Shown one piece after another: positions 1 to 64,000 of a stretch of DNA of 64,000 nt. This DNA comes from Methylococcaceae bacterium. Its GTDB lineage: Bacteria; Pseudomonadota; Gammaproteobacteria; Methylococcales; Methylomonadaceae. The stretch's first letter is position 1. Every line of letters starts with the position of its first letter. Made by a program: the position numbers and the translations under genes. The notes under the pieces are model-generated. The model was not told where the DNA came from. It did no database searches and saw nothing but the letters and a program-made list of their open reading frames with translations. The DNA lies in the NCBI GenBank assembly GCA_013140705.1, contig JABFSH010000021.1, forward strand, positions 62,001-126,000, given 5' to 3'.

Positions 1-99
1 TTGATAAGGATCGCTGTTTTGAGCTGCGCACGCAATGCGCGGATACGTTTCAGCGGCCAAACAAGTCTATAACAACACCTTTACCACGAGAAATTTACC
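1..99. other. Window edge, unassigned
   Basis: Short stretch before the first gene. Two plus-strand frames are open from the edge (one stops near 72, another runs past 100), so it could hold the 3' end of an upstream gene, but too little is present to identify it. No clear promoter is seen. Confidence 0.3.
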
Positions 100-2004
100 A
101 TGTCCAAATTCCCGATTGATCTTGGCGCCTATCAGCGCATCTCTTTAAATCCTGGCATACCGACTTTGACAGACGCGCAACGAGCCAGTCTTAAAGCCAA
201 TATCCAACTATGTCGTGATGCCATTGTATTTTTTACTGCCACGGGCGCTGCGCGTGGCGTGGGCGGACACACGGGTGGTCCTTACGATACAGTACCCGAA
301 GTAGTCATTATGGACGCCCTGTTCCGCGGCTCGGCAGACAAGTTTGTCCCTATCTTCTTTGACGAAGCAGGTCACCGCGTAGCTACTCAGTATTTGATGT
401 CCACACTGAATGGTGATTTACCGGCAGAGCGTCTGGTGGAATATCGTGCAGCGCATTCACATTTGCCAGGCCATCCTGAACTGGGCTTTACGCCCGGTGT
501 TAAGTTCAGCTCCGGACGTTTGGGCCACATGTGGCCTTATGTTAACGGCGTAGCCATCGCAAACCCCACTAAGACTTTATTCTGCCTGGGTTCTGACGGT
601 TCTCAACAGGAAGGTAATGACGCCGAAGCTGCACGTCTGGCCGTCGCGCAAAACCTGAATGTCAAATTGATTATCGACGATAATGACGTAACCATTGCCG
701 GCCATCCATCAAAATACCTGACCGGATGCAGCACGGCCAAAACCCTTGAAGGCCATGGACTTAAAGTGCTGGAAGGCAACGGCGAAGATATTGATGATCT
801 GTATCAACGCATCTGCACCGCCATCAATACACCCGGTCCGGTTGCTGTCATCAATCATCGCCCGATGTGCCCTGGTATTGTCGGCCTTGAAGGCTCAACG
901 CACGGACATGATGTCGTTTCGGTAAAAGTAGCACTTGAATATCTTGAATCGCGTGGCCAACAAGCCGCTGCCGATCATCTCAAAGGTGTTAAAGCGCCTA
1001 AGAATGATGCTGTCTTCCTGGGTTCCAGCGACAAATGGGACGCCAACCGCAACGTCTTTGGCGACGCCGTCGTTGCCATACTCAGCCGCCTGAGCGAAGC
1101 AGAACGTATTGAAAAAGTTCGCGTGGTCGACAGTGACCTTGAAGGCTCTTGTGGCCTCATCAAAATACACAATGCCTATCCGGAAGTCTTCATTTCATCC
1201 GGCATTATGGAGCGCGGAAACTTCTCGGCAGCCGCCGGTTTCGGCATGGAAAAAGGCAAACAGGGTATATTTGGCACCTTCAGTGCCTTCCTGGAAATGT
1301 GTATTTCCGAAATCACAATGGCCCGTTTAAATAATTCTAACGTTCTTAGTCACTTCTCGCATTCCGGAATTGACGATATGGCCGATAACACCTGCCATTT
1401 CGGCTTGAACAACATGTTCGCTGACAATGGCTTGAGCGATGGCTATGATACCAATATTTACTTCCCTGCCGATCCGCTGCAGATGAAAGCCTGTCTGGAA
1501 ACCATTTTCTTCAATCCGGGCTTGCGTTTTGTCTTCTCAACACGTTCAAAAGTACCCACCATTCTGGATAGCAACGGTCAGGAATTCTTTGGCGGCGATT
1601 ATAAGTTCGTTTCCGGCAAAGATGAAGTCGTTCGTGAAGGTACACAAGGCTATATCGTAGCCTTCGGCGAAGCTTTGTATCGAGCACTGGACGCAGTAGA
1701 GCGCTTAAAACAGGAAGGCATTGATGTGGGCTTGATTAACAAACCCACATTGAATGTCATCGACGAAGAAACTTTAGCCAAAATTGGTAAATCACCATTG
1801 GTTCTGGTCGTTGAATCATTTAACCGTAAAACCGGCTTGGGTAGCCGTATGGGTTCCTGGCTGCTGGAACGCGGCTATACACCCAAATATGCGCATATCG
1901 GCACCCACAAAGAAGGCTGTGGCGGACTGTGGGAACAATTCCCACATCAAGGCATTGACCCAGCCGGCATCATCGCTAAAACGAAAAGCCTGTTAAACGG
2001 CTAG
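100..2004 (+). CDS. Transketolase (thiamine diphosphate enzyme)
   Basis: A 634-residue protein with the three-part transketolase layout: a ThDP-binding N-terminal domain, a pyrimidine-binding middle domain (about 330-500) and a C-terminal domain. Visible motifs are the GHTGG substrate loop (56-60), the ThDP/Mg signature GSDGS...N (164-173) and DDN (193-195). The family transfers two-carbon ketol units between sugar phosphates in the cytoplasm; in methylotrophs this regenerates the ribulose-phosphate acceptor for formaldehyde. The length is slightly below the usual 660 or so, and the ThDP motif reads GSDGS rather than GDGxxxE, so it belongs to a divergent branch. It starts at ATG 100 with a weak Shine-Dalgarno and is followed directly by a strong terminator, so it is probably the last gene of its transcript. 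The exact ketose donor cannot be read from sequence. Confidence 0.85.
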   Translation: MSKFPIDLGAYQRISLNPGIPTLTDAQRASLKANIQLCRDAIVFFTATGAARGVGGHTGGPYDTVPEVVIMDALFRGSADKFVPIFFDEAGHRVATQYLMSTLNGDLPAERLVEYRAAHSHLPGHPELGFTPGVKFSSGRLGHMWPYVNGVAIANPTKTLFCLGSDGSQQEGNDAEAARLAVAQNLNVKLIIDDNDVTIAGHPSKYLTGCSTAKTLEGHGLKVLEGNGEDIDDLYQRICTAINTPGPVAVINHRPMCPGIVGLEGSTHGHDVVSVKVALEYLESRGQQAAADHLKGVKAPKNDAVFLGSSDKWDANRNVFGDAVVAILSRLSEAERIEKVRVVDSDLEGSCGLIKIHNAYPEVFISSGIMERGNFSAAAGFGMEKGKQGIFGTFSAFLEMCISEITMARLNNSNVLSHFSHSGIDDMADNTCHFGLNNMFADNGLSDGYDTNIYFPADPLQMKACLETIFFNPGLRFVFSTRSKVPTILDSNGQEFFGGDYKFVSGKDEVVREGTQGYIVAFGEALYRALDAVERLKQEGIDVGLINKPTLNVIDEETLAKIGKSPLVLVVESFNRKTGLGSRMGSWLLERGYTPKYAHIGTHKEGCGGLWEQFPHQGIDPAGIIAKTKSLLNG

Positions 2005-2013
2005 CTACACAGC

Positions 2014-2044
2014 AAAAAAGGGCACAAAAGGTGCCCTTTTTTTT
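2014..2044 (+). terminator. Rho-independent terminator after transketolase
   Basis: A run of A, an inverted repeat GGGCAC/GTGCCC with a 5-nt loop, then eight T. It lies ten bases after the transketolase stop codon, a textbook intrinsic terminator. Confidence 0.93.
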
Positions 2045-2146
2045 GCGATTATTTTTCCATCATAACCATTCATGTTTCTGGCTGGTTTAAAAAGGTCACT
2101 CAGCAATTTCAGAAACAGGAATCTTTATTTTTAAGGGGTAAAAACC

Positions 2147-2254
2147 GTGTCCGCAGTTATCTATGTTTTAACCGTTATTTTTGTCGTCTATGTCATTTAT
2201 GTGGTTCTTGGCGACGAAATTGCCAGCTTCGTTAAAAAGAATTTACGCCATTAA
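2147..2254 (+). CDS. Putative 35-residue single-pass membrane peptide
   Basis: A GTG-initiated frame of 35 codons preceded by AAGGGG (2133-2138) at ideal spacing. After a short N-terminus the peptide has one hydrophobic helix of about 20 residues rich in V, I, Y and L (about residues 4-21), then a charged amphipathic tail ending KKNLRH. The Shine-Dalgarno, helix and basic cytoplasmic-type tail are typical of genuine small membrane proteins. It overlaps the 5' part of the longer 2181 frame in another frame, which supports starting that gene later. No family recognised and no function proposed. Confidence 0.5.
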   Translation: MSAVIYVLTVIFVVYVIYVVLGDEIASFVKKNLRH

Positions 2255-2339
2255 TTGGCTCAGGGAAGAGTCACACGCACAAGAGGAACCGAATGATATT
2301 TGGTCCTCTTTTTTTGAACACATCGAGACTCAACGACTT

Positions 2340-2813
2340 ATGCAAAAACGAATAATCTCTGATCACCGCCCTTCAAACGCAGCCATACCCTCTAGCTGGT
2401 TGAATCTGGAGGAACTGGCAGATGTCGAAATTACCTCGGAAAATCCGGACTTTCCAGTCGAAGGAGCCTTACTCCCCAGATTCGGTCAAGGCTGGCGTGC
2501 CGCCGATCCAGGAATGCAAACGATACGGCTCTTGTTTACGGAGCCTCAAACGATTCATCATTTTCATTTGAGCTTTCATGAGGCTTCGGCGACACGAACC
2601 CAGGAGTATGCGTTGCGCTACTCACAGGATAATGGTCAGTCATACCTGGACATAGTGCGTCAGCAATGGAATTTTAGCCCTGAAGGCAGTCATGTAGAAT
2701 CAGATGATCATAAAGTAAATTTGTCGGGCGTTAATATCATCGAACTGGATATTACCCCTGACATCAGCGGCCAACTTCACCTAGCCAGCCTTGCTAAACT
2801 GCGGATTGCCTGA
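2340..2813 (+). CDS. Discoidin-like (F5/8 type C-like) beta-sandwich protein
   Basis: 157 residues from ATG 2340. The frame is open further upstream to 2181, but that part lies over the small membrane-peptide gene and lacks a ribosome site. The middle and C-terminal part (about 45-157) is a string of short beta strands with the pattern TIRLLF...HHFHLSFHE...EYALRYSQDNGQSYLDIVRQQWNF, like coagulation-factor 5/8 type C carbohydrate-binding domains. There is no signal peptide or transmembrane segment, so it is probably cytoplasmic. Convergent with phoU. The family assignment is by fold pattern only; the ligand is unknown. Confidence 0.6.
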   Translation: MQKRIISDHRPSNAAIPSSWLNLEELADVEITSENPDFPVEGALLPRFGQGWRAADPGMQTIRLLFTEPQTIHHFHLSFHEASATRTQEYALRYSQDNGQSYLDIVRQQWNFSPEGSHVESDDHKVNLSGVNIIELDITPDISGQLHLASLAKLRIA

Positions 2814-2841
2814 ATAAGGCCTCCCGTAAATTGAAAGCAAG

Positions 2842-3558
2842 CTATTTATTAACTTTCAGTTCCAGTTCTTGCTGGCTCAAGTGACGAACATCTTCGCCCT
2901 TCACCATGTAAATCAGGTGCTGGCAGATATAGCAGGCATGATCACCAATTCTTTCAAGCGCACGCACAGTCCATAAGACATTTAAAGTCCGGGTGATATT
3001 GCGAGGATCTTCCATCATCTGAGTAATCAAATGTCTGATAATGTTGCCGTATTCGCGATCAACGCTTTCATCCAAACCGGTAATGCGTGTGATTTCATCA
3101 ATATTCATGCGCGCAAAGGTATCCAGTGCATCATGCAGCATATCTTTAACCAAGTCGGCCATATGTTGCAATTCATAATATTGAACATTTTTTTTACCTT
3201 CATTATCAGAAACATGTATGGCCATACGACCGATACGCTCGGCAAGGTCACCGATTATTTCAAGCTCATTGATTACCTTGATTACGGTCAGCAAAAGCCT
3301 TAAATCGAACGCTGCCGGTTGTCTCAGCGCCAATATTTGCGTACATTCAAGATCAATTTCCATTTGCTGGGCATCCACATCATTATCCTGTCTGATAACC
3401 TGCTCTGCAATTTCAGCATCACCTGTAGTAAAAGCCTGAATTGCCAGCTCTATCTGCTGCTCAACCAAGCCTCCCATGGTTAACACTTTATTGCGTATAT
3501 CTTCCAGTTCTTTGTTAAACTGGCCCGAGATGTGATGTCCGATTTTGCTGTTATCCAT
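2842..3558 (-). CDS. phoU: Phosphate signalling protein PhoU
   Basis: A 238-residue all-helical protein with the two tandem PhoU helical bundles (about 15-105 and 120-215). Each carries the conserved metal-binding E/D pattern: DNDVDAQQMEIDLEC and INELEIIGDLAERIG in the first, ALERIGDHACYICQ in the second. PhoU links the Pst transporter to the sensor kinase PhoR and keeps the Pho regulon off when phosphate is plentiful. It is the last gene of the pstC-pstA-pstB-phoU unit, 13 bases after pstB. No phoB/phoR genes are in the window. Confidence 0.96.
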   Translation of the reverse strand: MDNSKIGHHISGQFNKELEDIRNKVLTMGGLVEQQIELAIQAFTTGDAEIAEQVIRQDNDVDAQQMEIDLECTQILALRQPAAFDLRLLLTVIKVINELEIIGDLAERIGRMAIHVSDNEGKKNVQYYELQHMADLVKDMLHDALDTFARMNIDEITRITGLDESVDREYGNIIRHLITQMMEDPRNITRTLNVLWTVRALERIGDHACYICQHLIYMVKGEDVRHLSQQELELKVNK

Positions 3559-3571
3559 GATTTTCTCCTAA

Positions 3572-4408
3572 TTATCCATACCGTCCGGTAATATAATCTT
3601 CTGTCTGCTTCTTTTTGGGATTGGTAAATAACTCGCTGGTCGTTCCAATTTCAATTAACTCCCCCATATACATAAAGGCCGTATAATCCGATACACGCGC
3701 AGCTTGCTGCATATTATGCGTAACTATCACTATAGTGTATTTTTCCTTAAGTTCATTGATTAATTCCTCGATTTTTAACGTGGAAATGGGATCCAGTGCG
3801 GAAGCAGGCTCATCGAGCAACAAGACCTCAGGTTCTATCGCAATGGCTCTGGCAATGACCAAGCGCTGCTGCTGTCCACCTGATATGCCAAGGGCATTAT
3901 CATTCAGACGATCTTTCATTTCGTCCCACAGCGCCGCCCCGCGTAACGCATTTTCGACAGTTTCTTCAAGGATGCGTTTATCATTGATACCCTGGATCCG
4001 AAGGCCGTAAGCAACATTTTCAAAAATCGATTTAGGGAAGGGATTGGGCTTTTGGAAAACCATGCCAACTCGTCTGCGCAGTGCCGCAACATTCACTGAC
4101 TTGTCATATATATTTTCGTTGTCCAGCAAAATTTTGCCTTCAATCCGCGCACTATCAACCAAATCATTCATGCGGTTAATACAGCGCAACAAGGTGGATT
4201 TTCCACAACCACTGGGTCCAATATAGGCTGTCACTCTTTTTTTCGGCATTTCCATATTAATGGTATGCAACGCCTGTTTTGCACCATAAAAAAGATTTAA
4301 ATTTTCAACCTTGATGCTGATTTCATTCTGCTCTGCTGCCTTTTTGCCTTGTCCACGTAAAATCGAATTCATGTCGATTGCGTGTGTTCTTACTTCTTTT
4401 GACGCCAT
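3572..4408 (-). CDS. pstB: Phosphate ABC transporter ATPase PstB
   Basis: 278 residues with Walker [10 protein letters not shown] (64-72), the ABC signature ISGGQQQR (175-182), Walker B LLLDEP (196-201) and the switch His in VTHNMQQA. It powers high-affinity phosphate import through PstC/PstA. It is about 20 residues longer than the E. coli protein at the N-terminus; the extension is charged and not part of the ATPase fold. The gene lies four bases after pstA and 13 before phoU, so they are co-transcribed. Confidence 0.97.
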
Positions 4409-4412
4409 TTCT

Positions 4413-6068
4413 TTAACCTTCCAGTGCGCGGTATTTTTCGCGCAGATTATTTCTTATCACAATGGCCGCTAAATTCAGCCCAACTATGACCAGAACCAAT
4501 AATAAAGCTGTCGCGTATACCAAAGGCCTTGCAGCCTCAACGTTCGGACTCTGAAATCCGACGTCATAGATATGGAATCCTAAATGCATGAATTTTCTGT
4601 CCAGGTGTAAAAATGGGAAATTTGCATCCAAAGGCAAAGTCGGCGCCAATTTAACCACACCGACCAGCATCAACGGCGCAACTTCACCCGCCGCTCTGGC
4701 GACTGCAAGAATCAAACCTGTCATCATGGCTGGGCTCGCCATCGGTAATACGGTAAGCCAGAGCGTCTCTAATTTGGTAGCACCCAGCGCCAAACTGCCT
4801 TCACGTATCGATTTTGGGATGCGCGCCAGACCTTCTTCGGTCGACACAATGACGACGGGCAAGGTCAACAAAGCCAGCGTGATGGAAGCCCATAATAGTC
4901 CTGGCGTCCCAAACACCGGTGCAGGCGATGCCTCTGGAAAAAATAATTGATCGATATTGCCACCCAGAATATAGACAAAAAATCCCAGGCCAAATACCCC
5001 GTAAACCACAGAGGGGACACCGGCCAAATTATTGACGGCGATTCTTATCAGTCGTGTGGTAAAACCTTGCTTGGCGTATTCACGCAAATACACAGCTGCA
5101 ATAACACCAAAGGGAGTGACGATGATCGACATGATGATAACCATCATAATCGTTCCAAAAATCGCCGGGAAAATGCCTCCTTCCGTATTGGCTTCTCTCG
5201 GGTCGTCTGCCAAAAACTCGACAACCTTGGAACCATAAAAGCCCATCTTGTCAAATAAACTCATGGCGTTCGGCTGATAAACTCGGACAACCTTGGACAG
5301 CGAAATCTCAACTTCAGCGCCACTCTCCGTTTCCACTACCAAACTATCCCGCTTGATGTTCCGATACAGCTCACTTAACTGAGATTGAAGCCTCTTGTAA
5401 TCCAATTCAAGACCAGCCCTTTCCTCAGCGACTTGCTTTTTTGCTGCATCATCCCACTGATTATCTAACTGTGATTTTTTTTCCTTAAGCCGAAGCCGCT
5501 CCAGTCCATAATTGATGGTGCCAATGTCCTTTTTTTCCAGCCGGATAATGTCTTTGAACAAGGATAAAGTCGATGCCAGTTTTTCTTGAAGAACAGACCA
5601 AGCTTTCTCACCGGAGGCAATTGCCGTACCGTTTTCCTTGACAGCGACCAATCGGCCGTAGAAATTACCCCATTCCCGTCGCTCAACGACGATGATTTCA
5701 ACTGGTGTATCCTGTTGCTTGACATTGCGCTCCTGTATCCAGCGAAAATCGATACCTGTGATATCACGGTTACCGGTCTTGAGCTGGTACTGCACCAGTG
5801 TTTCTTCATTATCGGCCATTTTAAAGCCGGTGGCTTTGGCCATGGCGGCTGGCGTCACGCTGGCATCAATTTTTTCAGCGATGATGGTTTTGATGGAGCC
5901 ATCGTCTTCCTGATAGCTGAATTGAGTCACTTGAGACGGCCAAAAGTGACCTATGCCTCGCACCGCAACCAGTCCCAATACGCCAATAATCATTATGAGG
6001 CATGTACTGACTGCCGCAGCATTCAGCCATATCCACGGAGCACCACTTTTAATCCAACATCTAATCAT
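4413..6068 (-). CDS. pstA: Phosphate ABC transporter permease PstA (long form)
   Basis: 551 residues, almost twice the classical PstA. There is one transmembrane helix at about 17-37, then roughly 260 periplasmic residues including a K/E-rich predicted coiled coil (about 185-255), then the standard permease core (about 300-545) with the EAA-type loop [25 protein letters not shown]. With PstC it forms the phosphate channel of the inner membrane. The start overlaps the end of pstC by four bases (ATGA), indicating translational coupling. The long insert is shared in style with PstC here and may form an external platform; that role is inference. Confidence 0.93.
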
Positions 6069-8359
6069 AAAGAACTGTATTTTTCGCGTAAGCGCTGACG
6101 AATCACTTCAGCCAGAGTATTAAAAACAAAGGTAAAGACAAACAACACCAAGGCGGCAAGGAACAACACCCTATAATGTGTGCTATCAACTTCAGATTCC
6201 GGCATTTCTACTGCAATATTCGCAGCTAATGTACGCAAGCCCTGAAAAACACTGAAATCCATCACTGGCGTATTTCCCGTTGCCATTAACACAATCATGG
6301 TTTCACCAATCGCCCGACCCATTCCAATCATGACAGCGGAAAAAATACCCGGGCTAGCCGTTAACAACACCACTTTGGCTAAAGTTTGCCAAGTAGTTGC
6401 GCCTAAGGCCAACGAACCTACTGTCAAATGTTTAGGTACACTGAAAATGGCATCTTCAGCAATCGTAAAAATAGTTGGAATCACCGCAAATCCCATGGCA
6501 ATGCCAACAACCAGAGCATTACGCTGGTCATATCCGATTCCCCATTCACTTCTAAACCATTCGCGTAATGAGCCTCCAAATAATAGACTTTCCAACGGCA
6601 CGCTGATAATAAAGGCAAACCAGGCACTGAGCAGGATTACGGGAATCAGTAAGGCTGCCTCCCAACCTTCAGGAATTCTTTGTCTCAGATCTTTTGGAAA
6701 AAACTGCCATAAAAAGGCAAATAGAATAACTCCCAAGGGCACTATCATCATTAATGAAAACAACCCGGCCAGATACTTTTCGATCAATGGAGCCAACCAA
6801 AGCCCGGCCAGAAATCCTAAAATAACTGTCGGTAAAGCCCCCATCAGTTCAATGGTCGGTTTGACCGCTTGCCGCATTTTGTGTGACATAAAATAGGCTG
6901 TGTAGATTGCGCCCATCAATGCCAGCGGCATAGCCACCAGCATGGCATAAAATGCCGCTTTTAATGTTCCGAAAACCAGCGGAATCAAACTGTATTTAGG
7001 TTCAAAATCACTACTGGCTGACGAAGACTGCCAGATATAATCCGGCTTGGGATAACTTTCATACCAAACCTTTTGCCAAAGTGACTTGATTGAAACTTCC
7101 GGGTGTTCATTATCAATATGCCAGAAATGTACTTTTCCGTCACTGGATTGCAACAACAAGGCGCTGGCTCTTGGCGACAATACCGCAGCGATTGGTGAAG
7201 CATCACTGATATGCGCCTTAATCAGTTCTCTTTCAGCAGTGGAATGGTAGATGCCCATATTACCATCCGCATCAATGGCCATAAAACCTTTACGCCTTTG
7301 TTCGCCCTTGATGGCGACAATCGGCTTGTCTGAAACTTTAATTGCTCTGATTTTTTCCATCGCAGGGTGATTAAGGGCATCTTTGACCAATCCCCATTGG
7401 GAAACTGATCCCGTCGAGTCACCCACCATGAGTGACAAATCACCGTTTAAAAATGCGATACTGGTGAGTTTTTGACCTGCGCCGACGACATTTTGATTTT
7501 GCCTGATTACGGGTGCGCTTTTATCGCCGATATCAAAAAAACTGAGTTGTCCATCACTCGCCACCAAATAAAGATTACGATCTTCCTTATCGATCAAAAT
7601 TTCGAATATTCCTTCGGAGGCTACCTCCAACACTGAATCTGTTCGTTTCAAGCTCGCTTCATCTGCAAATATCGATTGCTCCTTTTCGAAGCTGGTCAAT
7701 ACAATTTTACTGGTGCCATGAGTCGTATCGACAGCTTTTGCCACAACGGTCGTCGCATCATCGGCTACTCGAACAGCAATTTTTTCCAATGCAGCACCTT
7801 CAACATCAAGTTGCAGTGGCTTTTCACCCAATGGATAGGCCAGTGAAGGTGTAATAAGACGCACGTTATTGGGATAAGTCACTTTGTATTGGTGCTTGAC
7901 CATGACGGCACTGCCATCGGATAAGCCATAAATGACTGCACCTTCATTAATGGGACTACCTTGTGCAAAGCTGACAATATGTGCACCTTCGGGAATTGCC
8001 ACAGCCTGCGTTGATATCGGCTTGCCGGTAGCAACCTCAAAAAATACAACCTGACCCAAATCAGTAAAGCGCGCAGCGACTTCATTTTGCTCTTCAATTT
8101 CCAGCAAAACAGTCTTGCCCAGCGCCGCTTCCGGCACATCATACTGACTGACAGATTCTGCGCTTGCCGACAAAAACAACGGAAACACAACGTATAACAA
8201 ATAGAAAAAAATGAGAACAATGGCGACAATGACGCCCAAACCGCCAGCGACCACGCAGTAGCGGGCCAGAATATCTTTAATGAGCCGCCAGCGCTGAAAA
8301 AAATCGCTTGCCGAATTGCTCCTGACTGACGTCATTTTGTTGATTGAATTTTCAGACAT
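6065..8359 (-). CDS. pstC: Phosphate ABC transporter permease PstC (long form)
   Basis: 764 residues against about 320 in E. coli. A transmembrane helix (about 35-60) is followed by some 380 periplasmic residues of repeated beta-strand character (for example NLYLVASDGQLSFFDIGD and GDSTGSVSQWGLV), resembling a WD40 or quinoprotein-type propeller. The permease core follows at about 455-764, with the loop ALGATTWQTLAKVVLLTASPGIFS. It has its own Pho-box-like site immediately upstream and almost no 5' leader. No Shine-Dalgarno is visible before ATG 8359; an alternative start is Met9. First gene of pstCAB-phoU. Confidence 0.92.
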   Translation of the reverse strand: MSENSINKMTSVRSNSASDFFQRWRLIKDILARYCVVAGGLGVIVAIVLIFFYLLYVVFPLFLSASAESVSQYDVPEAALGKTVLLEIEEQNEVAARFTDLGQVVFFEVATGKPISTQAVAIPEGAHIVSFAQGSPINEGAVIYGLSDGSAVMVKHQYKVTYPNNVRLITPSLAYPLGEKPLQLDVEGAALEKIAVRVADDATTVVAKAVDTTHGTSKIVLTSFEKEQSIFADEASLKRTDSVLEVASEGIFEILIDKEDRNLYLVASDGQLSFFDIGDKSAPVIRQNQNVVGAGQKLTSIAFLNGDLSLMVGDSTGSVSQWGLVKDALNHPAMEKIRAIKVSDKPIVAIKGEQRRKGFMAIDADGNMGIYHSTAERELIKAHISDASPIAAVLSPRASALLLQSSDGKVHFWHIDNEHPEVSIKSLWQKVWYESYPKPDYIWQSSSASSDFEPKYSLIPLVFGTLKAAFYAMLVAMPLALMGAIYTAYFMSHKMRQAVKPTIELMGALPTVILGFLAGLWLAPLIEKYLAGLFSLMMIVPLGVILFAFLWQFFPKDLRQRIPEGWEAALLIPVILLSAWFAFIISVPLESLLFGGSLREWFRSEWGIGYDQRNALVVGIAMGFAVIPTIFTIAEDAIFSVPKHLTVGSLALGATTWQTLAKVVLLTASPGIFSAVMIGMGRAIGETMIVLMATGNTPVMDFSVFQGLRTLAANIAVEMPESEVDSTHYRVLFLAALVLFVFTFVFNTLAEVIRQRLREKYSSL

Positions 8360-8365
8360 ACAGAG

Positions 8366-8399
8366 ATTGTAAATTTAAAATGTGACAATGATATAACAA
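8366..8399 (-). promoter_or_regulatory. Pho-box-like site and -10 element for pstC
   Basis: Read on the minus strand, 8399-8382 is TTGTTAT-ATCA-TTGTCAC: two 7-bp half-sites with the 4-bp spacer expected for PhoB. Ten bases downstream is TACAAT (8371-8366), a good -10. A start site 6-7 bases further would fall at or next to the pstC ATG. The half-sites match the CTGTCAT consensus imperfectly (5/7 for each). Confidence 0.5.
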
Positions 8400-8406
8400 A
8401 AACCGG

Positions 8407-8446
8407 AAAAAAAATCGGCCGAGATCTGTCTAACAAATCTCGGCCG
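8407..8446 (-). terminator. Rho-independent terminator between pstS and pstC
   Basis: A perfect 10-bp stem (8416-8425 with 8437-8446, CGGCCGAGAT/ATCTCGGCCG) and an 11-nt loop. On the minus strand it is followed by an A-tract complement, giving about eight U. It would end most pstS transcripts and let the binding protein be made in excess over the membrane components. Confidence 0.9.
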
Positions 8447-8533
8447 TTTCAGTTCGGGTTAAATCTTCACTTCATGAAGGGATATGTGAGTCAAAAAAGA
8501 CCCATCATCCTTGTTCTTAAATCCAAAGTCGCA

Positions 8534-9517
8534 CTATTTTATGGTTGCCAGTATTTTATCAACAATTTTTGCAGGCAGTGGAATATAACCGTCTTTTATA
8601 ACCGACTGCTGGCCTGTTTTTGAGAGTACCATCTTGATAAATTCATTTTCCAAAGGCGGTAGCGGTTGATTCGGTTTTTTATTAACATAAATGTACAGAT
8701 AACGCGTCAAAGGATAGGTACCATTCAGTGCGTTTTCAGGAGTCGCATCAACAAATTTAGTACTGCCTTTTTTCGCTAAAGGCACCATTTTGACACCCGA
8801 AGTTGAATAACCCATCCCGGAGTAGCCAATACCATTGACTGACGTAGTTACCGACTGAACAACCGACGCAGATCCTGGCTGTTCGTTGACATTGCTCTTG
8901 AAATCACCTTTGCACAATCCGTGCTCCTTAAAGTAACCGTAGGTTCCGGACACTGAGTTACGTCCATAAAGCTGAATGCTTTTGGCACCCCATTCAGCCA
9001 CGCCGGCATCACCCCAGGTTTCTATGCTGGATGCACCACCGCATTGATTGGTTGAAGAAAAAATGGCATCGACTTGCTCAATCGTCAAACCCTTTACTGG
9101 GTTATCCTTATTGACAAGCACTGCCAGCGCATCCACAGCTACAGGCACAGCAGTGGGTTTATAACCGTATTTATCTTCAAAGGCTTCCAGTTCATCATCC
9201 TTCATTTCACGGCTCATAGGCCCCAAATTCGATGTACCTTCTGTTAATGCAGGCGGCGCCGTCGACGAACCTGCGGCTTGGATCTGAATATTAACATTCG
9301 GATACTCACGATTAAAAGCTTCTGCCCACAACGTCATCAAGTTCGCCAGACTATCGGAACCAACGCTGGACAGATTACCGGAAATGCCACTGGCTTTATT
9401 ATACTCTGGCACTCCTGCTTCAACGGTTTGCACAGCATGCGCCGTACTTGCAAATAACCCGGCAGAAACCAAGCCCATCGCTGCACATAGGGTTTTCGTT
9501 TTAAACGATAAATTCAT
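8534..9517 (-). CDS. pstS: Periplasmic phosphate-binding protein PstS
   Basis: 327 residues from ATG 9517, preceded by a GAGAG-type ribosome site; a TTG two codons upstream is a less likely start. An N-terminal signal peptide ends near [10 protein letters not shown]. Phosphate-site motifs are visible: [22 protein letters not shown] and [14 protein letters not shown]. PstS captures phosphate in the periplasm for PstCAB. It is transcribed separately from pstC by virtue of the terminator, and its promoter carries a good Pho box. Confidence 0.96.
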
Positions 9518-9585
9518 TATCAACTCTCTACTAAATTAATAGGGGACATTCTATATTTATGAAAAAACAAGAATAATAACTTTAT

Positions 9586-9603
9586 ATGACAGAATTATTA
9601 CAA
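9586..9603 (-). promoter_or_regulatory. Pho box upstream of pstS
   Basis: On the minus strand the site reads TTGTAAT-AATT-CTGTCAT: two 7-bp half-sites spaced by 4 bp, the second a perfect consensus half-site. A TATTAT -10 candidate follows 7 bases downstream. PhoB binding here would induce pstS under phosphate limitation. Assignment rests on consensus match and position. Confidence 0.75.
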
Positions 9604-9664
9604 TACCATATTTTTCTCATTGAGATCCTGGCTTGATTAATCCAACGTTCTACCAATGATAGTT

Positions 9665-10186
9665 CTATTGATTATTGTCCTCTTCCAACGATTTGGGATG
9701 AATAATTGATATCACGGTGACATTGCCACTCCCCAGACTCTTCCAGTCGTGTGGCAGAACAAGTCGTGCAATCGCAGCCGTCGGTAATAATTTATCCTGG
9801 TTGGGTACGTTGGCAACACCTACCAAATCCAGTAGCAAATCCTCCAAGTCCGGATTGTGGCCCACCAACAATACAGTTTTGACCTCCTCATGAATCGCTG
9901 CCAGCACAGTTTTGATGCGCTCAAAACCCTCCTGGTAGAGATGCTTATCCTGCTTGATATCGCGTTCAGGTAGGCCAATCGCAGTACAAACCAATTTGGC
10001 AGTATCAATGGCTCTTTTAGCTGGAGAACTGATAACTAAATCAGGAACAAGATTTTGTTGTTTCATCCAGGCACCAACTTGCTTTGCAGCCCTTTCACCT
10101 CTTTTTTTTAACGGTCGAGCAAAATCATCGGCAATACTATCCCAATCCGATTTGCCATGCCGAAGCAGCCATAGCTCTCTTTTCAT
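9665..10186 (-). CDS. sixA: Phosphohistidine phosphatase SixA
   Basis: A 173-residue minimal histidine-phosphatase domain. It has the catalytic LRHGKSDW loop (8-15, phosphoacceptor His10) and the second His in LLVGHNPDLEDL (about 107-118). SixA-type enzymes remove phosphate from phosphohistidine on phosphotransfer proteins such as ArcB or the nitrogen PTS. The gene stands alone, upstream of and on the same strand as pstS, 140 bases from its start, with a Pho box in between. Its physiological target here is unknown. Confidence 0.9.
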   Translation of the reverse strand: MKRELWLLRHGKSDWDSIADDFARPLKKRGERAAKQVGAWMKQQNLVPDLVISSPAKRAIDTAKLVCTAIGLPERDIKQDKHLYQEGFERIKTVLAAIHEEVKTVLLVGHNPDLEDLLLDLVGVANVPNQDKLLPTAAIARLVLPHDWKSLGSGNVTVISIIHPKSLEEDNNQ

Positions 10187-10462
10187 CGTTCACCTGCGCA
10201 ATTGAGTTTCTAGGCCTCTAATTATATATTGCAGAATCATTTGAACATTCACCATTTTTGGTATCTAATCGATCGATAGGCCATAGTTAGGTTTTTGCTT
10301 TAACTCCGGCACATGTCTTAATTATCGAATTTATCCATGTTCTTGATCGACCAAAGACTTAGTCTACGGCTTTAATCGCTGGCTTCCATTTTCTTTTTAC
10401 CAATGAGTCGCTGGCATTCTGTAGATTGTGCCTTTACTAACCCAAGCTAAGCGCCGCACACT

Positions 10463-11980
10463 ATGTCTTTACGATTTGAAATACCGGAAAGCCTGACAAC
10501 CAAAAACTTCATTACACTACTCCGTCAGCGGATAGCTACTCAGCAAATTTCAAGAGAAAAGATACTAGCAACCAGCTACGACAGCTTTGATTGGCGTTTG
10601 TACGCCAATGGCATTACTGCTGAACGCCTACAGACAGTTTCGAGTTCATTTTTTCTATTAAAATCACTCGAAAACAGCTTGATCATCGCAAGCGCAGAAA
10701 TTACAGACGTCCCGGTATTCAGTAATGATTTCAGATCAGAAAAAATTCGCCATACCCTTGCCCCCCTATTGGCAATGCGTGCCTTGATACCGATTTGCAC
10801 ATTCGAGTATCAGGAAATCAAACTCGCTATTCGCAATCAAGAAAATAAAATCATTCTGCGTATAACAATTGAAGAATATGAAAAATTTAATAACCGCATT
10901 TATTTGCAACCGCTTAAAGGTTACAAAAAAGCTGCGAAACCAATCATTGAAATGATTACCGGAAACCTGGGTTTCACAGAGATTGATGAATCTGTCCTGA
11001 CAACTGCGTTAAAAATTCAGGGGAGTCGGCCGCTCGACTACTCTTCCAAATTAAACTTTCAATTAATACCTGATATGCGTGCAGATACTGCCACTAAAAC
11101 CATTTTCAGGCATTTGTTAAAAACCATGAAAGCCAATGAACAAGGAACCTTGTCCGATACGGATAGCGAATTTTTACATGACTTCAGAGTTGCCATCAGG
11201 CGAACACGTACGGGGCTTAGCCAGTTAAAGTCGGTTTTTCCGGATAACATTCATATTTATTATGGTGTCTTTTTTTCCTGGCTCGGGCAGATAACAAGCC
11301 CAACGCGCGATCTGGATGTGTATCTGTTGAACTTTACTGACTACAGGGACAGCCTGCCGAGCTCAATGCGGGACGACATCAATCCACTTTATGATTTTTT
11401 AGTCATCAAAAAACAAGCCGCACAACAAGAGCTGGTTGCTCACCTCGGATCATCTAAATATCGCTCTGCAATGGCTGAATGGGAGAGCTATCTCAATGAT
11501 GCAACCCTTACCAGTCCCTGTCTGATGGATACCGGATTGACAATCGAATTACTGGCAAACAAAATCATTTGGAAAAATCATAAGCGTGTATTGAGTAAAG
11601 GAAGCGCCTTAACCATCAACTCACCGGAAGAGTCCTTTCACGAACTCAGAAAGTCCTGCAAAAAACTACGCTATCTTATAGAATTTTTTCAATCGTTGTA
11701 TCCACAAGAGCAAATATCAATTCTAATCAAAAAACTGAAAGATTTACAGGACGTATTGGGTGCGTTTCAGGATTATCAAGTTCAGCAATGCCATTTAAAA
11801 ATGTTTAGCCAGGAGATGCTGACTCGTAACTTGCCCGTTGAGACTTTTCTAGCAATGGGCGTTTTAATTCAGAACCTGGAAAATCATAAATATCATGCTC
11901 GAAAACAATTTGAATCAAGATTTGAAGCCTACCAACAGATAGAAAATGAGCTTCCCTTAAAAGCATTGTTTTCTCATTGA
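10463..11980 (+). CDS. CYTH-like/CHAD domain protein
   Basis: 505 residues. The N-terminal 200 or so resemble a degenerate CYTH (triphosphate tunnel) domain. The C-terminal part (about 205-500) is a CHAD domain, with two conserved histidine/basic helices: HDFRVAIRRTR (239-249) and FHELRKSCKKLRY (392-404). CHAD domains bind inorganic polyphosphate through these basic residues and are often fused to or beside CYTH domains. The N-terminal part lacks a clear ExExK motif, so triphosphatase activity is doubtful. Location 1 kb from the pst locus is consistent with a phosphate-storage role, but this is inference. Confidence 0.85.
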   Translation: MSLRFEIPESLTTKNFITLLRQRIATQQISREKILATSYDSFDWRLYANGITAERLQTVSSSFFLLKSLENSLIIASAEITDVPVFSNDFRSEKIRHTLAPLLAMRALIPICTFEYQEIKLAIRNQENKIILRITIEEYEKFNNRIYLQPLKGYKKAAKPIIEMITGNLGFTEIDESVLTTALKIQGSRPLDYSSKLNFQLIPDMRADTATKTIFRHLLKTMKANEQGTLSDTDSEFLHDFRVAIRRTRTGLSQLKSVFPDNIHIYYGVFFSWLGQITSPTRDLDVYLLNFTDYRDSLPSSMRDDINPLYDFLVIKKQAAQQELVAHLGSSKYRSAMAEWESYLNDATLTSPCLMDTGLTIELLANKIIWKNHKRVLSKGSALTINSPEESFHELRKSCKKLRYLIEFFQSLYPQEQISILIKKLKDLQDVLGAFQDYQVQQCHLKMFSQEMLTRNLPVETFLAMGVLIQNLENHKYHARKQFESRFEAYQQIENELPLKALFSH

Positions 11981-12102
11981 TCAGGCTCCGCTCTGGGACG
12001 ACTGTGATGTCGCCTTGTGGATTAACCCATTATTCTGCCAAAACCCATTCATTAACATGACATTTGACCTTTTTTCTGCAAGATAATTGGAGACCCATTG
12101 TT

Positions 12103-12600
12103 TTGAAAACATTATTCACCGGCGGGATAAAAAGCGGTAAATCGCGATTGGCAGAAGACTATATTCTCGCGCATTGTGCCATGCACAAGCCTTATTATCT
12201 GGCAACAACCGAATTCATTGATGCCGAACTGGAAGCTCGTATCCGTATCCATCAACAGCGTAGGGGAGATCGATTCATTACCCTTGAGGAGCCGATTAAT
12301 TTACATAAAAGCTTGGAAAACTGTGGCAGCCCGGTCCTGGTCGAATGCGTGTCGATGTGGCTGAACAACATGCTGTATCATCAAGTTCCTGAGCTTGACA
12401 TATTGCAGGAACTGGAAGCCATCATGCAGTTACCCAATACGCTGGTGCTGGTTCATAATGAAGTGGGACTCGGCATTGTTCCCGATAATTTGCTGGCACG
12501 GCAATTTGTGGATCTGTCGGGCAAGGCGTCGCAATTGATGGGACAGTACTGCAACCAGGTGTTTTTTTGTAGCGCGGGCCTGAAAATGGCAATGAAATAG
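12103..12600 (+). CDS. cobU: Adenosylcobinamide kinase/guanylyltransferase CobU
   Basis: 165 residues from TTG 12103, chosen because GGAG (12089-12092) sits upstream and the protein then begins just before the P-loop GGIKSGKS (7-14), as in the family; another TTG at 12064 would add 13 residues with no support. Other CobU features are the RIHQQRRG segment with the guanylylated-His region, VECVSMWLNNM and VHNEVGLGIVP. The enzyme phosphorylates adenosylcobinamide and attaches GMP during cobalamin assembly or salvage. No other cobalamin genes and no B12 riboswitch are visible nearby. Convergent with the reductase gene, 3 bases apart. Confidence 0.9.
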   Translation: MKTLFTGGIKSGKSRLAEDYILAHCAMHKPYYLATTEFIDAELEARIRIHQQRRGDRFITLEEPINLHKSLENCGSPVLVECVSMWLNNMLYHQVPELDILQELEAIMQLPNTLVLVHNEVGLGIVPDNLLARQFVDLSGKASQLMGQYCNQVFFCSAGLKMAMK

Positions 12601-12603
12601 GTA

Positions 12604-13335
12604 TTAGCAGAACAACGTGCGCCCGCCATCGACCGTAATGATTTGACCGGTAATGTAATCAGCATTCTTGATAAGGAAATGCACCGCTTTGGCAATATCG
12701 ATGGGTTCACCGGTGCGTTGTAGTGAAACTCGCTGAAGAATGTCGGACTTGGCCTGTTCTGACAAATCATTGTCGGGCCAGAGTATTGCTCCCGGTGCGA
12801 CAGCGTTGACTCTAACCGCAGGCCCCAACTCCTTGGCCAATATTTTGGTCATGGACACTAACCCAGCCTTGGCGATGCTGTATATCGGATAGCCCTTCAA
12901 TCCGCGATCTGCATGAATGTCGACGATATTCACGATACAGCCTTGCCGTTCCGTCAGCGATGGCGTTAAGGCTTTGGCCAAAAAAAACGGCGCCTTCAAG
13001 TTGGAGCCCAGCAATTCGTCCCATTGTTGTTCAGAAGCTTCTGCAACCGCTGTTGGATAAAAGGAAGACGCATTATTGACCAAAACATCAATGCCACCCC
13101 AGATTTCACATGCCGTATTGGCAAGATGTTGGAGAGCCATCAAATCCAGTAAATCAGCCTGAACGGCTTGTGCCGAATGAGGCCGAATTTGATTTAAGGC
13201 AGCACAAAGCTGAACAGCGGCATTGCCCGAAGATCGGTAATGTAAACAGACATTGTACCCGTCACTGTGCAGTAATTTCGCGCAAGCCGCACCAATTCGC
13301 CTTGCTGAACCCGTGATCAGTACATTTTTTTGCAT
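12604..13335 (-). CDS. folM: Pteridine/dihydromonapterin reductase (SDR family, FolM-type)
   Basis: A 243-residue short-chain dehydrogenase. It has TGSARRIG (8-15) with the Arg typical of NADPH-dependent pteridine reductases, the NNAS loop (87-90) and the YxxxK pair Tyr152/Lys156. The usual catalytic Ser is replaced by an Asp-containing VDIHADRG segment, as in pteridine reductases. The likely reaction is NADPH reduction of dihydropterins. Seven bases downstream of tatC, so possibly the last gene of the his-tat transcript. The exact pterin substrate is inferred from family only. Confidence 0.82.
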   Translation of the reverse strand: MQKNVLITGSARRIGAACAKLLHSDGYNVCLHYRSSGNAAVQLCAALNQIRPHSAQAVQADLLDLMALQHLANTACEIWGGIDVLVNNASSFYPTAVAEASEQQWDELLGSNLKAPFFLAKALTPSLTERQGCIVNIVDIHADRGLKGYPIYSIAKAGLVSMTKILAKELGPAVRVNAVAPGAILWPDNDLSEQAKSDILQRVSLQRTGEPIDIAKAVHFLIKNADYITGQIITVDGGRTLFC

Positions 13336-13341
13336 TCCGGA

Positions 13342-14127
13342 TTATTCGTCCAGTTTTTCAATCGCATCCAGTTTATAGTCATCGGCTTCATCGACATTGC
13401 GTACCAACATGCGCGAAAACAGCAAGCCCATTTCAAATAACATCCACATGGGTACAGCCAATAATGTTTGCGAAATGGCATCCGGCGGCGTTAGAAACAT
13501 GGCTACGACAAAGGCGCCGACAATCACATAGGGACGTTTTTCGGCAAGATCGTTTGGCGTTGTCAATCCGGTTAAAACCAAAACAATCGTAAAAATGGGC
13601 ACCTCAAAACAGGTACCAAAAGCAAAAAACAGGGCGAGGACAAAATCAAGGTACTTGGAAATGTCCGTCATGACGGCAACGCCTTGGGGTGCAGTCGTTG
13701 TTAAAAACCCAAAAATCAACGGGAAAACCAGGTAATAGGCAAATGCAACGCCGAGATAAAACAGAAAGGTACTGGCTACCAGCAATGGCAAAATCATGCG
13801 CCGTTCGCGCTTGTAGAGTCCGGGTGCAACGAAAGCCCAAAACTGATACAAAATGAAGGGGACCGAAATAAAAATTGCCACCACTAATGCCAGTTTGAAA
13901 GGCGTAAAAAATGGCGACGCCACGTCAATAGCAATCATCGTGCTATTTTTGGGCATGTGTTTCAGCAAAGGACCTGCTAAAAAACCATATATCTCATTGG
14001 CATAAGATGCCAACCCGATGAAAAGCGCCAACACGAACATCACAATCTTCAATAAACGATTGCGCAATTCGATCAGGTGACTGATAAAGGATTGTTCTAC
14101 ACTGTCTTCAGAATTACTTAGGCTCAT
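13342..14127 (-). CDS. tatC: Sec-independent protein translocase TatC
   Basis: 261 residues with six predicted transmembrane helices and the TatC landmarks: the N-terminal [13 protein letters not shown] segment that reads the twin-arginine signal, and [18 protein letters not shown]-type sequence in the first cytoplasmic loop (here [18 protein letters not shown]). TatC is the receptor core for folded-protein export. Its start overlaps the end of tatB by 14 bases, showing translational coupling in tatABC. Confidence 0.97.
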
Positions 14128-14443
14128 GCGGTTGCGTGTCTTGAGTGATGGGTTCCGCCAGCGAATCTGTTAGCGTGGCTTGCATCGATTCCGCCGTATT
14201 GGCAGCCTCACTCAGCATGTTCTGAAATTCACTGATGTTCGAATGCTGCTGATTCAGGAGTTGACGCATTTCTTCTGCTTGCAGCTCCTCCTTGAGTTCT
14301 GCTTTTACAGAAGCAACCATACTGCGCGTTTTGCCTAACCAGAACCCTGCCAGTCTGGCAAATTTTGGCAGCTTCTCGGGACCAATCACCAGCAAGGCGA
14401 CCAAGCCTACCATGCAAAGCTCAGAAAAACCGACTTCAAACAT
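14114..14443 (-). CDS. tatB: Twin-arginine translocase subunit TatB
   Basis: 109 residues: an N-terminal membrane helix beginning [20 protein letters not shown], the conserved [10 protein letters not shown] hinge (21-30), and an amphipathic helix followed by a polar tail. The Glu near the start of the helix (residue 8) separates TatB from TatA. It works with TatC in signal recognition. Five bases separate it from tatA. Confidence 0.95.
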
Positions 14444-14448
14444 AAACG

Positions 14449-14664
14449 TTAATCTTTTTCGTTATTTTTGGAGTTCACTTCTCCGTCTATCGTTTGCCCC
14501 TGATCACCAGTATTTTGTTTGCCGTCTTCGCCTTCTTTAATGGCGGTTCGAAAACCCTTGATGGCTCCCCCCAAATCGCTACCCAGATTGCGCAAGCGTT
14601 TGGTACCAAAGACAACAATGACGATGGCCAATACTACTAATAAATGAGGAATACTAAAACCCAT
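14449..14664 (-). CDS. tatA: Twin-arginine translocase subunit TatA
   Basis: 71 residues: a short N-terminal membrane helix, the [10 protein letters not shown] hinge (about 19-28) and an amphipathic helix with a charged tail. It forms the translocating oligomer of the Tat system. It lies 36 bases downstream of hisE, a common arrangement in proteobacteria, and may share the his transcript. Confidence 0.95.
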
Positions 14665-14700
14665 ATAAACTCCGTTGAACGATTTAGAAGAATCTAATTG

Positions 14701-15021
14701 TTACTTATTATCGCGTTGGGCCTTTTCTACATGACCGGAAAGGCCAAAGCGACGTTGTAATTCCTGTAATACATCATCAGGACCAAGTCCCTGGTAAGCC
14801 AGCAGCACCATGCAATGAAACCAAAGGTCGGCGATTTCATAGACGATCTGATGGTTATCGCCACCCTTGGCCGCGATAACCGTTTCAGTCGCTTCTTCTC
14901 CGATTTTTTTCAGAATGTTATCCAGTCCCTTCGTATAAAGACTGGCGACATAGGATTTTTCGGCAGATTCCAGCTTACGTTGCTCAAGAATTTGCGCCAG
15001 TTGTTGCAATATATCGCTCAT
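14701..15021 (-). CDS. hisE: Phosphoribosyl-ATP pyrophosphatase HisE
   Basis: A 106-residue helical MazG-like protein with the [14 protein letters not shown] metal-binding region and the [15 protein letters not shown] motif. Catalyses the second step of histidine synthesis (PR-ATP to PR-AMP). Encoded separately from hisI rather than as the fused HisIE of enterics, with a 4-base ATGA overlap to hisI. Confidence 0.96.
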
Positions 15022-15410
15022 GGTTGCTTGTAAATAGTAGCAGGATCCTTTAACACTGGCTCAACGGCTTGCCATTTTCCGTCATTTAATTGCCGATAAA
15101 AACAGCTTTCACGTCCTGTATGACAGGCAATACCGCCTTCCTGTTCAACTTTTAGCAGCAGCACGTCTTCGTCGCAATCCAACAGAACATCAACGATTTT
15201 CTGACGATGGCCGGATTCTTCGCCTTTTCGCCATAATTTCTGTCGTGACCTTGACCAATACACCGCATAACCTTCATCTATGGACAACTGCAAAGACTCT
15301 CGGTTCATCCAGGCAAACATCAGAACCTTGCCGGAGAAGGCCTGCTGGGCAATAACCGGGATCAGGCCATCCTGCGTCCATTTTATGTCATCCAGCCAGT
15401 TCGTAGTCAT
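15018..15410 (-). CDS. hisI: Phosphoribosyl-AMP cyclohydrolase HisI
   Basis: 130 residues with the zinc and magnesium ligands in [13 protein letters not shown] and [12 protein letters not shown], and the substrate segment [17 protein letters not shown]. Opens the adenine ring of PR-AMP in histidine synthesis. It abuts hisF (shared base at 15410) and overlaps hisE, showing tight coupling. Confidence 0.97.
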
Positions 15411-16183
15411 TACAAACGCACCTCAATACCCCGCGACGCCATATGTTGTTTTGCCTGCAGGATAGTGTATTCGGCAAAATGAAAAATACTTGCAGCCAGA
15501 ACGGCATCAGCTTTGCCGGTAATCACACCTTCAGCCAGATGATCCAGGCATCCAACGCCGCCCGACGCAATCACCGGCACCGACACCGCTTCGCTGATGG
15601 CCCGCGTTAACGGCAAATCAAAGCCTTCTCGTGTGCCATCACGGTCCATGCTGGTTAGCAAAATTTCCCCGGCGCCATAATCAACCATTTTTTTTGCCCA
15701 TTCGATGGCATTAATGCCTGTCGATTTGCGGCCACCATGGGTAAATATCTGCCACTGGCTTTGTAGATCAGGCCCACTGACTTTTTTGGCGTCAATGGCC
15801 ACTACAATACATTGCGAGCCAAATCGTTGCGCCGCTTCTCGGACAAATTCCGGATTGAAAACCGCAGCGCTATTGATGCCCACCTTATCCGCACCAGCAT
15901 TCAGCATACGCCGGATATCCTCCAACGTTCTGATACCGCCGCCAACGGTTAACGGAATAAAGACTTCGCTGGCAACCTGTCTTACCACGTCGACCATCGT
16001 ATTTCGGTTGTCGTGCGTCGCCGTAATATCGAGAAAGGTGATTTCGTCGGCACCTTCCCGATCATAACGTCTGGCGATTTCAACCGGATCACCAGCGTCA
16101 CGAATATCAACAAATTTGACACCTTTGACGACACGTCCATTATCGACATCCAGACAGGGAATAATGCGCTTAGCCAGACTCAT
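15410..16183 (-). CDS. hisF: Imidazole glycerol phosphate synthase cyclase HisF
   Basis: A 257-residue (beta/alpha)8 barrel. It opens with [19 protein letters not shown], carries the catalytic Asp residues in PCLDVD (about residue 11) and [10 protein letters not shown] (about 130), and phosphate-binding GGGIR and ASGGVG loops. It joins ammonia from HisH to PRFAR to make IGP and AICAR. Five bases after hisA. Confidence 0.97.
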
Positions 16184-16188
16184 AATAA

Positions 16189-16920
16189 TTAAAAAGTATC
16201 CGCCAGTCTCGCTGCTTCTGCAAAATCGAGCGTGCCTTCGTAAATCGCTCTACCGGTAATGGCGCCCATGATGCCATCTCCTGCCACTGCTCCCAAGGCT
16301 TTAATATCATCGATGTTGGTGATGCCGCCGGAAGCAATCACAGGAATTCGGATCGCGCGTGCCAACCGGGCTGTTGCTTCGACATTGACCCCCATCATCA
16401 TGCCATCTCTGGAAATATCGGTATAAATAATCGCCTCAACGCCGTCTTCTTCGAAGTGCTGAGCCAGGTCGATGACATCATGCCGGGATAATTTGGACCA
16501 GCCATCTATCGCTACTTTGCCATCTTTTGCATCCAGACCGACAATAATGTGACGGGGATATTCCAAAGCCACATCACGAATAAAATAGGGTGTGTTGACT
16601 GCCTTGGTACCGATAATGACATATTCGACACCGGCATTCAAATAGGCCTGAATGGTGTCTTCGTCCCGAATCCCGCCGCCGATCTGCACAGGCACATCCG
16701 GATAGGCTTCTACGATGGCATGGATGACATCGGCATTTCTCGGCTTCCCGGCGAACGCGCCATCCAGATCGACCAAATGCAATCGCTTCGCACCAGCGGC
16801 CACCCATTTTCCAGCGACAGCAACCGGATCATCAGAAAAAACGGTATCATCGTCCATTCGCCCCTGCCGCAAACGAACACATTTCCCTTCTTTTAAATCT
16901 ATCGCAGGTATCAGCAACAT
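16189..16920 (-). CDS. hisA: ProFAR isomerase HisA
   Basis: A 243-residue (beta/alpha)8 barrel homologous to HisF, with catalytic Asp in [13 protein letters not shown] (Asp8), [11 protein letters not shown], and the GGGIR/ASGGI phosphate loops. Isomerises ProFAR to PRFAR in histidine synthesis. Sits between hisH and hisF in the his operon. Confidence 0.97.
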
Positions 16921-16972
16921 AGCATCAAACTCTCAACGGCGCTTATCCATTATCGGATGGTTATAGTAAGTT

Positions 16973-17614
16973 TTAATTTTGCCCATCCCAGTGCAAAAAG
17001 TTGTTCAGCAGTTGCAAACCAACGGCCTGGCTTTTTTCAGGGTGGAATTGTACAGCAAAGACATTTTTCTGCGCCAAAGCACTGGCAAACCCGTTTGGAT
17101 ATTGGGTAGTTGCAGATATAACAGCCTTATCATCCGGATCCACATAATAGCTGTGGACAAAATAGAAACGACTGTCCTGTGGAATGTTATTCCATAATGG
17201 ATGTTCATTCTGATGGACTTCATTCCAGCCCATATGAGGTATCTTGAGAGTATTGCCGTCCTGATCGGTCAGGGCATCCGCAAAATGCACCACATGCCCT
17301 GTTATGACATTCAGGCATTGGGTCTGGTCATTTTCTTCACTGTCCGTCATCAGCGCCTGCATACCCAAACAGATACCCAGCAATGGCCTGGTTTCGGCCA
17401 CTGTTCTTATTGTTGCCGACAAACCGGTTTGATCCAGTGCCTGCATACAATCACGAATGGCGCCTACGCCCGGAAAAACAACGCGATCGGCATTTAGAAT
17501 CGCATGAGCATCCGATACGATTTGCACATCCACTTCAGGTGCGGCATGTTGTAAGGCTTTTGCGATAGAGTGCAAATTGCCCATACCATAATCGATAACA
17601 GCAACAGAGGACAT
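16973..17614 (-). CDS. hisH: Imidazole glycerol phosphate synthase glutaminase HisH
   Basis: A 213-residue class I glutamine amidotransferase with nucleophile Cys82 in GICLGMQAL and the His/Glu pair in VQFHPEKS near the C-terminus. It supplies ammonia to HisF. Located 26 bases after hisB in the his operon. Confidence 0.96.
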   Translation of the reverse strand: MSSVAVIDYGMGNLHSIAKALQHAAPEVDVQIVSDAHAILNADRVVFPGVGAIRDCMQALDQTGLSATIRTVAETRPLLGICLGMQALMTDSEENDQTQCLNVITGHVVHFADALTDQDGNTLKIPHMGWNEVHQNEHPLWNNIPQDSRFYFVHSYYVDPDDKAVISATTQYPNGFASALAQKNVFAVQFHPEKSQAVGLQLLNNFLHWDGQN

Positions 17615-17640
17615 AGGAGAGTTAAAGTTCAGGATTCAAA

Positions 17641-18240
17641 CTAAAGGGAGCCTTTGGTTGATGGCATAATACCAGCCATACGAGGATCGGCGGCCATCGC
17701 CATACGAAGAGCTCTGCCCATGGCTTTAAATATGGTTTCCGCAATATGATGAGCATTGACGCCCTTCAAGTTGTCGATATGCAGGCTTACACCGGCATGA
17801 TTGACAAACCCTTGAAAAAATTCTTTAAATAAATCCACATCAAAACTGCCAATCGTGGCTCTTGGAAATTTGACATCGTAAACCAGGCCAGGCCGACCTG
17901 AAAAATCAACCACTACCCTGGACAAGGCTTCATCCAGCGGAACATAGGAATGCCCGTAGCGAACAATGCCTTTTTTATCACCCATCGCCTTAGCGATTGC
18001 CTGTCCCAAGGTAATACCGATATCTTCGACGGTATGATGGGCATCAATAACCAAATCACCGTGCGCGACTATATTCATGTCGATCAGTCCATGCCGGGCA
18101 ATCTGATCCAGCATGTGGTCAAGGAAAGGTACGCCAGTCACAAACGAAGCATTTCCCACGCCGTCCAGGTTAATTTTGATTTTGATTTGCGTTTCAAGCG
18201 TGTTGCGCTCGACTTCGGCGATGCGTTGATCCATTGGCAA
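17641..18240 (-). CDS. hisB: Imidazoleglycerol-phosphate dehydratase HisB
   Basis: 199 residues, dehydratase only (no N-terminal histidinol phosphatase as in E. coli). It has the di-manganese motifs [10 protein letters not shown] and [12 protein letters not shown]. First gene of this his run; hisG, hisD and hisC are elsewhere. The start is preferred at ATG 18240; Met3 is an alternative. Confidence 0.96.
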
Positions 18241-18285
18241 TTTAATTTAAAAAATTATGTATCTATTTTAACAACCGAACAGCAT

Positions 18286-18311
18286 GGCACAAAACCAATT
18301 TGGATTGTGCC
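18286..18311 (-). terminator. Hairpin between typA and hisB
   Basis: GGCACAA/TTGTGCC inverted repeat (7 bp) with inner CCA/TGG pairing, seven bases after the typA stop. It lacks a U-tract, so it is a possible terminator or RNA-stabilising hairpin rather than a clear intrinsic terminator. Confidence 0.35.
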
Positions 18312-18317
18312 TACAAC

Positions 18318-20129
18318 TTATACCTTAGCTGCTCTTTTACGTTCATGCTCCAGGAGGAGTTTTTTACGCAGGCGTATCGATTTTGGCGTTACCTCAACCA
18401 GCTCATCCTCCGCGATGAATTCGAGAGCCTGTTCCAGCGTCATTTTCTGGATGGGTGTCAAGATCAGGTTCTCATCCGTACCGGCAGCGCGAATATTGGT
18501 CAGCTGTTTGGCTTTGGTTGGATTGACCACCAAATCGTTCGCCCGGGAATGTATACCCACCAACATGCCTTCGTAAACTTCATCGGCATGCACCAGAAAC
18601 AACTCACCTCGTTCCTGCAAAGCAAACAGCGCATAAGCCAAGGCTTTGCCTTGCACCATGGAGACGAGCACACCGCGTTTACGCGAGCCTAGCTCGCCTT
18701 TTTTCATTGGCCCGTAATGGTCGAAGACATGGTATAACAATCCGGAACCCGATGTGGAGGTCATGAACTCGGTTTGAAAACCGATAAGGCCACGCGAAGG
18801 CATCATATATTCCAAGCGAATTCTGCCTTTACCGTCCGGCACCATGTTCAAAAGATCGCCCTTACGCTCGCCCAGTTTCTCCATGATGGCACCCTGGTGA
18901 ATCTCCTCAACTTCGATGGTGACCATTTCAAACGGCTCACATTTTTCTCCATCGATTTCTTTGATAATCACTTCAGGTCTGGAAACGCCGAGTTCAAAAC
19001 CTTCACGACGCATATTTTCAATCAACACCGACAAGTGCAATTCGCCGCGACCTGACACTTTAAATTTATCCGGGTCTCCGGTGTCTTCAACTTTCAACGC
19101 CACATTGTGTTGTAATTCTTTTTCCAGTCGGTCACGAATCTGCCTGGACGTCAAAAATTTTCCTTCCTTGCCAGCAAACGGTGAATTATTCACCTGGAAT
19201 GTCATCGTCACCGTTGGCTCGTCTACGGTTAACGGCGTCATTGCTTCTACCGCATCCGGATGGCAGATGGTATCGGAAATTTCCAGTTTTTCAACACCGG
19301 TGAATGCAATAATATCACCTGCTCTTGCCTCCGACACCTCAATACGCTCAAGGCCGTGGAAGCCGAAAACCTGCAACATGCGACCTTTACGCTGTTCACC
19401 TTCTCTATTGACAATGACTAACGGCATATTCGGCTTGATGGTGCCGCGCTGAATACGACCAACGCCAATCACACCCACATAAGTATTGTAATCGAGACTG
19501 GAAACCTGCATTTGGAAAGGGCCGTCCAGATCAACCGACGGCGGACTAACTTTTTCAACGATGGTTTGAAACAACGGATCCATGTTCCCGCCGGTGATAT
19601 TATGCTCCAAACCTGCATAACCGTTGATTGCTGACGCAAAAACAATCGGAAAATCAAGTTGCTCGTCAGTGGCGCCCAAACGATCAAATAGATCGAAGGT
19701 TTGATCTACAACCCAGTCAGGACGGGCGCCTGGACGGTCAATTTTATTAATAACCACAATAGGCTTTAAACCTAAAGCAAAGGCTTTTTGAGTCACGAAA
19801 CGTGTTTGAGGCATAGGGCCATCGACGGCATCAACCAAAAGCAACACGGAGTCCACCATCGACAAAACACGTTCTACCTCGCCACCAAAATCGGCGTGTC
19901 CCGGTGTATCGACAATATTGATATGATAACCATTCCAGTCCAGCGCCGTATTTTTAGCCAAAATGGTAATGCCACGCTCCTTTTCAAGATCGTTCGAATC
20001 CATTATCCGTTCGGTAATTTTACTGTGCGCCGCAAACGTGCCTGATTGTTGTAACAGTTTGTCAACCAATGTCGTTTTACCGTGGTCTACGTGCGCGATA
20101 ATGGCAATATTTCGTAATTTTTCGATCAC
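18318..20129 (-). CDS. typA: Ribosome-associated GTPase TypA/BipA
   Basis: A 603-residue translational GTPase: G1 [12 protein letters not shown] near the start, G3 [13 protein letters not shown]4 NKIDRPGA, then beta-barrel, EF-G domain III/V-like and the BipA-specific C-terminal domain ([12 protein letters not shown]). TypA binds the ribosome and helps assembly and translation under stress and cold. Full length for the family. It is monocistronic or leads into the his genes; a hairpin follows it. Confidence 0.97.
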
Positions 20130-20168
20130 TATGTGTTTCTCAAGTATTTATTTAGGAACAGACACGCC

Positions 20169-20188
20169 AAAAACCTGAATAAGCAGGT
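20169..20188 (-). terminator. Weak terminator-like hairpin after rhodanese gene
   Basis: On the minus strand, ACCTG-6 nt-CAGGT followed by five U. The stem is only 5 bp and lies about 100 bases after the rhodanese stop codon, so the call is tentative. Confidence 0.3.
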
Positions 20189-20285
20189 CAAATAATGGCA
20201 AAGGGAATATTTTTTAGCCGTTATTACAGCAGATTGAAGTCGTTGTGCAATCCATTTTAAGTGCACTCCGGATGCAGTTGGAAAG

Positions 20286-20678
20286 TTAACTTTGCTCCCA
20301 AGGTAAGCCATGAAAACGCCAGCCACCTAAATTGCCGCGATGCTTGTTGCCATCCAGAGGCCCTTCAAAACCGTTATCGATATTGATCAGCAGTTGATAA
20401 CCTGCCTCTTCCAGTACTTTTGCTGCATCCAGGGAACGTTGACCACTACGACAAAGAAGCAGAATTGGCGCCTTGATATCCGGCACTACCTTTTTTACTT
20501 CCGAGACAAATCTGGCATTGACCTGCCAGTCCGGAAACTCCTTCCAAGGGATATGAATGGCATCTGGAGGATGTCCGACAAAGGAATGTTCGACTTTTGT
20601 TCGGACATCTATCATTATGGCATCAGAATTCTGTTGCAATAATTCCCATGCCTGAATCGGATCTAAATTTTCTATCAT
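20286..20678 (-). CDS. Single-domain rhodanese-like protein
   Basis: 130 residues with one rhodanese fold. The active-site loop is CRSGQR (about 75-80) in LLLCRSGQRSLDAAKVL, and the substrate Asp/Arg region is MIDVRTKVEHSFVGHP. The cysteine would carry persulfide sulfur. It lies 8 bases after a methyltransferase gene that itself overlaps a LysR gene, so the three probably form one transcript. Sulfur acceptor unknown. Confidence 0.88.
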   Translation of the reverse strand: MIENLDPIQAWELLQQNSDAIMIDVRTKVEHSFVGHPPDAIHIPWKEFPDWQVNARFVSEVKKVVPDIKAPILLLCRSGQRSLDAAKVLEEAGYQLLINIDNGFEGPLDGNKHRGNLGGWRFHGLPWEQS

Positions 20679-20686
20679 CTCAATAA

Positions 20687-21274
20687 CTAATCAATATTTT
20701 GACCGATAAACTGCATTTCATTTCTTATACCTTTTTGCAGATTGCCGCATAAACTGTTTTCGCGATAAAAAATGACAGCCAGTGGCGAAAATAGACGCAG
20801 AATTTCATTTCTTTCCAGCAAAAATGCCGGATTAGTAGGCCCGACCCGCCCTATTTTTTCCACGGTAAAGGTTTGATAAAAAAGCAAACCACCGGGTTTA
20901 AGTGCGTCTATTATCGCATCACTTAAGGTTCGGTCAAGAAATCGGCTAACCGCAATGATATTGTAACTGCATTTTGGCAGACTAAGACGAGTGATATTAT
21001 GTTGGCAGGCGTTGATATTCAGGCCTTCGCGTTTAGCATAAGCCAACACCCATTCTATGGCTATTGACGATATATCCCAGGCAGTGACCGCCAATCCCTG
21101 TTGTGCCAGAAAAATCGCATTTCCACCCAGTCCGCAAGCCAGATCCAGAGCCGTTCCTGTTTCAGGCAACAAATGGGCATTTTCGATTAAAACGTCTGCA
21201 GCTTGAGCAGGCTCCGTTTTTGTCTGACTGTAAATATAATTCCATTTGCTACCCAGCAAATCCTCTTCATTCAT
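20687..21274 (-). CDS. SAM-dependent methyltransferase (TehB-like)
   Basis: 195 residues with class I motif I ALDLACGLGGNA (about 38-49), motif II acidic AWDISS (about 65-70) and motif IV-like NIIAVSRFLDR. Close in layout to TehB/thiopurine methyltransferases that act on small molecules. The start overlaps the end of the lysR gene by 8 bases. Substrate not predictable. Confidence 0.82.
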   Translation of the reverse strand: MNEEDLLGSKWNYIYSQTKTEPAQAADVLIENAHLLPETGTALDLACGLGGNAIFLAQQGLAVTAWDISSIAIEWVLAYAKREGLNINACQHNITRLSLPKCSYNIIAVSRFLDRTLSDAIIDALKPGGLLFYQTFTVEKIGRVGPTNPAFLLERNEILRLFSPLAVIFYRENSLCGNLQKGIRNEMQFIGQNID

Positions 21275-22175
21275 TGCTTGATATGCTGACTCGAGGCCCC
21301 AGCCATTCTTGTAAAAAATCGATGAAGCTTCTTACTTTCGCGGACAAATATTTACGGTGCGGGTAGACGGCATGAATATCAAGCGGCGGTAAAGAATAAT
21401 TTTCCAGTACCACTTTTAACGCCCCCTTCTCAATGTCGCTGCCGACAACATAAATGGGCAACATGACAAGCCCAAGACCGTTGATTGCTGCAATACGAAT
21501 CGTATGAGCCGCATTGGACTGCATGCGACCGGACACGTTGATAATTTTTACACCCGCTTCATTTTTGAATTGCCATTTATTTCTTGGTGCAATTGCCCAG
21601 TTGACCAAACAACTATGATTAACCAAATCCTCTGGCGCCTGAGGAATACCGTTTGCCTCAAGATACTCTGGAGAGCCACAGACAACCAATGACGAACTGG
21701 CCAACTTTCGTGCCACCATACTGGTATCATCCATCGCACCTAAAAAAATAGCCAGGTCAATGCCCTCATCAATCAAATCGCCGGGACTGCCTTGCAATAT
21801 CATGTCAATCGTTAAGTCCGGATGCAGTTTTAAAAACTCGGCAACGGCCCGCGCAATATGTGTAGCCCCGATAACGGGTGGCGCGCTGATTTTCAATAAT
21901 CCGCGTGGCTCCGTTTGAAGGTGAGTGACTGCTGCCTCCATCTCTTCTACATCCAGCAACACTTGCTGACAGCGCTCAAGATAAGATGCTCCGACATCGG
22001 TCAGGCTTAAACTACGTGTAGTCCGGTTAAACAATCGTGTTCCCAAACTCCCCTCAAGCTGCATGATATGCTTGGTGGCCATGGCTCTGGAGATACCTAA
22101 TTCGCGCGCACCGCTGGCAAAGCTCCCGCCTTTTGCCACGCGAACAAAAACATTCATACTGGTTAATTTATCCAC
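21267..22175 (-). CDS. LysR-family transcriptional regulator
   Basis: 302 residues: an N-terminal winged helix-turn-helix (about 3-62, with ASGARELGISRAMATKHIMQLE) and a periplasmic-binding-like effector domain (about 90-295). It resembles the large CrgA/DmlR-type subgroup. It heads an apparent unit with the methyltransferase and rhodanese genes rather than lying divergent to them. Effector unknown. Confidence 0.92.
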   Translation of the reverse strand: MDKLTSMNVFVRVAKGGSFASGARELGISRAMATKHIMQLEGSLGTRLFNRTTRSLSLTDVGASYLERCQQVLLDVEEMEAAVTHLQTEPRGLLKISAPPVIGATHIARAVAEFLKLHPDLTIDMILQGSPGDLIDEGIDLAIFLGAMDDTSMVARKLASSSLVVCGSPEYLEANGIPQAPEDLVNHSCLVNWAIAPRNKWQFKNEAGVKIINVSGRMQSNAAHTIRIAAINGLGLVMLPIYVVGSDIEKGALKVVLENYSLPPLDIHAVYPHRKYLSAKVRSFIDFLQEWLGPRVSISSNE

Positions 22176-22373
22176 TTGAACCCGTTCATAAAATGAAATT
22201 ATTGGTTAATTGTTATCGGTACGATTTTATTTTCCAGTATAGTTTGGTTTGTACTGCCTGTTTATTTCGACTGCGATAATTAACGATTTCCAGTTAAAAT
22301 TTCAGTTAACGCTAAAAAAACGTCTTATTTTATTCAATCTGTTATATATAAAACCGTAAGCAACCAAGTAAGG

Positions 22374-22832
22374 TCAATCTTTTTCATGATTGCTAAAGAT
22401 TTCAACCCGATGATCACGATCGAAACTAACCACATCATAAGGATCTTTACCACCCATTTCCATGCCGGGCGTGCCTTTGGGCATACCCGGCACTGAAATG
22501 CCAGTCACTTTGGGTTTGGCTTTTAAAAAAGTTAAGATGTCTTTTGCAGGAACATGGCCTTCCACGACATAACCATCGACAATTGCCGTGTGGCAGGAAG
22601 CCATTTCTTGAGGAACACCATATTTATCTTTTATCGATTGCACATTGTCGGTAACAATTGCGTGAATATTAAAGTTATTTTGCTTTAAATGAGCAATCCA
22701 TTTTTCGCAACATCCACAAGTCGGACTCCGATAAACCACTATATCCGGTTTATCGGTCTCAGTTTTGCTGGCCCCTACTCCAGTACTCATACTGAACAAA
22801 CCGATAATAAAAATAGCATTTAATCGCTTCAT
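22374..22832 (-). CDS. DUF411 metal-binding protein, exported
   Basis: 152 residues from ATG 22832, preceded by GAGGAG; the longer frame would run into hemE. An N-terminal signal peptide (MKRLNAIFIIGLFSMSTGVGA) is followed by the DUF411 core. The CxxCC motif is in SPTCGCCEKW, with a further Cys/His in MASCHTAIVDGYVVEGHVP and a Met-rich GMPKGTPGMEMGG segment. Such proteins are associated with copper handling in the periplasm. Immediately downstream of hemE. The copper role is family-based inference. Confidence 0.85.
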   Translation of the reverse strand: MKRLNAIFIIGLFSMSTGVGASKTETDKPDIVVYRSPTCGCCEKWIAHLKQNNFNIHAIVTDNVQSIKDKYGVPQEMASCHTAIVDGYVVEGHVPAKDILTFLKAKPKVTGISVPGMPKGTPGMEMGGKDPYDVVSFDRDHRVEIFSNHEKD

Positions 22833-22848
22833 AATTTTAACTCCTCGA

Positions 22849-23910
22849 TTAATGATAGTCTGGACTGTATTGTCGAACGGCATCCACCATGGCTTTTACA
22901 TGATCCGGATTGATATCCGGCAATATACCATGTCCCAAATTGAAGACATGACCAGAACCAGAACCGTATTTCTGCAGGATGGTCTTTACTTTTTCAGTAA
23001 TAATTTCCGGCTGGGCATATAAGGAAACCGGATCCATGTTGCCTTGCAAAGCAACCTGTCGACCAACTCTGCTACGCGCATAACCAATATCTGTCTGCCA
23101 ATCCAGGCCCAGCGCATCATAACCAGCCTCTGCCATGGTTTCCAGCCACTGTCCGCCACCCTTTGTAAAAAGAATAGTCGGGATTGTTTGGCCTTCTACA
23201 TTCGTATTCAATAATGCGCGTACCTGCTTTGCATAGTACAACGAAAACTCCAGATAATCTTCGGTCGTCAGCATGCCGCCCCAGGTATCAAATACCATGA
23301 CCGCTTGAGCCCCTGCTTCAATTTGCGCATTCAAGTAAACGGCAACAGCTTGCGCCAATTTGTCCAGCATGACATGCAGCAACAATGGCTCATTAAACAT
23401 AAGGCTTTTGATTTTCTGAAAGCTCTTGCTGCTACCGCCTTCAACCATGTATGTCGCCAACGTCCAGGGGCTCCCTGAAAAACCGATGAGGGGAACGTTT
23501 CCTTCCAATGTGTTCCTTATCATCCGAACCGCATCGATCACATATCTCAAATCGATAGTCGGATCTGGTATCGCTAATGTTTGAATATCATGAGCCGTTC
23601 TAATTGGCTTTTTAAATTTTGGCCCTTCACCCTCGGTAAAATAAAGACCCAAGCCCATGGCATCAGGAATGGTCAGGATATCTGAAAATAAGATGGCTGC
23701 ATCAAAATTAAAACGCCGTAAGGGCTGTAGTGTCACCTCGCAGGCTAATTCGGGATTGGTGCAGAGATTCATAAAACTGCCGGCTTGCTCCCTGACCGCT
23801 CGATATTCTGGCAAATACCTTCCTGCCTGACGCATCATCCAAATAGGTGTTCGATCGACAGGCTGTCTTAAAAGCGCTTTAATAAAGGTATCGTTTTTTA
23901 GTGTGGTCAT
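22849..23910 (-). CDS. hemE: Uroporphyrinogen decarboxylase HemE
   Basis: 353 residues with the signature [18 protein letters not shown] (20-37), the catalytic Asp in [12 protein letters not shown], and [17 protein letters not shown]. Converts uroporphyrinogen III to coproporphyrinogen III in haem synthesis. Sits 37 bases after damX and may be the distal gene of the aroK-aroB-damX transcript. Confidence 0.97.
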
Positions 23911-23947
23911 AAGTCGGTTAATTTAATTTCAGCGGATTGACTCAACA

Positions 23948-25465
23948 TTATTTAATCGAGCCAAATTTTCGGGCATAAGATTGACGGAATTCCGGTGGCA
24001 AGGTTTGTCTGGCTTTGTTCGCCAAAGCCGCACTGGCGTAGGATCCATAGAGTAATAGAAACTTCTCTCTACCATTCGCCGATACCGTTTTTACATACGA
24101 CAAAATTCGACCCGAGGCTTTATGCTTTTTTATAATGTCCTTCACGGCTTGTTCTTTAGTTAAAACCATCACCTGTAAGGTGAAGTTTTCTGGCGGTTGT
24201 GCTTCAACAGGGACATTGTCCGCATCATTCGGCAAAGCCTCATCTTCTGAGTCCAATACAGCTTCAGTCGCTTGTAAGGTCGACTGCTGGCCGCCTTGCA
24301 GCTTATCCGTAGTAGTAGGAGGTTTAATGCCGGCAGGAACTTCTTCAGCAACGTTGCCGAGCGGATTTTGATCTTGTATCAGTTTATCCTTTACCTCAAT
24401 TCCGTTATCCGCTGGTTTTTTGTTAGTCATACTGACCGAATCAACTGAAACAGAATCGTTACCTACTGCACCATCGCTCAGATTAATTTCATCAGGGGTT
24501 TTACTGACCCGCCTTTCAGGTAGGACTTTCTCCTTCGTTTCCTGAGCGATTTGCTCATTTAGAAAAAATGGTTGAGACAAGTTTGATGGCAAATCAGCCG
24601 ATTTTATTTCTGCAATTTTCTGATCAGACTTAGCGACTACCTGCTTTTCTGTTTCGGCAGTGTAAGATGCAGTCAGCCATTGAATGGCAAGAGCTGCCGC
24701 GACCAGAACTGCAACGGCTAAAGCCAGAAATACTGTCGGATTCTGGGTTCGTCGGGAGATTGCTAATCCAGGCAATGCGGAAATTATTCTCCCTGGTATG
24801 CCATGAGTTTCTCGATAAATACTGGCGACAAGATGATCATTTATGGAATTAAACGTTATTTGTGAAAACGGTTTTGCAGCCAGTTGGTGCAGAAAAATGC
24901 CACATTGATTTTCAGATAATGGGGGAATTTCAATAAAATGACAATCATCAATCACGCGATCCGTTCTGTTTTTTAAATACAGATCATCATGAGTCAAAAC
25001 AAAAATCAGCCTTATAGCCGGATTGCCAACAGCATAGTGGATAAGCGTCGTAATTAAACCCGGAACCAAACCGCCCGCATCATCAATTATTAAAATGATT
25101 TTTTTATTTTGGCGTTCATACTGCTCAAAAGCCACCGACAAGGATCTACCGGATGTGGGCTTGCCCTGATTCAGGACAACAGCGATTTGTTCAAGAATTT
25201 TTTCGAAACTCAGTTCGCTGTCACCGGCAATATAACAATAAATCCATTGACTAACCTTACGCTCCTGTAAAACATTAAGTAATGTGGTCTTACCAATTCC
25301 TTTTGGCCCACACACGACAAGCGACTGCGTCAAATTGGCAAGCAAATGCATCAGTAAATCAAGCTTTTGGGTTCTCTCCTGCGTGATTAACGATTGATTA
25401 GCCGTATTATCTTGATTATGCGAGGTTTTTCTCACATGATAGGTTAGTGTTTCATTTTCTGCCAT
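23948..25465 (-). CDS. damX: DamX-type AAA ATPase/SPOR-domain protein
   Basis: 505 residues: an N-terminal AAA-type ATPase with P-loop GPKGIGKT (53-60), then a membrane helix (about 243-262), a long Pro/Asp/Glu-rich periplasmic linker (about 265-420), and a C-terminal SPOR domain (about 425-505) that binds denuded peptidoglycan at the septum. The position directly behind aroK-aroB is diagnostic for damX. Its start overlaps the end of aroB by 14 bases. Function: cell division accessory protein in the inner membrane. Confidence 0.9.
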
Positions 25466-26534
25466 AACATCTAAGCGTCATTTCCAATAGATCTTGATTT
25501 GCTTTCATGGGCAAAGTTGCTCTACCTATTTGCTCCAAAAGAATCAGCCTGATTTTGCCCTCACTATTTTTTTTGTCAACCGACATCAATTCCAGAAACC
25601 TTTCTGCATCCAATTCTTCAGGGGGATTGACCGGCAATTTCGCTTTTTTGAATAGCGTAATAATTCTTTCCACATCAGCATCTGTTAGCCAGCCCTTCCT
25701 TCTGGAAAGATCCGCCGCCTGACAAGTTCCTATGGCAACAGCTTCGCCATGCAAATACTTTCCATAGCCTGCTCCCGTTTCTATGGCATGGCCAAACGTG
25801 TGTCCTAAATTCAATGTTGCTCTAATCCCGGTTTCAGTCTCATCTTCTGAAACTACTTCAGCCTTATTAATGCAGGAACGCTCAATGGCAAACGCCAAGG
25901 CTTGCTTATCCCTGTTCAACAAAGCTTCAATATTCTGTTCCAGCCAGGTAAAAAATTCTGCATCCCGTATCAAACCGTATTTGATAACTTCTGCGAGACC
26001 TGCCGATAATTGCCGATCATCCAGAGTATCCAGAACATCGGCATCCGCAATAACGCATTGAGGCTGATAAAAAGCGCCAATCATGTTTTTACCCAGCGGA
26101 TGATTGACACCCGTTTTTCCGCCTACTGATGAATCTACTTGCGCTAGCAGTGTTGTCGGGATTTGCAGAAAAGGCATGCCACGCTGATAACATGCAGCGG
26201 CAAAGCCTCCCATATCACCGATAACACCGCCACCCAAGGCAATGAGTGTTGCGTTACGTCCAAATCTGCTGGATAGCAATTTATCAAAAACTTTGGTGAC
26301 AACCTCTAAAGTCTTGAATTGCTCTCCGTCGGGTAATACGACCTGCTCACAATTATACTCGTGCAAACAGTTTAATACGGAAGTCAAATACAACGGCGCT
26401 ATGGTCTCATTTGTCACCAATAGCACTTGATTGGATTTAATGTGCGGGCTATATAAATCCGCATGACTAATCAGGCCAGACCCAATGTAGATGGGGTAAC
26501 TGCGGTTACCTAATGCTACCTGTAAGTTAATCAT
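25452..26534 (-). CDS. aroB: 3-dehydroquinate synthase AroB
   Basis: 360 residues with the NAD-binding [19 protein letters not shown] segment, the substrate residues [14 protein letters not shown], and metal ligands in [19 protein letters not shown] and LHGEAVAIG. Second step of the shikimate pathway. Overlaps aroK by 8 bases. Confidence 0.98.
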
Positions 26535-27063
26535 TGCTGTGGCCTGTCACTGATCTGAATTCAGTCAGTATATGGCTTGCTACCACCTTACTTGGTAAAA
26601 CTCCGGTGTCTATCTGGAAATCGGCACAGGATATATAGAGTGGTTCTCGCTGTACAAATAAACTTTCTATCTTTCCTCTGGGGTTTTCCGTTTTCAATAA
26701 GGGGCGTTGGGTATCTCTTCTTGTGCGTTCCAGAATCCTGTCCACCGAGCATTTCAAATAAACAACAAAGCCATTCTCTTTTAAAAGCTTGCGATTATCT
26801 TCCCGCAATATGGCGCCACCACCTGTTGCCATAACAATACCGTTTATTTTTGTCAGTTGCAGAATCATTTTCTGTTCGCGATCTCTAAAGCCTTCCTCGC
26901 CTTCAAATTCAAAAATGGTAGGTATATCAACGCCTGTACTCTCTTCAATGGCTTTATCACTGTCGTAAAAGGGCACTGCCAGTGCTTTAGCCAGCAATCG
27001 ACCAATAGTCGTTTTTCCTGCCCCCATAAGGCCAATTAAATAGATATTCTCTGATTGCGTCAC
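26527..27063 (-). CDS. aroK: Shikimate kinase AroK
   Basis: 178 residues with P-loop GLMGAGKT (11-18), the shikimate-binding DSDKAIEE and GGGAILRE segments, and the LID Arg in RPLL. Phosphorylates shikimate at O3. Separated from pilQ by an intrinsic terminator, so it probably has its own promoter. Confidence 0.97.
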
Positions 27064-27093
27064 GAATTGTTTCTGTAAAAGATTTAAAGCATT

Positions 27094-27121
27094 AAAAAAG
27101 GGGGCATTATGCCCCCTTTTT
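27094..27121 (-). terminator. Rho-independent terminator after pilQ
   Basis: GGGGGCA-TTAT-TGCCCCC-type stem with A-tract on one side and T-tract on the other, so it can act on both strands; on the minus strand it separates pilMNOPQ from aroKB-damX. Confidence 0.9.
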
Positions 27122-27138
27122 GCTCCAAGTAGAAGTGA

Positions 27139-29421
27139 TCAATTATTGGCTAGAGCAGCCTTAACAATTTTTGGGGTAATAAAAATTAACAGTTCCGATT
27201 TTTTATCCTCGGTGAAATTTCTTTTAAACAAGAATCCTATACCCGGCAAATCGGCAAAGAAAGGAACCTTGTTGGTGTTATTGCTTTGTCTTCCTTCAAA
27301 GACGCCGCCCAACACCACCGTTTCTCCATCCATGACATGAACATTGGTTTCAAGTTGTCTCGTATCAATAGGCGGAAGACTATTATCTGTAAGCGGTGGC
27401 AGAGGAGCATCTTTGGTCACCTTTAAAGCCATGACCACACTACCGCTCGGAGTAATTTGCGGTGTCACATCCAGCTGTAATACCGCATCTACCAATTGAG
27501 TCGTAGGGCCAGATTGGGGACTTGAGACTTGGTAAGCTATTTGTGTTCCCTGTTTTATAGTTGCCTTACAACGGTCGGATGTCATCACTCTGGGATTGGA
27601 TACCAGCTCACCTAGCCCCTGATCCTGCAGTGCAGATATTTCAAGGTTAAGCACATAATCGGCTCCCCTAGCCAAGGTCATGCCTAAAGCTCCATATGGA
27701 TTGGATTTAGTGGCAAGATTTACAAGCTGATCAGTTACAATTTGCGTTCCGGCCGTAGTGGTTCGAGTGCCGGCACCACCAATAGCATAATCACTACCTT
27801 GTTTTGCCACCCCAAACCGCACGCCAAGTTCTCTCGCAAAATCATTATTTGCGGAAACTATTCTTGACTCTATCATCACTTGACGAACCGGCACGTCCAG
27901 TGAGCGAATCAACTTTTTCATTTCCTCCAGCCGTTTGGGTGTTTCACGCACGATCAATGTGTTGGTTCTTGCATCAACCACCGCTGAGCCCCGAGATGAA
28001 AGCAACGCAAATTGATCATTCTTGGTTATTGAGCTATTGGTCTGAGCAGATTGATTTTGACCCGTAGATTGATATTGAGTCTGGGGCTGTTGACTTTGAA
28101 ATTGGCTCATGCCCTGGTTTATTTGTGCCTGCCCGGCTGATGTAGAACCGGATGAATTAGTTGTTCCACAAGTACCAAATGCCCCTGAGTCGTTACCTCT
28201 GAATAAATTCCTGAAATTTTCAGCTCTGGCATAATTAATCTTGATGTATTCAGTGGACAACGGCTCCAATTGCTCCACTACTGCTTCAGTTGCCTGCTGC
28301 TTTTCCTTATAGTCCTTGATCTTGCCTACCGGTGCAATCATCGTGATATTGTCGGACTCAAATTTCTCCAGACCCTTGGACATCATGATAAAGTTTAATG
28401 CCTCATCCCAGGGAACATCATCCAGTTTTAAGGTCACATTTCCGGTCACTTCATCGCCGGCCACAATGTTTTGTCCGGTAAATTCAGCCAGAATGGCAAT
28501 AACACTGCGTATCTCAATATCCTGAAAATTCAAAGATAATCGATCCTGTGTGCTAGGCCGCTTACTTTCAAGTATTTCCTTTTCCATGGGCGTTAAAGCT
28601 CGAAACTCCACTGTTAACAAGCCTTCGGATTGAAACAGCGAGTAATCATACAGGTTGTTTTGCATCTCAACCGTTACGGTTGTCCCCTGGCTACTTGATG
28701 CAGTATCAATAAACTTAACAGGAGTTGCAAACTCTGTGACATCCAGTCGTTTTGACAGATTTTCCTGCAGACGCGTATTGAGAAAACTGATGACAACTTT
28801 TCCACCTTCCTCCTTGGAATTAACTATTGTGTTGGGATTGGCTAAAGAAACCAATATTCGTCCTTCACCGTTCTCCCCTCGTTTAAAATCGAATCCGCTA
28901 ATAGTTTGCTCAGGCATTAATGAAGCCGATGCCGGAAAAGGTTTTCTAACCGTAACAGATGGGGAAGCAGTCTGTGCAACGGGCGTTATGGCGTTCTCAT
29001 TGTTTAAAGAAAGTATGACTTTATTGTCAACAATTTTGGTTTGATAAGGCGTTGATTCCAGCAAATTAACTATGACGCGAACTCTGTCTGGGGCTTCAGC
29101 GACGTAAATACTACTTACAGCGCCTTGGTTAACAGGGTACATTTTTTTAGGCATACTGTTTTTCACACCAGGGAAATCAAGGGCAATGCGCGCTGGGTTA
29201 TCAGTATGAAATATTTTTGGTGTTGCTGCAGTTCCATTCAATTCCAATTCGATTTGCAATTTACCACCCGCAAGCGCGGCAACATCAATCCCAGTCAATG
29301 CCAAGTCACTGGCCTGCAAGGATGCCGACTGGACTAACAGGACCAGCAAGCTAAGACCAATGCGCGAAATGAGTGACTGTCCGATTTTATTCAACATCAT
29401 GCAACCTTGTTTGTTAACCAT
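27139..29421 (-). CDS. pilQ: Type IV pilus secretin PilQ
   Basis: 760 residues. A signal peptide is followed by two AMIN domains (about 40-270, peptidoglycan binding), a secretin/TonB N-terminal domain (about 300-370), an N1 domain (about 390-520) and the secretin barrel (about 540-755, with VPFFADLPGIGFLFK). It forms the outer-membrane gate of the type IV pilus. ATG 29421 has GGGG upstream. A Gln/Ser-rich insert of roughly 50 residues interrupts the N1 domain (around 425-480), with the run QSQQPQTQYQSTGQNQ. Last gene of pilMNOPQ. Confidence 0.96.
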   Translation of the reverse strand: MVNKQGCMMLNKIGQSLISRIGLSLLVLLVQSASLQASDLALTGIDVAALAGGKLQIELELNGTAATPKIFHTDNPARIALDFPGVKNSMPKKMYPVNQGAVSSIYVAEAPDRVRVIVNLLESTPYQTKIVDNKVILSLNNENAITPVAQTASPSVTVRKPFPASASLMPEQTISGFDFKRGENGEGRILVSLANPNTIVNSKEEGGKVVISFLNTRLQENLSKRLDVTEFATPVKFIDTASSSQGTTVTVEMQNNLYDYSLFQSEGLLTVEFRALTPMEKEILESKRPSTQDRLSLNFQDIEIRSVIAILAEFTGQNIVAGDEVTGNVTLKLDDVPWDEALNFIMMSKGLEKFESDNITMIAPVGKIKDYKEKQQATEAVVEQLEPLSTEYIKINYARAENFRNLFRGNDSGAFGTCGTTNSSGSTSAGQAQINQGMSQFQSQQPQTQYQSTGQNQSAQTNSSITKNDQFALLSSRGSAVVDARTNTLIVRETPKRLEEMKKLIRSLDVPVRQVMIESRIVSANNDFARELGVRFGVAKQGSDYAIGGAGTRTTTAGTQIVTDQLVNLATKSNPYGALGMTLARGADYVLNLEISALQDQGLGELVSNPRVMTSDRCKATIKQGTQIAYQVSSPQSGPTTQLVDAVLQLDVTPQITPSGSVVMALKVTKDAPLPPLTDNSLPPIDTRQLETNVHVMDGETVVLGGVFEGRQSNNTNKVPFFADLPGIGFLFKRNFTEDKKSELLIFITPKIVKAALANN

Positions 29422-29436
29422 TTTTTATCCCCACAA

Positions 29437-29997
29437 TCACTCTGTCAAAGCTAATGAAGTTTGCTGTTCACGCCATGTTCCGGGCTTATCAGGAATTATC
29501 TCCATCAATTCAATTTTATCAGTGACAATCCGTATGATTTTTCCATGATTTTTGCCCATGTAATTACCCACCTGAACGCGATGAATTGTGCCATCACTTG
29601 CCTTTATCAGCCCCCATAAACTTGACTTCATAACCACAGTTCCAACCATCCTTAAGCCATCTAGTGGAAATGCCTCCAACTCTTCTTTTCGTCGAGTAGG
29701 GTCCGGCTTTATGCCGTTAATTTTTGATCCATCGGGAATATCTGCCTGCTCTGGCAACTCTAAAGGCTTGAACGGATCGCGTAATCCTTCCGGTTTGAAA
29801 ATAAATGGCTCGATCACTTTTATTTCAGGTAATGCCTCAATTGGCCCCTTAGGCCTTAACTTCACCGCTGATATGTAATGATTCAAATCAGAGTAATCTT
29901 CGTTACTACATCCAACAATTGTTGCCACAAAAAGTACAATGAGTTGTCGTCTGCGGGATAAGCTTGAAACAAGTCCCGGGAATGTTAATTTACCCAT
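29437..29997 (-). CDS. pilP: Type IV pilus lipoprotein PilP
   Basis: 186 residues. The N-terminal signal ends in the lipobox TIVGC (Cys about 30). The C-terminal half (about 105-180) is the PilP beta domain, GLRMVGTVVMKSSLWGLIK, that docks PilNO to PilQ. Its start shares one base with pilO's stop. Confidence 0.94.
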   Translation of the reverse strand: MGKLTFPGLVSSLSRRRQLIVLFVATIVGCSNEDYSDLNHYISAVKLRPKGPIEALPEIKVIEPFIFKPEGLRDPFKPLELPEQADIPDGSKINGIKPDPTRRKEELEAFPLDGLRMVGTVVMKSSLWGLIKASDGTIHRVQVGNYMGKNHGKIIRIVTDKIELMEIIPDKPGTWREQQTSLALTE

Positions 29998-30623
29998 TAT
30001 TTTCTACTCCTTTTCTTTTTTGCTCCTGAGCCCGCAGCATCCGTTTTTGACCCTTCATTATAAGTCTTTACCATTGCGGTCATTAACATAACCCCAGACT
30101 TATCTTTATTCTGCGGCACAATATTGACGTCATGCACGGTAACAATCCTCGGTAACGAGGCTAGACCACTAACGAACAAACCGAGTTCTTCGTATTTACC
30201 CCGGACCTGAATATTGATCGGTAATTCTGAGTAAAAATCTTTAACTATGGGAGCTGCTGGCTTAAACAACTTAAATTCCAATCCACTAGCCAATCCAGTT
30301 TGTGAAATATCAACCAGTAAGCTAGCAACCTCTTCTTCTGTCGGCATTTGTCTGATCATTTCATCCAACGATGCTTCGATCAGTGCTAGTTGTTCTTTGT
30401 AATCCTGAAGATTAACAGCCTTCTTTTGCTTAGTTTCAAACAGTAATTTCAGTTCGGGTTCTTTTTTCTCGGTAGCTTCTAGTTCGTCAAGCTGAGGGAG
30501 AGTATCCAAATAGACGCAGCCACCCGCAATGACCAGACATACAAGTGAAATTACCAAAACTTTGGCTGGTAATGGCCATGTCCCTGCTGCATTGATATCC
30601 CAGTTAATTTCGGACAGATTCAT
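29997..30623 (-). CDS. pilO: Type IV pilus alignment protein PilO
   Basis: 208 residues from ATG 30623, chosen because GGAG lies 7 bases upstream and the protein then starts MNLSEINWD as in the family. It has a membrane helix (about 20-40), a coiled coil (about 60-95) and a ferredoxin-like domain. It dimerises with PilN. Overlaps the end of pilN by 20 bases. The open frame extends to 30686 without a better start. Confidence 0.93.
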   Translation of the reverse strand: MNLSEINWDINAAGTWPLPAKVLVISLVCLVIAGGCVYLDTLPQLDELEATEKKEPELKLLFETKQKKAVNLQDYKEQLALIEASLDEMIRQMPTEEEVASLLVDISQTGLASGLEFKLFKPAAPIVKDFYSELPINIQVRGKYEELGLFVSGLASLPRIVTVHDVNIVPQNKDKSGVMLMTAMVKTYNEGSKTDAAGSGAKKKRSRK

Positions 30624-31194
30624 GAGCAGCTCCATTTTCAGATCCAGGATGATCTTTGTCTTGTTTTGCATGCAGAGTGAAATCACTCAATTCATCGGGG
30701 ACTGATTTCTCCGGAGACTGAATAATATTCAACGTAGGCAGATCTAGCCACGGAGATGCATCTATGGCTCTCATAAAAGCAGATACACGAGCATTTGATT
30801 GCGATTTTCCTTCAAATGTAAGATCAGAACCGACCTGGGTAATTTTCGTCAAAAAAACTCCATCGGGCGTCGATTTAGGAATTTCATCGAATAAATGTAC
30901 AATTTCGGGTCGACTTTCCTGTAATTTTTGAATCAAATCAATTTTTGCCAACAATTTTCTTTTTTTATCTTCAATCGTTTTTATTTCCACGATTTTCTTA
31001 TCTAATAGCGCAATTTCATCCTGTAAAATTTTATTCCTTTGTTCCTGATATACTTTTTGACCATTGATGTACGCATGCACCAATCCAACCATACCTAGAG
31101 TGACCATAGCCGAAAAACCAAGTGCTGCTAAAAAATTCTGCTTTTTTTGTTTACGAAGCTCTTCACGCCAAGGTAGTAAATTAATTTTAGCCAT
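30604..31194 (-). CDS. pilN: Type IV pilus assembly protein PilN
   Basis: 196 residues: the short cytoplasmic motif INLLPWREE (4-12) that binds PilM, a membrane helix (about 22-44), a coiled coil (about 50-95) and a ferredoxin-like domain. Part of the inner-membrane alignment complex. Starts on the base where pilM ends. Confidence 0.96.
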   Translation of the reverse strand: MAKINLLPWREELRKQKKQNFLAALGFSAMVTLGMVGLVHAYINGQKVYQEQRNKILQDEIALLDKKIVEIKTIEDKKRKLLAKIDLIQKLQESRPEIVHLFDEIPKSTPDGVFLTKITQVGSDLTFEGKSQSNARVSAFMRAIDASPWLDLPTLNIIQSPEKSVPDELSDFTLHAKQDKDHPGSENGAAHESVRN

Positions 31195-32255
31195 TAATCA
31201 AAGCTCCTTAGCGCCAAGCCGCAAGCTATCATCATTGCAGGCGCGTCGTTACTTAAAGCTTGAGGTTTTACCTTATTGGAAAGTGACATACTAACGAAAG
31301 GATTAGCAACATACACCGGCACACCCAATATTTGCTCAACCATTTTGTCAATTCCTGGCATTGAAGCGCAGCCACCAGCAAGAATCATACTATCAATACC
31401 TCTATTTGCACTCGAAGAGACAAAAAACTGCAATGACCTCTGAATTTGCTGCACCATTGCTCTTTTAAAGGGATCCAGTACATCGGTGATATAGTTGTCG
31501 GGTAATCCACCGTGTCTTTTTGCTAGCCCGGCTTCTTCGTACGAAAGCCCATAACGACGTTGAATTTCCTCCGTCAGTTGTTTGCCCCCAAAACTTTGCT
31601 CTCTGGTATATATGGTTCGACTACTGTGTAAGACATTCAACGTTGCCATAGTCGCACCTATATCAGCTATGGCAATAGTTTTACCTTCCACTGAATCTGC
31701 AAACTGGTGCGTTAGCAAAGAAAATGCATTTTCCATGGCAAATGCTTCAACATCGACTATTTTCGCTTTCAATCCTGCTTTCGATAAAGCTTCAACTCGG
31801 TCATCTACGTTCTCTTTCCTGGATGCGGCAAGCAACACATCAACTAATTGCGGATTATGCTCATTGATTCCCTGAACTTCAAAATCAAGATTAACTTCAT
31901 CTAACGAATAAGGTACGTACTGATCAGCTTCAACCATGATCTGCTCTTCCATTTCGGAATCGGTCAATGAAGCAGGCATAGTTATACCTTTAGTCATCAC
32001 GGCTGACCCCGTAACTGCAACCGAGGCTTGTTTGAGTTTTGACCCTGATTGCTTTAAAGCTACCTTAATCGCATCAGCTATCACATCAACATTGGCAATA
32101 TTTTTATCGATGATCGCATCTTGTGGTAATGGCGCAACAGAGAAACACTCAACACGATAACGGGCTGCTACACGACTTAATTCCAATAATTTAACGGCAG
32201 CTGTGCTTATATCAATCCCAAGCACTGCATTTTGACTCTGATTAAACCAGCTCAT
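31194..32255 (-). CDS. pilM: Type IV pilus actin-like ATPase PilM
   Basis: 353 residues with an actin/FtsA fold: the phosphate-1 loop VLGIDISTAAVKLLEL (12-27), an ADIGATMATLNVL loop and an AGGCASMPGI adenosine motif. Cytoplasmic partner of PilN. First gene of pilMNOPQ, divergent from ponA across a 250-base gap, the conserved gammaproteobacterial order. Confidence 0.97.
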   Translation of the reverse strand: MSWFNQSQNAVLGIDISTAAVKLLELSRVAARYRVECFSVAPLPQDAIIDKNIANVDVIADAIKVALKQSGSKLKQASVAVTGSAVMTKGITMPASLTDSEMEEQIMVEADQYVPYSLDEVNLDFEVQGINEHNPQLVDVLLAASRKENVDDRVEALSKAGLKAKIVDVEAFAMENAFSLLTHQFADSVEGKTIAIADIGATMATLNVLHSSRTIYTREQSFGGKQLTEEIQRRYGLSYEEAGLAKRHGGLPDNYITDVLDPFKRAMVQQIQRSLQFFVSSSANRGIDSMILAGGCASMPGIDKMVEQILGVPVYVANPFVSMSLSNKVKPQALSNDAPAMMIACGLALRSFD

Positions 32256-32503
32256 GAAATAAGCCTGTGTAATATTTGATCGTTAAAGTAAATCATAAGG
32301 AGCTCTTTCTTCTCTTAATGCTTGATTAATCACTAAACTCGTTCGCTGAAAAAAGTATAGTAGCCTTTTTATGGTGTGCTAAAAATTATTCAATATATTT
32401 GTGTGCTGAGTTGCTCTATACTCCAGCGCACTTTCTGGCAAAATTAATATTAACTCATCATTTAAGATTTGGTTTTTACGTAGCAGATGTATCCGGATCA
32501 AAG

Positions 32504-34831
32504 ATGCCTATGACTAGGCTATGTATACAATTACTAAAATGGCTTAGTATTTTTTTTCTACTTATTTGTGCCATCGCAACCATCTCTGGTTACTTCATTT
32601 ATACCCGCCTAATGCTCGACTTGCCTGATGTTAAAACACTTCGGCATGCCCAGTATCAAATCCCATTAAGCGTCTACAGCAAAGAAAATCTTTTGATCGC
32701 TCAATATGGTGAAAAGAAAAGAATCCCGATAAGTATCGAACAAATTCCGAAGCAACTTGTATTTGCTTTTCTTGCTGCTGAAGATGATGGTTTTTATGAG
32801 CACCCTGGTATTGACATCAAAGGTTTAATGCGCGCCGCCTACCAACTAGCATTAACAGGCAAAAAAAAGCAGGGAGGGAGTACTATAACCATGCAGGTGA
32901 CGCGAAATTTTCTGCTGAGCAATGAAAAAACATACAGCCGAAAACTAAAAGAGATTGTCTTGGCGCTTAAAATAGAACAGGAATATTCAAAAGATCAAAT
33001 CCTGGAACTTTATTTAAATCAAATTTTCATGGGACATCGCGCTTACGGTGTCGCAGCTGCCGCCCAAGTTTATTATGGCAAAACGCTTAATAGCCTGACG
33101 CTCGCCGAGCATGCCATGATTGCCGGCTTACCCAAAGCGCCGTCAACCTATAATCCGATTACGAACGAAGAGCGCGCGCTTCAGAGACGTAATTATGTTT
33201 TACAGCGAATGTTAGAGCTCAATCGTATCAGTCAAAAGGATTATGAAAATGCGATTCGCCAGCCCTCGACAGCCAAACTACAAACAGTCATACCCGAATT
33301 ATCGGCGCCTCATTTAGCGGAAATGGTCAGGCAAAAAATTTACGAAGACTATGGTGAACAAGCTTATACGTCGGGATTAAAAGTTTACACAACTATTGAT
33401 GGAAATCTGCAAGCTGCTGCAAACAACGCATTGGCAAACACCCTACATGCTTATGATGAGCGCCACGGTTATAGATCACCTACAACAAAAACAAGCGGCA
33501 AATATACAAACTTTTCAGATATCCCAATCATTGGAGACACCTTACCCGGCTATGTCGTCAGTTTAAAGCATGATACCGCCAAAGTCCGGCTTCAAGATCA
33601 TGAAATTATTGATTTACAATGGGATAATTGTAAATGGGCCGGCAACCGGCTAGAAAACATTCTAAAAGTCGGTAGTTTCATTCGTGTTCGTAAACTAAAA
33701 GGCGAAGCATGGAGATTAACCCAGGTTCCCGAAACAGAAGGCGCATTCGTCGCTTTAAGCCCTTCTAACGGTGCCATCATAGCATTAACAGGTGGATTTG
33801 ATTTTACCCGCAACAAATACAATCGGGCCATACAATCCAAAAGGCAACCCGGTTCGGGTTTCAAACCCATCATATACACTACCGCTTTAGAGGAAGGTTT
33901 TACACCAGCCAGCATGATCAATGATGCGCCTCTTGTTATTGATATCCCAGGCCAGGAAACCGAGTGGCGTCCTGAAAATTACAACCGAAAATTTTTGGGT
34001 CCAACCAGCTTAAGAAATGCATTAGTGCATTCGAGAAATATCATATCCATTCGCTTGCTGAAAGAAATTGGAATTGAAAAGACTGTCAAGACAGCCTTGC
34101 GCTTCGGTTTTACTGAGGAACAGTTACCTAAAACGCTCTCTCTTGCTCTTGGCAGTGGACATGCAACACCAACGGAAATGGCTAGACTGTATGCCACTTT
34201 TGCCAATGGTGGGTTTCTGGTAGATCCATACTTTATCGAACGGATTGAAACGGTAGAAGGTAATACTATTTATCAGGCCAGACCCAAAATCGCCTGCCCG
34301 AATTGTGAGACTACTCGGATGCAATCAGGCTATGCACCAAGAGTTGTTGCCCCCGACATTAATTTTCTGATGAATTCAATGCTACGTGATGTTGTTCAAA
34401 AAGGAACGGCTACCGCCGCAAAATCTTTAGGTCGCCAAGATCTTGCCGGCAAAACTGGCACAACGAATGAACAAAGAGACGCCTGGTTTAATGGCTACAC
34501 ACCAACAATTGTCGCAACAGCATGGTTGGGATTTGATGACTTTAGCCCGCTAGGTGACCATGAAACCGGTGGCACTGCCGCACTACCCATGTGGATAGAA
34601 TTCATGCAGACCGCTCTGAAATATACCAGGGAAGTGCCCGTTGAGGAACCTGTGGGCATTGTAAAAGCCTATATCAATCCTAAAACCGGGCTCTTAGTGC
34701 CTGAAAAAAGCATCGGGGGTATATGGGAGTTTTTTCAGGCAGCCCACGTTCCGAATACATTTTCCAAATCCCAGTCCGAGAACAGACCGGAAAACTTCGC
34801 GCCAAGCGAAGCGCTAGAAGAACTATTTTAG
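32504..34831 (+). CDS. mrcA: Penicillin-binding protein 1A
   Basis: 775 residues from ATG 32504 (an alternative ATG is two codons later; the open frame begins at TTG 32399 but adds a non-homologous tail). A membrane helix (about 10-33) is followed by a glycosyltransferase GT51 domain, EDDGFYEHPGIDIKG and KKQGGSTITMQVTRN, an OB-like insert and a transpeptidase domain with SxxK in PGSGFKP, SRN, and KTG in LAGKTGTTNEQRDAWF. Builds and crosslinks peptidoglycan. Slightly shorter than the E. coli protein (850). Confidence 0.96.
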   Translation: MPMTRLCIQLLKWLSIFFLLICAIATISGYFIYTRLMLDLPDVKTLRHAQYQIPLSVYSKENLLIAQYGEKKRIPISIEQIPKQLVFAFLAAEDDGFYEHPGIDIKGLMRAAYQLALTGKKKQGGSTITMQVTRNFLLSNEKTYSRKLKEIVLALKIEQEYSKDQILELYLNQIFMGHRAYGVAAAAQVYYGKTLNSLTLAEHAMIAGLPKAPSTYNPITNEERALQRRNYVLQRMLELNRISQKDYENAIRQPSTAKLQTVIPELSAPHLAEMVRQKIYEDYGEQAYTSGLKVYTTIDGNLQAAANNALANTLHAYDERHGYRSPTTKTSGKYTNFSDIPIIGDTLPGYVVSLKHDTAKVRLQDHEIIDLQWDNCKWAGNRLENILKVGSFIRVRKLKGEAWRLTQVPETEGAFVALSPSNGAIIALTGGFDFTRNKYNRAIQSKRQPGSGFKPIIYTTALEEGFTPASMINDAPLVIDIPGQETEWRPENYNRKFLGPTSLRNALVHSRNIISIRLLKEIGIEKTVKTALRFGFTEEQLPKTLSLALGSGHATPTEMARLYATFANGGFLVDPYFIERIETVEGNTIYQARPKIACPNCETTRMQSGYAPRVVAPDINFLMNSMLRDVVQKGTATAAKSLGRQDLAGKTGTTNEQRDAWFNGYTPTIVATAWLGFDDFSPLGDHETGGTAALPMWIEFMQTALKYTREVPVEEPVGIVKAYINPKTGLLVPEKSIGGIWEFFQAAHVPNTFSKSQSENRPENFAPSEALEELF

Positions 34832-34960
34832 ATTATCAGCGCAATGGCCAATCTGACCCAGAGCCAATCAGTAACTGACGATGATCGACATATAAAACAA
34901 TTCTACCTGTCGACCATTGAATCGAATGAAGGGTAATTTGAGCCACTAATGCCTAAATTA

Positions 34961-35161
34961 CTATTTCCCGTATTTTTTACGGAATTTATCCACCCGACCA
35001 GCCGTATCAACAACACGTTGTTTACCCGTATAAAAGGGATGACACGAAGAACAAACCTCTATCAGTAAATCTTTACACAATACCGATCCGGTCGTAAATG
35101 TATTACCACAACCACAAGTTACGGTAATTTGCTTATAATTTGGATGAATTTCTGGTTTCAT
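34961..35161 (-). CDS. rpmE: 50S ribosomal protein L31
   Basis: 66 residues of the zinc-containing type, with CxC (TCGCGN) and CxxC ([13 protein letters not shown]) ligands. Transcribed alone from a good promoter; its short leader contains a near-perfect palindrome. Confidence 0.97.
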
Positions 35162-35176
35162 AATACTTTCACTTTG

Positions 35177-35189
35177 ACCACAATGTGGT
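35177..35189 (-). promoter_or_regulatory. Palindrome in the rpmE leader
   Basis: ACCACA-A-TGTGGT, 6-bp arms, 16 bases before the rpmE ATG and downstream of the predicted start site. Could be an operator, or a small RNA structure for autoregulation by L31. Confidence 0.4.
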
Positions 35190-35213
35190 TACTTACTCAT
35201 TGAAGAACTTCGT

Positions 35214-35242
35214 ATAATACTTTTTTAAACGAAAAATCGCAA
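35214..35242 (-). promoter_or_regulatory. Predicted sigma-70 promoter of rpmE
   Basis: On the minus strand: -35 TTGCGA (35242-35237), 17-base spacer, -10 TATTAT (35219-35214). Transcription would start near 35207, giving a leader of about 46 bases. Confidence 0.5.
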
Positions 35243-35275
35243 CCCGATTTTAATAATCACGCCTTGGCCCCAAAG

Positions 35276-35570
35276 TAAAAGTTATTACACTTAACGCCAA
35301 CAGCATTTGCACCGCACACGCAAATGGATTTTTGACTAGCTGCAGCAACAGAATACCGACATTATCTGCATTCAAGAAACAAAAGCCCAGACCCGTCAAC
35401 TTACGACTGGTATTTTTGCACTAAAAATTACCATTGCTTCTATCAAGAAGCCCAGAAAATGGATATAGCTGTGTCGCGGGATTTTGCAAATAACTGCCAG
35501 ATCAAATCATCCTCCGGCACAAGCCGACCGGATTTTGATATGGTAGTGTCCTGATCAGATAGATGCTTAT
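35276..35570 (+). pseudogene. Decayed exonuclease III gene fragment
   Basis: Reading with frame changes gives segments in family order: VKVITLNANSICTAHANGF (N-terminus), then in another frame LQQQNTDIICIQETKAQ (the metal-binding Glu region), then NYHCFYQEAQK, then frameshifted ENGYSCVA, then GTSRPDFDM. These match successive conserved parts of ExoIII/XthA, but they are split by at least three frameshifts and in-frame stops, the initiation codon is lost, and the C-terminal two thirds are missing. No intact copy is in the window. A relic, not a functional gene. Confidence 0.75.
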
Positions 35571-35728
35571 TTGCAATATGCCCCCCCCAAAATTGCAGAA
35601 ATTACATCATCTGCATTGACTGAAATATAGACCTAAAACGATCGAAAAAAAATGGCAGGCTAATTAAAAAACCCGGCATTTTTTACCCGAAGAAGCTACG
35701 TAACTGGAGGTTCCATTGCCGAAGGATG

Positions 35729-35767
35729 GCAGTAGGCTTTCAGCCTGTTAGCCAGAAAGGCTACTGC
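35729..35767. other. Compact hairpin / three-way-junction element
   Basis: A 39-base segment that folds two ways: as a long hairpin (GCAGTAG.CTTTC with GAAAG.CTACTGC, one G-G mismatch), or as an outer stem GCAGT/ACTGC enclosing two mini-hairpins (AGGCT-ttc-AGCCT and AGCC-agaaa-GGCT). It lies 38 bases beyond the AmpG-like stop codon, in that transcript's 3' region. Not a textbook terminator. No known RNA family recognised. Confidence 0.5.
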
Positions 35768-35804
35768 AACAGCCAAGTGGGTTGTGTGACCATCATTTAC
35801 GTTT

Positions 35805-37106
35805 CTATATTGTCGTTTTAGTTGCCACTTGACCATTCCAGGGGGCGACTTTAAGCAAAAGCAACATACCGGGTATCGCAATGACAAAACAAAATAGAAA
35901 AAAAGTTTTCCATCCCAGTGACTCGATCAAATATCCGGTGGCCGCATTGGCGAAAGTACGAGGTACTGCGGCCAAACTGGTAAACAAAGCAAATTGGGTG
36001 GCAGTGTAAAGTGGGTGCGTCGTGTGGGCAATAAAGGCAACAAAGGCTGCCGTCCCTAATCCTACCCCCAACGCTTCAATGCCAATCACAATAGCCAGCC
36101 AAGGCAAACTATGCCCGATCATTGCAAGCCAGGCAAAGCCCAAAATGGCAAACATTTGTACAACCCCAAAAATCCACAAGGCACGATTAATCCCAAGCTT
36201 AACCATCCAAATACCACCGAATAAGCCGCCAGCAACGCTGGGCCATAACCCGGCATTTTTAGCAACAAGCCCTATCTCTGTTTTACTGAACCCCATGTCG
36301 AGGTAAAAGGGAGTAGCAAGCGCAGTTGCCATACTATCACCCAATTTGTACAGAAAGATAAAAGCAAGCACGAGAATCGCCGATTTTACGCCATTGCGAT
36401 TTATGAACTCATGAAATGGCTCAACAACGGCTGCTCTTAATGTTTTGGGCGTGCCTTTATTCAGCAAGGGCTCGCTTACCAATAATGTCATAACGATACC
36501 GGGTAACAAAAACAATGCTGTAATCATAAAAACGCGTGGCCATGGCAAATAATCTGCCAAGATGAGAGATAAAGAACCAGGCACTAACCCTGCGATTTTA
36601 TACGAATTGACATGAACAGCATTACCCAGCCCCAGCTCAGGATCAGATAATAATTCGCGTCGATAAGCATCCAACACAATATCTTGGGAGGCACTAAAAA
36701 ATGCTACCCCGACGGACAGATAGGCTATCGCCCATATATCTTGTTCAGGGTGTAATACCCCAAACAACGGAATACTTAGCAGTAACGCCAACTGCGATAT
36801 AAAAAGCCAACCGCGGCGGCGACCAAGTGGCGGAATATAACGATCAAACAGAGGCGCCCAGAGAAATTTCCATGTAAAGGGTAATTGAATCAGAGCAAAT
36901 AAACCAATGGCCTTTAAATCCACACCTCCAGACCGCAACCATGCGGGTAGCAGCGAGATCAGAATATACAGAGGCAATCCGGAACTAAATCCAGTAAAAA
37001 CGCAAATGAGCATACGCTTATTTAACAGTATTTGACTGATGTCAGTAGTATTTCTCACGAAAAGCCTATTATAACGAGTCTGTAAATTACCATTGCTACG
37101 CAACAA
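35805..37106 (-). CDS. MFS transporter, AmpG-like muropeptide permease
   Basis: 433 residues with 12 or so predicted transmembrane helices and the AmpG-type opening SSGLPLYILISLLPAWLRSGG, then FTWKFLWAPLFDRYIPPLGRRRGW. AmpG imports anhydro-muropeptides for cell-wall recycling. A Met at residue 32 is an alternative start that removes a soluble tail. Not linked to other recycling genes, so substrate is by homology. Confidence 0.8.
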   Translation of the reverse strand: MLRSNGNLQTRYNRLFVRNTTDISQILLNKRMLICVFTGFSSGLPLYILISLLPAWLRSGGVDLKAIGLFALIQLPFTWKFLWAPLFDRYIPPLGRRRGWLFISQLALLLSIPLFGVLHPEQDIWAIAYLSVGVAFFSASQDIVLDAYRRELLSDPELGLGNAVHVNSYKIAGLVPGSLSLILADYLPWPRVFMITALFLLPGIVMTLLVSEPLLNKGTPKTLRAAVVEPFHEFINRNGVKSAILVLAFIFLYKLGDSMATALATPFYLDMGFSKTEIGLVAKNAGLWPSVAGGLFGGIWMVKLGINRALWIFGVVQMFAILGFAWLAMIGHSLPWLAIVIGIEALGVGLGTAAFVAFIAHTTHPLYTATQFALFTSLAAVPRTFANAATGYLIESLGWKTFFLFCFVIAIPGMLLLLKVAPWNGQVATKTTI

Positions 37107-37317
37107 AGGTCTGAAATTTGTACAGCAACCTGAAACCCGCCAGCTCTTTTAATCAAAATTACCTTGAGGAAAACATCCGAAACAAGCTGCGCAGAAAAGG
37201 AAACACCACACTAACTGAACAAGGCGGAGTCGCCGGAGAAAAGGTCGATAGCCATTTACTGGCCATCGACCTCAGAGAACTACCATATCGCACAAACTGT
37301 CCGGTGCTCAGGCCAAA

Positions 37318-38682
37318 TTATCCATTAATGAAATAATGCGCAACAATACTTGCAGCATAACCTGCGGCAATTGCAGGCGTCCATTGTAAATGGCTGAAAA
37401 ACGTATATTTATGATTTGATTGCCCCATCAATGCAACACCGGCTGCAGAGCCAACTGACAACATAGAGCCACCAACTCCGGCAGTCAATGTCACCAATAA
37501 CCATTGATATAAATCCATATCCAGATTCATGTTCAACACGGCAAACATGACTGGGATATTATCGACAATCGCCGATATCATGCCCACCAAAATATTGGCC
37601 GTTGTATTGCCCAGCGTGTCATACAAAGCGCCTGACAACAATTCAAGATAACCAATGTAACCAAGCCCCCCTACGGCAAACACGACGCCAAAGAAAAACA
37701 GCAAGGTGTCCCATTCAGCATGGCGAATTTTATTGAAGATATCAAACTTCTCTTCCCCTTCAATACTATAGTTTGTTTTTATATAGTAGCCATAAATCAT
37801 CAATGCGGACAAGCCAACCATCATGCCCAAGAAAGGAGGTAAATGTAATTTATTGTGAAAACTTACGGCCGTAACAATAGTCAAGAAGAACAACCCGCAT
37901 ATTTGGAGTGCACCCGTTTTAAGCTGTACCGCATCTTCGCCGGTTGATTTTGGTTGCTCGTCTGGCACCGCAAAATACATGATTGCCGCAGGAACTCCGT
38001 AATTAACAGCCGATGGAATGAATAACTTAAAGAAATCAAAAAATTCAACATACTCCGCTTGCCATACCATTAATGTAGTAATGTCGCCAAATGGACAGAA
38101 TGCACCACCTGCATTGGCCGCTACAACAATATTGATGAATCCAAGGCTGACAAACTTCGGATTATCTGCACCAACCGCCATAACAACAGCACCGACTAAC
38201 AGTGCGGCCGTCAAATTATCAGCGACCGCCGACACAAAAAATGTAATAACGCCGGTGATCAAAAACAGTTTGCGGTAGCCAAATTGTTTCCTGACTAACC
38301 AGGAGCGCAGAGCTTCGAATACATTTCTCTCAGTCATTGCATTGATATAGGTCATAGCAACCAACAGGAACAACATCAGTTCAGCATATTCTTTTAAGTT
38401 GTATTCGAATGCCTTGTGCATATCTTGCGCGGATACGCCGGCTTGAGACGCTAAAACTGCTGCGTGAGCCCAAATGATTCCGCCAGCCAAAATAACCGGC
38501 TTGGATTTCCGCAAATGCGTAAATTCCTCAGCCATTACAAATGCATAGGCAATAATGAAGATTAGAACCGTGTAAATGCCTCGTTCTGTTCCTGTCAAGC
38601 CAAGACTTTCATAAGTGCTGCTTGCCATCGCGAAACCAGGCACCATCAACATAGATACCAAAAGTAGTAAAAATCGCACCAA
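37318..38682 (-). CDS. nhaD: Na+/H+ antiporter NhaD
   Basis: 454 residues of the ion-transporter superfamily, with a signal-like first helix, 12-13 further helices, and conserved VSAVADNLTAALLVGA, NAGGAFCPFGDITTLMVW and SAIVDNIPVMFAVL segments. These carry the Asp/Asn and Ser/Thr residues used in Na+/H+ exchange. Common in Vibrio and halophilic or marine gammaproteobacteria. Stands alone. Confidence 0.93.
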   Translation of the reverse strand: MVRFLLLLVSMLMVPGFAMASSTYESLGLTGTERGIYTVLIFIIAYAFVMAEEFTHLRKSKPVILAGGIIWAHAAVLASQAGVSAQDMHKAFEYNLKEYAELMLFLLVAMTYINAMTERNVFEALRSWLVRKQFGYRKLFLITGVITFFVSAVADNLTAALLVGAVVMAVGADNPKFVSLGFINIVVAANAGGAFCPFGDITTLMVWQAEYVEFFDFFKLFIPSAVNYGVPAAIMYFAVPDEQPKSTGEDAVQLKTGALQICGLFFLTIVTAVSFHNKLHLPPFLGMMVGLSALMIYGYYIKTNYSIEGEEKFDIFNKIRHAEWDTLLFFFGVVFAVGGLGYIGYLELLSGALYDTLGNTTANILVGMISAIVDNIPVMFAVLNMNLDMDLYQWLLVTLTAGVGGSMLSVGSAAGVALMGQSNHKYTFFSHLQWTPAIAAGYAASIVAHYFING

Positions 38683-38832
38683 ACCCCCCCTCTAAATTTA
38701 TAAGAATAAAAACACTGTTAATTTCAACCGATAATCTTATCATTTTATAATTTTTTTTGTCATTTTATGACTCCCAGTATATGATTGAGCGATGTATTTA
38801 CTAGCCTGGAAGGCTCTTTAACCCGCACATTT

Positions 38833-40485
38833 ATGTATCAATACAACGAATACGATCAAACGCTTGTTGACGAGCGCGTAGCTCAATTTAGGAGGCAAAC
38901 CCAGAGGTTTTTGAATGGTGAACTCACTGCCGATCAATTCCGTCCTTTGCGACTGAGAAATGGTCTCTATATCCAAACGCATGCTCCGATGTTACGGATT
39001 GCAGGACCTTATGGCTTACTCAATTCCAAACAATTCAGAACACTTGCACATATCGCGCGCAAATACGACAAAAATTATTGCCATTTTACGACCCGGCAAA
39101 ATATCCAGTTCAATTGGCCAAAACTCGAAGAAGTTCCTGATATTCTCGAAGAATTGGCTCGCGTCCAGATGCACGCCATACAGACCAGCGGCAACTGTAT
39201 GCGGAATACATCGACAGATCATTTGGCTGGAGTTTGTATCGACGAAATTGAGGATCCAAGACCCTATTGTGAAATTATCCGGCAATGGACCACATTACAT
39301 CCGGAATTTGATTATTTGCCACGCAAATTCAAAATCGCCGTTAGCGGCTCATTGCGTGATCGGGCAGCAACTCAGTTTCATGATATAGGCGTTCACATCG
39401 TTAAAAACGATGCGGGCGAAACCGGCTTCAAAATCCTTGTTGGCGGCGGCCTCGGAAGAACACCGATAATCGGTCAAGTCATTAAACCCTATCTGGAAAG
39501 ACGTCATTTACTCTCGTATCTGGAAGCTATTCTCCGGATTTACAATTTATTTGGCCGTCGTGACAATATGTATAAGGCTCGAATTAAAATCCTGCTGAAA
39601 GAATCTGGGATGGAAAAGTTTTCAGCTATGGTAGAAAAGGAATGGCAGTTAATTAGAGACGGAAGAGAACTTAGCGATGATAGAATTGAAGCAATCAAAG
39701 CGTATTTTAACCCCCCCGTTTACGATCCCGATGCCGCACAAGATCAAACATTTGAACATTACCAACTGACTGACAAAGCATTTTCGGCCTGGGTTAAACA
39801 CAACCTTGCCAATCATAAAATTCCCGGTTATCGAGCTGTGTTTATTTCGTTAAAGGCACCGGATACAGCTCCCGGAGATATGACTGATACACAACTCGAC
39901 GCCGTTGCCGATCTTGCTGACCAATACAGTTATGGAGAAATCCGAATCACCCATCGGCAAAACTTGGTTTTTGCTGATGTTAAAGAACTTGATCTTTACA
40001 GTTTATGGCAACAACTGGATGTACTCAAACTTGCCACACCCAATATTGGCACAGTGACGGACATGATATGTTGCCCCGGACTCGATTTCTGTTCACTAGC
40101 TAATGCGGGCTCAATCGGCATTTCTAAGGAAATCCATCAAGTTCTGGATGACATGGACTACGTCTATGATATTGGCGAGTTAAAAATTAATATCTCGGGC
40201 TGCATGAACGGTTGCGCCCATCAAAGTGTTGGTCACATTGGCATACTTGGCGTCGATAAAAACGGATCCGAATGGTATCAGTTAACCTTGGGGGGATCTT
40301 CAGAAAACGAAGCCGCTATCGGAGATAGGCTTGGGCCCGCGATTGCCAAAGACCAAGTCACCAAGGCGATCACAACCATCTTGGATGTTTATGTCAACCA
40401 ACGACAAGACGATGAGTCATTTTTAGAAATGGTTAAGCGGGTTGGGGTCACCCCTTTTAAAGAGCAAGTTTATGCAAATCATTAA
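38833..40485 (+). CDS. cysI: Assimilatory sulfite/nitrite reductase, siroheme-Fe4S4 subunit
   Basis: 550 residues from ATG 38833 (MYQYNEYDQ, the family start; TTG 38785 is upstream in frame). Two ferredoxin-like halves; N-terminal siroheme anchors FTTRQNIQFNW and TSGNCMRN; cluster ligands CCPGLDFC and SGCMNGCAH at the C-terminus. It reduces sulfite to sulfide with electrons probably from ferredoxin or an unlinked flavoprotein, since no cysJ is adjacent. Paired with a DUF934 gene (14-base overlap), the arrangement seen in many non-enteric proteobacteria. Confidence 0.92.
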   Translation: MYQYNEYDQTLVDERVAQFRRQTQRFLNGELTADQFRPLRLRNGLYIQTHAPMLRIAGPYGLLNSKQFRTLAHIARKYDKNYCHFTTRQNIQFNWPKLEEVPDILEELARVQMHAIQTSGNCMRNTSTDHLAGVCIDEIEDPRPYCEIIRQWTTLHPEFDYLPRKFKIAVSGSLRDRAATQFHDIGVHIVKNDAGETGFKILVGGGLGRTPIIGQVIKPYLERRHLLSYLEAILRIYNLFGRRDNMYKARIKILLKESGMEKFSAMVEKEWQLIRDGRELSDDRIEAIKAYFNPPVYDPDAAQDQTFEHYQLTDKAFSAWVKHNLANHKIPGYRAVFISLKAPDTAPGDMTDTQLDAVADLADQYSYGEIRITHRQNLVFADVKELDLYSLWQQLDVLKLATPNIGTVTDMICCPGLDFCSLANAGSIGISKEIHQVLDDMDYVYDIGELKINISGCMNGCAHQSVGHIGILGVDKNGSEWYQLTLGGSSENEAAIGDRLGPAIAKDQVTKAITTILDVYVNQRQDDESFLEMVKRVGVTPFKEQVYANH

Positions 40486-40924
40486 AGATAAAGAAATTAT
40501 TAATAACTCATGGAGTTATATTGCCGATGACGATGCACTTAAGACCGGCGATATCAGCGTCTCCGTTTCCCGATGGAAAAAAGACAAAGATATCCTTATT
40601 AAGCATCAAGGAAAAATTGGCATAAGACTTCGTCCCGAAGATACTACCGGCGATATTGCTGATGATTTGGGCAACTTACAATTGATAGAACTGGACTTTC
40701 CATCGTTGGCTGACGGACGTCTTTTTTCTCATGCCTGGCTGCTGAGAGGTCGTTATCATTATGCTGGTGAAATTAGGGCAACCGGCCATTACTTACCGGA
40801 TCAAGTATTCTATTTATCGAGAGTGGGTGTGAACGCGTTTAGCCCGGAAAAACCAGAAGACCTGCCCGTTGTTCTAGCCAGCCTGAATGATTTCTCGGTT
40901 ACCTATCAATGCTCCATTAACTAA
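40472..40924 (+). CDS. DUF934 sulfur-assimilation accessory protein
   Basis: 150 residues from ATG 40472 (MQIIKDKEI), overlapping cysI by 14 bases. Contains the family core IGIRLRPEDTTGDIADDLGNLQLIELDFPSLADGRLFSHAWLLR (continuous in the gene; quoted here in pieces: IGIRLRPEDTT, LIELDFPSLADGRLFSHAW). DUF934 proteins nearly always follow this type of reductase gene; their biochemical role is unproven. Confidence 0.88.
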   Translation: MQIIKDKEIINNSWSYIADDDALKTGDISVSVSRWKKDKDILIKHQGKIGIRLRPEDTTGDIADDLGNLQLIELDFPSLADGRLFSHAWLLRGRYHYAGEIRATGHYLPDQVFYLSRVGVNAFSPEKPEDLPVVLASLNDFSVTYQCSIN

Positions 40925-40934
40925 AATATTGGCA

Positions 40935-40973
40935 GAGAGGTGTAAGCTCATTAATAGAACCAACACACCTCTC
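40935..40973. terminator. Hairpin downstream of the DUF934 gene
   Basis: A perfect 9-bp inverted repeat, GAGAGGTGT with ACACCTCTC, and a 21-nt loop, 11 bases after the stop codon. A T-rich stretch (TTGTTTTT) follows eight bases later. Possible terminator for the plus-strand operon. Confidence 0.5.
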
Positions 40974-41044
40974 ATCAAGATTGTTTTTGCATTAAGTCAG
41001 AATCTATCAAGCATTCCCACAATGGGTTGCCATGCCACACATGT

Positions 41045-41074
41045 GCAAAAAGCAACTCAAGCTGGTTAGTTGCT
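41045..41074 (-). terminator. Terminator after ctp
   Basis: On the minus strand AGCAACT-10 nt-AGTTGCT followed directly by five U, two bases past the ctp stop codon. Convergent with the DUF934 hairpin. Confidence 0.75.
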
Positions 41075-41075
41075 A

Positions 41076-42401
41076 CTATTTATGCATGATGCTAACACCT
41101 TTTAACAAGGTTAAGGCTTCATATAGCGCATAATCCTTTAATTCCAAAGGCTCCTTTTCTTTATCCGCAGCGTCTGCAGTAGCGCCAGCGTTTTTGCCAG
41201 CATCTTTGTTGTTTTGCAAATGATGGGACAAATCCGCTTCTTTTACCGGCGTAAACTCTTGCTTGTCTATAGATTCCAGCTTAACTCGTGCCAAGGTAAT
41301 ATCTGGCTCAATACCTTCCGCCTGAATAGATCTACCAGACGGCGTGTAATAACGTGCTGTTGTTAACTTAACTGCTGCACCATTACTGGTTGGCAATATT
41401 GTTTGTACAGAACCTTTACCAAAAGATTTTTCACCCATGATGATGGCACGCTTTTGGTCCTGCAATGCTCCTGCGACAATTTCTGAAGCCGACGCCGATC
41501 CCGCATTGATCAACACAACGATAGACGCCCCATCAATTAGATCATCCGGAGAGGCGCTAAACCGCATTTCCGAGTTTTCAATACGGCCTTCCGTATAAAC
41601 GATCAAGCCACTCTTCAAGAAAGCATCACTGACTTCAACTGCAGCATTCAAAACACCACCAGGATTGTTTCGCAAATCGATAACCAAGCCTTTTAAATCT
41701 CTGGTATTTTCCTTTTTCAACGCGGCGATAGCCTCTTTAAGACTTTCACCGGTACCCGATTGGAAACTGCTAATGCGCAAATATCCGTAATCTTTCTCCA
41801 GTAATCGACTCTTTACGCTTTTTACCTTGATGATATCGCGAGTAATAGTCAACTTAAGGGGTGCCTCTTCACCTTCACGGACCACCGTCAGTATGATTTT
41901 GCTACCGGGATCTCCGCGCATCAACTTAACCGCATCGGCTAAAGACATGCCTTTAACGGGCTTGTCATCTAGCTTAATAATGAGATCACCCGTTTTTATT
42001 CCGGCTCGTTGGGCCGGTGTATCGTCAATTGGAGAAACAACTTTAATAAAGCCGTTTTCCATTGTGACTTCTATGCCCAATCCCCCAAATTGACCCGTTG
42101 TGCCCTCTTTCAATTCCTGAAATTCTTCAGCAACCAAATAAGCGGAATGGGGATCAAGACCGCTCAACATACCTCTAACAGCATCTTCCAATAATTTTTT
42201 ATCTGAAACCGGTTCCACGTAATCTCTTTTGATACGACCAAAAATTTCAGTAAAGGTCCGTAAATCTTCAAACGGTATGGTTTCCGTGCTATTCACAGAG
42301 TCACCATTTTCTTTTTCAGCAAAGACACTGCCGCAAATACCGATAAGAATGCCTAACACGATCCCTAGGGATAAAATAAATATACTTTTCTTTTTTAGCA
42401 T
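41076..42401 (-). CDS. ctpA: C-terminal processing peptidase (S41)
   Basis: 441 residues: a signal sequence/anchor (about 7-28), a PDZ domain (about 100-180) and an S41 protease domain with GSASASEI (301-308, catalytic Ser) and the catalytic Lys329 in SFGKGSV. Cleaves periplasmic proteins near the C-terminus. Follows envC in the conserved gpmI-envC-ctp order. Confidence 0.95.
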   Translation of the reverse strand: MLKKKSIFILSLGIVLGILIGICGSVFAEKENGDSVNSTETIPFEDLRTFTEIFGRIKRDYVEPVSDKKLLEDAVRGMLSGLDPHSAYLVAEEFQELKEGTTGQFGGLGIEVTMENGFIKVVSPIDDTPAQRAGIKTGDLIIKLDDKPVKGMSLADAVKLMRGDPGSKIILTVVREGEEAPLKLTITRDIIKVKSVKSRLLEKDYGYLRISSFQSGTGESLKEAIAALKKENTRDLKGLVIDLRNNPGGVLNAAVEVSDAFLKSGLIVYTEGRIENSEMRFSASPDDLIDGASIVVLINAGSASASEIVAGALQDQKRAIIMGEKSFGKGSVQTILPTSNGAAVKLTTARYYTPSGRSIQAEGIEPDITLARVKLESIDKQEFTPVKEADLSHHLQNNKDAGKNAGATADAADKEKEPLELKDYALYEALTLLKGVSIMHK

Positions 42402-42469
42402 GCGTCTTTAAACCCCAAATCCCCGTTTTCTTCAAAATAGATTAAATTACGATATAACTCGACTATGGT

Positions 42470-43693
42470 TCATTTTTTGCACCACTCAAGCGGATCAATC
42501 GGCAACCCTTTCTTACGAATCCCAAAATACAATCCAGGCTGACTACGCCCCCCACTTTGTCCAACAGAGGCGATAACATCTCCCGCGTTAACAGTATCAC
42601 CGCTATGTTTATACAAACTTTGATTGAATGCATAAAGAGTCATATATCCTTGCCCATGATCAATAATGATCAACAAGCCATAGCCTCGCAACCACTCTGC
42701 ATAGACTACCTTACCCCGATTAACGGCATGGATGTCCATACCTTCCTTGGCATCAATCAATACACCATCCCACACCCCATCGGATCGTGGACTTCCAAAT
42801 TTTTGAACTATTCGACCTTGAACCGGCCAAGGCAATTTACCTTGGAGAATGGAAAAAGCAACGTTAAAATTTGAAAAGTTTTCGTCAAAGCTTCCTGACT
42901 TTACTACTTCAGTATCTGCATTCTCAGTATAACCATCATCCCTCTCGGCAAAGCCCTCTTCCTGTGTTGGATCAGTAATCAATTCCCCACCTGAATTCTG
43001 CAATCCATTAATTAAAGCTTTTAATTTATTTTCGTTTTCCAGCACATAGCTTAATTGTTCAGCATTCGAAAATGAATTGTCATTAATTTGTCCCAAAAGT
43101 TCATTTCTTTGATTTCTAGCTCCATCCAGTAGAGCTTGCTCCGCTTTTTTTTGCTCCACTTTTTTTTCTAATTGAAGCGCTTCCTGGACCTGCTTTTTTT
43201 CTAAGTCATCCAGCCGTTTGACCGTTTTATTAAACTCAGCAAGTTTTTTGACGCGCGCTTTATTGACATAACTGTAAAACATCATCATACGACTTGATAA
43301 ACCGGGATCTTGCTGATTGAGCAGCAACTTCAACTTTTCTTTTTGACCCATAGCATAAGCCGATCTAATCTGCCCAGCTAGCTCTTTGTTTTGCCTGCCA
43401 ATTTCACTTTTATGCAAACTTATCTCTGTATGAATCTTGTTAAGACTTAGATTTTTTCGCTCGATTTCCTTATGTAATTTCTTCAATAAGGCAGCAGTTT
43501 CTCCATACCTTTTTTCAATATCAGCCAAAAGACTATTCAAATATTCCTTGTGCTGATCTAGCTGCCTCGACTTTTGTTCTTCAGTTTCAATATCTTGTGG
43601 AATATTATTGAGATTATTATCTACAGAAGTTTCGCAATTTGCATCTATTATTAAAAAGCATAGCAAAAAACAAAAAACAAATTTTTTTATCAT
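42470..43693 (-). CDS. envC: Murein hydrolase activator EnvC
   Basis: 407 residues: a signal peptide, a long coiled coil (about 30-240) and a C-terminal LytM-like domain (about 290-405). The zinc-site residues of true M23 peptidases are degenerate (GVLIDAKEGMDIHAVNRG, with the first His lost), exactly as in EnvC, which activates amidases rather than cutting itself. The coiled coil interacts with FtsEX. Lies 68 bases before ctp. Confidence 0.92.
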   Translation of the reverse strand: MIKKFVFCFLLCFLIIDANCETSVDNNLNNIPQDIETEEQKSRQLDQHKEYLNSLLADIEKRYGETAALLKKLHKEIERKNLSLNKIHTEISLHKSEIGRQNKELAGQIRSAYAMGQKEKLKLLLNQQDPGLSSRMMMFYSYVNKARVKKLAEFNKTVKRLDDLEKKQVQEALQLEKKVEQKKAEQALLDGARNQRNELLGQINDNSFSNAEQLSYVLENENKLKALINGLQNSGGELITDPTQEEGFAERDDGYTENADTEVVKSGSFDENFSNFNVAFSILQGKLPWPVQGRIVQKFGSPRSDGVWDGVLIDAKEGMDIHAVNRGKVVYAEWLRGYGLLIIIDHGQGYMTLYAFNQSLYKHSGDTVNAGDVIASVGQSGGRSQPGLYFGIRKKGLPIDPLEWCKK

Positions 43694-43700
43694 TCACAAA

Positions 43701-43949
43701 TCAAACCAGCCCGAGAAGGGATTTGCCTGTCATTTCAGAAGACTGCTCAATGCCTAGGATTGCCAACATGATTGGCGCCAAATCGGATAAACTGCCCCAC
43801 GAAAGCAATGGCTTATCGCCACGGACATATACCAGCAGTTTGATCCAGTAAGGGGTATTAGCCATCGCAATCGCATTATTTTCCGTCTCTTGCGTATACC
43901 AAAATCCATCAAGAATCAACAAAACCAAAGGCTTTGGTCGTTTTAACAT
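43701..43949 (-). pseudogene. gpmI: Internally deleted phosphoglycerate mutase gene (gpmI remnant)
   Basis: An 82-codon frame. Residues 1-36 are the N-terminus of cofactor-independent phosphoglycerate mutase (KPLVLLILDGFWYTQETENN), including the metal-ligand Asp14. Residues about 38-82 are its extreme C-terminus (WGSLSDLAPIMLAILGI, SSEMTGKSLL). The central 430 or so residues, with the catalytic Ser and most metal ligands, are gone. The joint is in frame, and the GGAG ribosome site, start and stop remain. The position next to envC matches the usual gpmI location. Enzymatic function is not possible; a residual peptide might be made. Confidence 0.85.
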
Positions 43950-44088
43950 GTATATTTTCTCCGGATGCTAAAAACCGCATCATTACCCTGATTTGACCTC
44001 AAAAAATTCGAAAGCCGTTTTATTTACATTACCCAAAGCGATAAAAAATAATGTATCATTTGGATAATTCCATTGATTTGTGTACTTT

Positions 44089-44112
44089 GGCAACAAAACA
44101 GGCAACAAAATA
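44089..44112. repeat. Tandem 12-bp direct repeat
   Basis: GGCAACAAAACA followed directly by GGCAACAAAATA (11 of 12 identical), about 120 bases upstream of the ArsR-family gene and in the gap divergent from the gpmI remnant. A possible operator or slippage product. Confidence 0.5.
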
Positions 44113-44233
44113 AAAGTTACCATTATACATCAATCCACACGAGCAATACCCGCATATCTACGATATCTTTGTTGAACCTTGATTGATTTTAATAAGTAAC
44201 CCCGCAGCAATTCAACTATCACGCGATAATCCC

Positions 44234-44494
44234 ATGCTATTTAATGAGACGCCAATTTTGTATATCGATGCCGACATAACCAAAGCTGCTCGCTGCATAA
44301 AGGCCCTATCACATCAGTTACGATTTAAAATATTGTGTGTTTTAGGTAACCGTTCGGTGAGTGTACAAGAATTTGTAGAACGAGTTGGATCCAGCCAAAG
44401 CAATATTTCCCAGCATTTGTCGATTCTCAGAGAAAGGAATATCCTGGACCACAAAAAAGAAGCCAATCATGTTTATTATTTCATTGATGAATGA
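44234..44494 (+). CDS. ArsR-family winged-helix regulator
   Basis: 86 residues from ATG 44234 (the frame is open from 44183). The whole protein is a winged helix: ALSHQLRFKILCVLGN, recognition region SSQSNISQHLSILRERNIL, and wing KKEANHVYYFID. Only one Cys is present and no ELCVCDL metal box, so it is not a typical arsenic sensor; more like the SqrR/BigR or YgaV group by position beside a rhodanese. Inducer unknown. Confidence 0.82.
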   Translation: MLFNETPILYIDADITKAARCIKALSHQLRFKILCVLGNRSVSVQEFVERVGSSQSNISQHLSILRERNILDHKKEANHVYYFIDE

Positions 44495-44589
44495 GCGTAT
44501 GCTCAAACTTATCAAAATGATGCGGGACGTTTTTTGTTCTTCACATTGAATTAACTTTTCCCTTTCACACACTTACTTTCGCATTATTC

Positions 44590-45039
44590 ATGGACCGTTT
44601 TTTAGAATTCGTTTTTAATCATTACATCTACTCGCTAGCGCTGCTAGTCGTCTCTTATTTGCTTATTCAGGATTTATTCGATGCTGTTTTCAAAAAATAC
44701 AGTGCCATTACACCCTTAATGGCAGTTACCAAAATGAATGAGGTGAATACTGTCGTCGTCGATGTTCGCGAAGTTGATGAATTTAGCAAGGGCCACATCG
44801 AATCTGCGATTAATAGCCCTCTTAGCAAATTGCCTGAACAATTATCGAGCCTGGAAGCACACAAAAGAAAGCCGATATTGATTGCCTGCGATAGCGGAAC
44901 CCGCTCTAACTCAGCGGGTAAAATTCTGGCAAAAGCCGGATTTGAACAGATTTTCGTTATTACCGGCGGTATGACAGCTTGGACAGAAGATTATAAGTTA
45001 CCCATTAAGTCAAATAGCAAAAACAAATCCCGCGCTTAA
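44590..45039 (+). CDS. yibN: Membrane-anchored rhodanese YibN
   Basis: 149 residues: one membrane helix (about 12-30) and a cytoplasmic rhodanese domain with active-site loop CDSGTRS (about 98-104). The order yibN-secB-gpsA next to the gpmI/envC locus is conserved in gammaproteobacteria, though the usual grxC between yibN and secB is absent here. Confidence 0.88.
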   Translation: MDRFLEFVFNHYIYSLALLVVSYLLIQDLFDAVFKKYSAITPLMAVTKMNEVNTVVVDVREVDEFSKGHIESAINSPLSKLPEQLSSLEAHKRKPILIACDSGTRSNSAGKILAKAGFEQIFVITGGMTAWTEDYKLPIKSNSKNKSRA

Positions 45040-45175
45040 TGCCTGTGGTTGCGTTGTCAATTTTGAAATTGCAACTACTATACTGATGGTGGCTATGTTG
45101 CCTGCCCTACAAGCAGTACAGTTCCAAAGAATCACAACCGTCTTAATTTTTTAACTTCAAACACACACCTGAAAT

Positions 45176-45646
45176 ATGTCGGAAGAAAACAATACTGAAG
45201 AAAAACAATTTTCAATTCAAAAAATTTATACCAAAGATGTCTCTTTTGAAACACCTAACTCACCCAAGATTTTCACCGAAAAATGGGAACCATCGGTCGA
45301 GTTTAACCTGGGAACGAATGTAACAACGCTTGAAACTTCACTCTATGAAGTGGCTGTCACCATTACCATTACTGTAAAAAGTGGAACAACAACAGCATAT
45401 CTGGTCGAAATCATTCAAGCCGGCATCTTCTCATTAGTGGGCTTTACAGATCAGGAAATGGGCCCAATGGTTGGCAGCTTCTGCCCCAATATTCTATTCC
45501 CGTACGCCAGAGAGGCTGTTTCAGAACTGGTTGCAAAAGGTGGATTCCCACAGTTATTATTGGCTCCGGTTAATTTTGATGCCCTATACGCCCAGCATCT
45601 GCAACAATTACAGCAACAATCACCGGTTACGGAAACCATCAATTAA
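45176..45646 (+). CDS. secB: Protein-export chaperone SecB
   Basis: 156 residues with the SecB core: FSIQKIYTKDVSFETPNSP, AGIFSLVGF, LFPYAREAVSELVAKGGFP and LAPVNFDALYAQ. Tetrameric cytoplasmic chaperone delivering preproteins to SecA. gpsA starts eight bases downstream. Confidence 0.97.
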   Translation: MSEENNTEEKQFSIQKIYTKDVSFETPNSPKIFTEKWEPSVEFNLGTNVTTLETSLYEVAVTITITVKSGTTTAYLVEIIQAGIFSLVGFTDQEMGPMVGSFCPNILFPYAREAVSELVAKGGFPQLLLAPVNFDALYAQHLQQLQQQSPVTETIN

Positions 45647-45654
45647 ATTCAGAG

Positions 45655-46677
45655 ATGCTTTGTAAAATAGGCATACTGGGCGCAGGCTCCTGGGGAACTG
45701 CCCTTGCAATTCTGGCAGCCAGAAATGGTTGCCAGACCCTGCTATGGGGGCACAACGCAAACCACATGGAAGCGCTCAGACAGGACCGTCAAAATAAGCG
45801 CTATTTACCCGAGCAACTTTTCTCTGAAAACCTTCATGTTACCGCTGACCTGTCAGAAATTGGCACATTCTGCAACCTTATTCTTGTTTGTGTGCCTAGC
45901 CATGCTTTTAAAGATACCTTGACCCGAATAAAACCCCATTTATCAAAGTCCGTCAAAATAGCCTGGGCTACCAAAGGCTTCAACCCCGAAGATGGTGCAT
46001 TACTCCACGAAATCGTCGCTGAGGTGTTTTCGCCTCAAACTCCTGCAGCCATACTTTCAGGTCCAACATTTGCCCGTGAAGTAGCTGCCGATCTTCCAAC
46101 TGCAGTCACCATTGCTTCTACTCAGAGTGATTTTGCCAATCAATTGGCAGGCATTTTACATAGCGGAAGATTCAGAGCATACACCAGCACTGATATTGTA
46201 GGCGTTGAAGTAGGTGGCGCCGTAAAAAACGTTCTGGCTATCGCCGCCGGAATAGCCGACGGTTTGGGCTTTGGCGCCAACACCCGGGCCGCATTGATTA
46301 CTCGAGGCCTGGGCGAAATTATTCGTTTAGGCATTAAACTGGGTGGCAAACAGGAAACGTTCATGGGCCTGTCCGGTCTTGGCGATCTCATTTTAACGTG
46401 CACCGATAACCAATCCAGAAACCGTCGTTTCGGCCTGGCATTAGGTCAGGACAAATCAAAAGCCATTGCATTGCGGGAAATTCGCCAGGAAATTGAAGGC
46501 ATTTCAGCGGCAAAAGAAACCTGGCTGCTGGCAAACAAATATTCCATGGAAATGCCAATCATTGAGCAAACTTACCGGGTTTTATACGAAGATTTAGCAC
46601 CGTTGACTGCTGTAAAAAATCTGCTGGCTCGCGATCAAAAATCCGAATATCAACTGGAACAGACCTTCGAGTCTTAA
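45655..46677 (+). CDS. gpsA: Glycerol-3-phosphate dehydrogenase GpsA
   Basis: 340 residues: N-terminal Rossmann motif GAGSWGTALA (7-16), catalytic Lys in VGGAVKNVLAIAAG (about 193), and the GLGEIIRLG/GLSGLGDLILTC segments. Makes sn-glycerol-3-phosphate from DHAP for phospholipids. Follows secB, as in E. coli. Confidence 0.97.
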   Translation: MLCKIGILGAGSWGTALAILAARNGCQTLLWGHNANHMEALRQDRQNKRYLPEQLFSENLHVTADLSEIGTFCNLILVCVPSHAFKDTLTRIKPHLSKSVKIAWATKGFNPEDGALLHEIVAEVFSPQTPAAILSGPTFAREVAADLPTAVTIASTQSDFANQLAGILHSGRFRAYTSTDIVGVEVGGAVKNVLAIAAGIADGLGFGANTRAALITRGLGEIIRLGIKLGGKQETFMGLSGLGDLILTCTDNQSRNRRFGLALGQDKSKAIALREIRQEIEGISAAKETWLLANKYSMEMPIIEQTYRVLYEDLAPLTAVKNLLARDQKSEYQLEQTFES

Positions 46678-46741
46678 CCGGACCCAACCCTTTGAAATGG
46701 CATCCGGCACAGCTCAAACAACATCCGAGCAAGCCAATCAA

Positions 46742-48865
46742 CTATGCCCCACGCTTCATCAATATCACAAAATCATCCGCCGGCAACGGTTTACTGAAAA
46801 AATAGCCCTGCAACTCGTCACAGCCAATTCCATGCAAAAAGGCCTGCTGATAGGCTGTTTCCACTCCTTCGGCTACAACCTTCAAGCCCAGACTATGCCC
46901 CAATGCAATTATTGCCTTAAGGATTGGCACGTTGGCGGGCTCAGTTTCCAAATTGCCAACAAAAACCTTATCGATTTTCAAGCGGTCAACCGGAAAATCC
47001 TTGAGGTAAGCCATACTGGAATAGCCGGTACCGAAGTCATCAATCGCCAGTTTAATACCCAGCGCCTTGAGGTCGTGCAGCGTTTTAATAAAATTTCGAG
47101 GGTCCTGCGCCAGACAACTTTCCGTAATTTCCAACTCAAGGCATTGTGGATCGATTTTTGTGCCACTAATCACCGACTCGACCAAGCTGACCAGGTTCTC
47201 TTGCCGAAATTGCCGCGGCGACATATTCACAGCGACCGGGATGGGCCGGCCCATGATTTTTTGAAATTCAACAGCCTTGCAGCAGGCATTTTTCAGCACC
47301 CAGCGACCAATTTCCTCAATCTGCCCCGTTTCCTCCGCGACTGGAATAAACGTCAACGGCGAGATTAACGAATCACCGGGCGGCTGCCAGCGTATCAACG
47401 CCTCGGCACCGCACACCTTGCCTGTTGCCAAATCCACCTTGGGCTGGTAGTGCAACAAAAACTCTTCGTACTCAATGGCTCGACGCAGACGATATTCAAT
47501 CTCCATGCGCTCGGTCAACGCCTCGTTGAGTTCACTGGTATAAAACTGAAAATTATTGCGGCCCAATTGTTTAGCTTTGTACATGGCCGAATCAGCATTC
47601 TTCAACAACGTATTCGGGTCTGCGCCATCGCCCGGGTATAAACCAATACCGATACTGCAGGAAACCACAAAATCTCGACCTTCGATTAGACAAGGCTCTG
47701 CCACTGCTGTAAGAATGCGATGCATGCAATGCGCGATATCCTCGATTTTATGCGAACTGTTCAGTAACAATACGAATTCATCTCCACCGAGCCGAACAAC
47801 CGTGTCTGACTCACGCAAACAGCTCGATAAGCGCTTTGCCATTGTTATCAGCAGATTATCGCCTACGTGATGTCCCATGCTATCGTTGATCAATTTAAAC
47901 TGATCCAGATCAATGAACGCAACCGCCAGTTCGCGGCCGGATCGATCAGAGGCATTCATGCACTGTTGAAGTCTGTCGCAAAGAATGGTTCGATTGGGCA
48001 GACCCGTCAAGCTGTCATGGGTTGCCTGGTATTTGATCTGATGTTCGTAATTTTTACGTTCAGAAATATCTTCTACGGTACCTTCATAGTAAAGCAGCTT
48101 GCCATCAGCATCGTGAACTTCATGCGCATTCTCTGTGATCCAGATAATATCGCCATTTTTACGAAAAACTTGCGCTTCGAAGTTATAAACATGCCCATGG
48201 GCCTTCATCAGTGCGATATATTCCTCACGCATGCATGTATCGACATAAAGCTGCTTTTGAATATCGCAAATACTCTGCAACAAATCTTCTGTGGAATCAT
48301 AGCCGTAGATTCGGGCCAGAGCAGGATTAAAGTTTAGGTATTGTCCTGATGGAGTCGTTTGGTAAATACCTTCAATGGCGTTTTCAAAAATGGAACGATA
48401 CCGGTTTTCCGCTTCCTGCGCCACTTGCTCGCTGTGCTTGCGCCGAGTTACATCCTGTATGAATCCTTCAAGCGCTTCTAACTTACCCTCTTCGTTGAAG
48501 AGTGGTCCTCCGCTTTCTTGAACCCAGCGAATAGATCCGTCGGAGTGCATAATGCGGTATTCCAAGTCAAAGCGTTCACCGTGCTGCACGAGACTTTCTA
48601 TACGCTCGCGCACCCAGGTTCGATCATCTTCGAGTGTTAATGCCTCATAAGAAATACGGTGATTAAAAAGCAAATCTTCGGGGCTATAGCCGGTTAAATC
48701 CTCGCAACCATCACTGACAAATACCATGGTCCAATAATTATCTAGCAGGCAACAATATACCATCCCCTTGAGATTGCTCATTAGAGTACTTAACATGCGC
48801 TCCCTGTCCTGGAGCAGTTTACACAGGCCTGGGCTAAAGTTTATCGTGTTAATAGATAAAGACAT
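46742..48865 (-). CDS. PAS-PAS-GGDEF-EAL cyclic-di-GMP enzyme
   Basis: 707 residues with two PAS domains (about 30-145, 150-275), a GGDEF domain (280-440) and an EAL domain (450-700). The GGDEF active site is intact (360-364), with the inhibitory RxxD site five residues before it (RESD 351-354). The EAL active site is also intact: EAL 488-490, ITES, DDFGTG 609-614, EGVE. Both synthesis and breakdown of c-di-GMP are thus possible. No membrane segment, so it senses a cytoplasmic signal; no haem or flavin motif stands out in the PAS domains. Monocistronic, convergent with gpsA. Confidence 0.95.
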   Translation of the reverse strand: MSLSINTINFSPGLCKLLQDRERMLSTLMSNLKGMVYCCLLDNYWTMVFVSDGCEDLTGYSPEDLLFNHRISYEALTLEDDRTWVRERIESLVQHGERFDLEYRIMHSDGSIRWVQESGGPLFNEEGKLEALEGFIQDVTRRKHSEQVAQEAENRYRSIFENAIEGIYQTTPSGQYLNFNPALARIYGYDSTEDLLQSICDIQKQLYVDTCMREEYIALMKAHGHVYNFEAQVFRKNGDIIWITENAHEVHDADGKLLYYEGTVEDISERKNYEHQIKYQATHDSLTGLPNRTILCDRLQQCMNASDRSGRELAVAFIDLDQFKLINDSMGHHVGDNLLITMAKRLSSCLRESDTVVRLGGDEFVLLLNSSHKIEDIAHCMHRILTAVAEPCLIEGRDFVVSCSIGIGLYPGDGADPNTLLKNADSAMYKAKQLGRNNFQFYTSELNEALTERMEIEYRLRRAIEYEEFLLHYQPKVDLATGKVCGAEALIRWQPPGDSLISPLTFIPVAEETGQIEEIGRWVLKNACCKAVEFQKIMGRPIPVAVNMSPRQFRQENLVSLVESVISGTKIDPQCLELEITESCLAQDPRNFIKTLHDLKALGIKLAIDDFGTGYSSMAYLKDFPVDRLKIDKVFVGNLETEPANVPILKAIIALGHSLGLKVVAEGVETAYQQAFLHGIGCDELQGYFFSKPLPADDFVILMKRGA

Positions 48866-49051
48866 CTGCCTTTCGGCATCAGTAAAATGAAAATGTGTCG
48901 GTGGTCATCCGTTAAGACCAGCAGAATTCGCGCCAATTAATCGAATACCCGAAAATCAAGCAAACTGGACGCCCCTTCCAAAATTTAGCGCACTAAAATT
49001 GCACAAAAACACTCAATTGGTGCGCAGCAGACCACATACCAAGGCTTTTAG

Positions 49052-49657
49052 TCATTGCTTTAAATCATCTAAAGCCTGAGAAATTTGCTGGCTAAACTCA
49101 TAGAGTACGCCACTGAGCGCTTTAACGGTTGCTGAAAATGTGGTGTCCTTCAGCGCATGTTCGATGCTTGAATGATGATTCGCAAGGACTACATGGTCAA
49201 TTTCATTCATGATAGCCCAGCGTGCTTGCAAAACGACCGCGCTTCCCGGCTTGGTATCAAATCGGTCAATGTCAATAATAACACGATAATTTACGGCTCC
49301 ATACGCGCTCCAGGGATACGATCTGATGACATGGCGAGATTGTAAACTTGTCACGTTTTGGGTAATGACCTCGATCATACTATCGTGCAAGGGGGCAGCC
49401 CATTGATGGAATTCGGCAATTTGAACGGTATTTTGGCCAGACCGGGTAATGATCTGTTTGCGATCAAGTAAAGTTGGAATAGATAGGGGACCGATTCCAA
49501 TAACACTGATTTTTGTATCATGTGCGGCAACAGCACCCGACAAACTTTTGGCTTCCAGCACATAAAAATGAGTTGGCGGCGCAGAAACACAGGCCGTAAG
49601 CAAGGTACTGAGAGCGAGGACCTGCATTAATGTTTGAGCTTTACATACCATAGCCAT
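49052..49657 (-). CDS. pqiC: Outer-membrane lipoprotein PqiC
   Basis: 201 residues with a lipobox STLLTAC (Cys about 23) and the ABC-type auxiliary lipoprotein domain beginning THFYVLE. PqiC forms a ring under the outer membrane that receives the PqiB tunnel. Shares one base with the end of pqiB. Confidence 0.9.
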   Translation of the reverse strand: MAMVCKAQTLMQVLALSTLLTACVSAPPTHFYVLEAKSLSGAVAAHDTKISVIGIGPLSIPTLLDRKQIITRSGQNTVQIAEFHQWAAPLHDSMIEVITQNVTSLQSRHVIRSYPWSAYGAVNYRVIIDIDRFDTKPGSAVVLQARWAIMNEIDHVVLANHHSSIEHALKDTTFSATVKALSGVLYEFSQQISQALDDLKQ

Positions 49658-51240
49658 TATTCCTCTTCTTTGCCACGTAGCAAAGTTTCAGGATGTTGCT
49701 CCAGGTAATCCGTCAGTTGATTGACTGAGTTGGCTGCGCGATTCAATTCCTGCAATAATTTATCGAGCTCATAATGCGTGGTGGAGCCGGGTTCTAGCGA
49801 TTTTAAGACCTGTTGCGCTGAGGACATGGTCTTGTCAGTATTGCTTAACGTACCCTTGGCCGTGGCAAGCATGCCAGTTGCCGCTTTGGACGTTTCCTGC
49901 AAGGCCAGCAAGGTATGATCGATATCCGCGCTCAATTTGTCCAACGGCAACTTGGCAATCTTATCCATAATAATTTGTGCAGAATGGGTAAATTGATCCA
50001 ACGAACTGGTGGTGGTCGGAAATTCTGGATACACGCTGTCATTGGCTGTCTCTACAATTCTGCTTTTGGGATGGAAATCAAGATCGACCAGTAATTGCCC
50101 TGTCAATAGACTGCCTGTCTGTAATTGCGCTCGCAAACCTTTTTTAATCAGTTGCGCCATGATGTCCATATCACTGACATTGGCTTGATTATTCACTTCT
50201 CTGATGCGATCGGGCTCCAGCTCAACCGTAACAGGAACACGGAGTTCAGCCGTTTTTTTATCCAGCTCCAGACTGATATTGCTTACCGACCCTATCGGTA
50301 TGCCTCGCAGCTGCACAGGTGCACCTTCAGTAAGCCCGCGTACCGAACCGTTAAAATACATGACATACCTTAACGTGTTTTTATAAATAATCTGGGTCGA
50401 TTGATCATAAGTTTCGTACAGCTGAAACAAGGTATTTTCTGGCTGGATATCTTTGACACCATCATTCGCTGCTGCACGAAAGGCAATACCTCCACTTAAT
50501 AATGAGATCAAGGGCCCGGTTCTGACCTTAAAACCATCGGCACCCGCAGATAAATCAATACCGCTATCCACCCAAAAACGTGTGTTTTTCCTGACGAACT
50601 GATCATAGGGGGCATGAATGAATATGGTTAAACGTATCGCATCCGCATCTTTGGACAACTCATGACTGAGTACTTCGCCGACGTTAATCCCATGAAAATT
50701 AATGGGTGTGCCCGGACGCATCGAGCCAAGATCGGATGTTTCTAGGACAAATTGTTTGCCCTGGTCGGTATTTTTCAACAACGGCGGCGCTGTAAGTCCG
50801 ATGAAATGGCTTTCCTTGGGACCGTCACTCGGCTTGATTTCTATGTAGGCTCCTGAAATTAATGTCCCCAAACCAGAAATTCCGCCCAACCCGACTTGCG
50901 GTCTAACCACCCAGAAACTGGTATTTTTATTCAGATAATTCGCCGCATCACTGTTCATCTGCGCAGTCACCAGGATTGTTTTCAAATCATCATTGATGGT
51001 GATGGCTGTCACTTTTCCCACTTCGACGTCCAGATATCTGATTTTTGTTTTATCAACCTCAAGACCTTCGGCGGTTGGAAAACTAATGGTGATCATTGGA
51101 CCTTTTTCAGACATGGATTTATAGATAAGCCAGCCACTCACCAGCAAGGCGACGAGCGGTAACAACCAGACCAGCGGTAATTCTGATTTCTTGTTGAGTT
51201 TTACTTCGGATGTATTGAATGACTCATCTGAATCCATCAT
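49657..51240 (-). CDS. pqiB: Intermembrane transport protein PqiB (MCE family)
   Basis: 527 residues: one membrane helix (about 23-43), three MCE/MlaD domains (about 45-135, 155-250, 285-390) and a C-terminal helical needle. It forms a tunnel across the periplasm for lipid movement. Operon pqiA1-pqiA2-pqiB-pqiC with near-zero spacing. Confidence 0.95.
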   Translation of the reverse strand: MMDSDESFNTSEVKLNKKSELPLVWLLPLVALLVSGWLIYKSMSEKGPMITISFPTAEGLEVDKTKIRYLDVEVGKVTAITINDDLKTILVTAQMNSDAANYLNKNTSFWVVRPQVGLGGISGLGTLISGAYIEIKPSDGPKESHFIGLTAPPLLKNTDQGKQFVLETSDLGSMRPGTPINFHGINVGEVLSHELSKDADAIRLTIFIHAPYDQFVRKNTRFWVDSGIDLSAGADGFKVRTGPLISLLSGGIAFRAAANDGVKDIQPENTLFQLYETYDQSTQIIYKNTLRYVMYFNGSVRGLTEGAPVQLRGIPIGSVSNISLELDKKTAELRVPVTVELEPDRIREVNNQANVSDMDIMAQLIKKGLRAQLQTGSLLTGQLLVDLDFHPKSRIVETANDSVYPEFPTTTSSLDQFTHSAQIIMDKIAKLPLDKLSADIDHTLLALQETSKAATGMLATAKGTLSNTDKTMSSAQQVLKSLEPGSTTHYELDKLLQELNRAANSVNQLTDYLEQHPETLLRGKEEE

Positions 51241-51243
51241 AGA

Positions 51244-51855
51244 TTATCGCTGATAGTCCCAAAGCAGGCGTGGATCAAACATTTTGGCAGCCATCATCGT
51301 CAACACAACCACGGCAGCAAATGCTGTTGCGGCCGGTCCGGCTATCACACTGGCGACACCACCCAAGTCTACCAGTCCTACCAAAATCGATATCATGAAT
51401 ATATCCAGCATCGACCAACGACCCACGAAAGCGATAACCCGATACAGACGTGTCCAAAGACGGGCATTGATTTGCCAACGAAAATGTGCACAAAATAACA
51501 ATAGCGTAATACCCAGCAATTTTAACAAGGGCACCAAAATACTGGCGACCAAAACGAGCAGGGCGATTGGCAACATATCACTTTCAACTAGAGCGACTAT
51601 ACCGCCAATAATGGTGTGGGGTTCTCCTTGACCAAATCGGCTGACCGTCATTATCGGAAAGATATTGGCCGGAATATATAGCGCATAACCACTCAGTATA
51701 AACGCGGCTGTCCGCTGAACACTGTCTGGCATACGTACATAAAGCCTGCTACCGCAGAGTTGACAATGATTTGGACTACTCGATAACTTTGCCAATAAGC
51801 CACAATCATGGCAACGTACGAGACCCTGCGCTAAAGCAGTGACATTATTTTTCAC
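51244..51855 (-). CDS. pqiA: Paraquat-inducible protein A, second half
   Basis: 203 residues: a zinc-ribbon-like CHDCG...CQLCG near residues 15-36, then four transmembrane helices. It corresponds to the C-terminal half of E. coli PqiA. Separate gene here, overlapping the first half by four bases (ATGA). Confidence 0.9.
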   Translation of the reverse strand: MKNNVTALAQGLVRCHDCGLLAKLSSSPNHCQLCGSRLYVRMPDSVQRTAAFILSGYALYIPANIFPIMTVSRFGQGEPHTIIGGIVALVESDMLPIALLVLVASILVPLLKLLGITLLLFCAHFRWQINARLWTRLYRVIAFVGRWSMLDIFMISILVGLVDLGGVASVIAGPAATAFAAVVVLTMMAAKMFDPRLLWDYQR

Positions 51856-52472
51856 GCCTGCTGCTTCTGCATATCGTTAATGCGCTGCCAGAACTGATAG
51901 TGATCGAGACCACTGGATAACGTGACGGCGACCATCAACAAGGCTACAAAGGCATAGAGCCCAAATCCAAATTTTAATTCGGCAAGCGATGAGAGTTTTA
52001 CGCAAGCCACGATAATGCCTAGCATGTATACTTCCAGCATTGCCCACTCGTCCAGGTGTTGCAGCCAACGCATCCAAACCGCCAGATTGGGATTAGGTTT
52101 ATCGAAAAAAAGATGTCCGCTTATCAGTAACGACAGGATGATAGTAAGCACCGGAAACAACATGCTCGACAAAAACACCAGCGCAGCAACAATCCACATG
52201 TCGTCCTTGATTAACATGACAACACCGGACCATAACGAACCGTCATTGGAATTGCCAAAAATTTTAATGCTTATTAGCGGCATCAGATTGGCCGGCATCA
52301 TCAGTATCAATCCCGAAACAGACAGCGCGAAGGTTCGCTCGATGCTATGTCTGCGCGGCCGCTGAAGCAAATAGCCGCAGCGGGGGCAATGAGCTTTTTC
52401 ACCCATCACAGGAAAAGCTCTGTTCAGTAAAACATCGCATTCGGGGCAGGCATCAAGGTTTATTCTGCGCAT
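51852..52472 (-). CDS. Paraquat-inducible protein A, first half
   Basis: 206 residues with a zinc ribbon (CPECD...CPRCGYL, about 9-35) and four transmembrane helices; homologous to the next gene and to the N-terminal half of E. coli PqiA. First gene of the pqi operon. Confidence 0.9.
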   Translation of the reverse strand: MRRINLDACPECDVLLNRAFPVMGEKAHCPRCGYLLQRPRRHSIERTFALSVSGLILMMPANLMPLISIKIFGNSNDGSLWSGVVMLIKDDMWIVAALVFLSSMLFPVLTIILSLLISGHLFFDKPNPNLAVWMRWLQHLDEWAMLEVYMLGIIVACVKLSSLAELKFGFGLYAFVALLMVAVTLSSGLDHYQFWQRINDMQKQQA

Positions 52473-52583
52473 AAAAGCTTTAAAAGGTATGTGCTCCGTT
52501 CAGATCCATCGCGATTTTCCGGACAATTCTATATCAGCTACCTGCTGCCAATTGACACCAATAAACAGCATTCTTCAATCGCT

Positions 52584-53135
52584 TTACCATTGAGATTCAC
52601 CCGTCTCGGGATCATACATTTCATGAACAATTTTATTCCGGTTTGCAATTAATTCCTCGATACTTGGTGAATTACGCATGGCTCGCGAAATCGCCAATTT
52701 CATGGCTTCGTAATTGGTCCGATACAGATCCTTGCGATCGAGATCGGGATTGGTTGCACACTCGGGAGCAATCCAGATCATTGCGATAATACACAAATCA
52801 TTGGCCTGATCGGCCGGAATTACGCCTGCAATGACGCTGTCCAATACGGCATCGGCAATTGCCGACTGTACAGGACCGCCAAACAAGTTCACATAAGCAC
52901 TGGATTTTATGGTGACTTTAGGCACCATTAATGTGGCAGGGCGAACCTGTTGATTGCAGGCTCTGATGGCAAACATGCGGGTATGACCCTCTGTTTGCCC
53001 CATCAACGTAGCAAAGGCGTTGCCGGCGGGGCCTTTGACATTACCGATAAGAATTTCAGGCATGGCATCTGTACCTTGTCCTTCGCTTGAAAAAACCGTG
53101 GCTTCGCCGGTTCTGAACCAAATTGTATCTGACAT
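52584..53135 (-). CDS. Formaldehyde-activating enzyme family protein, divergent (Fae-like)
   Basis: 183 residues from ATG 53135 (GGGA upstream; a GTG four codons earlier is weaker). Family marks include ILIGNVKGPAGNAF, TLMVPKVTI, GPVQSAIADAVLDSVIAGVIP and the NYEAMKLAISRAM helix. Canonical Fae joins formaldehyde to tetrahydromethanopterin using a histidine in its GNEVAHIDLIIG segment; aligned with that, this protein has Met25 (DAMPEILIG), so the catalytic His is missing. It therefore looks like one of the Fae paralogues of unclear function. Not linked to other H4MPT genes. It has its own transcript between pqi and the LTA-like gene. Confidence 0.85.
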   Translation of the reverse strand: MSDTIWFRTGEATVFSSEGQGTDAMPEILIGNVKGPAGNAFATLMGQTEGHTRMFAIRACNQQVRPATLMVPKVTIKSSAYVNLFGGPVQSAIADAVLDSVIAGVIPADQANDLCIIAMIWIAPECATNPDLDRKDLYRTNYEAMKLAISRAMRNSPSIEELIANRNKIVHEMYDPETGESQW

Positions 53136-53340
53136 TGGAAATCCCACATAAGCTTAAGATGAACGGCCATTCTATGATGAAAGAACAACAGCGGCAATAC
53201 TTACCTACAGCTTGTTATCGAAGTCGAAGTTAGACGGCAGGTGCTGCAATATCCCTATGGTATTATGATGCGCTTTTATTCACTCCCTGTTCATTTGCCG
53301 GGTTCTATAGTTGCTGAAGCACTTCTACTGTCCGTAATTT

Positions 53341-55191
53341 ATGTTAACCAATTTACTGCCGCTGTTTTCCACGACGCTACTGTATGCCATTTATTACCTG
53401 ATCAGTGCGTTCAAATTTGATGTGGACTTAGAACCAGCGGCCGTTCCCTACGATTATCTGTTGCAACTGTGTTTTGCCTACATTCTATTTTCGCTGTCAA
53501 AACGCTTATGGGTTTTTTGTGTGATCCATACTCTGATCATGGGAATTCTCTATGTAGGCAATGCAGTAAAAATATCCTTTTTCGGCGGTCCGATTATGCC
53601 CGATGATGTCTATGCGCTGCGCTCATTGTTACTGATTCTTGAGGGATGGCGTTTTTTTGCTGCCGCGATTCCGCTGGCGGCCATTGCCAGCTTATTGATT
53701 TTTAACTTTAGCATGCGGCACTGGAGCGCTTATCTTGCTACCTCCATCATATTACTGTTAGCCATGATGCTGGTATATAAACCCGCCACAATCGTTGACT
53801 CCATTGACAAGCATTTTGGCAATTCCGTATGGGATCAGCGCTCCAACTATTTATGGCATGGCGCAACACTTTATTCATTACAGGAAGGTGCTCGTTATTT
53901 TGCTTTGGCCGATGTGCCGCCGGATCCCGATGCGGCCCAGGAAGCCTCCGAACGCTTGCTTGCCAATGTCACCCCCAAAACAGCAGAATCGAGCCCGGTT
54001 TTCACGCCGCGCAACGTCCATATCGTCTTGCTGGAATCATTTTGGGACCCCAATGGCTTGAAAAAAGCCCGTTACAAGCAGAATCCCCTGCCCAACGACT
54101 TTCGTGCCTTATGGAAAAATACCGATTATTCTCATGCGCTATCGCCTGTGTTCGGTGGCTATACGGCGAATGCCGAATTCGAAGTGTTGTGTGGATTTCC
54201 AGTCGTCAAGGATAATGTCAAATTCGAACGGCAACTGCTTAACGATGTGCCGTGCCTGCCCCATGTTCTTGAAGATCAAGGATATCGCACTGTCGTCTCT
54301 CATCCGAATGTTCCGGTATTCTGGAACCGCGTCAATGCTTACCGCCGAATGGGCTTCAAAACCTACTGGTCTCAACAGGATTTTGAACTTGATGACATGA
54401 ATCGGGAATTTCTTGCAGATAGCTCGCTTTATCGACAAGTCATGGAAAAAATCAGCGGTTCTTTAGAATCAAAACAGCCGATACTGGATTACATCGTAAC
54501 TTATTTCGGCCACTGGAATTATCCGCTCAGCGCCAATCGGCCAAATAAAATCTCCTCACCGTCCAAAGTCGAAGAAGTCACCAGTTACGCCAACACCATT
54601 TATTACAAATCCCGAGAATTGATGGCCTTTATTGATCAATTGCGTAAACGCGATCCTGAGAGCATCATTGTCGTGTTTGGTGATCATTTACCCTTTCTGG
54701 GCGAGAATTTCGCCGGTTATGTCGATTCCGGTGTTTTAGCTGAAAGTCGCAGTGACTTTACGCCGGACATGTTCAAGTTCTATGTGAGCACACCGTTGCT
54801 GATTATCGACGGCAAACGGGGACCACTAAAAGTTGGCAGCCTGCCACTGTATCAGGTACCCAAACTGCTGCTCAATCTGCTTAATTTCAACGAACGAACC
54901 ATCATGGACTATGTAACGCCACCATCAAATTTACGTGTGCGACCACTGCCAGGACTGCATTTTAACTTGCTGCCTGATGGGAAAATCGACTTATGCAAAG
55001 AACCGCCCTTCGCTGAAACATGTCATATCTCTACAAAATGGCTTCAGGACGTGATCGCAGTGAGTAACGATTTATTTATTGGGCGTCAGTTTACGCGTCC
55101 GCAGCACCCGAGGGCAGAGCCATTGAGACCAACACAGGAACAGGCTTCCTCGTTGCAGGTCAGCGATGTCGCACCTGCAACGGAAAAATAA
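53341..55191 (+). CDS. LTA-synthase-like membrane sulfatase/phosphoglycerol transferase
   Basis: 616 residues: about four membrane helices (10-145), then an extracytoplasmic alkaline-phosphatase-fold domain. Metal/catalytic residues are Glu232 in LLESFWDP, the nucleophile Thr275 in FGGYTANAEFE, and the metal ligands in VVFGDHLPF (about 445). Relatives transfer phosphoglycerol or phosphoethanolamine to envelope glycans. A Gram-negative glycan such as a periplasmic glucan is the likely acceptor, but this is inferred. Followed by exported orphan genes on the same strand. Confidence 0.85.
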   Translation: MLTNLLPLFSTTLLYAIYYLISAFKFDVDLEPAAVPYDYLLQLCFAYILFSLSKRLWVFCVIHTLIMGILYVGNAVKISFFGGPIMPDDVYALRSLLLILEGWRFFAAAIPLAAIASLLIFNFSMRHWSAYLATSIILLLAMMLVYKPATIVDSIDKHFGNSVWDQRSNYLWHGATLYSLQEGARYFALADVPPDPDAAQEASERLLANVTPKTAESSPVFTPRNVHIVLLESFWDPNGLKKARYKQNPLPNDFRALWKNTDYSHALSPVFGGYTANAEFEVLCGFPVVKDNVKFERQLLNDVPCLPHVLEDQGYRTVVSHPNVPVFWNRVNAYRRMGFKTYWSQQDFELDDMNREFLADSSLYRQVMEKISGSLESKQPILDYIVTYFGHWNYPLSANRPNKISSPSKVEEVTSYANTIYYKSRELMAFIDQLRKRDPESIIVVFGDHLPFLGENFAGYVDSGVLAESRSDFTPDMFKFYVSTPLLIIDGKRGPLKVGSLPLYQVPKLLLNLLNFNERTIMDYVTPPSNLRVRPLPGLHFNLLPDGKIDLCKEPPFAETCHISTKWLQDVIAVSNDLFIGRQFTRPQHPRAEPLRPTQEQASSLQVSDVAPATEK

Positions 55192-55332
55192 TGCCAACCA
55201 CTCTAATCAAGGCAAGAAGGAACCGAATCGAAAAAGCAGCTCATTACAAAGCTTTTCATCAGCATGACGATCCGATACATCGTCGATAAACTTGAAGAGC
55301 CTCCTTACCTTACTCGTTTTTTGGAGAAAAAC

Positions 55333-56445
55333 ATGACTACCTATTATCGAATATTTCTATTCACATTGCTCATGCTGAGTGCCGGGCATGGTTCCGCGAA
55401 TCAATATAATTTACCGATTCAACTGGATTACAGACTCATCAAGAAAGCGCTCACGACACAAATCTATAAGGGTGCAAATAATACAGCCGAATTATGGAAT
55501 GACCGGCGGGGCTGTAGCTTTTTAAACCTATCCAACCCACAAATCAGCGGTCAAAACGGACAAATCAAATTGTTGAATGATGTTCAGGCCCGTATCGGAA
55601 CCGCACTAGGCGGACAATGTGTCACCATTCTTCAATGGAGTGGCATCCTGCAAACACTGCAAAAACCTACACTGAATGCAGATCGCACTGTTCTTACCTT
55701 ACCGGTAACGCAAGCGAGTGCCTATGACGCTCAGGGGCATCAACTGACGATCAACCAGTTGCAGGACTTGATCAAGCGTTTTGCCGAACCCAAACTGGGC
55801 GAAGCCAAGATTGATTTGAACCAATCACGCAGCGATATTGAACGCACAGTCTCCGAGTATTTACCCAAGGATAATGCTGACCAGGTTAAGGAAATCCTGA
55901 GAACCTTACGATTCGCCAATGTCGATGCCAACACTAACGGCATCGGCATCAAGGTGAGCTTTGATGCCTCACCGCTAAAAATCGATAAAAAACCGGCCGC
56001 TCCACTCAGCGATGCCGAACAAAAGCAATGGCAAGCGTCATGGCTGGAATGGGATGCGATGATCGGCAAAGCCATTCAGCAGGCGTCGAATGACACCAAC
56101 TCGCCAGAATTGCGGGATACCTTGATGGATATTCTGATGGAGTCACGTAGTGCCTTTCAGGCCGGTTTAAAGGCGCATGATCCAGGCGCTGGCGATCCGG
56201 TACGGTTATTTTTTACTCAAACCTGGCAACGATTGGCACCTGTACTTCACACCATCGCCAAGGATTTACCGGACATACAGGGTCTGCGTTACCTGACGTT
56301 TATAGCGGCAACCGATGTCATTTATGAACTTGAAAATATAGGCGCGCCTTTCGGCCTGGATATTTCTTCCGACGGTTTACGGCGACTAGCTCGCCTGCTA
56401 ATGGCGGGAAAAGAGCATCGCGCTGAAATGGACATGGAACCTTAA
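55333..56445 (+). CDS. Exported protein of unknown function
   Basis: 370 residues from ATG 55333 (GGAG upstream; the open frame starts at 55264). A signal peptide ends at GHGSANQ. Ordered alpha/beta sequence with two Cys near residues 53 and 84, and helix-rich C-terminus (about 215-370). I do not recognise a family. 141 bases after the LTA-like gene, same strand, so probably part of the same envelope-related unit. Confidence 0.7.
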   Translation: MTTYYRIFLFTLLMLSAGHGSANQYNLPIQLDYRLIKKALTTQIYKGANNTAELWNDRRGCSFLNLSNPQISGQNGQIKLLNDVQARIGTALGGQCVTILQWSGILQTLQKPTLNADRTVLTLPVTQASAYDAQGHQLTINQLQDLIKRFAEPKLGEAKIDLNQSRSDIERTVSEYLPKDNADQVKEILRTLRFANVDANTNGIGIKVSFDASPLKIDKKPAAPLSDAEQKQWQASWLEWDAMIGKAIQQASNDTNSPELRDTLMDILMESRSAFQAGLKAHDPGAGDPVRLFFTQTWQRLAPVLHTIAKDLPDIQGLRYLTFIAATDVIYELENIGAPFGLDISSDGLRRLARLLMAGKEHRAEMDMEP

Positions 56446-56481
56446 CGTTCGCACAAACTCTATTTCCATGAGGAATAGGTT

Positions 56482-57039
56482 ATGACAAAGTATATTGCTC
56501 TATTATTTACCTTGTTAACCGCAACAACAGCGGCTGACGCGGAAGTCATTAAATGCAGGTTGGCTACCGGAAAAATCGTTTATCAGTCAACGCCCTGTTC
56601 ATCAATGGCGGTCAGTCAGAAAAAAGTCGAGATAAAGCAACTGAGCCCTCGCCAGCTTGAAGAAGCCCGGAGTAAATTGAAAGCCTGGCAGGCTCAACAA
56701 GCGGCAACAGAGGATGCAAAAATTAAAGCCGCCAAAGAATTACAGCAAGAACTGGCCAGACAGGAAACCATCAACGCGCTCAATCGCAACGCTCTGGCCC
56801 AAGAACAACAGGCTTTTGCCGCTCAACGGCAAGCCGAAGCCCTTGAAAACCGCTACAACACAAATTTTTACAGCATCCCTGTTGGGCCGTTTTATTACCC
56901 GCCGCAATCTAATGGCATGGGCCATAACGACCGCCGATTCGATAAACATCACGGCAACCACCGTGAAGACTCGCAACCTCCCCGTCAAGACCAAAAGCGT
57001 CCCATAGGCAGTTTGATACCGAAAAGTTTAATGGACTGA
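56482..57039 (+). CDS. Exported DUF4124-type protein
   Basis: 185 residues: a signal peptide (about 1-20, ending ADAE), an N-terminal DUF4124 domain (VIKCRLATGKIVYQSTPCSS, with its Cys pair), a long Gln/Ala/Glu-rich helix (about 50-125) and a disordered Pro/His-rich tail. Periplasmic. 36 bases after the previous gene with AGGAA before the start. Function unknown. Confidence 0.8.
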   Translation: MTKYIALLFTLLTATTAADAEVIKCRLATGKIVYQSTPCSSMAVSQKKVEIKQLSPRQLEEARSKLKAWQAQQAATEDAKIKAAKELQQELARQETINALNRNALAQEQQAFAAQRQAEALENRYNTNFYSIPVGPFYYPPQSNGMGHNDRRFDKHHGNHREDSQPPRQDQKRPIGSLIPKSLMD

Positions 57040-57619
57040 TTAACCTATTATAAAGCGCTTGTTTGACCCATAGGCCAAATTAACGGGTACAAAAGTTTAT
57101 TTAATGACCCTAGCCTTTGTGGTCCGATCCTAATCATCACATTAGATAATTCCATTATTTCCATATTTTCAATTAGCCATTACTCAGAAACATATAGTTT
57201 TTGATCGATCGAATGGATGTGCATTAACTTTCTTAAATTTTATAGATTCCTGACTGTTCACTTTTTTGTGTATCAAAATAGTTACACTAATACTCACCTC
57301 CACTTGTTACTATTATTATTTTTAATTCATATAGTTACACGAATAATAGCGACTAACTTGCCCCCAATGTGTAACATTTTTATTACACCAATTGAACCTT
57401 AAGCCTTGTTTTGAGAATGTACATCTGTAACATTTTTAATACAGTAATAGAGCTTCACGCGTTGTTTTGGAAATATTCAGGAGCATAAATTTTCAAATCA
57501 ATTTAGGCGTCCAATCTAACCAGTATAAAAATTGCGTATACCAAAGTGCTTTCAGGGGCTGTACATCTCTGAAAGTTAATTATTAAAAACAACAAAGTAA
57601 CCTCGTATAAGCGGATCCT
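57040..57619. other. AT-rich intergenic region
   Basis: About 580 bases with no supported gene; a 61-codon plus-strand frame at 57217 lacks a ribosome site and looks like chance. It contains the 56-bp tandem repeat described separately. Confidence 0.6.
57370..57481. repeat. Imperfect 56-bp tandem duplication
   Basis: Two adjacent copies starting at 57370 and 57426, each opening TGTAACATTTTTA and containing a TTGTTTTG core about 35 bases in. Divergence is about 35-40 percent, concentrated in the middle. They lie 140-250 bases upstream of the secreted orphan gene and could be repeated regulator sites. Confidence 0.55.
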
Positions 57620-58081
57620 ATGAAAACTACTAACGTATTGAGCTATCTAAACCTGAATTTGTTTGTATTATGTTTACTTTTAATCGGCACCCAGAGAGCT
57701 GAGGCCCTATGTGCATCGGGCTCGGTAACCTTAAGGGCGCCACTGTATCTCGTCACGGTCGATGCCTCCCGCTTGCTTACTTACCAGCAACAAGTTGGGA
57801 GTGTAGTTAAAAAAGCAGTCTTAAAGAAAGATTGTGTGAGTTATACAACTTATACCATCTCCGGAACCCAAAACTTGCCTTACCTGGACGGAACCCAGTT
57901 TGTGGTTTTAAAGAATGTGTTCAATTCGCCATCGCCGGCGGCAATCACACTAACGGTGGATAAAGGTTCAATCGATACGACGGTAACGGCATCCGGAGCA
58001 TATACAGGGATTAACAGCGATACTTTTGGTATCTATTTGGATGGCGCTATGGTTATGAAAGTAAAACAGCCCTGGAAATAA
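57620..58081 (+). CDS. Small secreted protein of unknown function
   Basis: 153 residues: a signal peptide ending near RAEALC, then a beta-rich domain with two Cys (about 31 and 73) that could form a disulfide. No family recognised. It stands alone behind an AT-rich region with a tandem duplication. ATG 57620 has a weak ribosome site. Confidence 0.7.
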   Translation: MKTTNVLSYLNLNLFVLCLLLIGTQRAEALCASGSVTLRAPLYLVTVDASRLLTYQQQVGSVVKKAVLKKDCVSYTTYTISGTQNLPYLDGTQFVVLKNVFNSPSPAAITLTVDKGSIDTTVTASGAYTGINSDTFGIYLDGAMVMKVKQPWK

Positions 58082-58266
58082 AGAAGGGGTGAATAGTCCG
58101 ATTCACCTTGGCGTTTCACGCAAATAAAAAGAAAATGCGCACAATGTTATAGGGTGAGTAGCCCCGATGCACTCACAGTGAAATCGAGCATATTTGAAAC
58201 CTCTAAATCGTCGATTTTGTTTTATTGCATCGAGGCTGCTGGCTAAGCTCATTACCGCACTCGCAA

Positions 58267-59364
58267 TTAAGAGACCTCCAGCATATTATCGAGAGCCCGC
58301 TTAGCCAAGCGGGCCTCATTAACCGGCACTGAAATCCGGTTAATAACATGCCCTTCCGCCAAATTCTCCATTATCCATGCCAGATGCTGCGGATCGGTTC
58401 TAAACATCGTCGAACACATACAAAGCGTAGGCGACATAAAATGAACATTTTTGCCCTGAGATTTACACTCCTCATGTAAACGATTTACCAGATTCAGCTC
58501 AGTCGCAACCAGCCAGCGCGTGTTAGGTTCAGCTTGCCTAACAGTTCTCAGGATATATTCCGTCGAGCCGATGTAATCGGATTTCCGGCACACTTCAAAA
58601 GAGGCTTCGGGGTGTGAAATGACCTTGGTCTCTGGATAGCGCTGCAGGAAATTATCAATTTGTTCGGGCTTAAAGGCTTGATGCACTGAGCAATGACCCT
58701 GCCATAAAATAATTTTTGCGTTGCGGATCTGCTCTTCTGTTAAGCCGCCCTGATCTCGGTTAAAGTCCCAGGTGACCATGAGCTCCAATGGGATACCCAT
58801 TTTATAACCGGTGTTACGACCTAAATGCTGGTCAGGGAAAAACAACACCTTAGAGCGTTTGGCAAAACTCCATTCCAGTATTTTTTGTGCATTGGACGAG
58901 GTACAGACAATACCGTCATGCTGCCCGCAGAAAGCCTTAAGATCGGCCGCCGAATTGATATATGTGATCGGCGTAACTTCGTTGTCTACATCGATAATTT
59001 GAGCGAGTTCATTCCAGCATTTCTGGACCTTGACCAAATTGGCCATATCTGCCATGGAGCATCCGGCGGCCAGATCCGGCAATATACTGATCTGTTCGGG
59101 TCTGGACAGAATATCGGCCACTTCCGCCATAAAATGGACGCCGCAGAAAACAATAAATTCGGCGGCGGATTGAGCCGCATCTCTGGACAACTTCAATGAA
59201 TCGCCAGTGAAATCTGCATGTTTAAAAACTTCGTTGCGCTGATAATGATGACCCAATATGACGCATCGACTGCCAAGTTTGGCCTTGGCCGCCTGAATGC
59301 GTTGATCACACTCATCATCATCAAGTAAAGCAAAGTCTTCAATGGGTAATGCAGTTGTAGTCAT
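58267..59364 (-). CDS. nadA: Quinolinate synthase NadA
   Basis: 365 residues from ATG 59364 (MTTTALPIED); the frame runs on to 59442 but that tail is not NadA-like. The three [4Fe-4S] ligand cysteines appear to be in FCGVHFMAE, in the middle region, and in LCMCSTMF; GHHYQRNE and HPEASFEVC are family motifs. Condenses iminoaspartate with DHAP to quinolinate. Confidence 0.93.
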   Translation of the reverse strand: MTTTALPIEDFALLDDDECDQRIQAAKAKLGSRCVILGHHYQRNEVFKHADFTGDSLKLSRDAAQSAAEFIVFCGVHFMAEVADILSRPEQISILPDLAAGCSMADMANLVKVQKCWNELAQIIDVDNEVTPITYINSAADLKAFCGQHDGIVCTSSNAQKILEWSFAKRSKVLFFPDQHLGRNTGYKMGIPLELMVTWDFNRDQGGLTEEQIRNAKIILWQGHCSVHQAFKPEQIDNFLQRYPETKVISHPEASFEVCRKSDYIGSTEYILRTVRQAEPNTRWLVATELNLVNRLHEECKSQGKNVHFMSPTLCMCSTMFRTDPQHLAWIMENLAEGHVINRISVPVNEARLAKRALDNMLEVS

Positions 59365-59509
59365 AGGGTTTAAAAGTAAAAATGAGATTAAAACTAGGAC
59401 TGGTTTGCCGTCGTTTCGGTTCAATTTCGCCCTCGACAGCATACATCCAGGGTGGGGTGGGTTAGATGAGTTTATTACCAGCTGTTTTTAATAACACCTG
59501 TATTTATTC

Positions 59510-60310
59510 TTACAATGCAAACAACTCACGCATTTTTTGTCCCGGACTTTCCGCCCGCATGAAAGCCTCGCCGACTAAAAAGGCATAAACATCATTATCC
59601 AGCATCAGCTGTACATCGTCATGATGATGAATGCCGCTTTCGGTGATAACCAGACGATCTGGAGGAATCTGCTTTTTCAAGTCCAGCGTTGTCTGCAAAG
59701 ATGTTTCGAACGTGCGCAGATTGCGATTATTAATACCGATCAATTTAGTATCGAGCTTCAAGGCTCTTTGCAGTTCCTCGGCATCATGAACTTCAACCAG
59801 GACGTCCATGCCCAGTTTGTTTGCGATATCCGATAACTCGTGCATTTGACTGTCAGCCAATGCAGCAACAATCAGTAAAATACAATCGGCACCCAAAGCA
59901 CGCGCCTCATAGATCTGGTACGGATCAATCATGAAATCTTTTCTTAACACGGGCAACGGACAACGTTCTCTAACCAGTTGCAAGTAGACTTCCGCGCCCT
60001 GAAAAAAATCCTTATCGGTTAATACCGACAAGCAAGTCGCGCCATTCATCGCATAATCCTGACCAATCGTGATCGGCTGAAAATCTTCTCTGATCACGCC
60101 TTTACTGGGTGAGGCTTTTTTGATTTCAGCAATAATGGCCGGTTTCCGGGCCGAAACGTTAGTTTGCAAGGCGTTATAAAAACCACGCGGTCTTTCTACG
60201 CTCCCGGCGATTTCCTGGAGATTGTCAATCGTCATTCCCAGTTTTCGACTGGCGACTTCTTCGGCTTTTTTATCGAGGATGGTTTTTAAAATATCGGGCG
60301 TATTAGACAT
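59510..60310 (-). CDS. trpC: Indole-3-glycerol-phosphate synthase TrpC
   Basis: 266 residues from ATG 60310 ([12 protein letters not shown]); an upstream in-frame start would overlap trpD. A TIM barrel with [32 protein letters not shown] and ITESGI motifs. Single-function enzyme, not fused to TrpF. Five bases after trpD. Confidence 0.96.
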
Positions 60311-60314
60311 GATT

Positions 60315-61337
60315 TTATTGTTGTTGACGTGTTGAGTAAGCAACCAAGGCATCCAGTTTCGCAAGCGCCGCACCGCTGGCAATCAGCTCTTGCGCTTTGG
60401 CTATGCCCGTTGCCAATGAATCGGTAATATCGGCAGCGTAAATCGCAGCACCTGCATTTAAGCAGACAATATCCCGTGCAGATCCCGCCTGATTATTCAG
60501 TACCGAATTAACCACTTGTAAACTGGATCGTGCATCGGTAATTGCTATTTCTGCAAGGCTGGCGCGTTTAAAGCCAAATTGCTCAGGCGTTACCGTATAA
60601 GACGTTACTATACCATTTTTCAGCTCGGCAATTTTGGAGTCTGATGCAATGCTGATCTCATCAAGTCCATCGTCTGCACTCACTACCAGCACATGTCGGC
60701 TACCCAGTTTTTTCAAGACCTGAGCCAAGGGTTCCAGCCATTCTTGCGAAAATACACCAATAAGCTGATTGGGGGCGCCAGCCGGATTGGATAAGGGACC
60801 CAATAAATTGAATAGTGTACGCACGCCCATTTCCCGGCGCGGGCCAACGGTATATTTCATCGCGCCGTGATGTTTCGGTGCAAATAAGAAACCGACACCG
60901 ATTTCTTTCACGCATTGCGCTACCTGATCAACAGACAAATCCAGATTGACGCCAGCCGCTTCCAGCACATCAGCGCTGCCGCAATTGCTGGATACCGAGC
61001 GGTTACCGTGTTTGGCCACCTGGCCACCGGCTGCGGCAACAACAAACGCGCAGGTCGTGGAAATGTTAAACGTATTGGCACCATCGCCGCCGGTGCCGCA
61101 AGTATCGATGATATGATCGCCGGTGACCTCGACTTTGCTGGCCAGCTCGCGCATGACTTCGGCAGCGGCGGCAATTTCGTCTATGGTTTCGCCTTTACAG
61201 CGCAGAGCGATTAGAAACCCGGCGATTTGTGCATCGGTTGCGTTTCCGCACATGATTTGCCGCAAGACTGCGCGCATTTCGTCGCCAGTCAGGTTTTGCT
61301 TGTTGAGCAGTGTTTGCAGGGCTTGTTGGATTATCAT
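60315..61337 (-). CDS. trpD: Anthranilate phosphoribosyltransferase TrpD
   Basis: 340 residues with the PRPP site [36 protein letters not shown], and [12 protein letters not shown]. Not fused to a TrpG glutaminase. Upstream gene is unrelated, so trpE/trpG are elsewhere. Confidence 0.97.
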
Positions 61338-61422
61338 TAAAAGGAAAATATTGAGTTACAAAAAGCAACAAATCAATCTACGAAATTTTCTTCATTGCCA
61401 CGTGCTGCGGAGATTTTTTAAC

Positions 61423-63105
61423 TTATCTTTTTCTGTTTGCACTTTTTTTATCAAAAGCCTTCACCCAAGCAAAACGATGAGAATCTTTCTTCAAGAGATG
61501 GTCAATCAATGCTTGGTCTGGCTTTTTGCGTAGAATGCGCTTAATTTCGGCGTCTTGGTCGCGAGGTTCAGCGCCGCGTTTGCTGGCCTCCTCAAACCAT
61601 CTGTCGCCTTCATCATAACGTCCTGTTTGGTAACATAATGCGCCCATCAATGTATAGGGATTATGGCTATCAGGAAAATGTTTAATTGCTTCAAGCGCGC
61701 ATTTTTCAGCCTCGTCGAGATGGTTTATATCGCGTAACGCCCCGCCTCGTGTAGTGAGTAATGCTGCTCTTAATTTGGCAGGCTTGATTTGCTTGAAATC
61801 CAGATCATCGGTCTGGCTTAAAGCACGTTTTGAATTTTCCGCCTTGCGCCAATGTGCGCTTGCATTGGCTAAATTCCAATGATTTTTTGTACACTGAAAT
61901 TCGTTTTCATAAAACTGTGCTTCCAAGATGTGATGCGTAATGTAAATCTTACTTGATGGCGGTAACAACTTTTCACCTTCTAACCAAACTATCTCATCAT
62001 CATTTAAGCGCTTGCCTGCTTCCAATTTTTTCAAAATCGAATAAAGTGGGCTTTCCGGTGTGTCTTGGCGATGTTTGACCTCAAAATCCTGTTTGAGCCA
62101 CAAAAAAACGATTTCCACAAAGTCGTGTTCTTCACACCAAGCGACATCATCTGGCCTCAAGCCCTGACCTTGCATAATTTTGTGCATGAGACTATCGGCC
62201 TCTTTTTTATAGGCAAACTTAATCGTTTCATGCAGCTTGCGTTTTTTTAAGTAATTAATGTCCTGCTCAGATAAGGGTAATCCCGAATCCAGTTTTTTCA
62301 ACACCTTGTAAAGATGATGGGTAATGTCGTCTTCTTGAATTTGCGTTGCCCGGTATTTTTCTTTGAGTGCAGAAAATTCAATTTTCTGAACGATTCCCAG
62401 TGTTTCAATAAATCCTTTTTCTTTCAGGTATTGCGTTTCTGTTTTATCAGGAAGTTTTTTTTCTTCCTGCTTCTGCAAAATATGGCAAAGCAAAAGGGGA
62501 TTATACGTGGTCCCATCTTGAACAATAGCCCTGTATTTACTCTGTAAATGGGAAAATTGATTTTTTAGCGGAGTTAAGAAGGAATAAGCATTGTGGTTAC
62601 ATAGCCATTCAATGTCAATGGCGCAAAGTAGCGTTTGATGTTCAATTTTCGATAAGATCTTTTCTGCGCTATCGTCAAAAGGAATTTCTTCTGTTATTCC
62701 ATTTTTTTCTTTTCTATCGTTAAAGTCTAAATATCGATGGTAGTCGCTGCCAACAGAGCGTAATTCCGAATCGGCAAGTCTCTCCTGTGCATTCACTTTA
62801 TAGAGAATCAGAGCGATTTCTGAATCAATGGTTGGAATTGTATTTATTGAAAAATACACAAATTGGTTTTTCTTTAATTGGACTAATTCGTTTCTAACCT
62901 CTTTGAGCAAGGAATCTCTATAATCTTCCAGATTTTTAATCATATCCTTTGTCTCAATCAATTGATGCTGATCCAACCACTGCCATTCTGACGCTGTTAA
63001 GTTTTTACCTAGTTCAGCTTTGCGTAAAATAAAACTTAACGGATTTAAGACAGGCAAATCTTTGTAATACTCGGCTTTGTATTTTTCGTAAAGATTGGTT
63101 ACCAC
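61423..63105 (-). CDS. Internal-repeat/TPR protein of unknown function
   Basis: 560 residues, no signal peptide. Residues about 20-400 consist of roughly seven degenerate copies of a 45-70 residue unit: hydrophobic ...PLxxILxKLExGxxLxxxDixWLxxxxL followed by a charged helix. Copies begin near 21, 95, 146, 202, 263, 307 and 352; the best examples are LYKVLKKLDSGLPLSEQDI and LYSILKKLEAGKRLNDDEI. About 440-515 is a pair of TPR-type helices (DEAEKCALEAIKHFPDSHNPY). Very basic C-terminus. I do not know a named family; probably a cytoplasmic scaffold. Codon use and GC are lower than neighbours. Confidence 0.75.
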   Translation of the reverse strand: MVTNLYEKYKAEYYKDLPVLNPLSFILRKAELGKNLTASEWQWLDQHQLIETKDMIKNLEDYRDSLLKEVRNELVQLKKNQFVYFSINTIPTIDSEIALILYKVNAQERLADSELRSVGSDYHRYLDFNDRKEKNGITEEIPFDDSAEKILSKIEHQTLLCAIDIEWLCNHNAYSFLTPLKNQFSHLQSKYRAIVQDGTTYNPLLLCHILQKQEEKKLPDKTETQYLKEKGFIETLGIVQKIEFSALKEKYRATQIQEDDITHHLYKVLKKLDSGLPLSEQDINYLKKRKLHETIKFAYKKEADSLMHKIMQGQGLRPDDVAWCEEHDFVEIVFLWLKQDFEVKHRQDTPESPLYSILKKLEAGKRLNDDEIVWLEGEKLLPPSSKIYITHHILEAQFYENEFQCTKNHWNLANASAHWRKAENSKRALSQTDDLDFKQIKPAKLRAALLTTRGGALRDINHLDEAEKCALEAIKHFPDSHNPYTLMGALCYQTGRYDEGDRWFEEASKRGAEPRDQDAEIKRILRKKPDQALIDHLLKKDSHRFAWVKAFDKKSANRKR

Positions 63106-63166
63106 AATTTTCCCTCAAAAAAGCAACATGCTTACAGTAGCATCCGCCAATCTTAGTACAAAATGC

Positions 63167-63427
63167 TTATGTAGATATCAAAGGAAACCTTTCAGGATGT
63201 TTAATCATCTCCAGAGTCAAATCAACATCAATCTTTGACCAGTAAAAATGTCCGCGCGAGACTTCTTCAACCCCTATAATGGCATTCACAGGCTGAATTT
63301 TGAACCAGGGAAAATCTTCATAAGACATAAACAATTCTTCCTGATTTGCAAGCAGCCAAACGCCATGACTGGAAATATGGGTTATTTCAACTGCCGAAAT
63401 GTCGTTGCCATGCGCTAATGGACTCAT
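63167..63427 (-). CDS. DUF2442 domain protein
   Basis: 86 residues from ATG 63427 (TTG 63460 is upstream in frame). Contains the family core EITHISSHGVWLLANQEELFMSYEDFPWF and the closing GHFYWSKIDVDLTLEMIKHPERF (each shown in part). Such genes are often found beside toxin-antitoxin-like genes (DUF4160), but no DUF4160 partner is seen here. Confidence 0.75.
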   Translation of the reverse strand: MSPLAHGNDISAVEITHISSHGVWLLANQEELFMSYEDFPWFKIQPVNAIIGVEEVSRGHFYWSKIDVDLTLEMIKHPERFPLIST

Positions 63428-63529
63428 CTTGTGAAAAAACTCTATAGCAAGAAGATACAAACTTGGATGAAGTGAAACGAAATCCAGAAGCTATTTCCGC
63501 TTTGAATTCCTCGATTCCACTGATTTCAA

Positions 63530-63733
63530 TCAAGGCTTGGCAGCCTCAATCAACTTAATATCTTGCTTAAGCATTTCATTAACCAGTTGTCCGATGTCAA
63601 TGCCTTTGGAGCGAGCGCACTCCTGAAGATAAATTCTTACTTCATTGTCCAAGTAGACGGGCAAATTCAACGTGTTGTCCGAGCGATAAAATTTACCACG
63701 TATTCCTTTGGAAAAATCATATTCTTCTTTCAT
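63530..63733 (-). CDS. BrnA-type/ribbon-helix antitoxin
   Basis: 67 residues opening MKEEYDFSKGIRGKFYRSD, followed by the ribbon-like LNLPVYLDNEVRIYLQECA and a short helix-turn-helix-like stretch. These small proteins usually follow a DUF497/BrnT toxin. The ATG overlaps the toxin stop (ATGA), indicating translational coupling. Confidence 0.8.
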   Translation of the reverse strand: MKEEYDFSKGIRGKFYRSDNTLNLPVYLDNEVRIYLQECARSKGIDIGQLVNEMLKQDIKLIEAAKP

Positions 63734-64000
63734 GGATTTTCCTCATATTGCTGCTGTTCGTGGTTAGTAGCTTTTCGTGCTGAAATAATTCGCAGGGCAG
63801 CCTTTTGGTTATTATGTTCTTCAAAAGTGTGAATCACAACGATAAGATGTCCTTTGCTGTTTTTTCCCAATGTACACCATCGCTCTTCATTTTCGCTATG
63901 CTCATCATCAAAAACTGATAAATGCAGCCTATCTAAAAAAACCTCGGCGGCTTCTTCAAAGGTAATACCATGTTTTGCAAAATTACTTTGAGCCTTGTCA
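63730..64000 (-). CDS. BrnT-type (DUF497) toxin, partial
   Basis: The 3' 90 codons of a toxin gene that continues past the window edge. It encodes KAQSNFAKHGITFEEAAEVFLD, DDEHSENEERWCTLG and AALRIISARKAT, diagnostic for BrnT RNase-type toxins. The N-terminal first residues (usually FEWDxxK) are missing because of the window edge. Order toxin-antitoxin matches BrnTA. Confidence 0.82.
   Translation of the reverse strand, partial: DKAQSNFAKHGITFEEAAEVFLDRLHLSVFDDEHSENEERWCTLGKNSKGHLIVVIHTFEEHNNQKAALRIISARKATNHEQQQYEENP

Follow-up and report, generated by a model that had tools for sequence, protein, structure and literature searches.

The gpmI locus and its remnant

Our analysis of a 64,000-nucleotide stretch of DNA from a Methylococcaceae bacterium (the window) centres on a short open reading frame (ORF) that lies where the gene for cofactor-independent phosphoglycerate mutase (iPGM), gpmI, would be expected, directly upstream of envC and ctp and divergent from a second group of genes. 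The features of the locus are as follows.

41076..42401, minus strand: ctp, S41 protease (PF03572)
42470..43693, minus strand: envC, M23 peptidase family (PF01551); the rule used finds no canonical ribosome site
43694..43700, minus strand: 7-nt spacer from leader stop to envC start, the commonest native spacing
43701..43949, minus strand: gutted gpmI, proposed envC leader ORF; gpmI codons 1-38 fused in frame to the last ~42
43827..43838, minus strand: deletion junction in the gpmI remnant; ~430 native codons gone, MGNSEVGH included
43959..43962, minus strand: GGAG ribosome site of the leader, 9 nt upstream of the ATG, matching relatives' native gpmI starts
44183..44494, plus strand: divergent ArsR-family regulator (PF01022), start uncertain, between yibN and gpmI
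44590..45039, plus strand: yibN, rhodanese (PF00581)
45176..45646, plus strand: secB, named from the first-pass annotation and the gene order, which is as in E. coli
45655..46677, plus strand: gpsA, named on the same two grounds, again in E. coli order

The remnant runs for 82 codons (82 aa) from an ATG to a TGA, and its likeness to gpmI is, as judged from sequence comparison, far beyond chance. The iPGM models NF003897 (E 9.6e-13) and TIGR01307 (E 4.4e-11) each match it in two stretches, at scores far under the family cut-offs (47.4 bits against 862 and 41.9 bits against 330.65, respectively). Residues 1-38 are 76% identical to residues 1-38 of a relative's full gpmI, a further 41 residues share 83% identity with residues 471-511 of that protein, and PDB chains of iPGM match both ends. 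On a profile of 30 native gpmI sequences, the two halves correspond to positions 5-45 and 478-518 and lie in one frame. We did not find MGNSEVGH, which we take to be the serine motif of iPGM with a catalytic role, in the 82-aa sequence; the native proteins that we checked for spacing carry it. The remnant has thus evidently lost its function as an enzyme, and its descent from gpmI is supported by the identical locus and the homologous ends. It also has two of the marks by which we recognise a coupled leader ORF, namely a start with its own GGAG (spacing 9) and a stop that overlaps the next start or lies within about 20 nt of it, here at 7 nt.

An in-frame internal deletion joining the two ends of gpmI at its normal locus is what the first-pass annotation had described, and both points are borne out: the ends of ~38 and ~42 codons share a frame on the profile, and the order gpsA-secB-yibN-arsR / envC-ctp is present in all 16 relatives' loci compared, with an intervening ArsR-family gene that had gone unmentioned. 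The closest named relatives of EnvC are in Methylobacter, Crenothrix and other Methylococcales, which makes a gammaproteobacterial methanotroph the most likely host of the locus. Near the locus, at 38785-40485 on the plus strand, the window encodes a sulfite/nitrite reductase-type protein (PF01077, PF03460). A AAATGATAC-like element upstream of the gpmI start (about 44040-44080), which recurs in several of the displaced loci described below, may belong to the promoter of the operon or be an ArsR-family site.

A long-type iPGM encoded elsewhere

The genome that contains the window (4.28 Mb, 82 contigs, 99.97% complete) has a single iPGM match over threshold, a complete 554-aa protein of the long type (G000:C36:7066-8727, L178). 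It carries PF01676 and PF06415, and its most similar PDB entries are 3igy and 3nvl, with 1ejj less so. The gene is flanked by an FGGY-kinase gene on one side and the gene of an 829-aa protein without a Pfam match on the other. No gpmA match in this genome exceeds the cut-off of 81.7 bits, and we rejected gpmA as the substitute since there are only two matches, both weaker (40.3 and 32 bits). The first-pass annotation had offered, as one of two possibilities, a second phosphoglycerate mutase, either gpmA or another gpmI; the additional enzyme is there as the long-type iPGM, and the gpmA version falls away.

We searched 237 family genomes for long-type iPGM and retained 61 of the 63 that matched, dropping G133 and G137 (G numbers are our genome handles) because their proteins are of native length, with 521-aa frames and 39-40% identity. 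The 61 genomes fall into two clades, one of 29 with proteins 83-90% identical to that of the window genome (the reference, itself counted) and one of 32 at 52-56%, so that there were probably at least two acquisitions. In the iPGM search of the family, the best E-values in these 61 genomes range from 1.5e-71 to 9.2e-134, whereas full-length native gpmI, among the matches listed, gives E 1.4e-203 or better. Because they fall short of this level, no full native gpmI was found in any of the 61 among the matches listed, and the two genes appear to exclude each other in the family. Genomes with native gpmI are interspersed among displaced ones in a ctp tree in which many forks are weakly supported, which argues for repeated displacement or loss.

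Spacing and ribosome sites in native operons

Native gpmI-envC was studied at 39 family loci, three of them without a detected envC start and two (G098, G107) with a mis-taken gpmI start. At the other 36 of the 39, envC begins between 8 nt inside gpmI and 21 nt after its stop, with a median of 7 nt. Termination-reinitiation depends on short gaps: according to the excerpted text of PMC10666635, hardly any of it was left at about 20 nt, and as little as the final 15 nt of the upstream gene can be enough. The native spacing is therefore within its reach. The coupling would not be general, given that gpmM and envC are 33 nt apart in E. coli.

A canonical ribosome site precedes gpmI in 32/39 native loci and envC in 1/36. 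We initially regarded the missing envC site as decisive evidence and dropped this argument after a control, because secB, gpsA and yibN mostly have no canonical site either: by the same rule one is found at 8/51 secB, 1/12 gpsA, 4/69 yibN and 66/72 ctp starts, against 11% of background ATGs. The window's own envC has a duplex score of -5.5 when no spacing rule is applied.

Proposed leader ORFs at displaced loci

The displaced loci examined number 61, from 59 of the 61 long-type genomes plus G003 (77% complete) and G211 (76%), which have no iPGM match and were added for their usable locus. The two other long-type genomes, G090 and G170, have no complete locus on a contig. We located six loci through ctp, as no arsR lies alongside (G103, G113, G114, G116, G136, G159). 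Left outside the counts were G092, G112 and G175, whose native gpmI is truncated by contig ends; genomes with neither an iPGM nor an arsR match (G063, G076, G099, G166, G231, G232); G024 (only weak EnvC matches), G223 and G233, also without an iPGM match; and seven leaderless loci at the order level, outside the family (G039, G041, G047, G051, G054, G055, G060). We assigned starts, leaders and lineages manually, having already seen the data, and the tests below are post hoc.

A gpmI start is recognisable by hand in 41 of the 61 loci. In 33 of these 41, an uninterrupted ORF of 18-195 codons runs from that start and stops close to the start of envC, at most 4 nt beyond it or 13 nt short of it; we call these loci coupled. 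The least sure starts are those of G033, G148/G149, G158, G173 and G201. In Candidatus Methylobacter oryzae KRF1 (L071), for example, a frame that opens at a GTG continues without interruption until it stops 7 nt short of envC. The ends of gpmI are often retained, down to 23 aa: leaders of 23 codons resembling the first 11 and last 12 codons of gpmI occur in G154 and G161-G163, with variants in G146, G167 and G168. Some leaders keep only the N-terminal end, among them the 18-codon leader of G067, whose stop abuts the envC ATG, and that of G095, which overlaps envC in an ATGA; gaps of 3 nt also occur.

The leader has a ribosome site in 29 of the 33 coupled loci, and envC has a canonical one in none of them, compared with 9 of the 28 other loci (Fisher P 0.0004, the nine coming from two lineages). 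Folding at the start sites discriminates weakly: the leader start is the more open in 25/33 (median 0.45 versus 0.38 for envC).

Eight of the 41 loci with a gpmI start are uncoupled (G002, G003, G068, G101, G160, G169, G179, G210). None has a canonical envC site, and duplex scores of -5.0 to -6.5 are seen only in G160, G169 and G210. A reading frame further on still ends 7 nt before envC in both G068 and G101. In G160 (L185, oriented 1299-1434), one short ORF follows another with gaps of 3-4 nt, and the two may pass ribosomes on from the gpmI start to envC.

No gpmI start is recognisable in 16 of the 61 loci; envC has a canonical site in five of them, all of one genus, and not in 11. In four further genomes, G010, G145, G147 and G150 (L168, L199, L202, L200), envC itself seemingly begins at a gpmI-like start with GGAG. 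This gives EnvC an N-terminal extension of about 37 residues before a signal-like segment in G010 and G150, and a less clear one in G145 and G147. Four loci without arsR match at the threshold used (G114, G116, G103 and G113; L250-L253) have no gpmI start before envC, and their yibN-, secB- and gpsA-like genes are still divergent. The locus of G159 (L254) is rearranged, since its arsR match and envC-ctp share a contig but are far apart.

Deletion junctions and the frame

The profile of native gpmI detects remnants at many displaced loci, and the breakpoints differ, as these profile positions illustrate: 45|478 in the window, 35|448 in G027, 49|463 in G219, 96|403 in G075, 38|497 in G208, 39|489 in G211, and both 34|301 and 356|445 in G026 and G143. 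We scored a junction when both sides matched at E<0.05 and at least 20 positions were missing. By this rule 13/14 junctions stay in one frame, or 11/12 without G143, which shares both of its junctions with G026 (P 4.7e-5 at an expectation of 1/3). The excess persists at a looser threshold of E<0.5 (13/15, P 3.1e-5), with G208 and G211 counted once (10/11, P 1.3e-4) and with G210 scored against for its premature stop (9/11, P 0.0014). Three in-frame junctions, in G068, G101 and G210, occur without a coupled leader from the gpmI start. Remnants of G003, G068, G101 and G169 are out of frame; the out-of-frame junctions of G003 and G169 are unscored, with a side too short or no positions missing, and the first of G101 is counted only at the looser threshold.

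When single random deletions were simulated in 17 native operons, an ORF ending no more than 15 nt from the envC start resulted in 35.2%, and neutral substitutions on short leaders reduce the chance of a coupled ORF to 12-25%. Grouping the loci into lineages by the ctp tree and remnant architecture, we count 17 of 25 as coupled and 8 as uncoupled (P 0.0009 against a null of 0.352); without the five least sure starts the count is 12/20 (P 0.02). An unconstrained frame, as expected of a plain pseudogene, is therefore not what the relatives have, on these post hoc counts (11/12 junctions, 33/41 ORFs); a single locus would not show this either way. The first-pass annotation had remarked that keeping the signals in frame is unusual for plain decay, and the junction counts, the ORF ends and the deletion null all support that remark.

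Change in the proposed leader peptide

In nine related pairs of leaders, dN/dS is 0.38 (G026/G143), 0.48 (G208/G211), 0.67 (G153/G144), 0.47, 0.30, 0.34, 0.32 and 1.28, with one value undefined; changes are few in the shortest pairs, and not every pair shares one architecture. The corresponding envC values are 0.08-0.23 (0.08-0.14 in the three named pairs), and four pairs of native gpmI give 0.02-0.07. Neutral simulations that forbid stops have medians of 0.64, 0.74 and 0.71 for G026/G143, G208/G211 and G153/G144. Against these, the observed value has P 0.04 in the first pair, which is the longest, and P 0.15 and 0.46 in the others. The leader peptide changes almost neutrally, which suggests that the frame and not its product is maintained. 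Stop-free leaders are expected by chance at 0.33, 0.47 and 0.70 in the same three pairs, so the lack of stops is not surprising alone; what speaks for a kept frame is the pattern of deletions together with the 33/41 ORFs.

Had the 82-aa protein proved to be a conserved family in relatives, the idea of a reduced gpmI would have suffered, as the first-pass annotation recognised. Relatives instead keep the start, frame and stop, but differ in length and have a near-neutral peptide. Alignment to the relatives' gpmI-envC locus, also proposed there, went beyond that annotation in revealing a recurrent short gpmI-derived ORF leading into envC.

Discussion

Among these methanotrophs, gpmI has repeatedly been cut down to a leader of envC, for the most part in frame. 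We propose that displaced gpmI probably persists in cis, as a leader ORF through which coupling supplies envC with ribosomes. In native operons envC, a few nucleotides behind the gpmI stop, would most likely be translated by ribosomes that have just finished gpmI. Once a long-type iPGM encoded elsewhere takes over the phosphoglycerate mutase activity, a xenologous displacement, the native enzyme would be redundant, and deletions that spare the ribosome site, the start codon, an open frame and the stop at envC would be tolerated, most frame-breaking ones being removed by selection. Because gpmI and envC are probably coupled, displaced gpmI could be gutted while ribosome entry, frame and stop stayed in place. 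What is left would bring ribosomes to envC, with a peptide that is probably irrelevant. The data establish the displacement, the in-frame remnants with their spacing and recurrence, and the near-neutral change of the peptide. We infer the dependence of envC translation on the leader, and coupling is the best-supported cause.

Part of the data would fit plain decay, in which gpmI is simply useless, deletions are random and the window's junction is in frame by a chance of 1 in 3. A lone deletion does stay in frame with a chance of 0.34, remnants are broken, frameshifted or vanished in G002, G003, G068, G101, G169, G179 and G210, and 16 loci have no gpmI start. Such decay is nevertheless unlikely to be the whole account, as in-frame joins recur with different breakpoints (11/12 scored junctions) and 33/41 ORFs end at the envC start, where neutral substitution leads one to expect just 0.12-0.25. 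Somewhat less probable again is that translation of the leader shields the transcript from Rho-dependent termination or RNA decay, with no reinitiation at envC. This likewise predicts an open frame from the gpmI start, a free peptide and varied lengths, but protection alone needs no stop near the envC start, and the ATGA overlap in G095, the abutting stop in G067 and the 3-nt gaps are then left over.

That the remnant is a functional small protein made of gpmI ends strikes us as improbable. We do not favour a conserved miniprotein in view of the varied lengths and near-neutral peptide change: leaders range from 18 to 195 aa with differing contents, most of the enzyme is missing, some (G067, G095) have the N-terminal end alone, and two of the three simulated pairs look neutral (P 0.15, 0.46). 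On the other side, dN/dS is below 1 in 7/8 computable pairs (0.30-0.67, and 1.28 in one), the longest pair, at 0.38, is somewhat lower than neutral simulations that forbid stops would give (P 0.04), and the ends of gpmI are often kept, down to 23 aa. The first-pass annotation had also considered an assembly artefact in an organism with a full gpmI, and a draft of 82 contigs invites the thought. We reject it, and give it a negligible probability, because gpmI is gutted at this position, with different breakpoints, in other genomes, some of them in 1-4 contigs (G023, G026, G027), and because the 99.97% complete genome has one iPGM match over threshold.

The coupled leader that we prefer resembles several known systems. 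A review proposes, in the excerpted text of PMC12548453, that short upstream ORFs may serve solely for ribosome delivery. Those ORFs share with ours the small size, the own ribosome site, the stop at the next start and a product that is probably irrelevant; here the ORF is an eroded, displaced metabolic enzyme that ranges from 195 to 18 codons among relatives. Termination-reinitiation coupling, as excerpted from PMC6728339 and PMC10666635, has the same overlap or very short stop-start distance. The need for upstream translation was measured in those systems and is deduced at gpmI-envC. They are usually described for two functional genes, whereas upstream gpmI is dead as an enzyme; and the excerpt of PMC10666635 emphasises that the genes most often overlap by 4 or 1 nt, whereas the spacing that we see most is a gap of 7 nt. 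In the excerpted part of PMC2964296, phosphoglycerate mutase genes have a patchy bacterial history of loss, gain and lateral transfer, with displacement well known, and this fits our family; in our case both the incoming and the displaced enzyme are iPGM subtypes, and the displaced gene remains in place as an open frame. Compared with native gpmI (NF003897/TIGR01307), the remnant has the same locus, start region and C-terminus without about 430 codons and the serine motif. Judging by titles and the beginnings of abstracts in the open-access literature, we recognised no precedent for a displaced gene kept as a leader.

Most work on translational coupling uses reporters and a small number of gene pairs. 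On this one operon, evolution has seemingly repeated a deletion experiment many times, in which the enzyme was dispensable and the ORF mostly was not. If so, coupling would limit bacterial gene loss and provide a birth route for ribosome-delivering upstream ORFs, and annotators would have reason not to dismiss a short in-frame remnant as debris, since it may be a working cis-element. A broader version, which we hold tentatively and with near-even expectations, is that displaced heads of coupled operons do not have the option of plain loss: they are ground down in frame to leader ORFs, some no longer than 18-23 codons, and freed only when the next gene gains a ribosome site of its own or the old start. 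Were this true, it would be a general source of bacterial upstream ORFs and short in-frame 'pseudogenes', and the methanotroph gpmI-envC loci would display the successive stages as a natural series.
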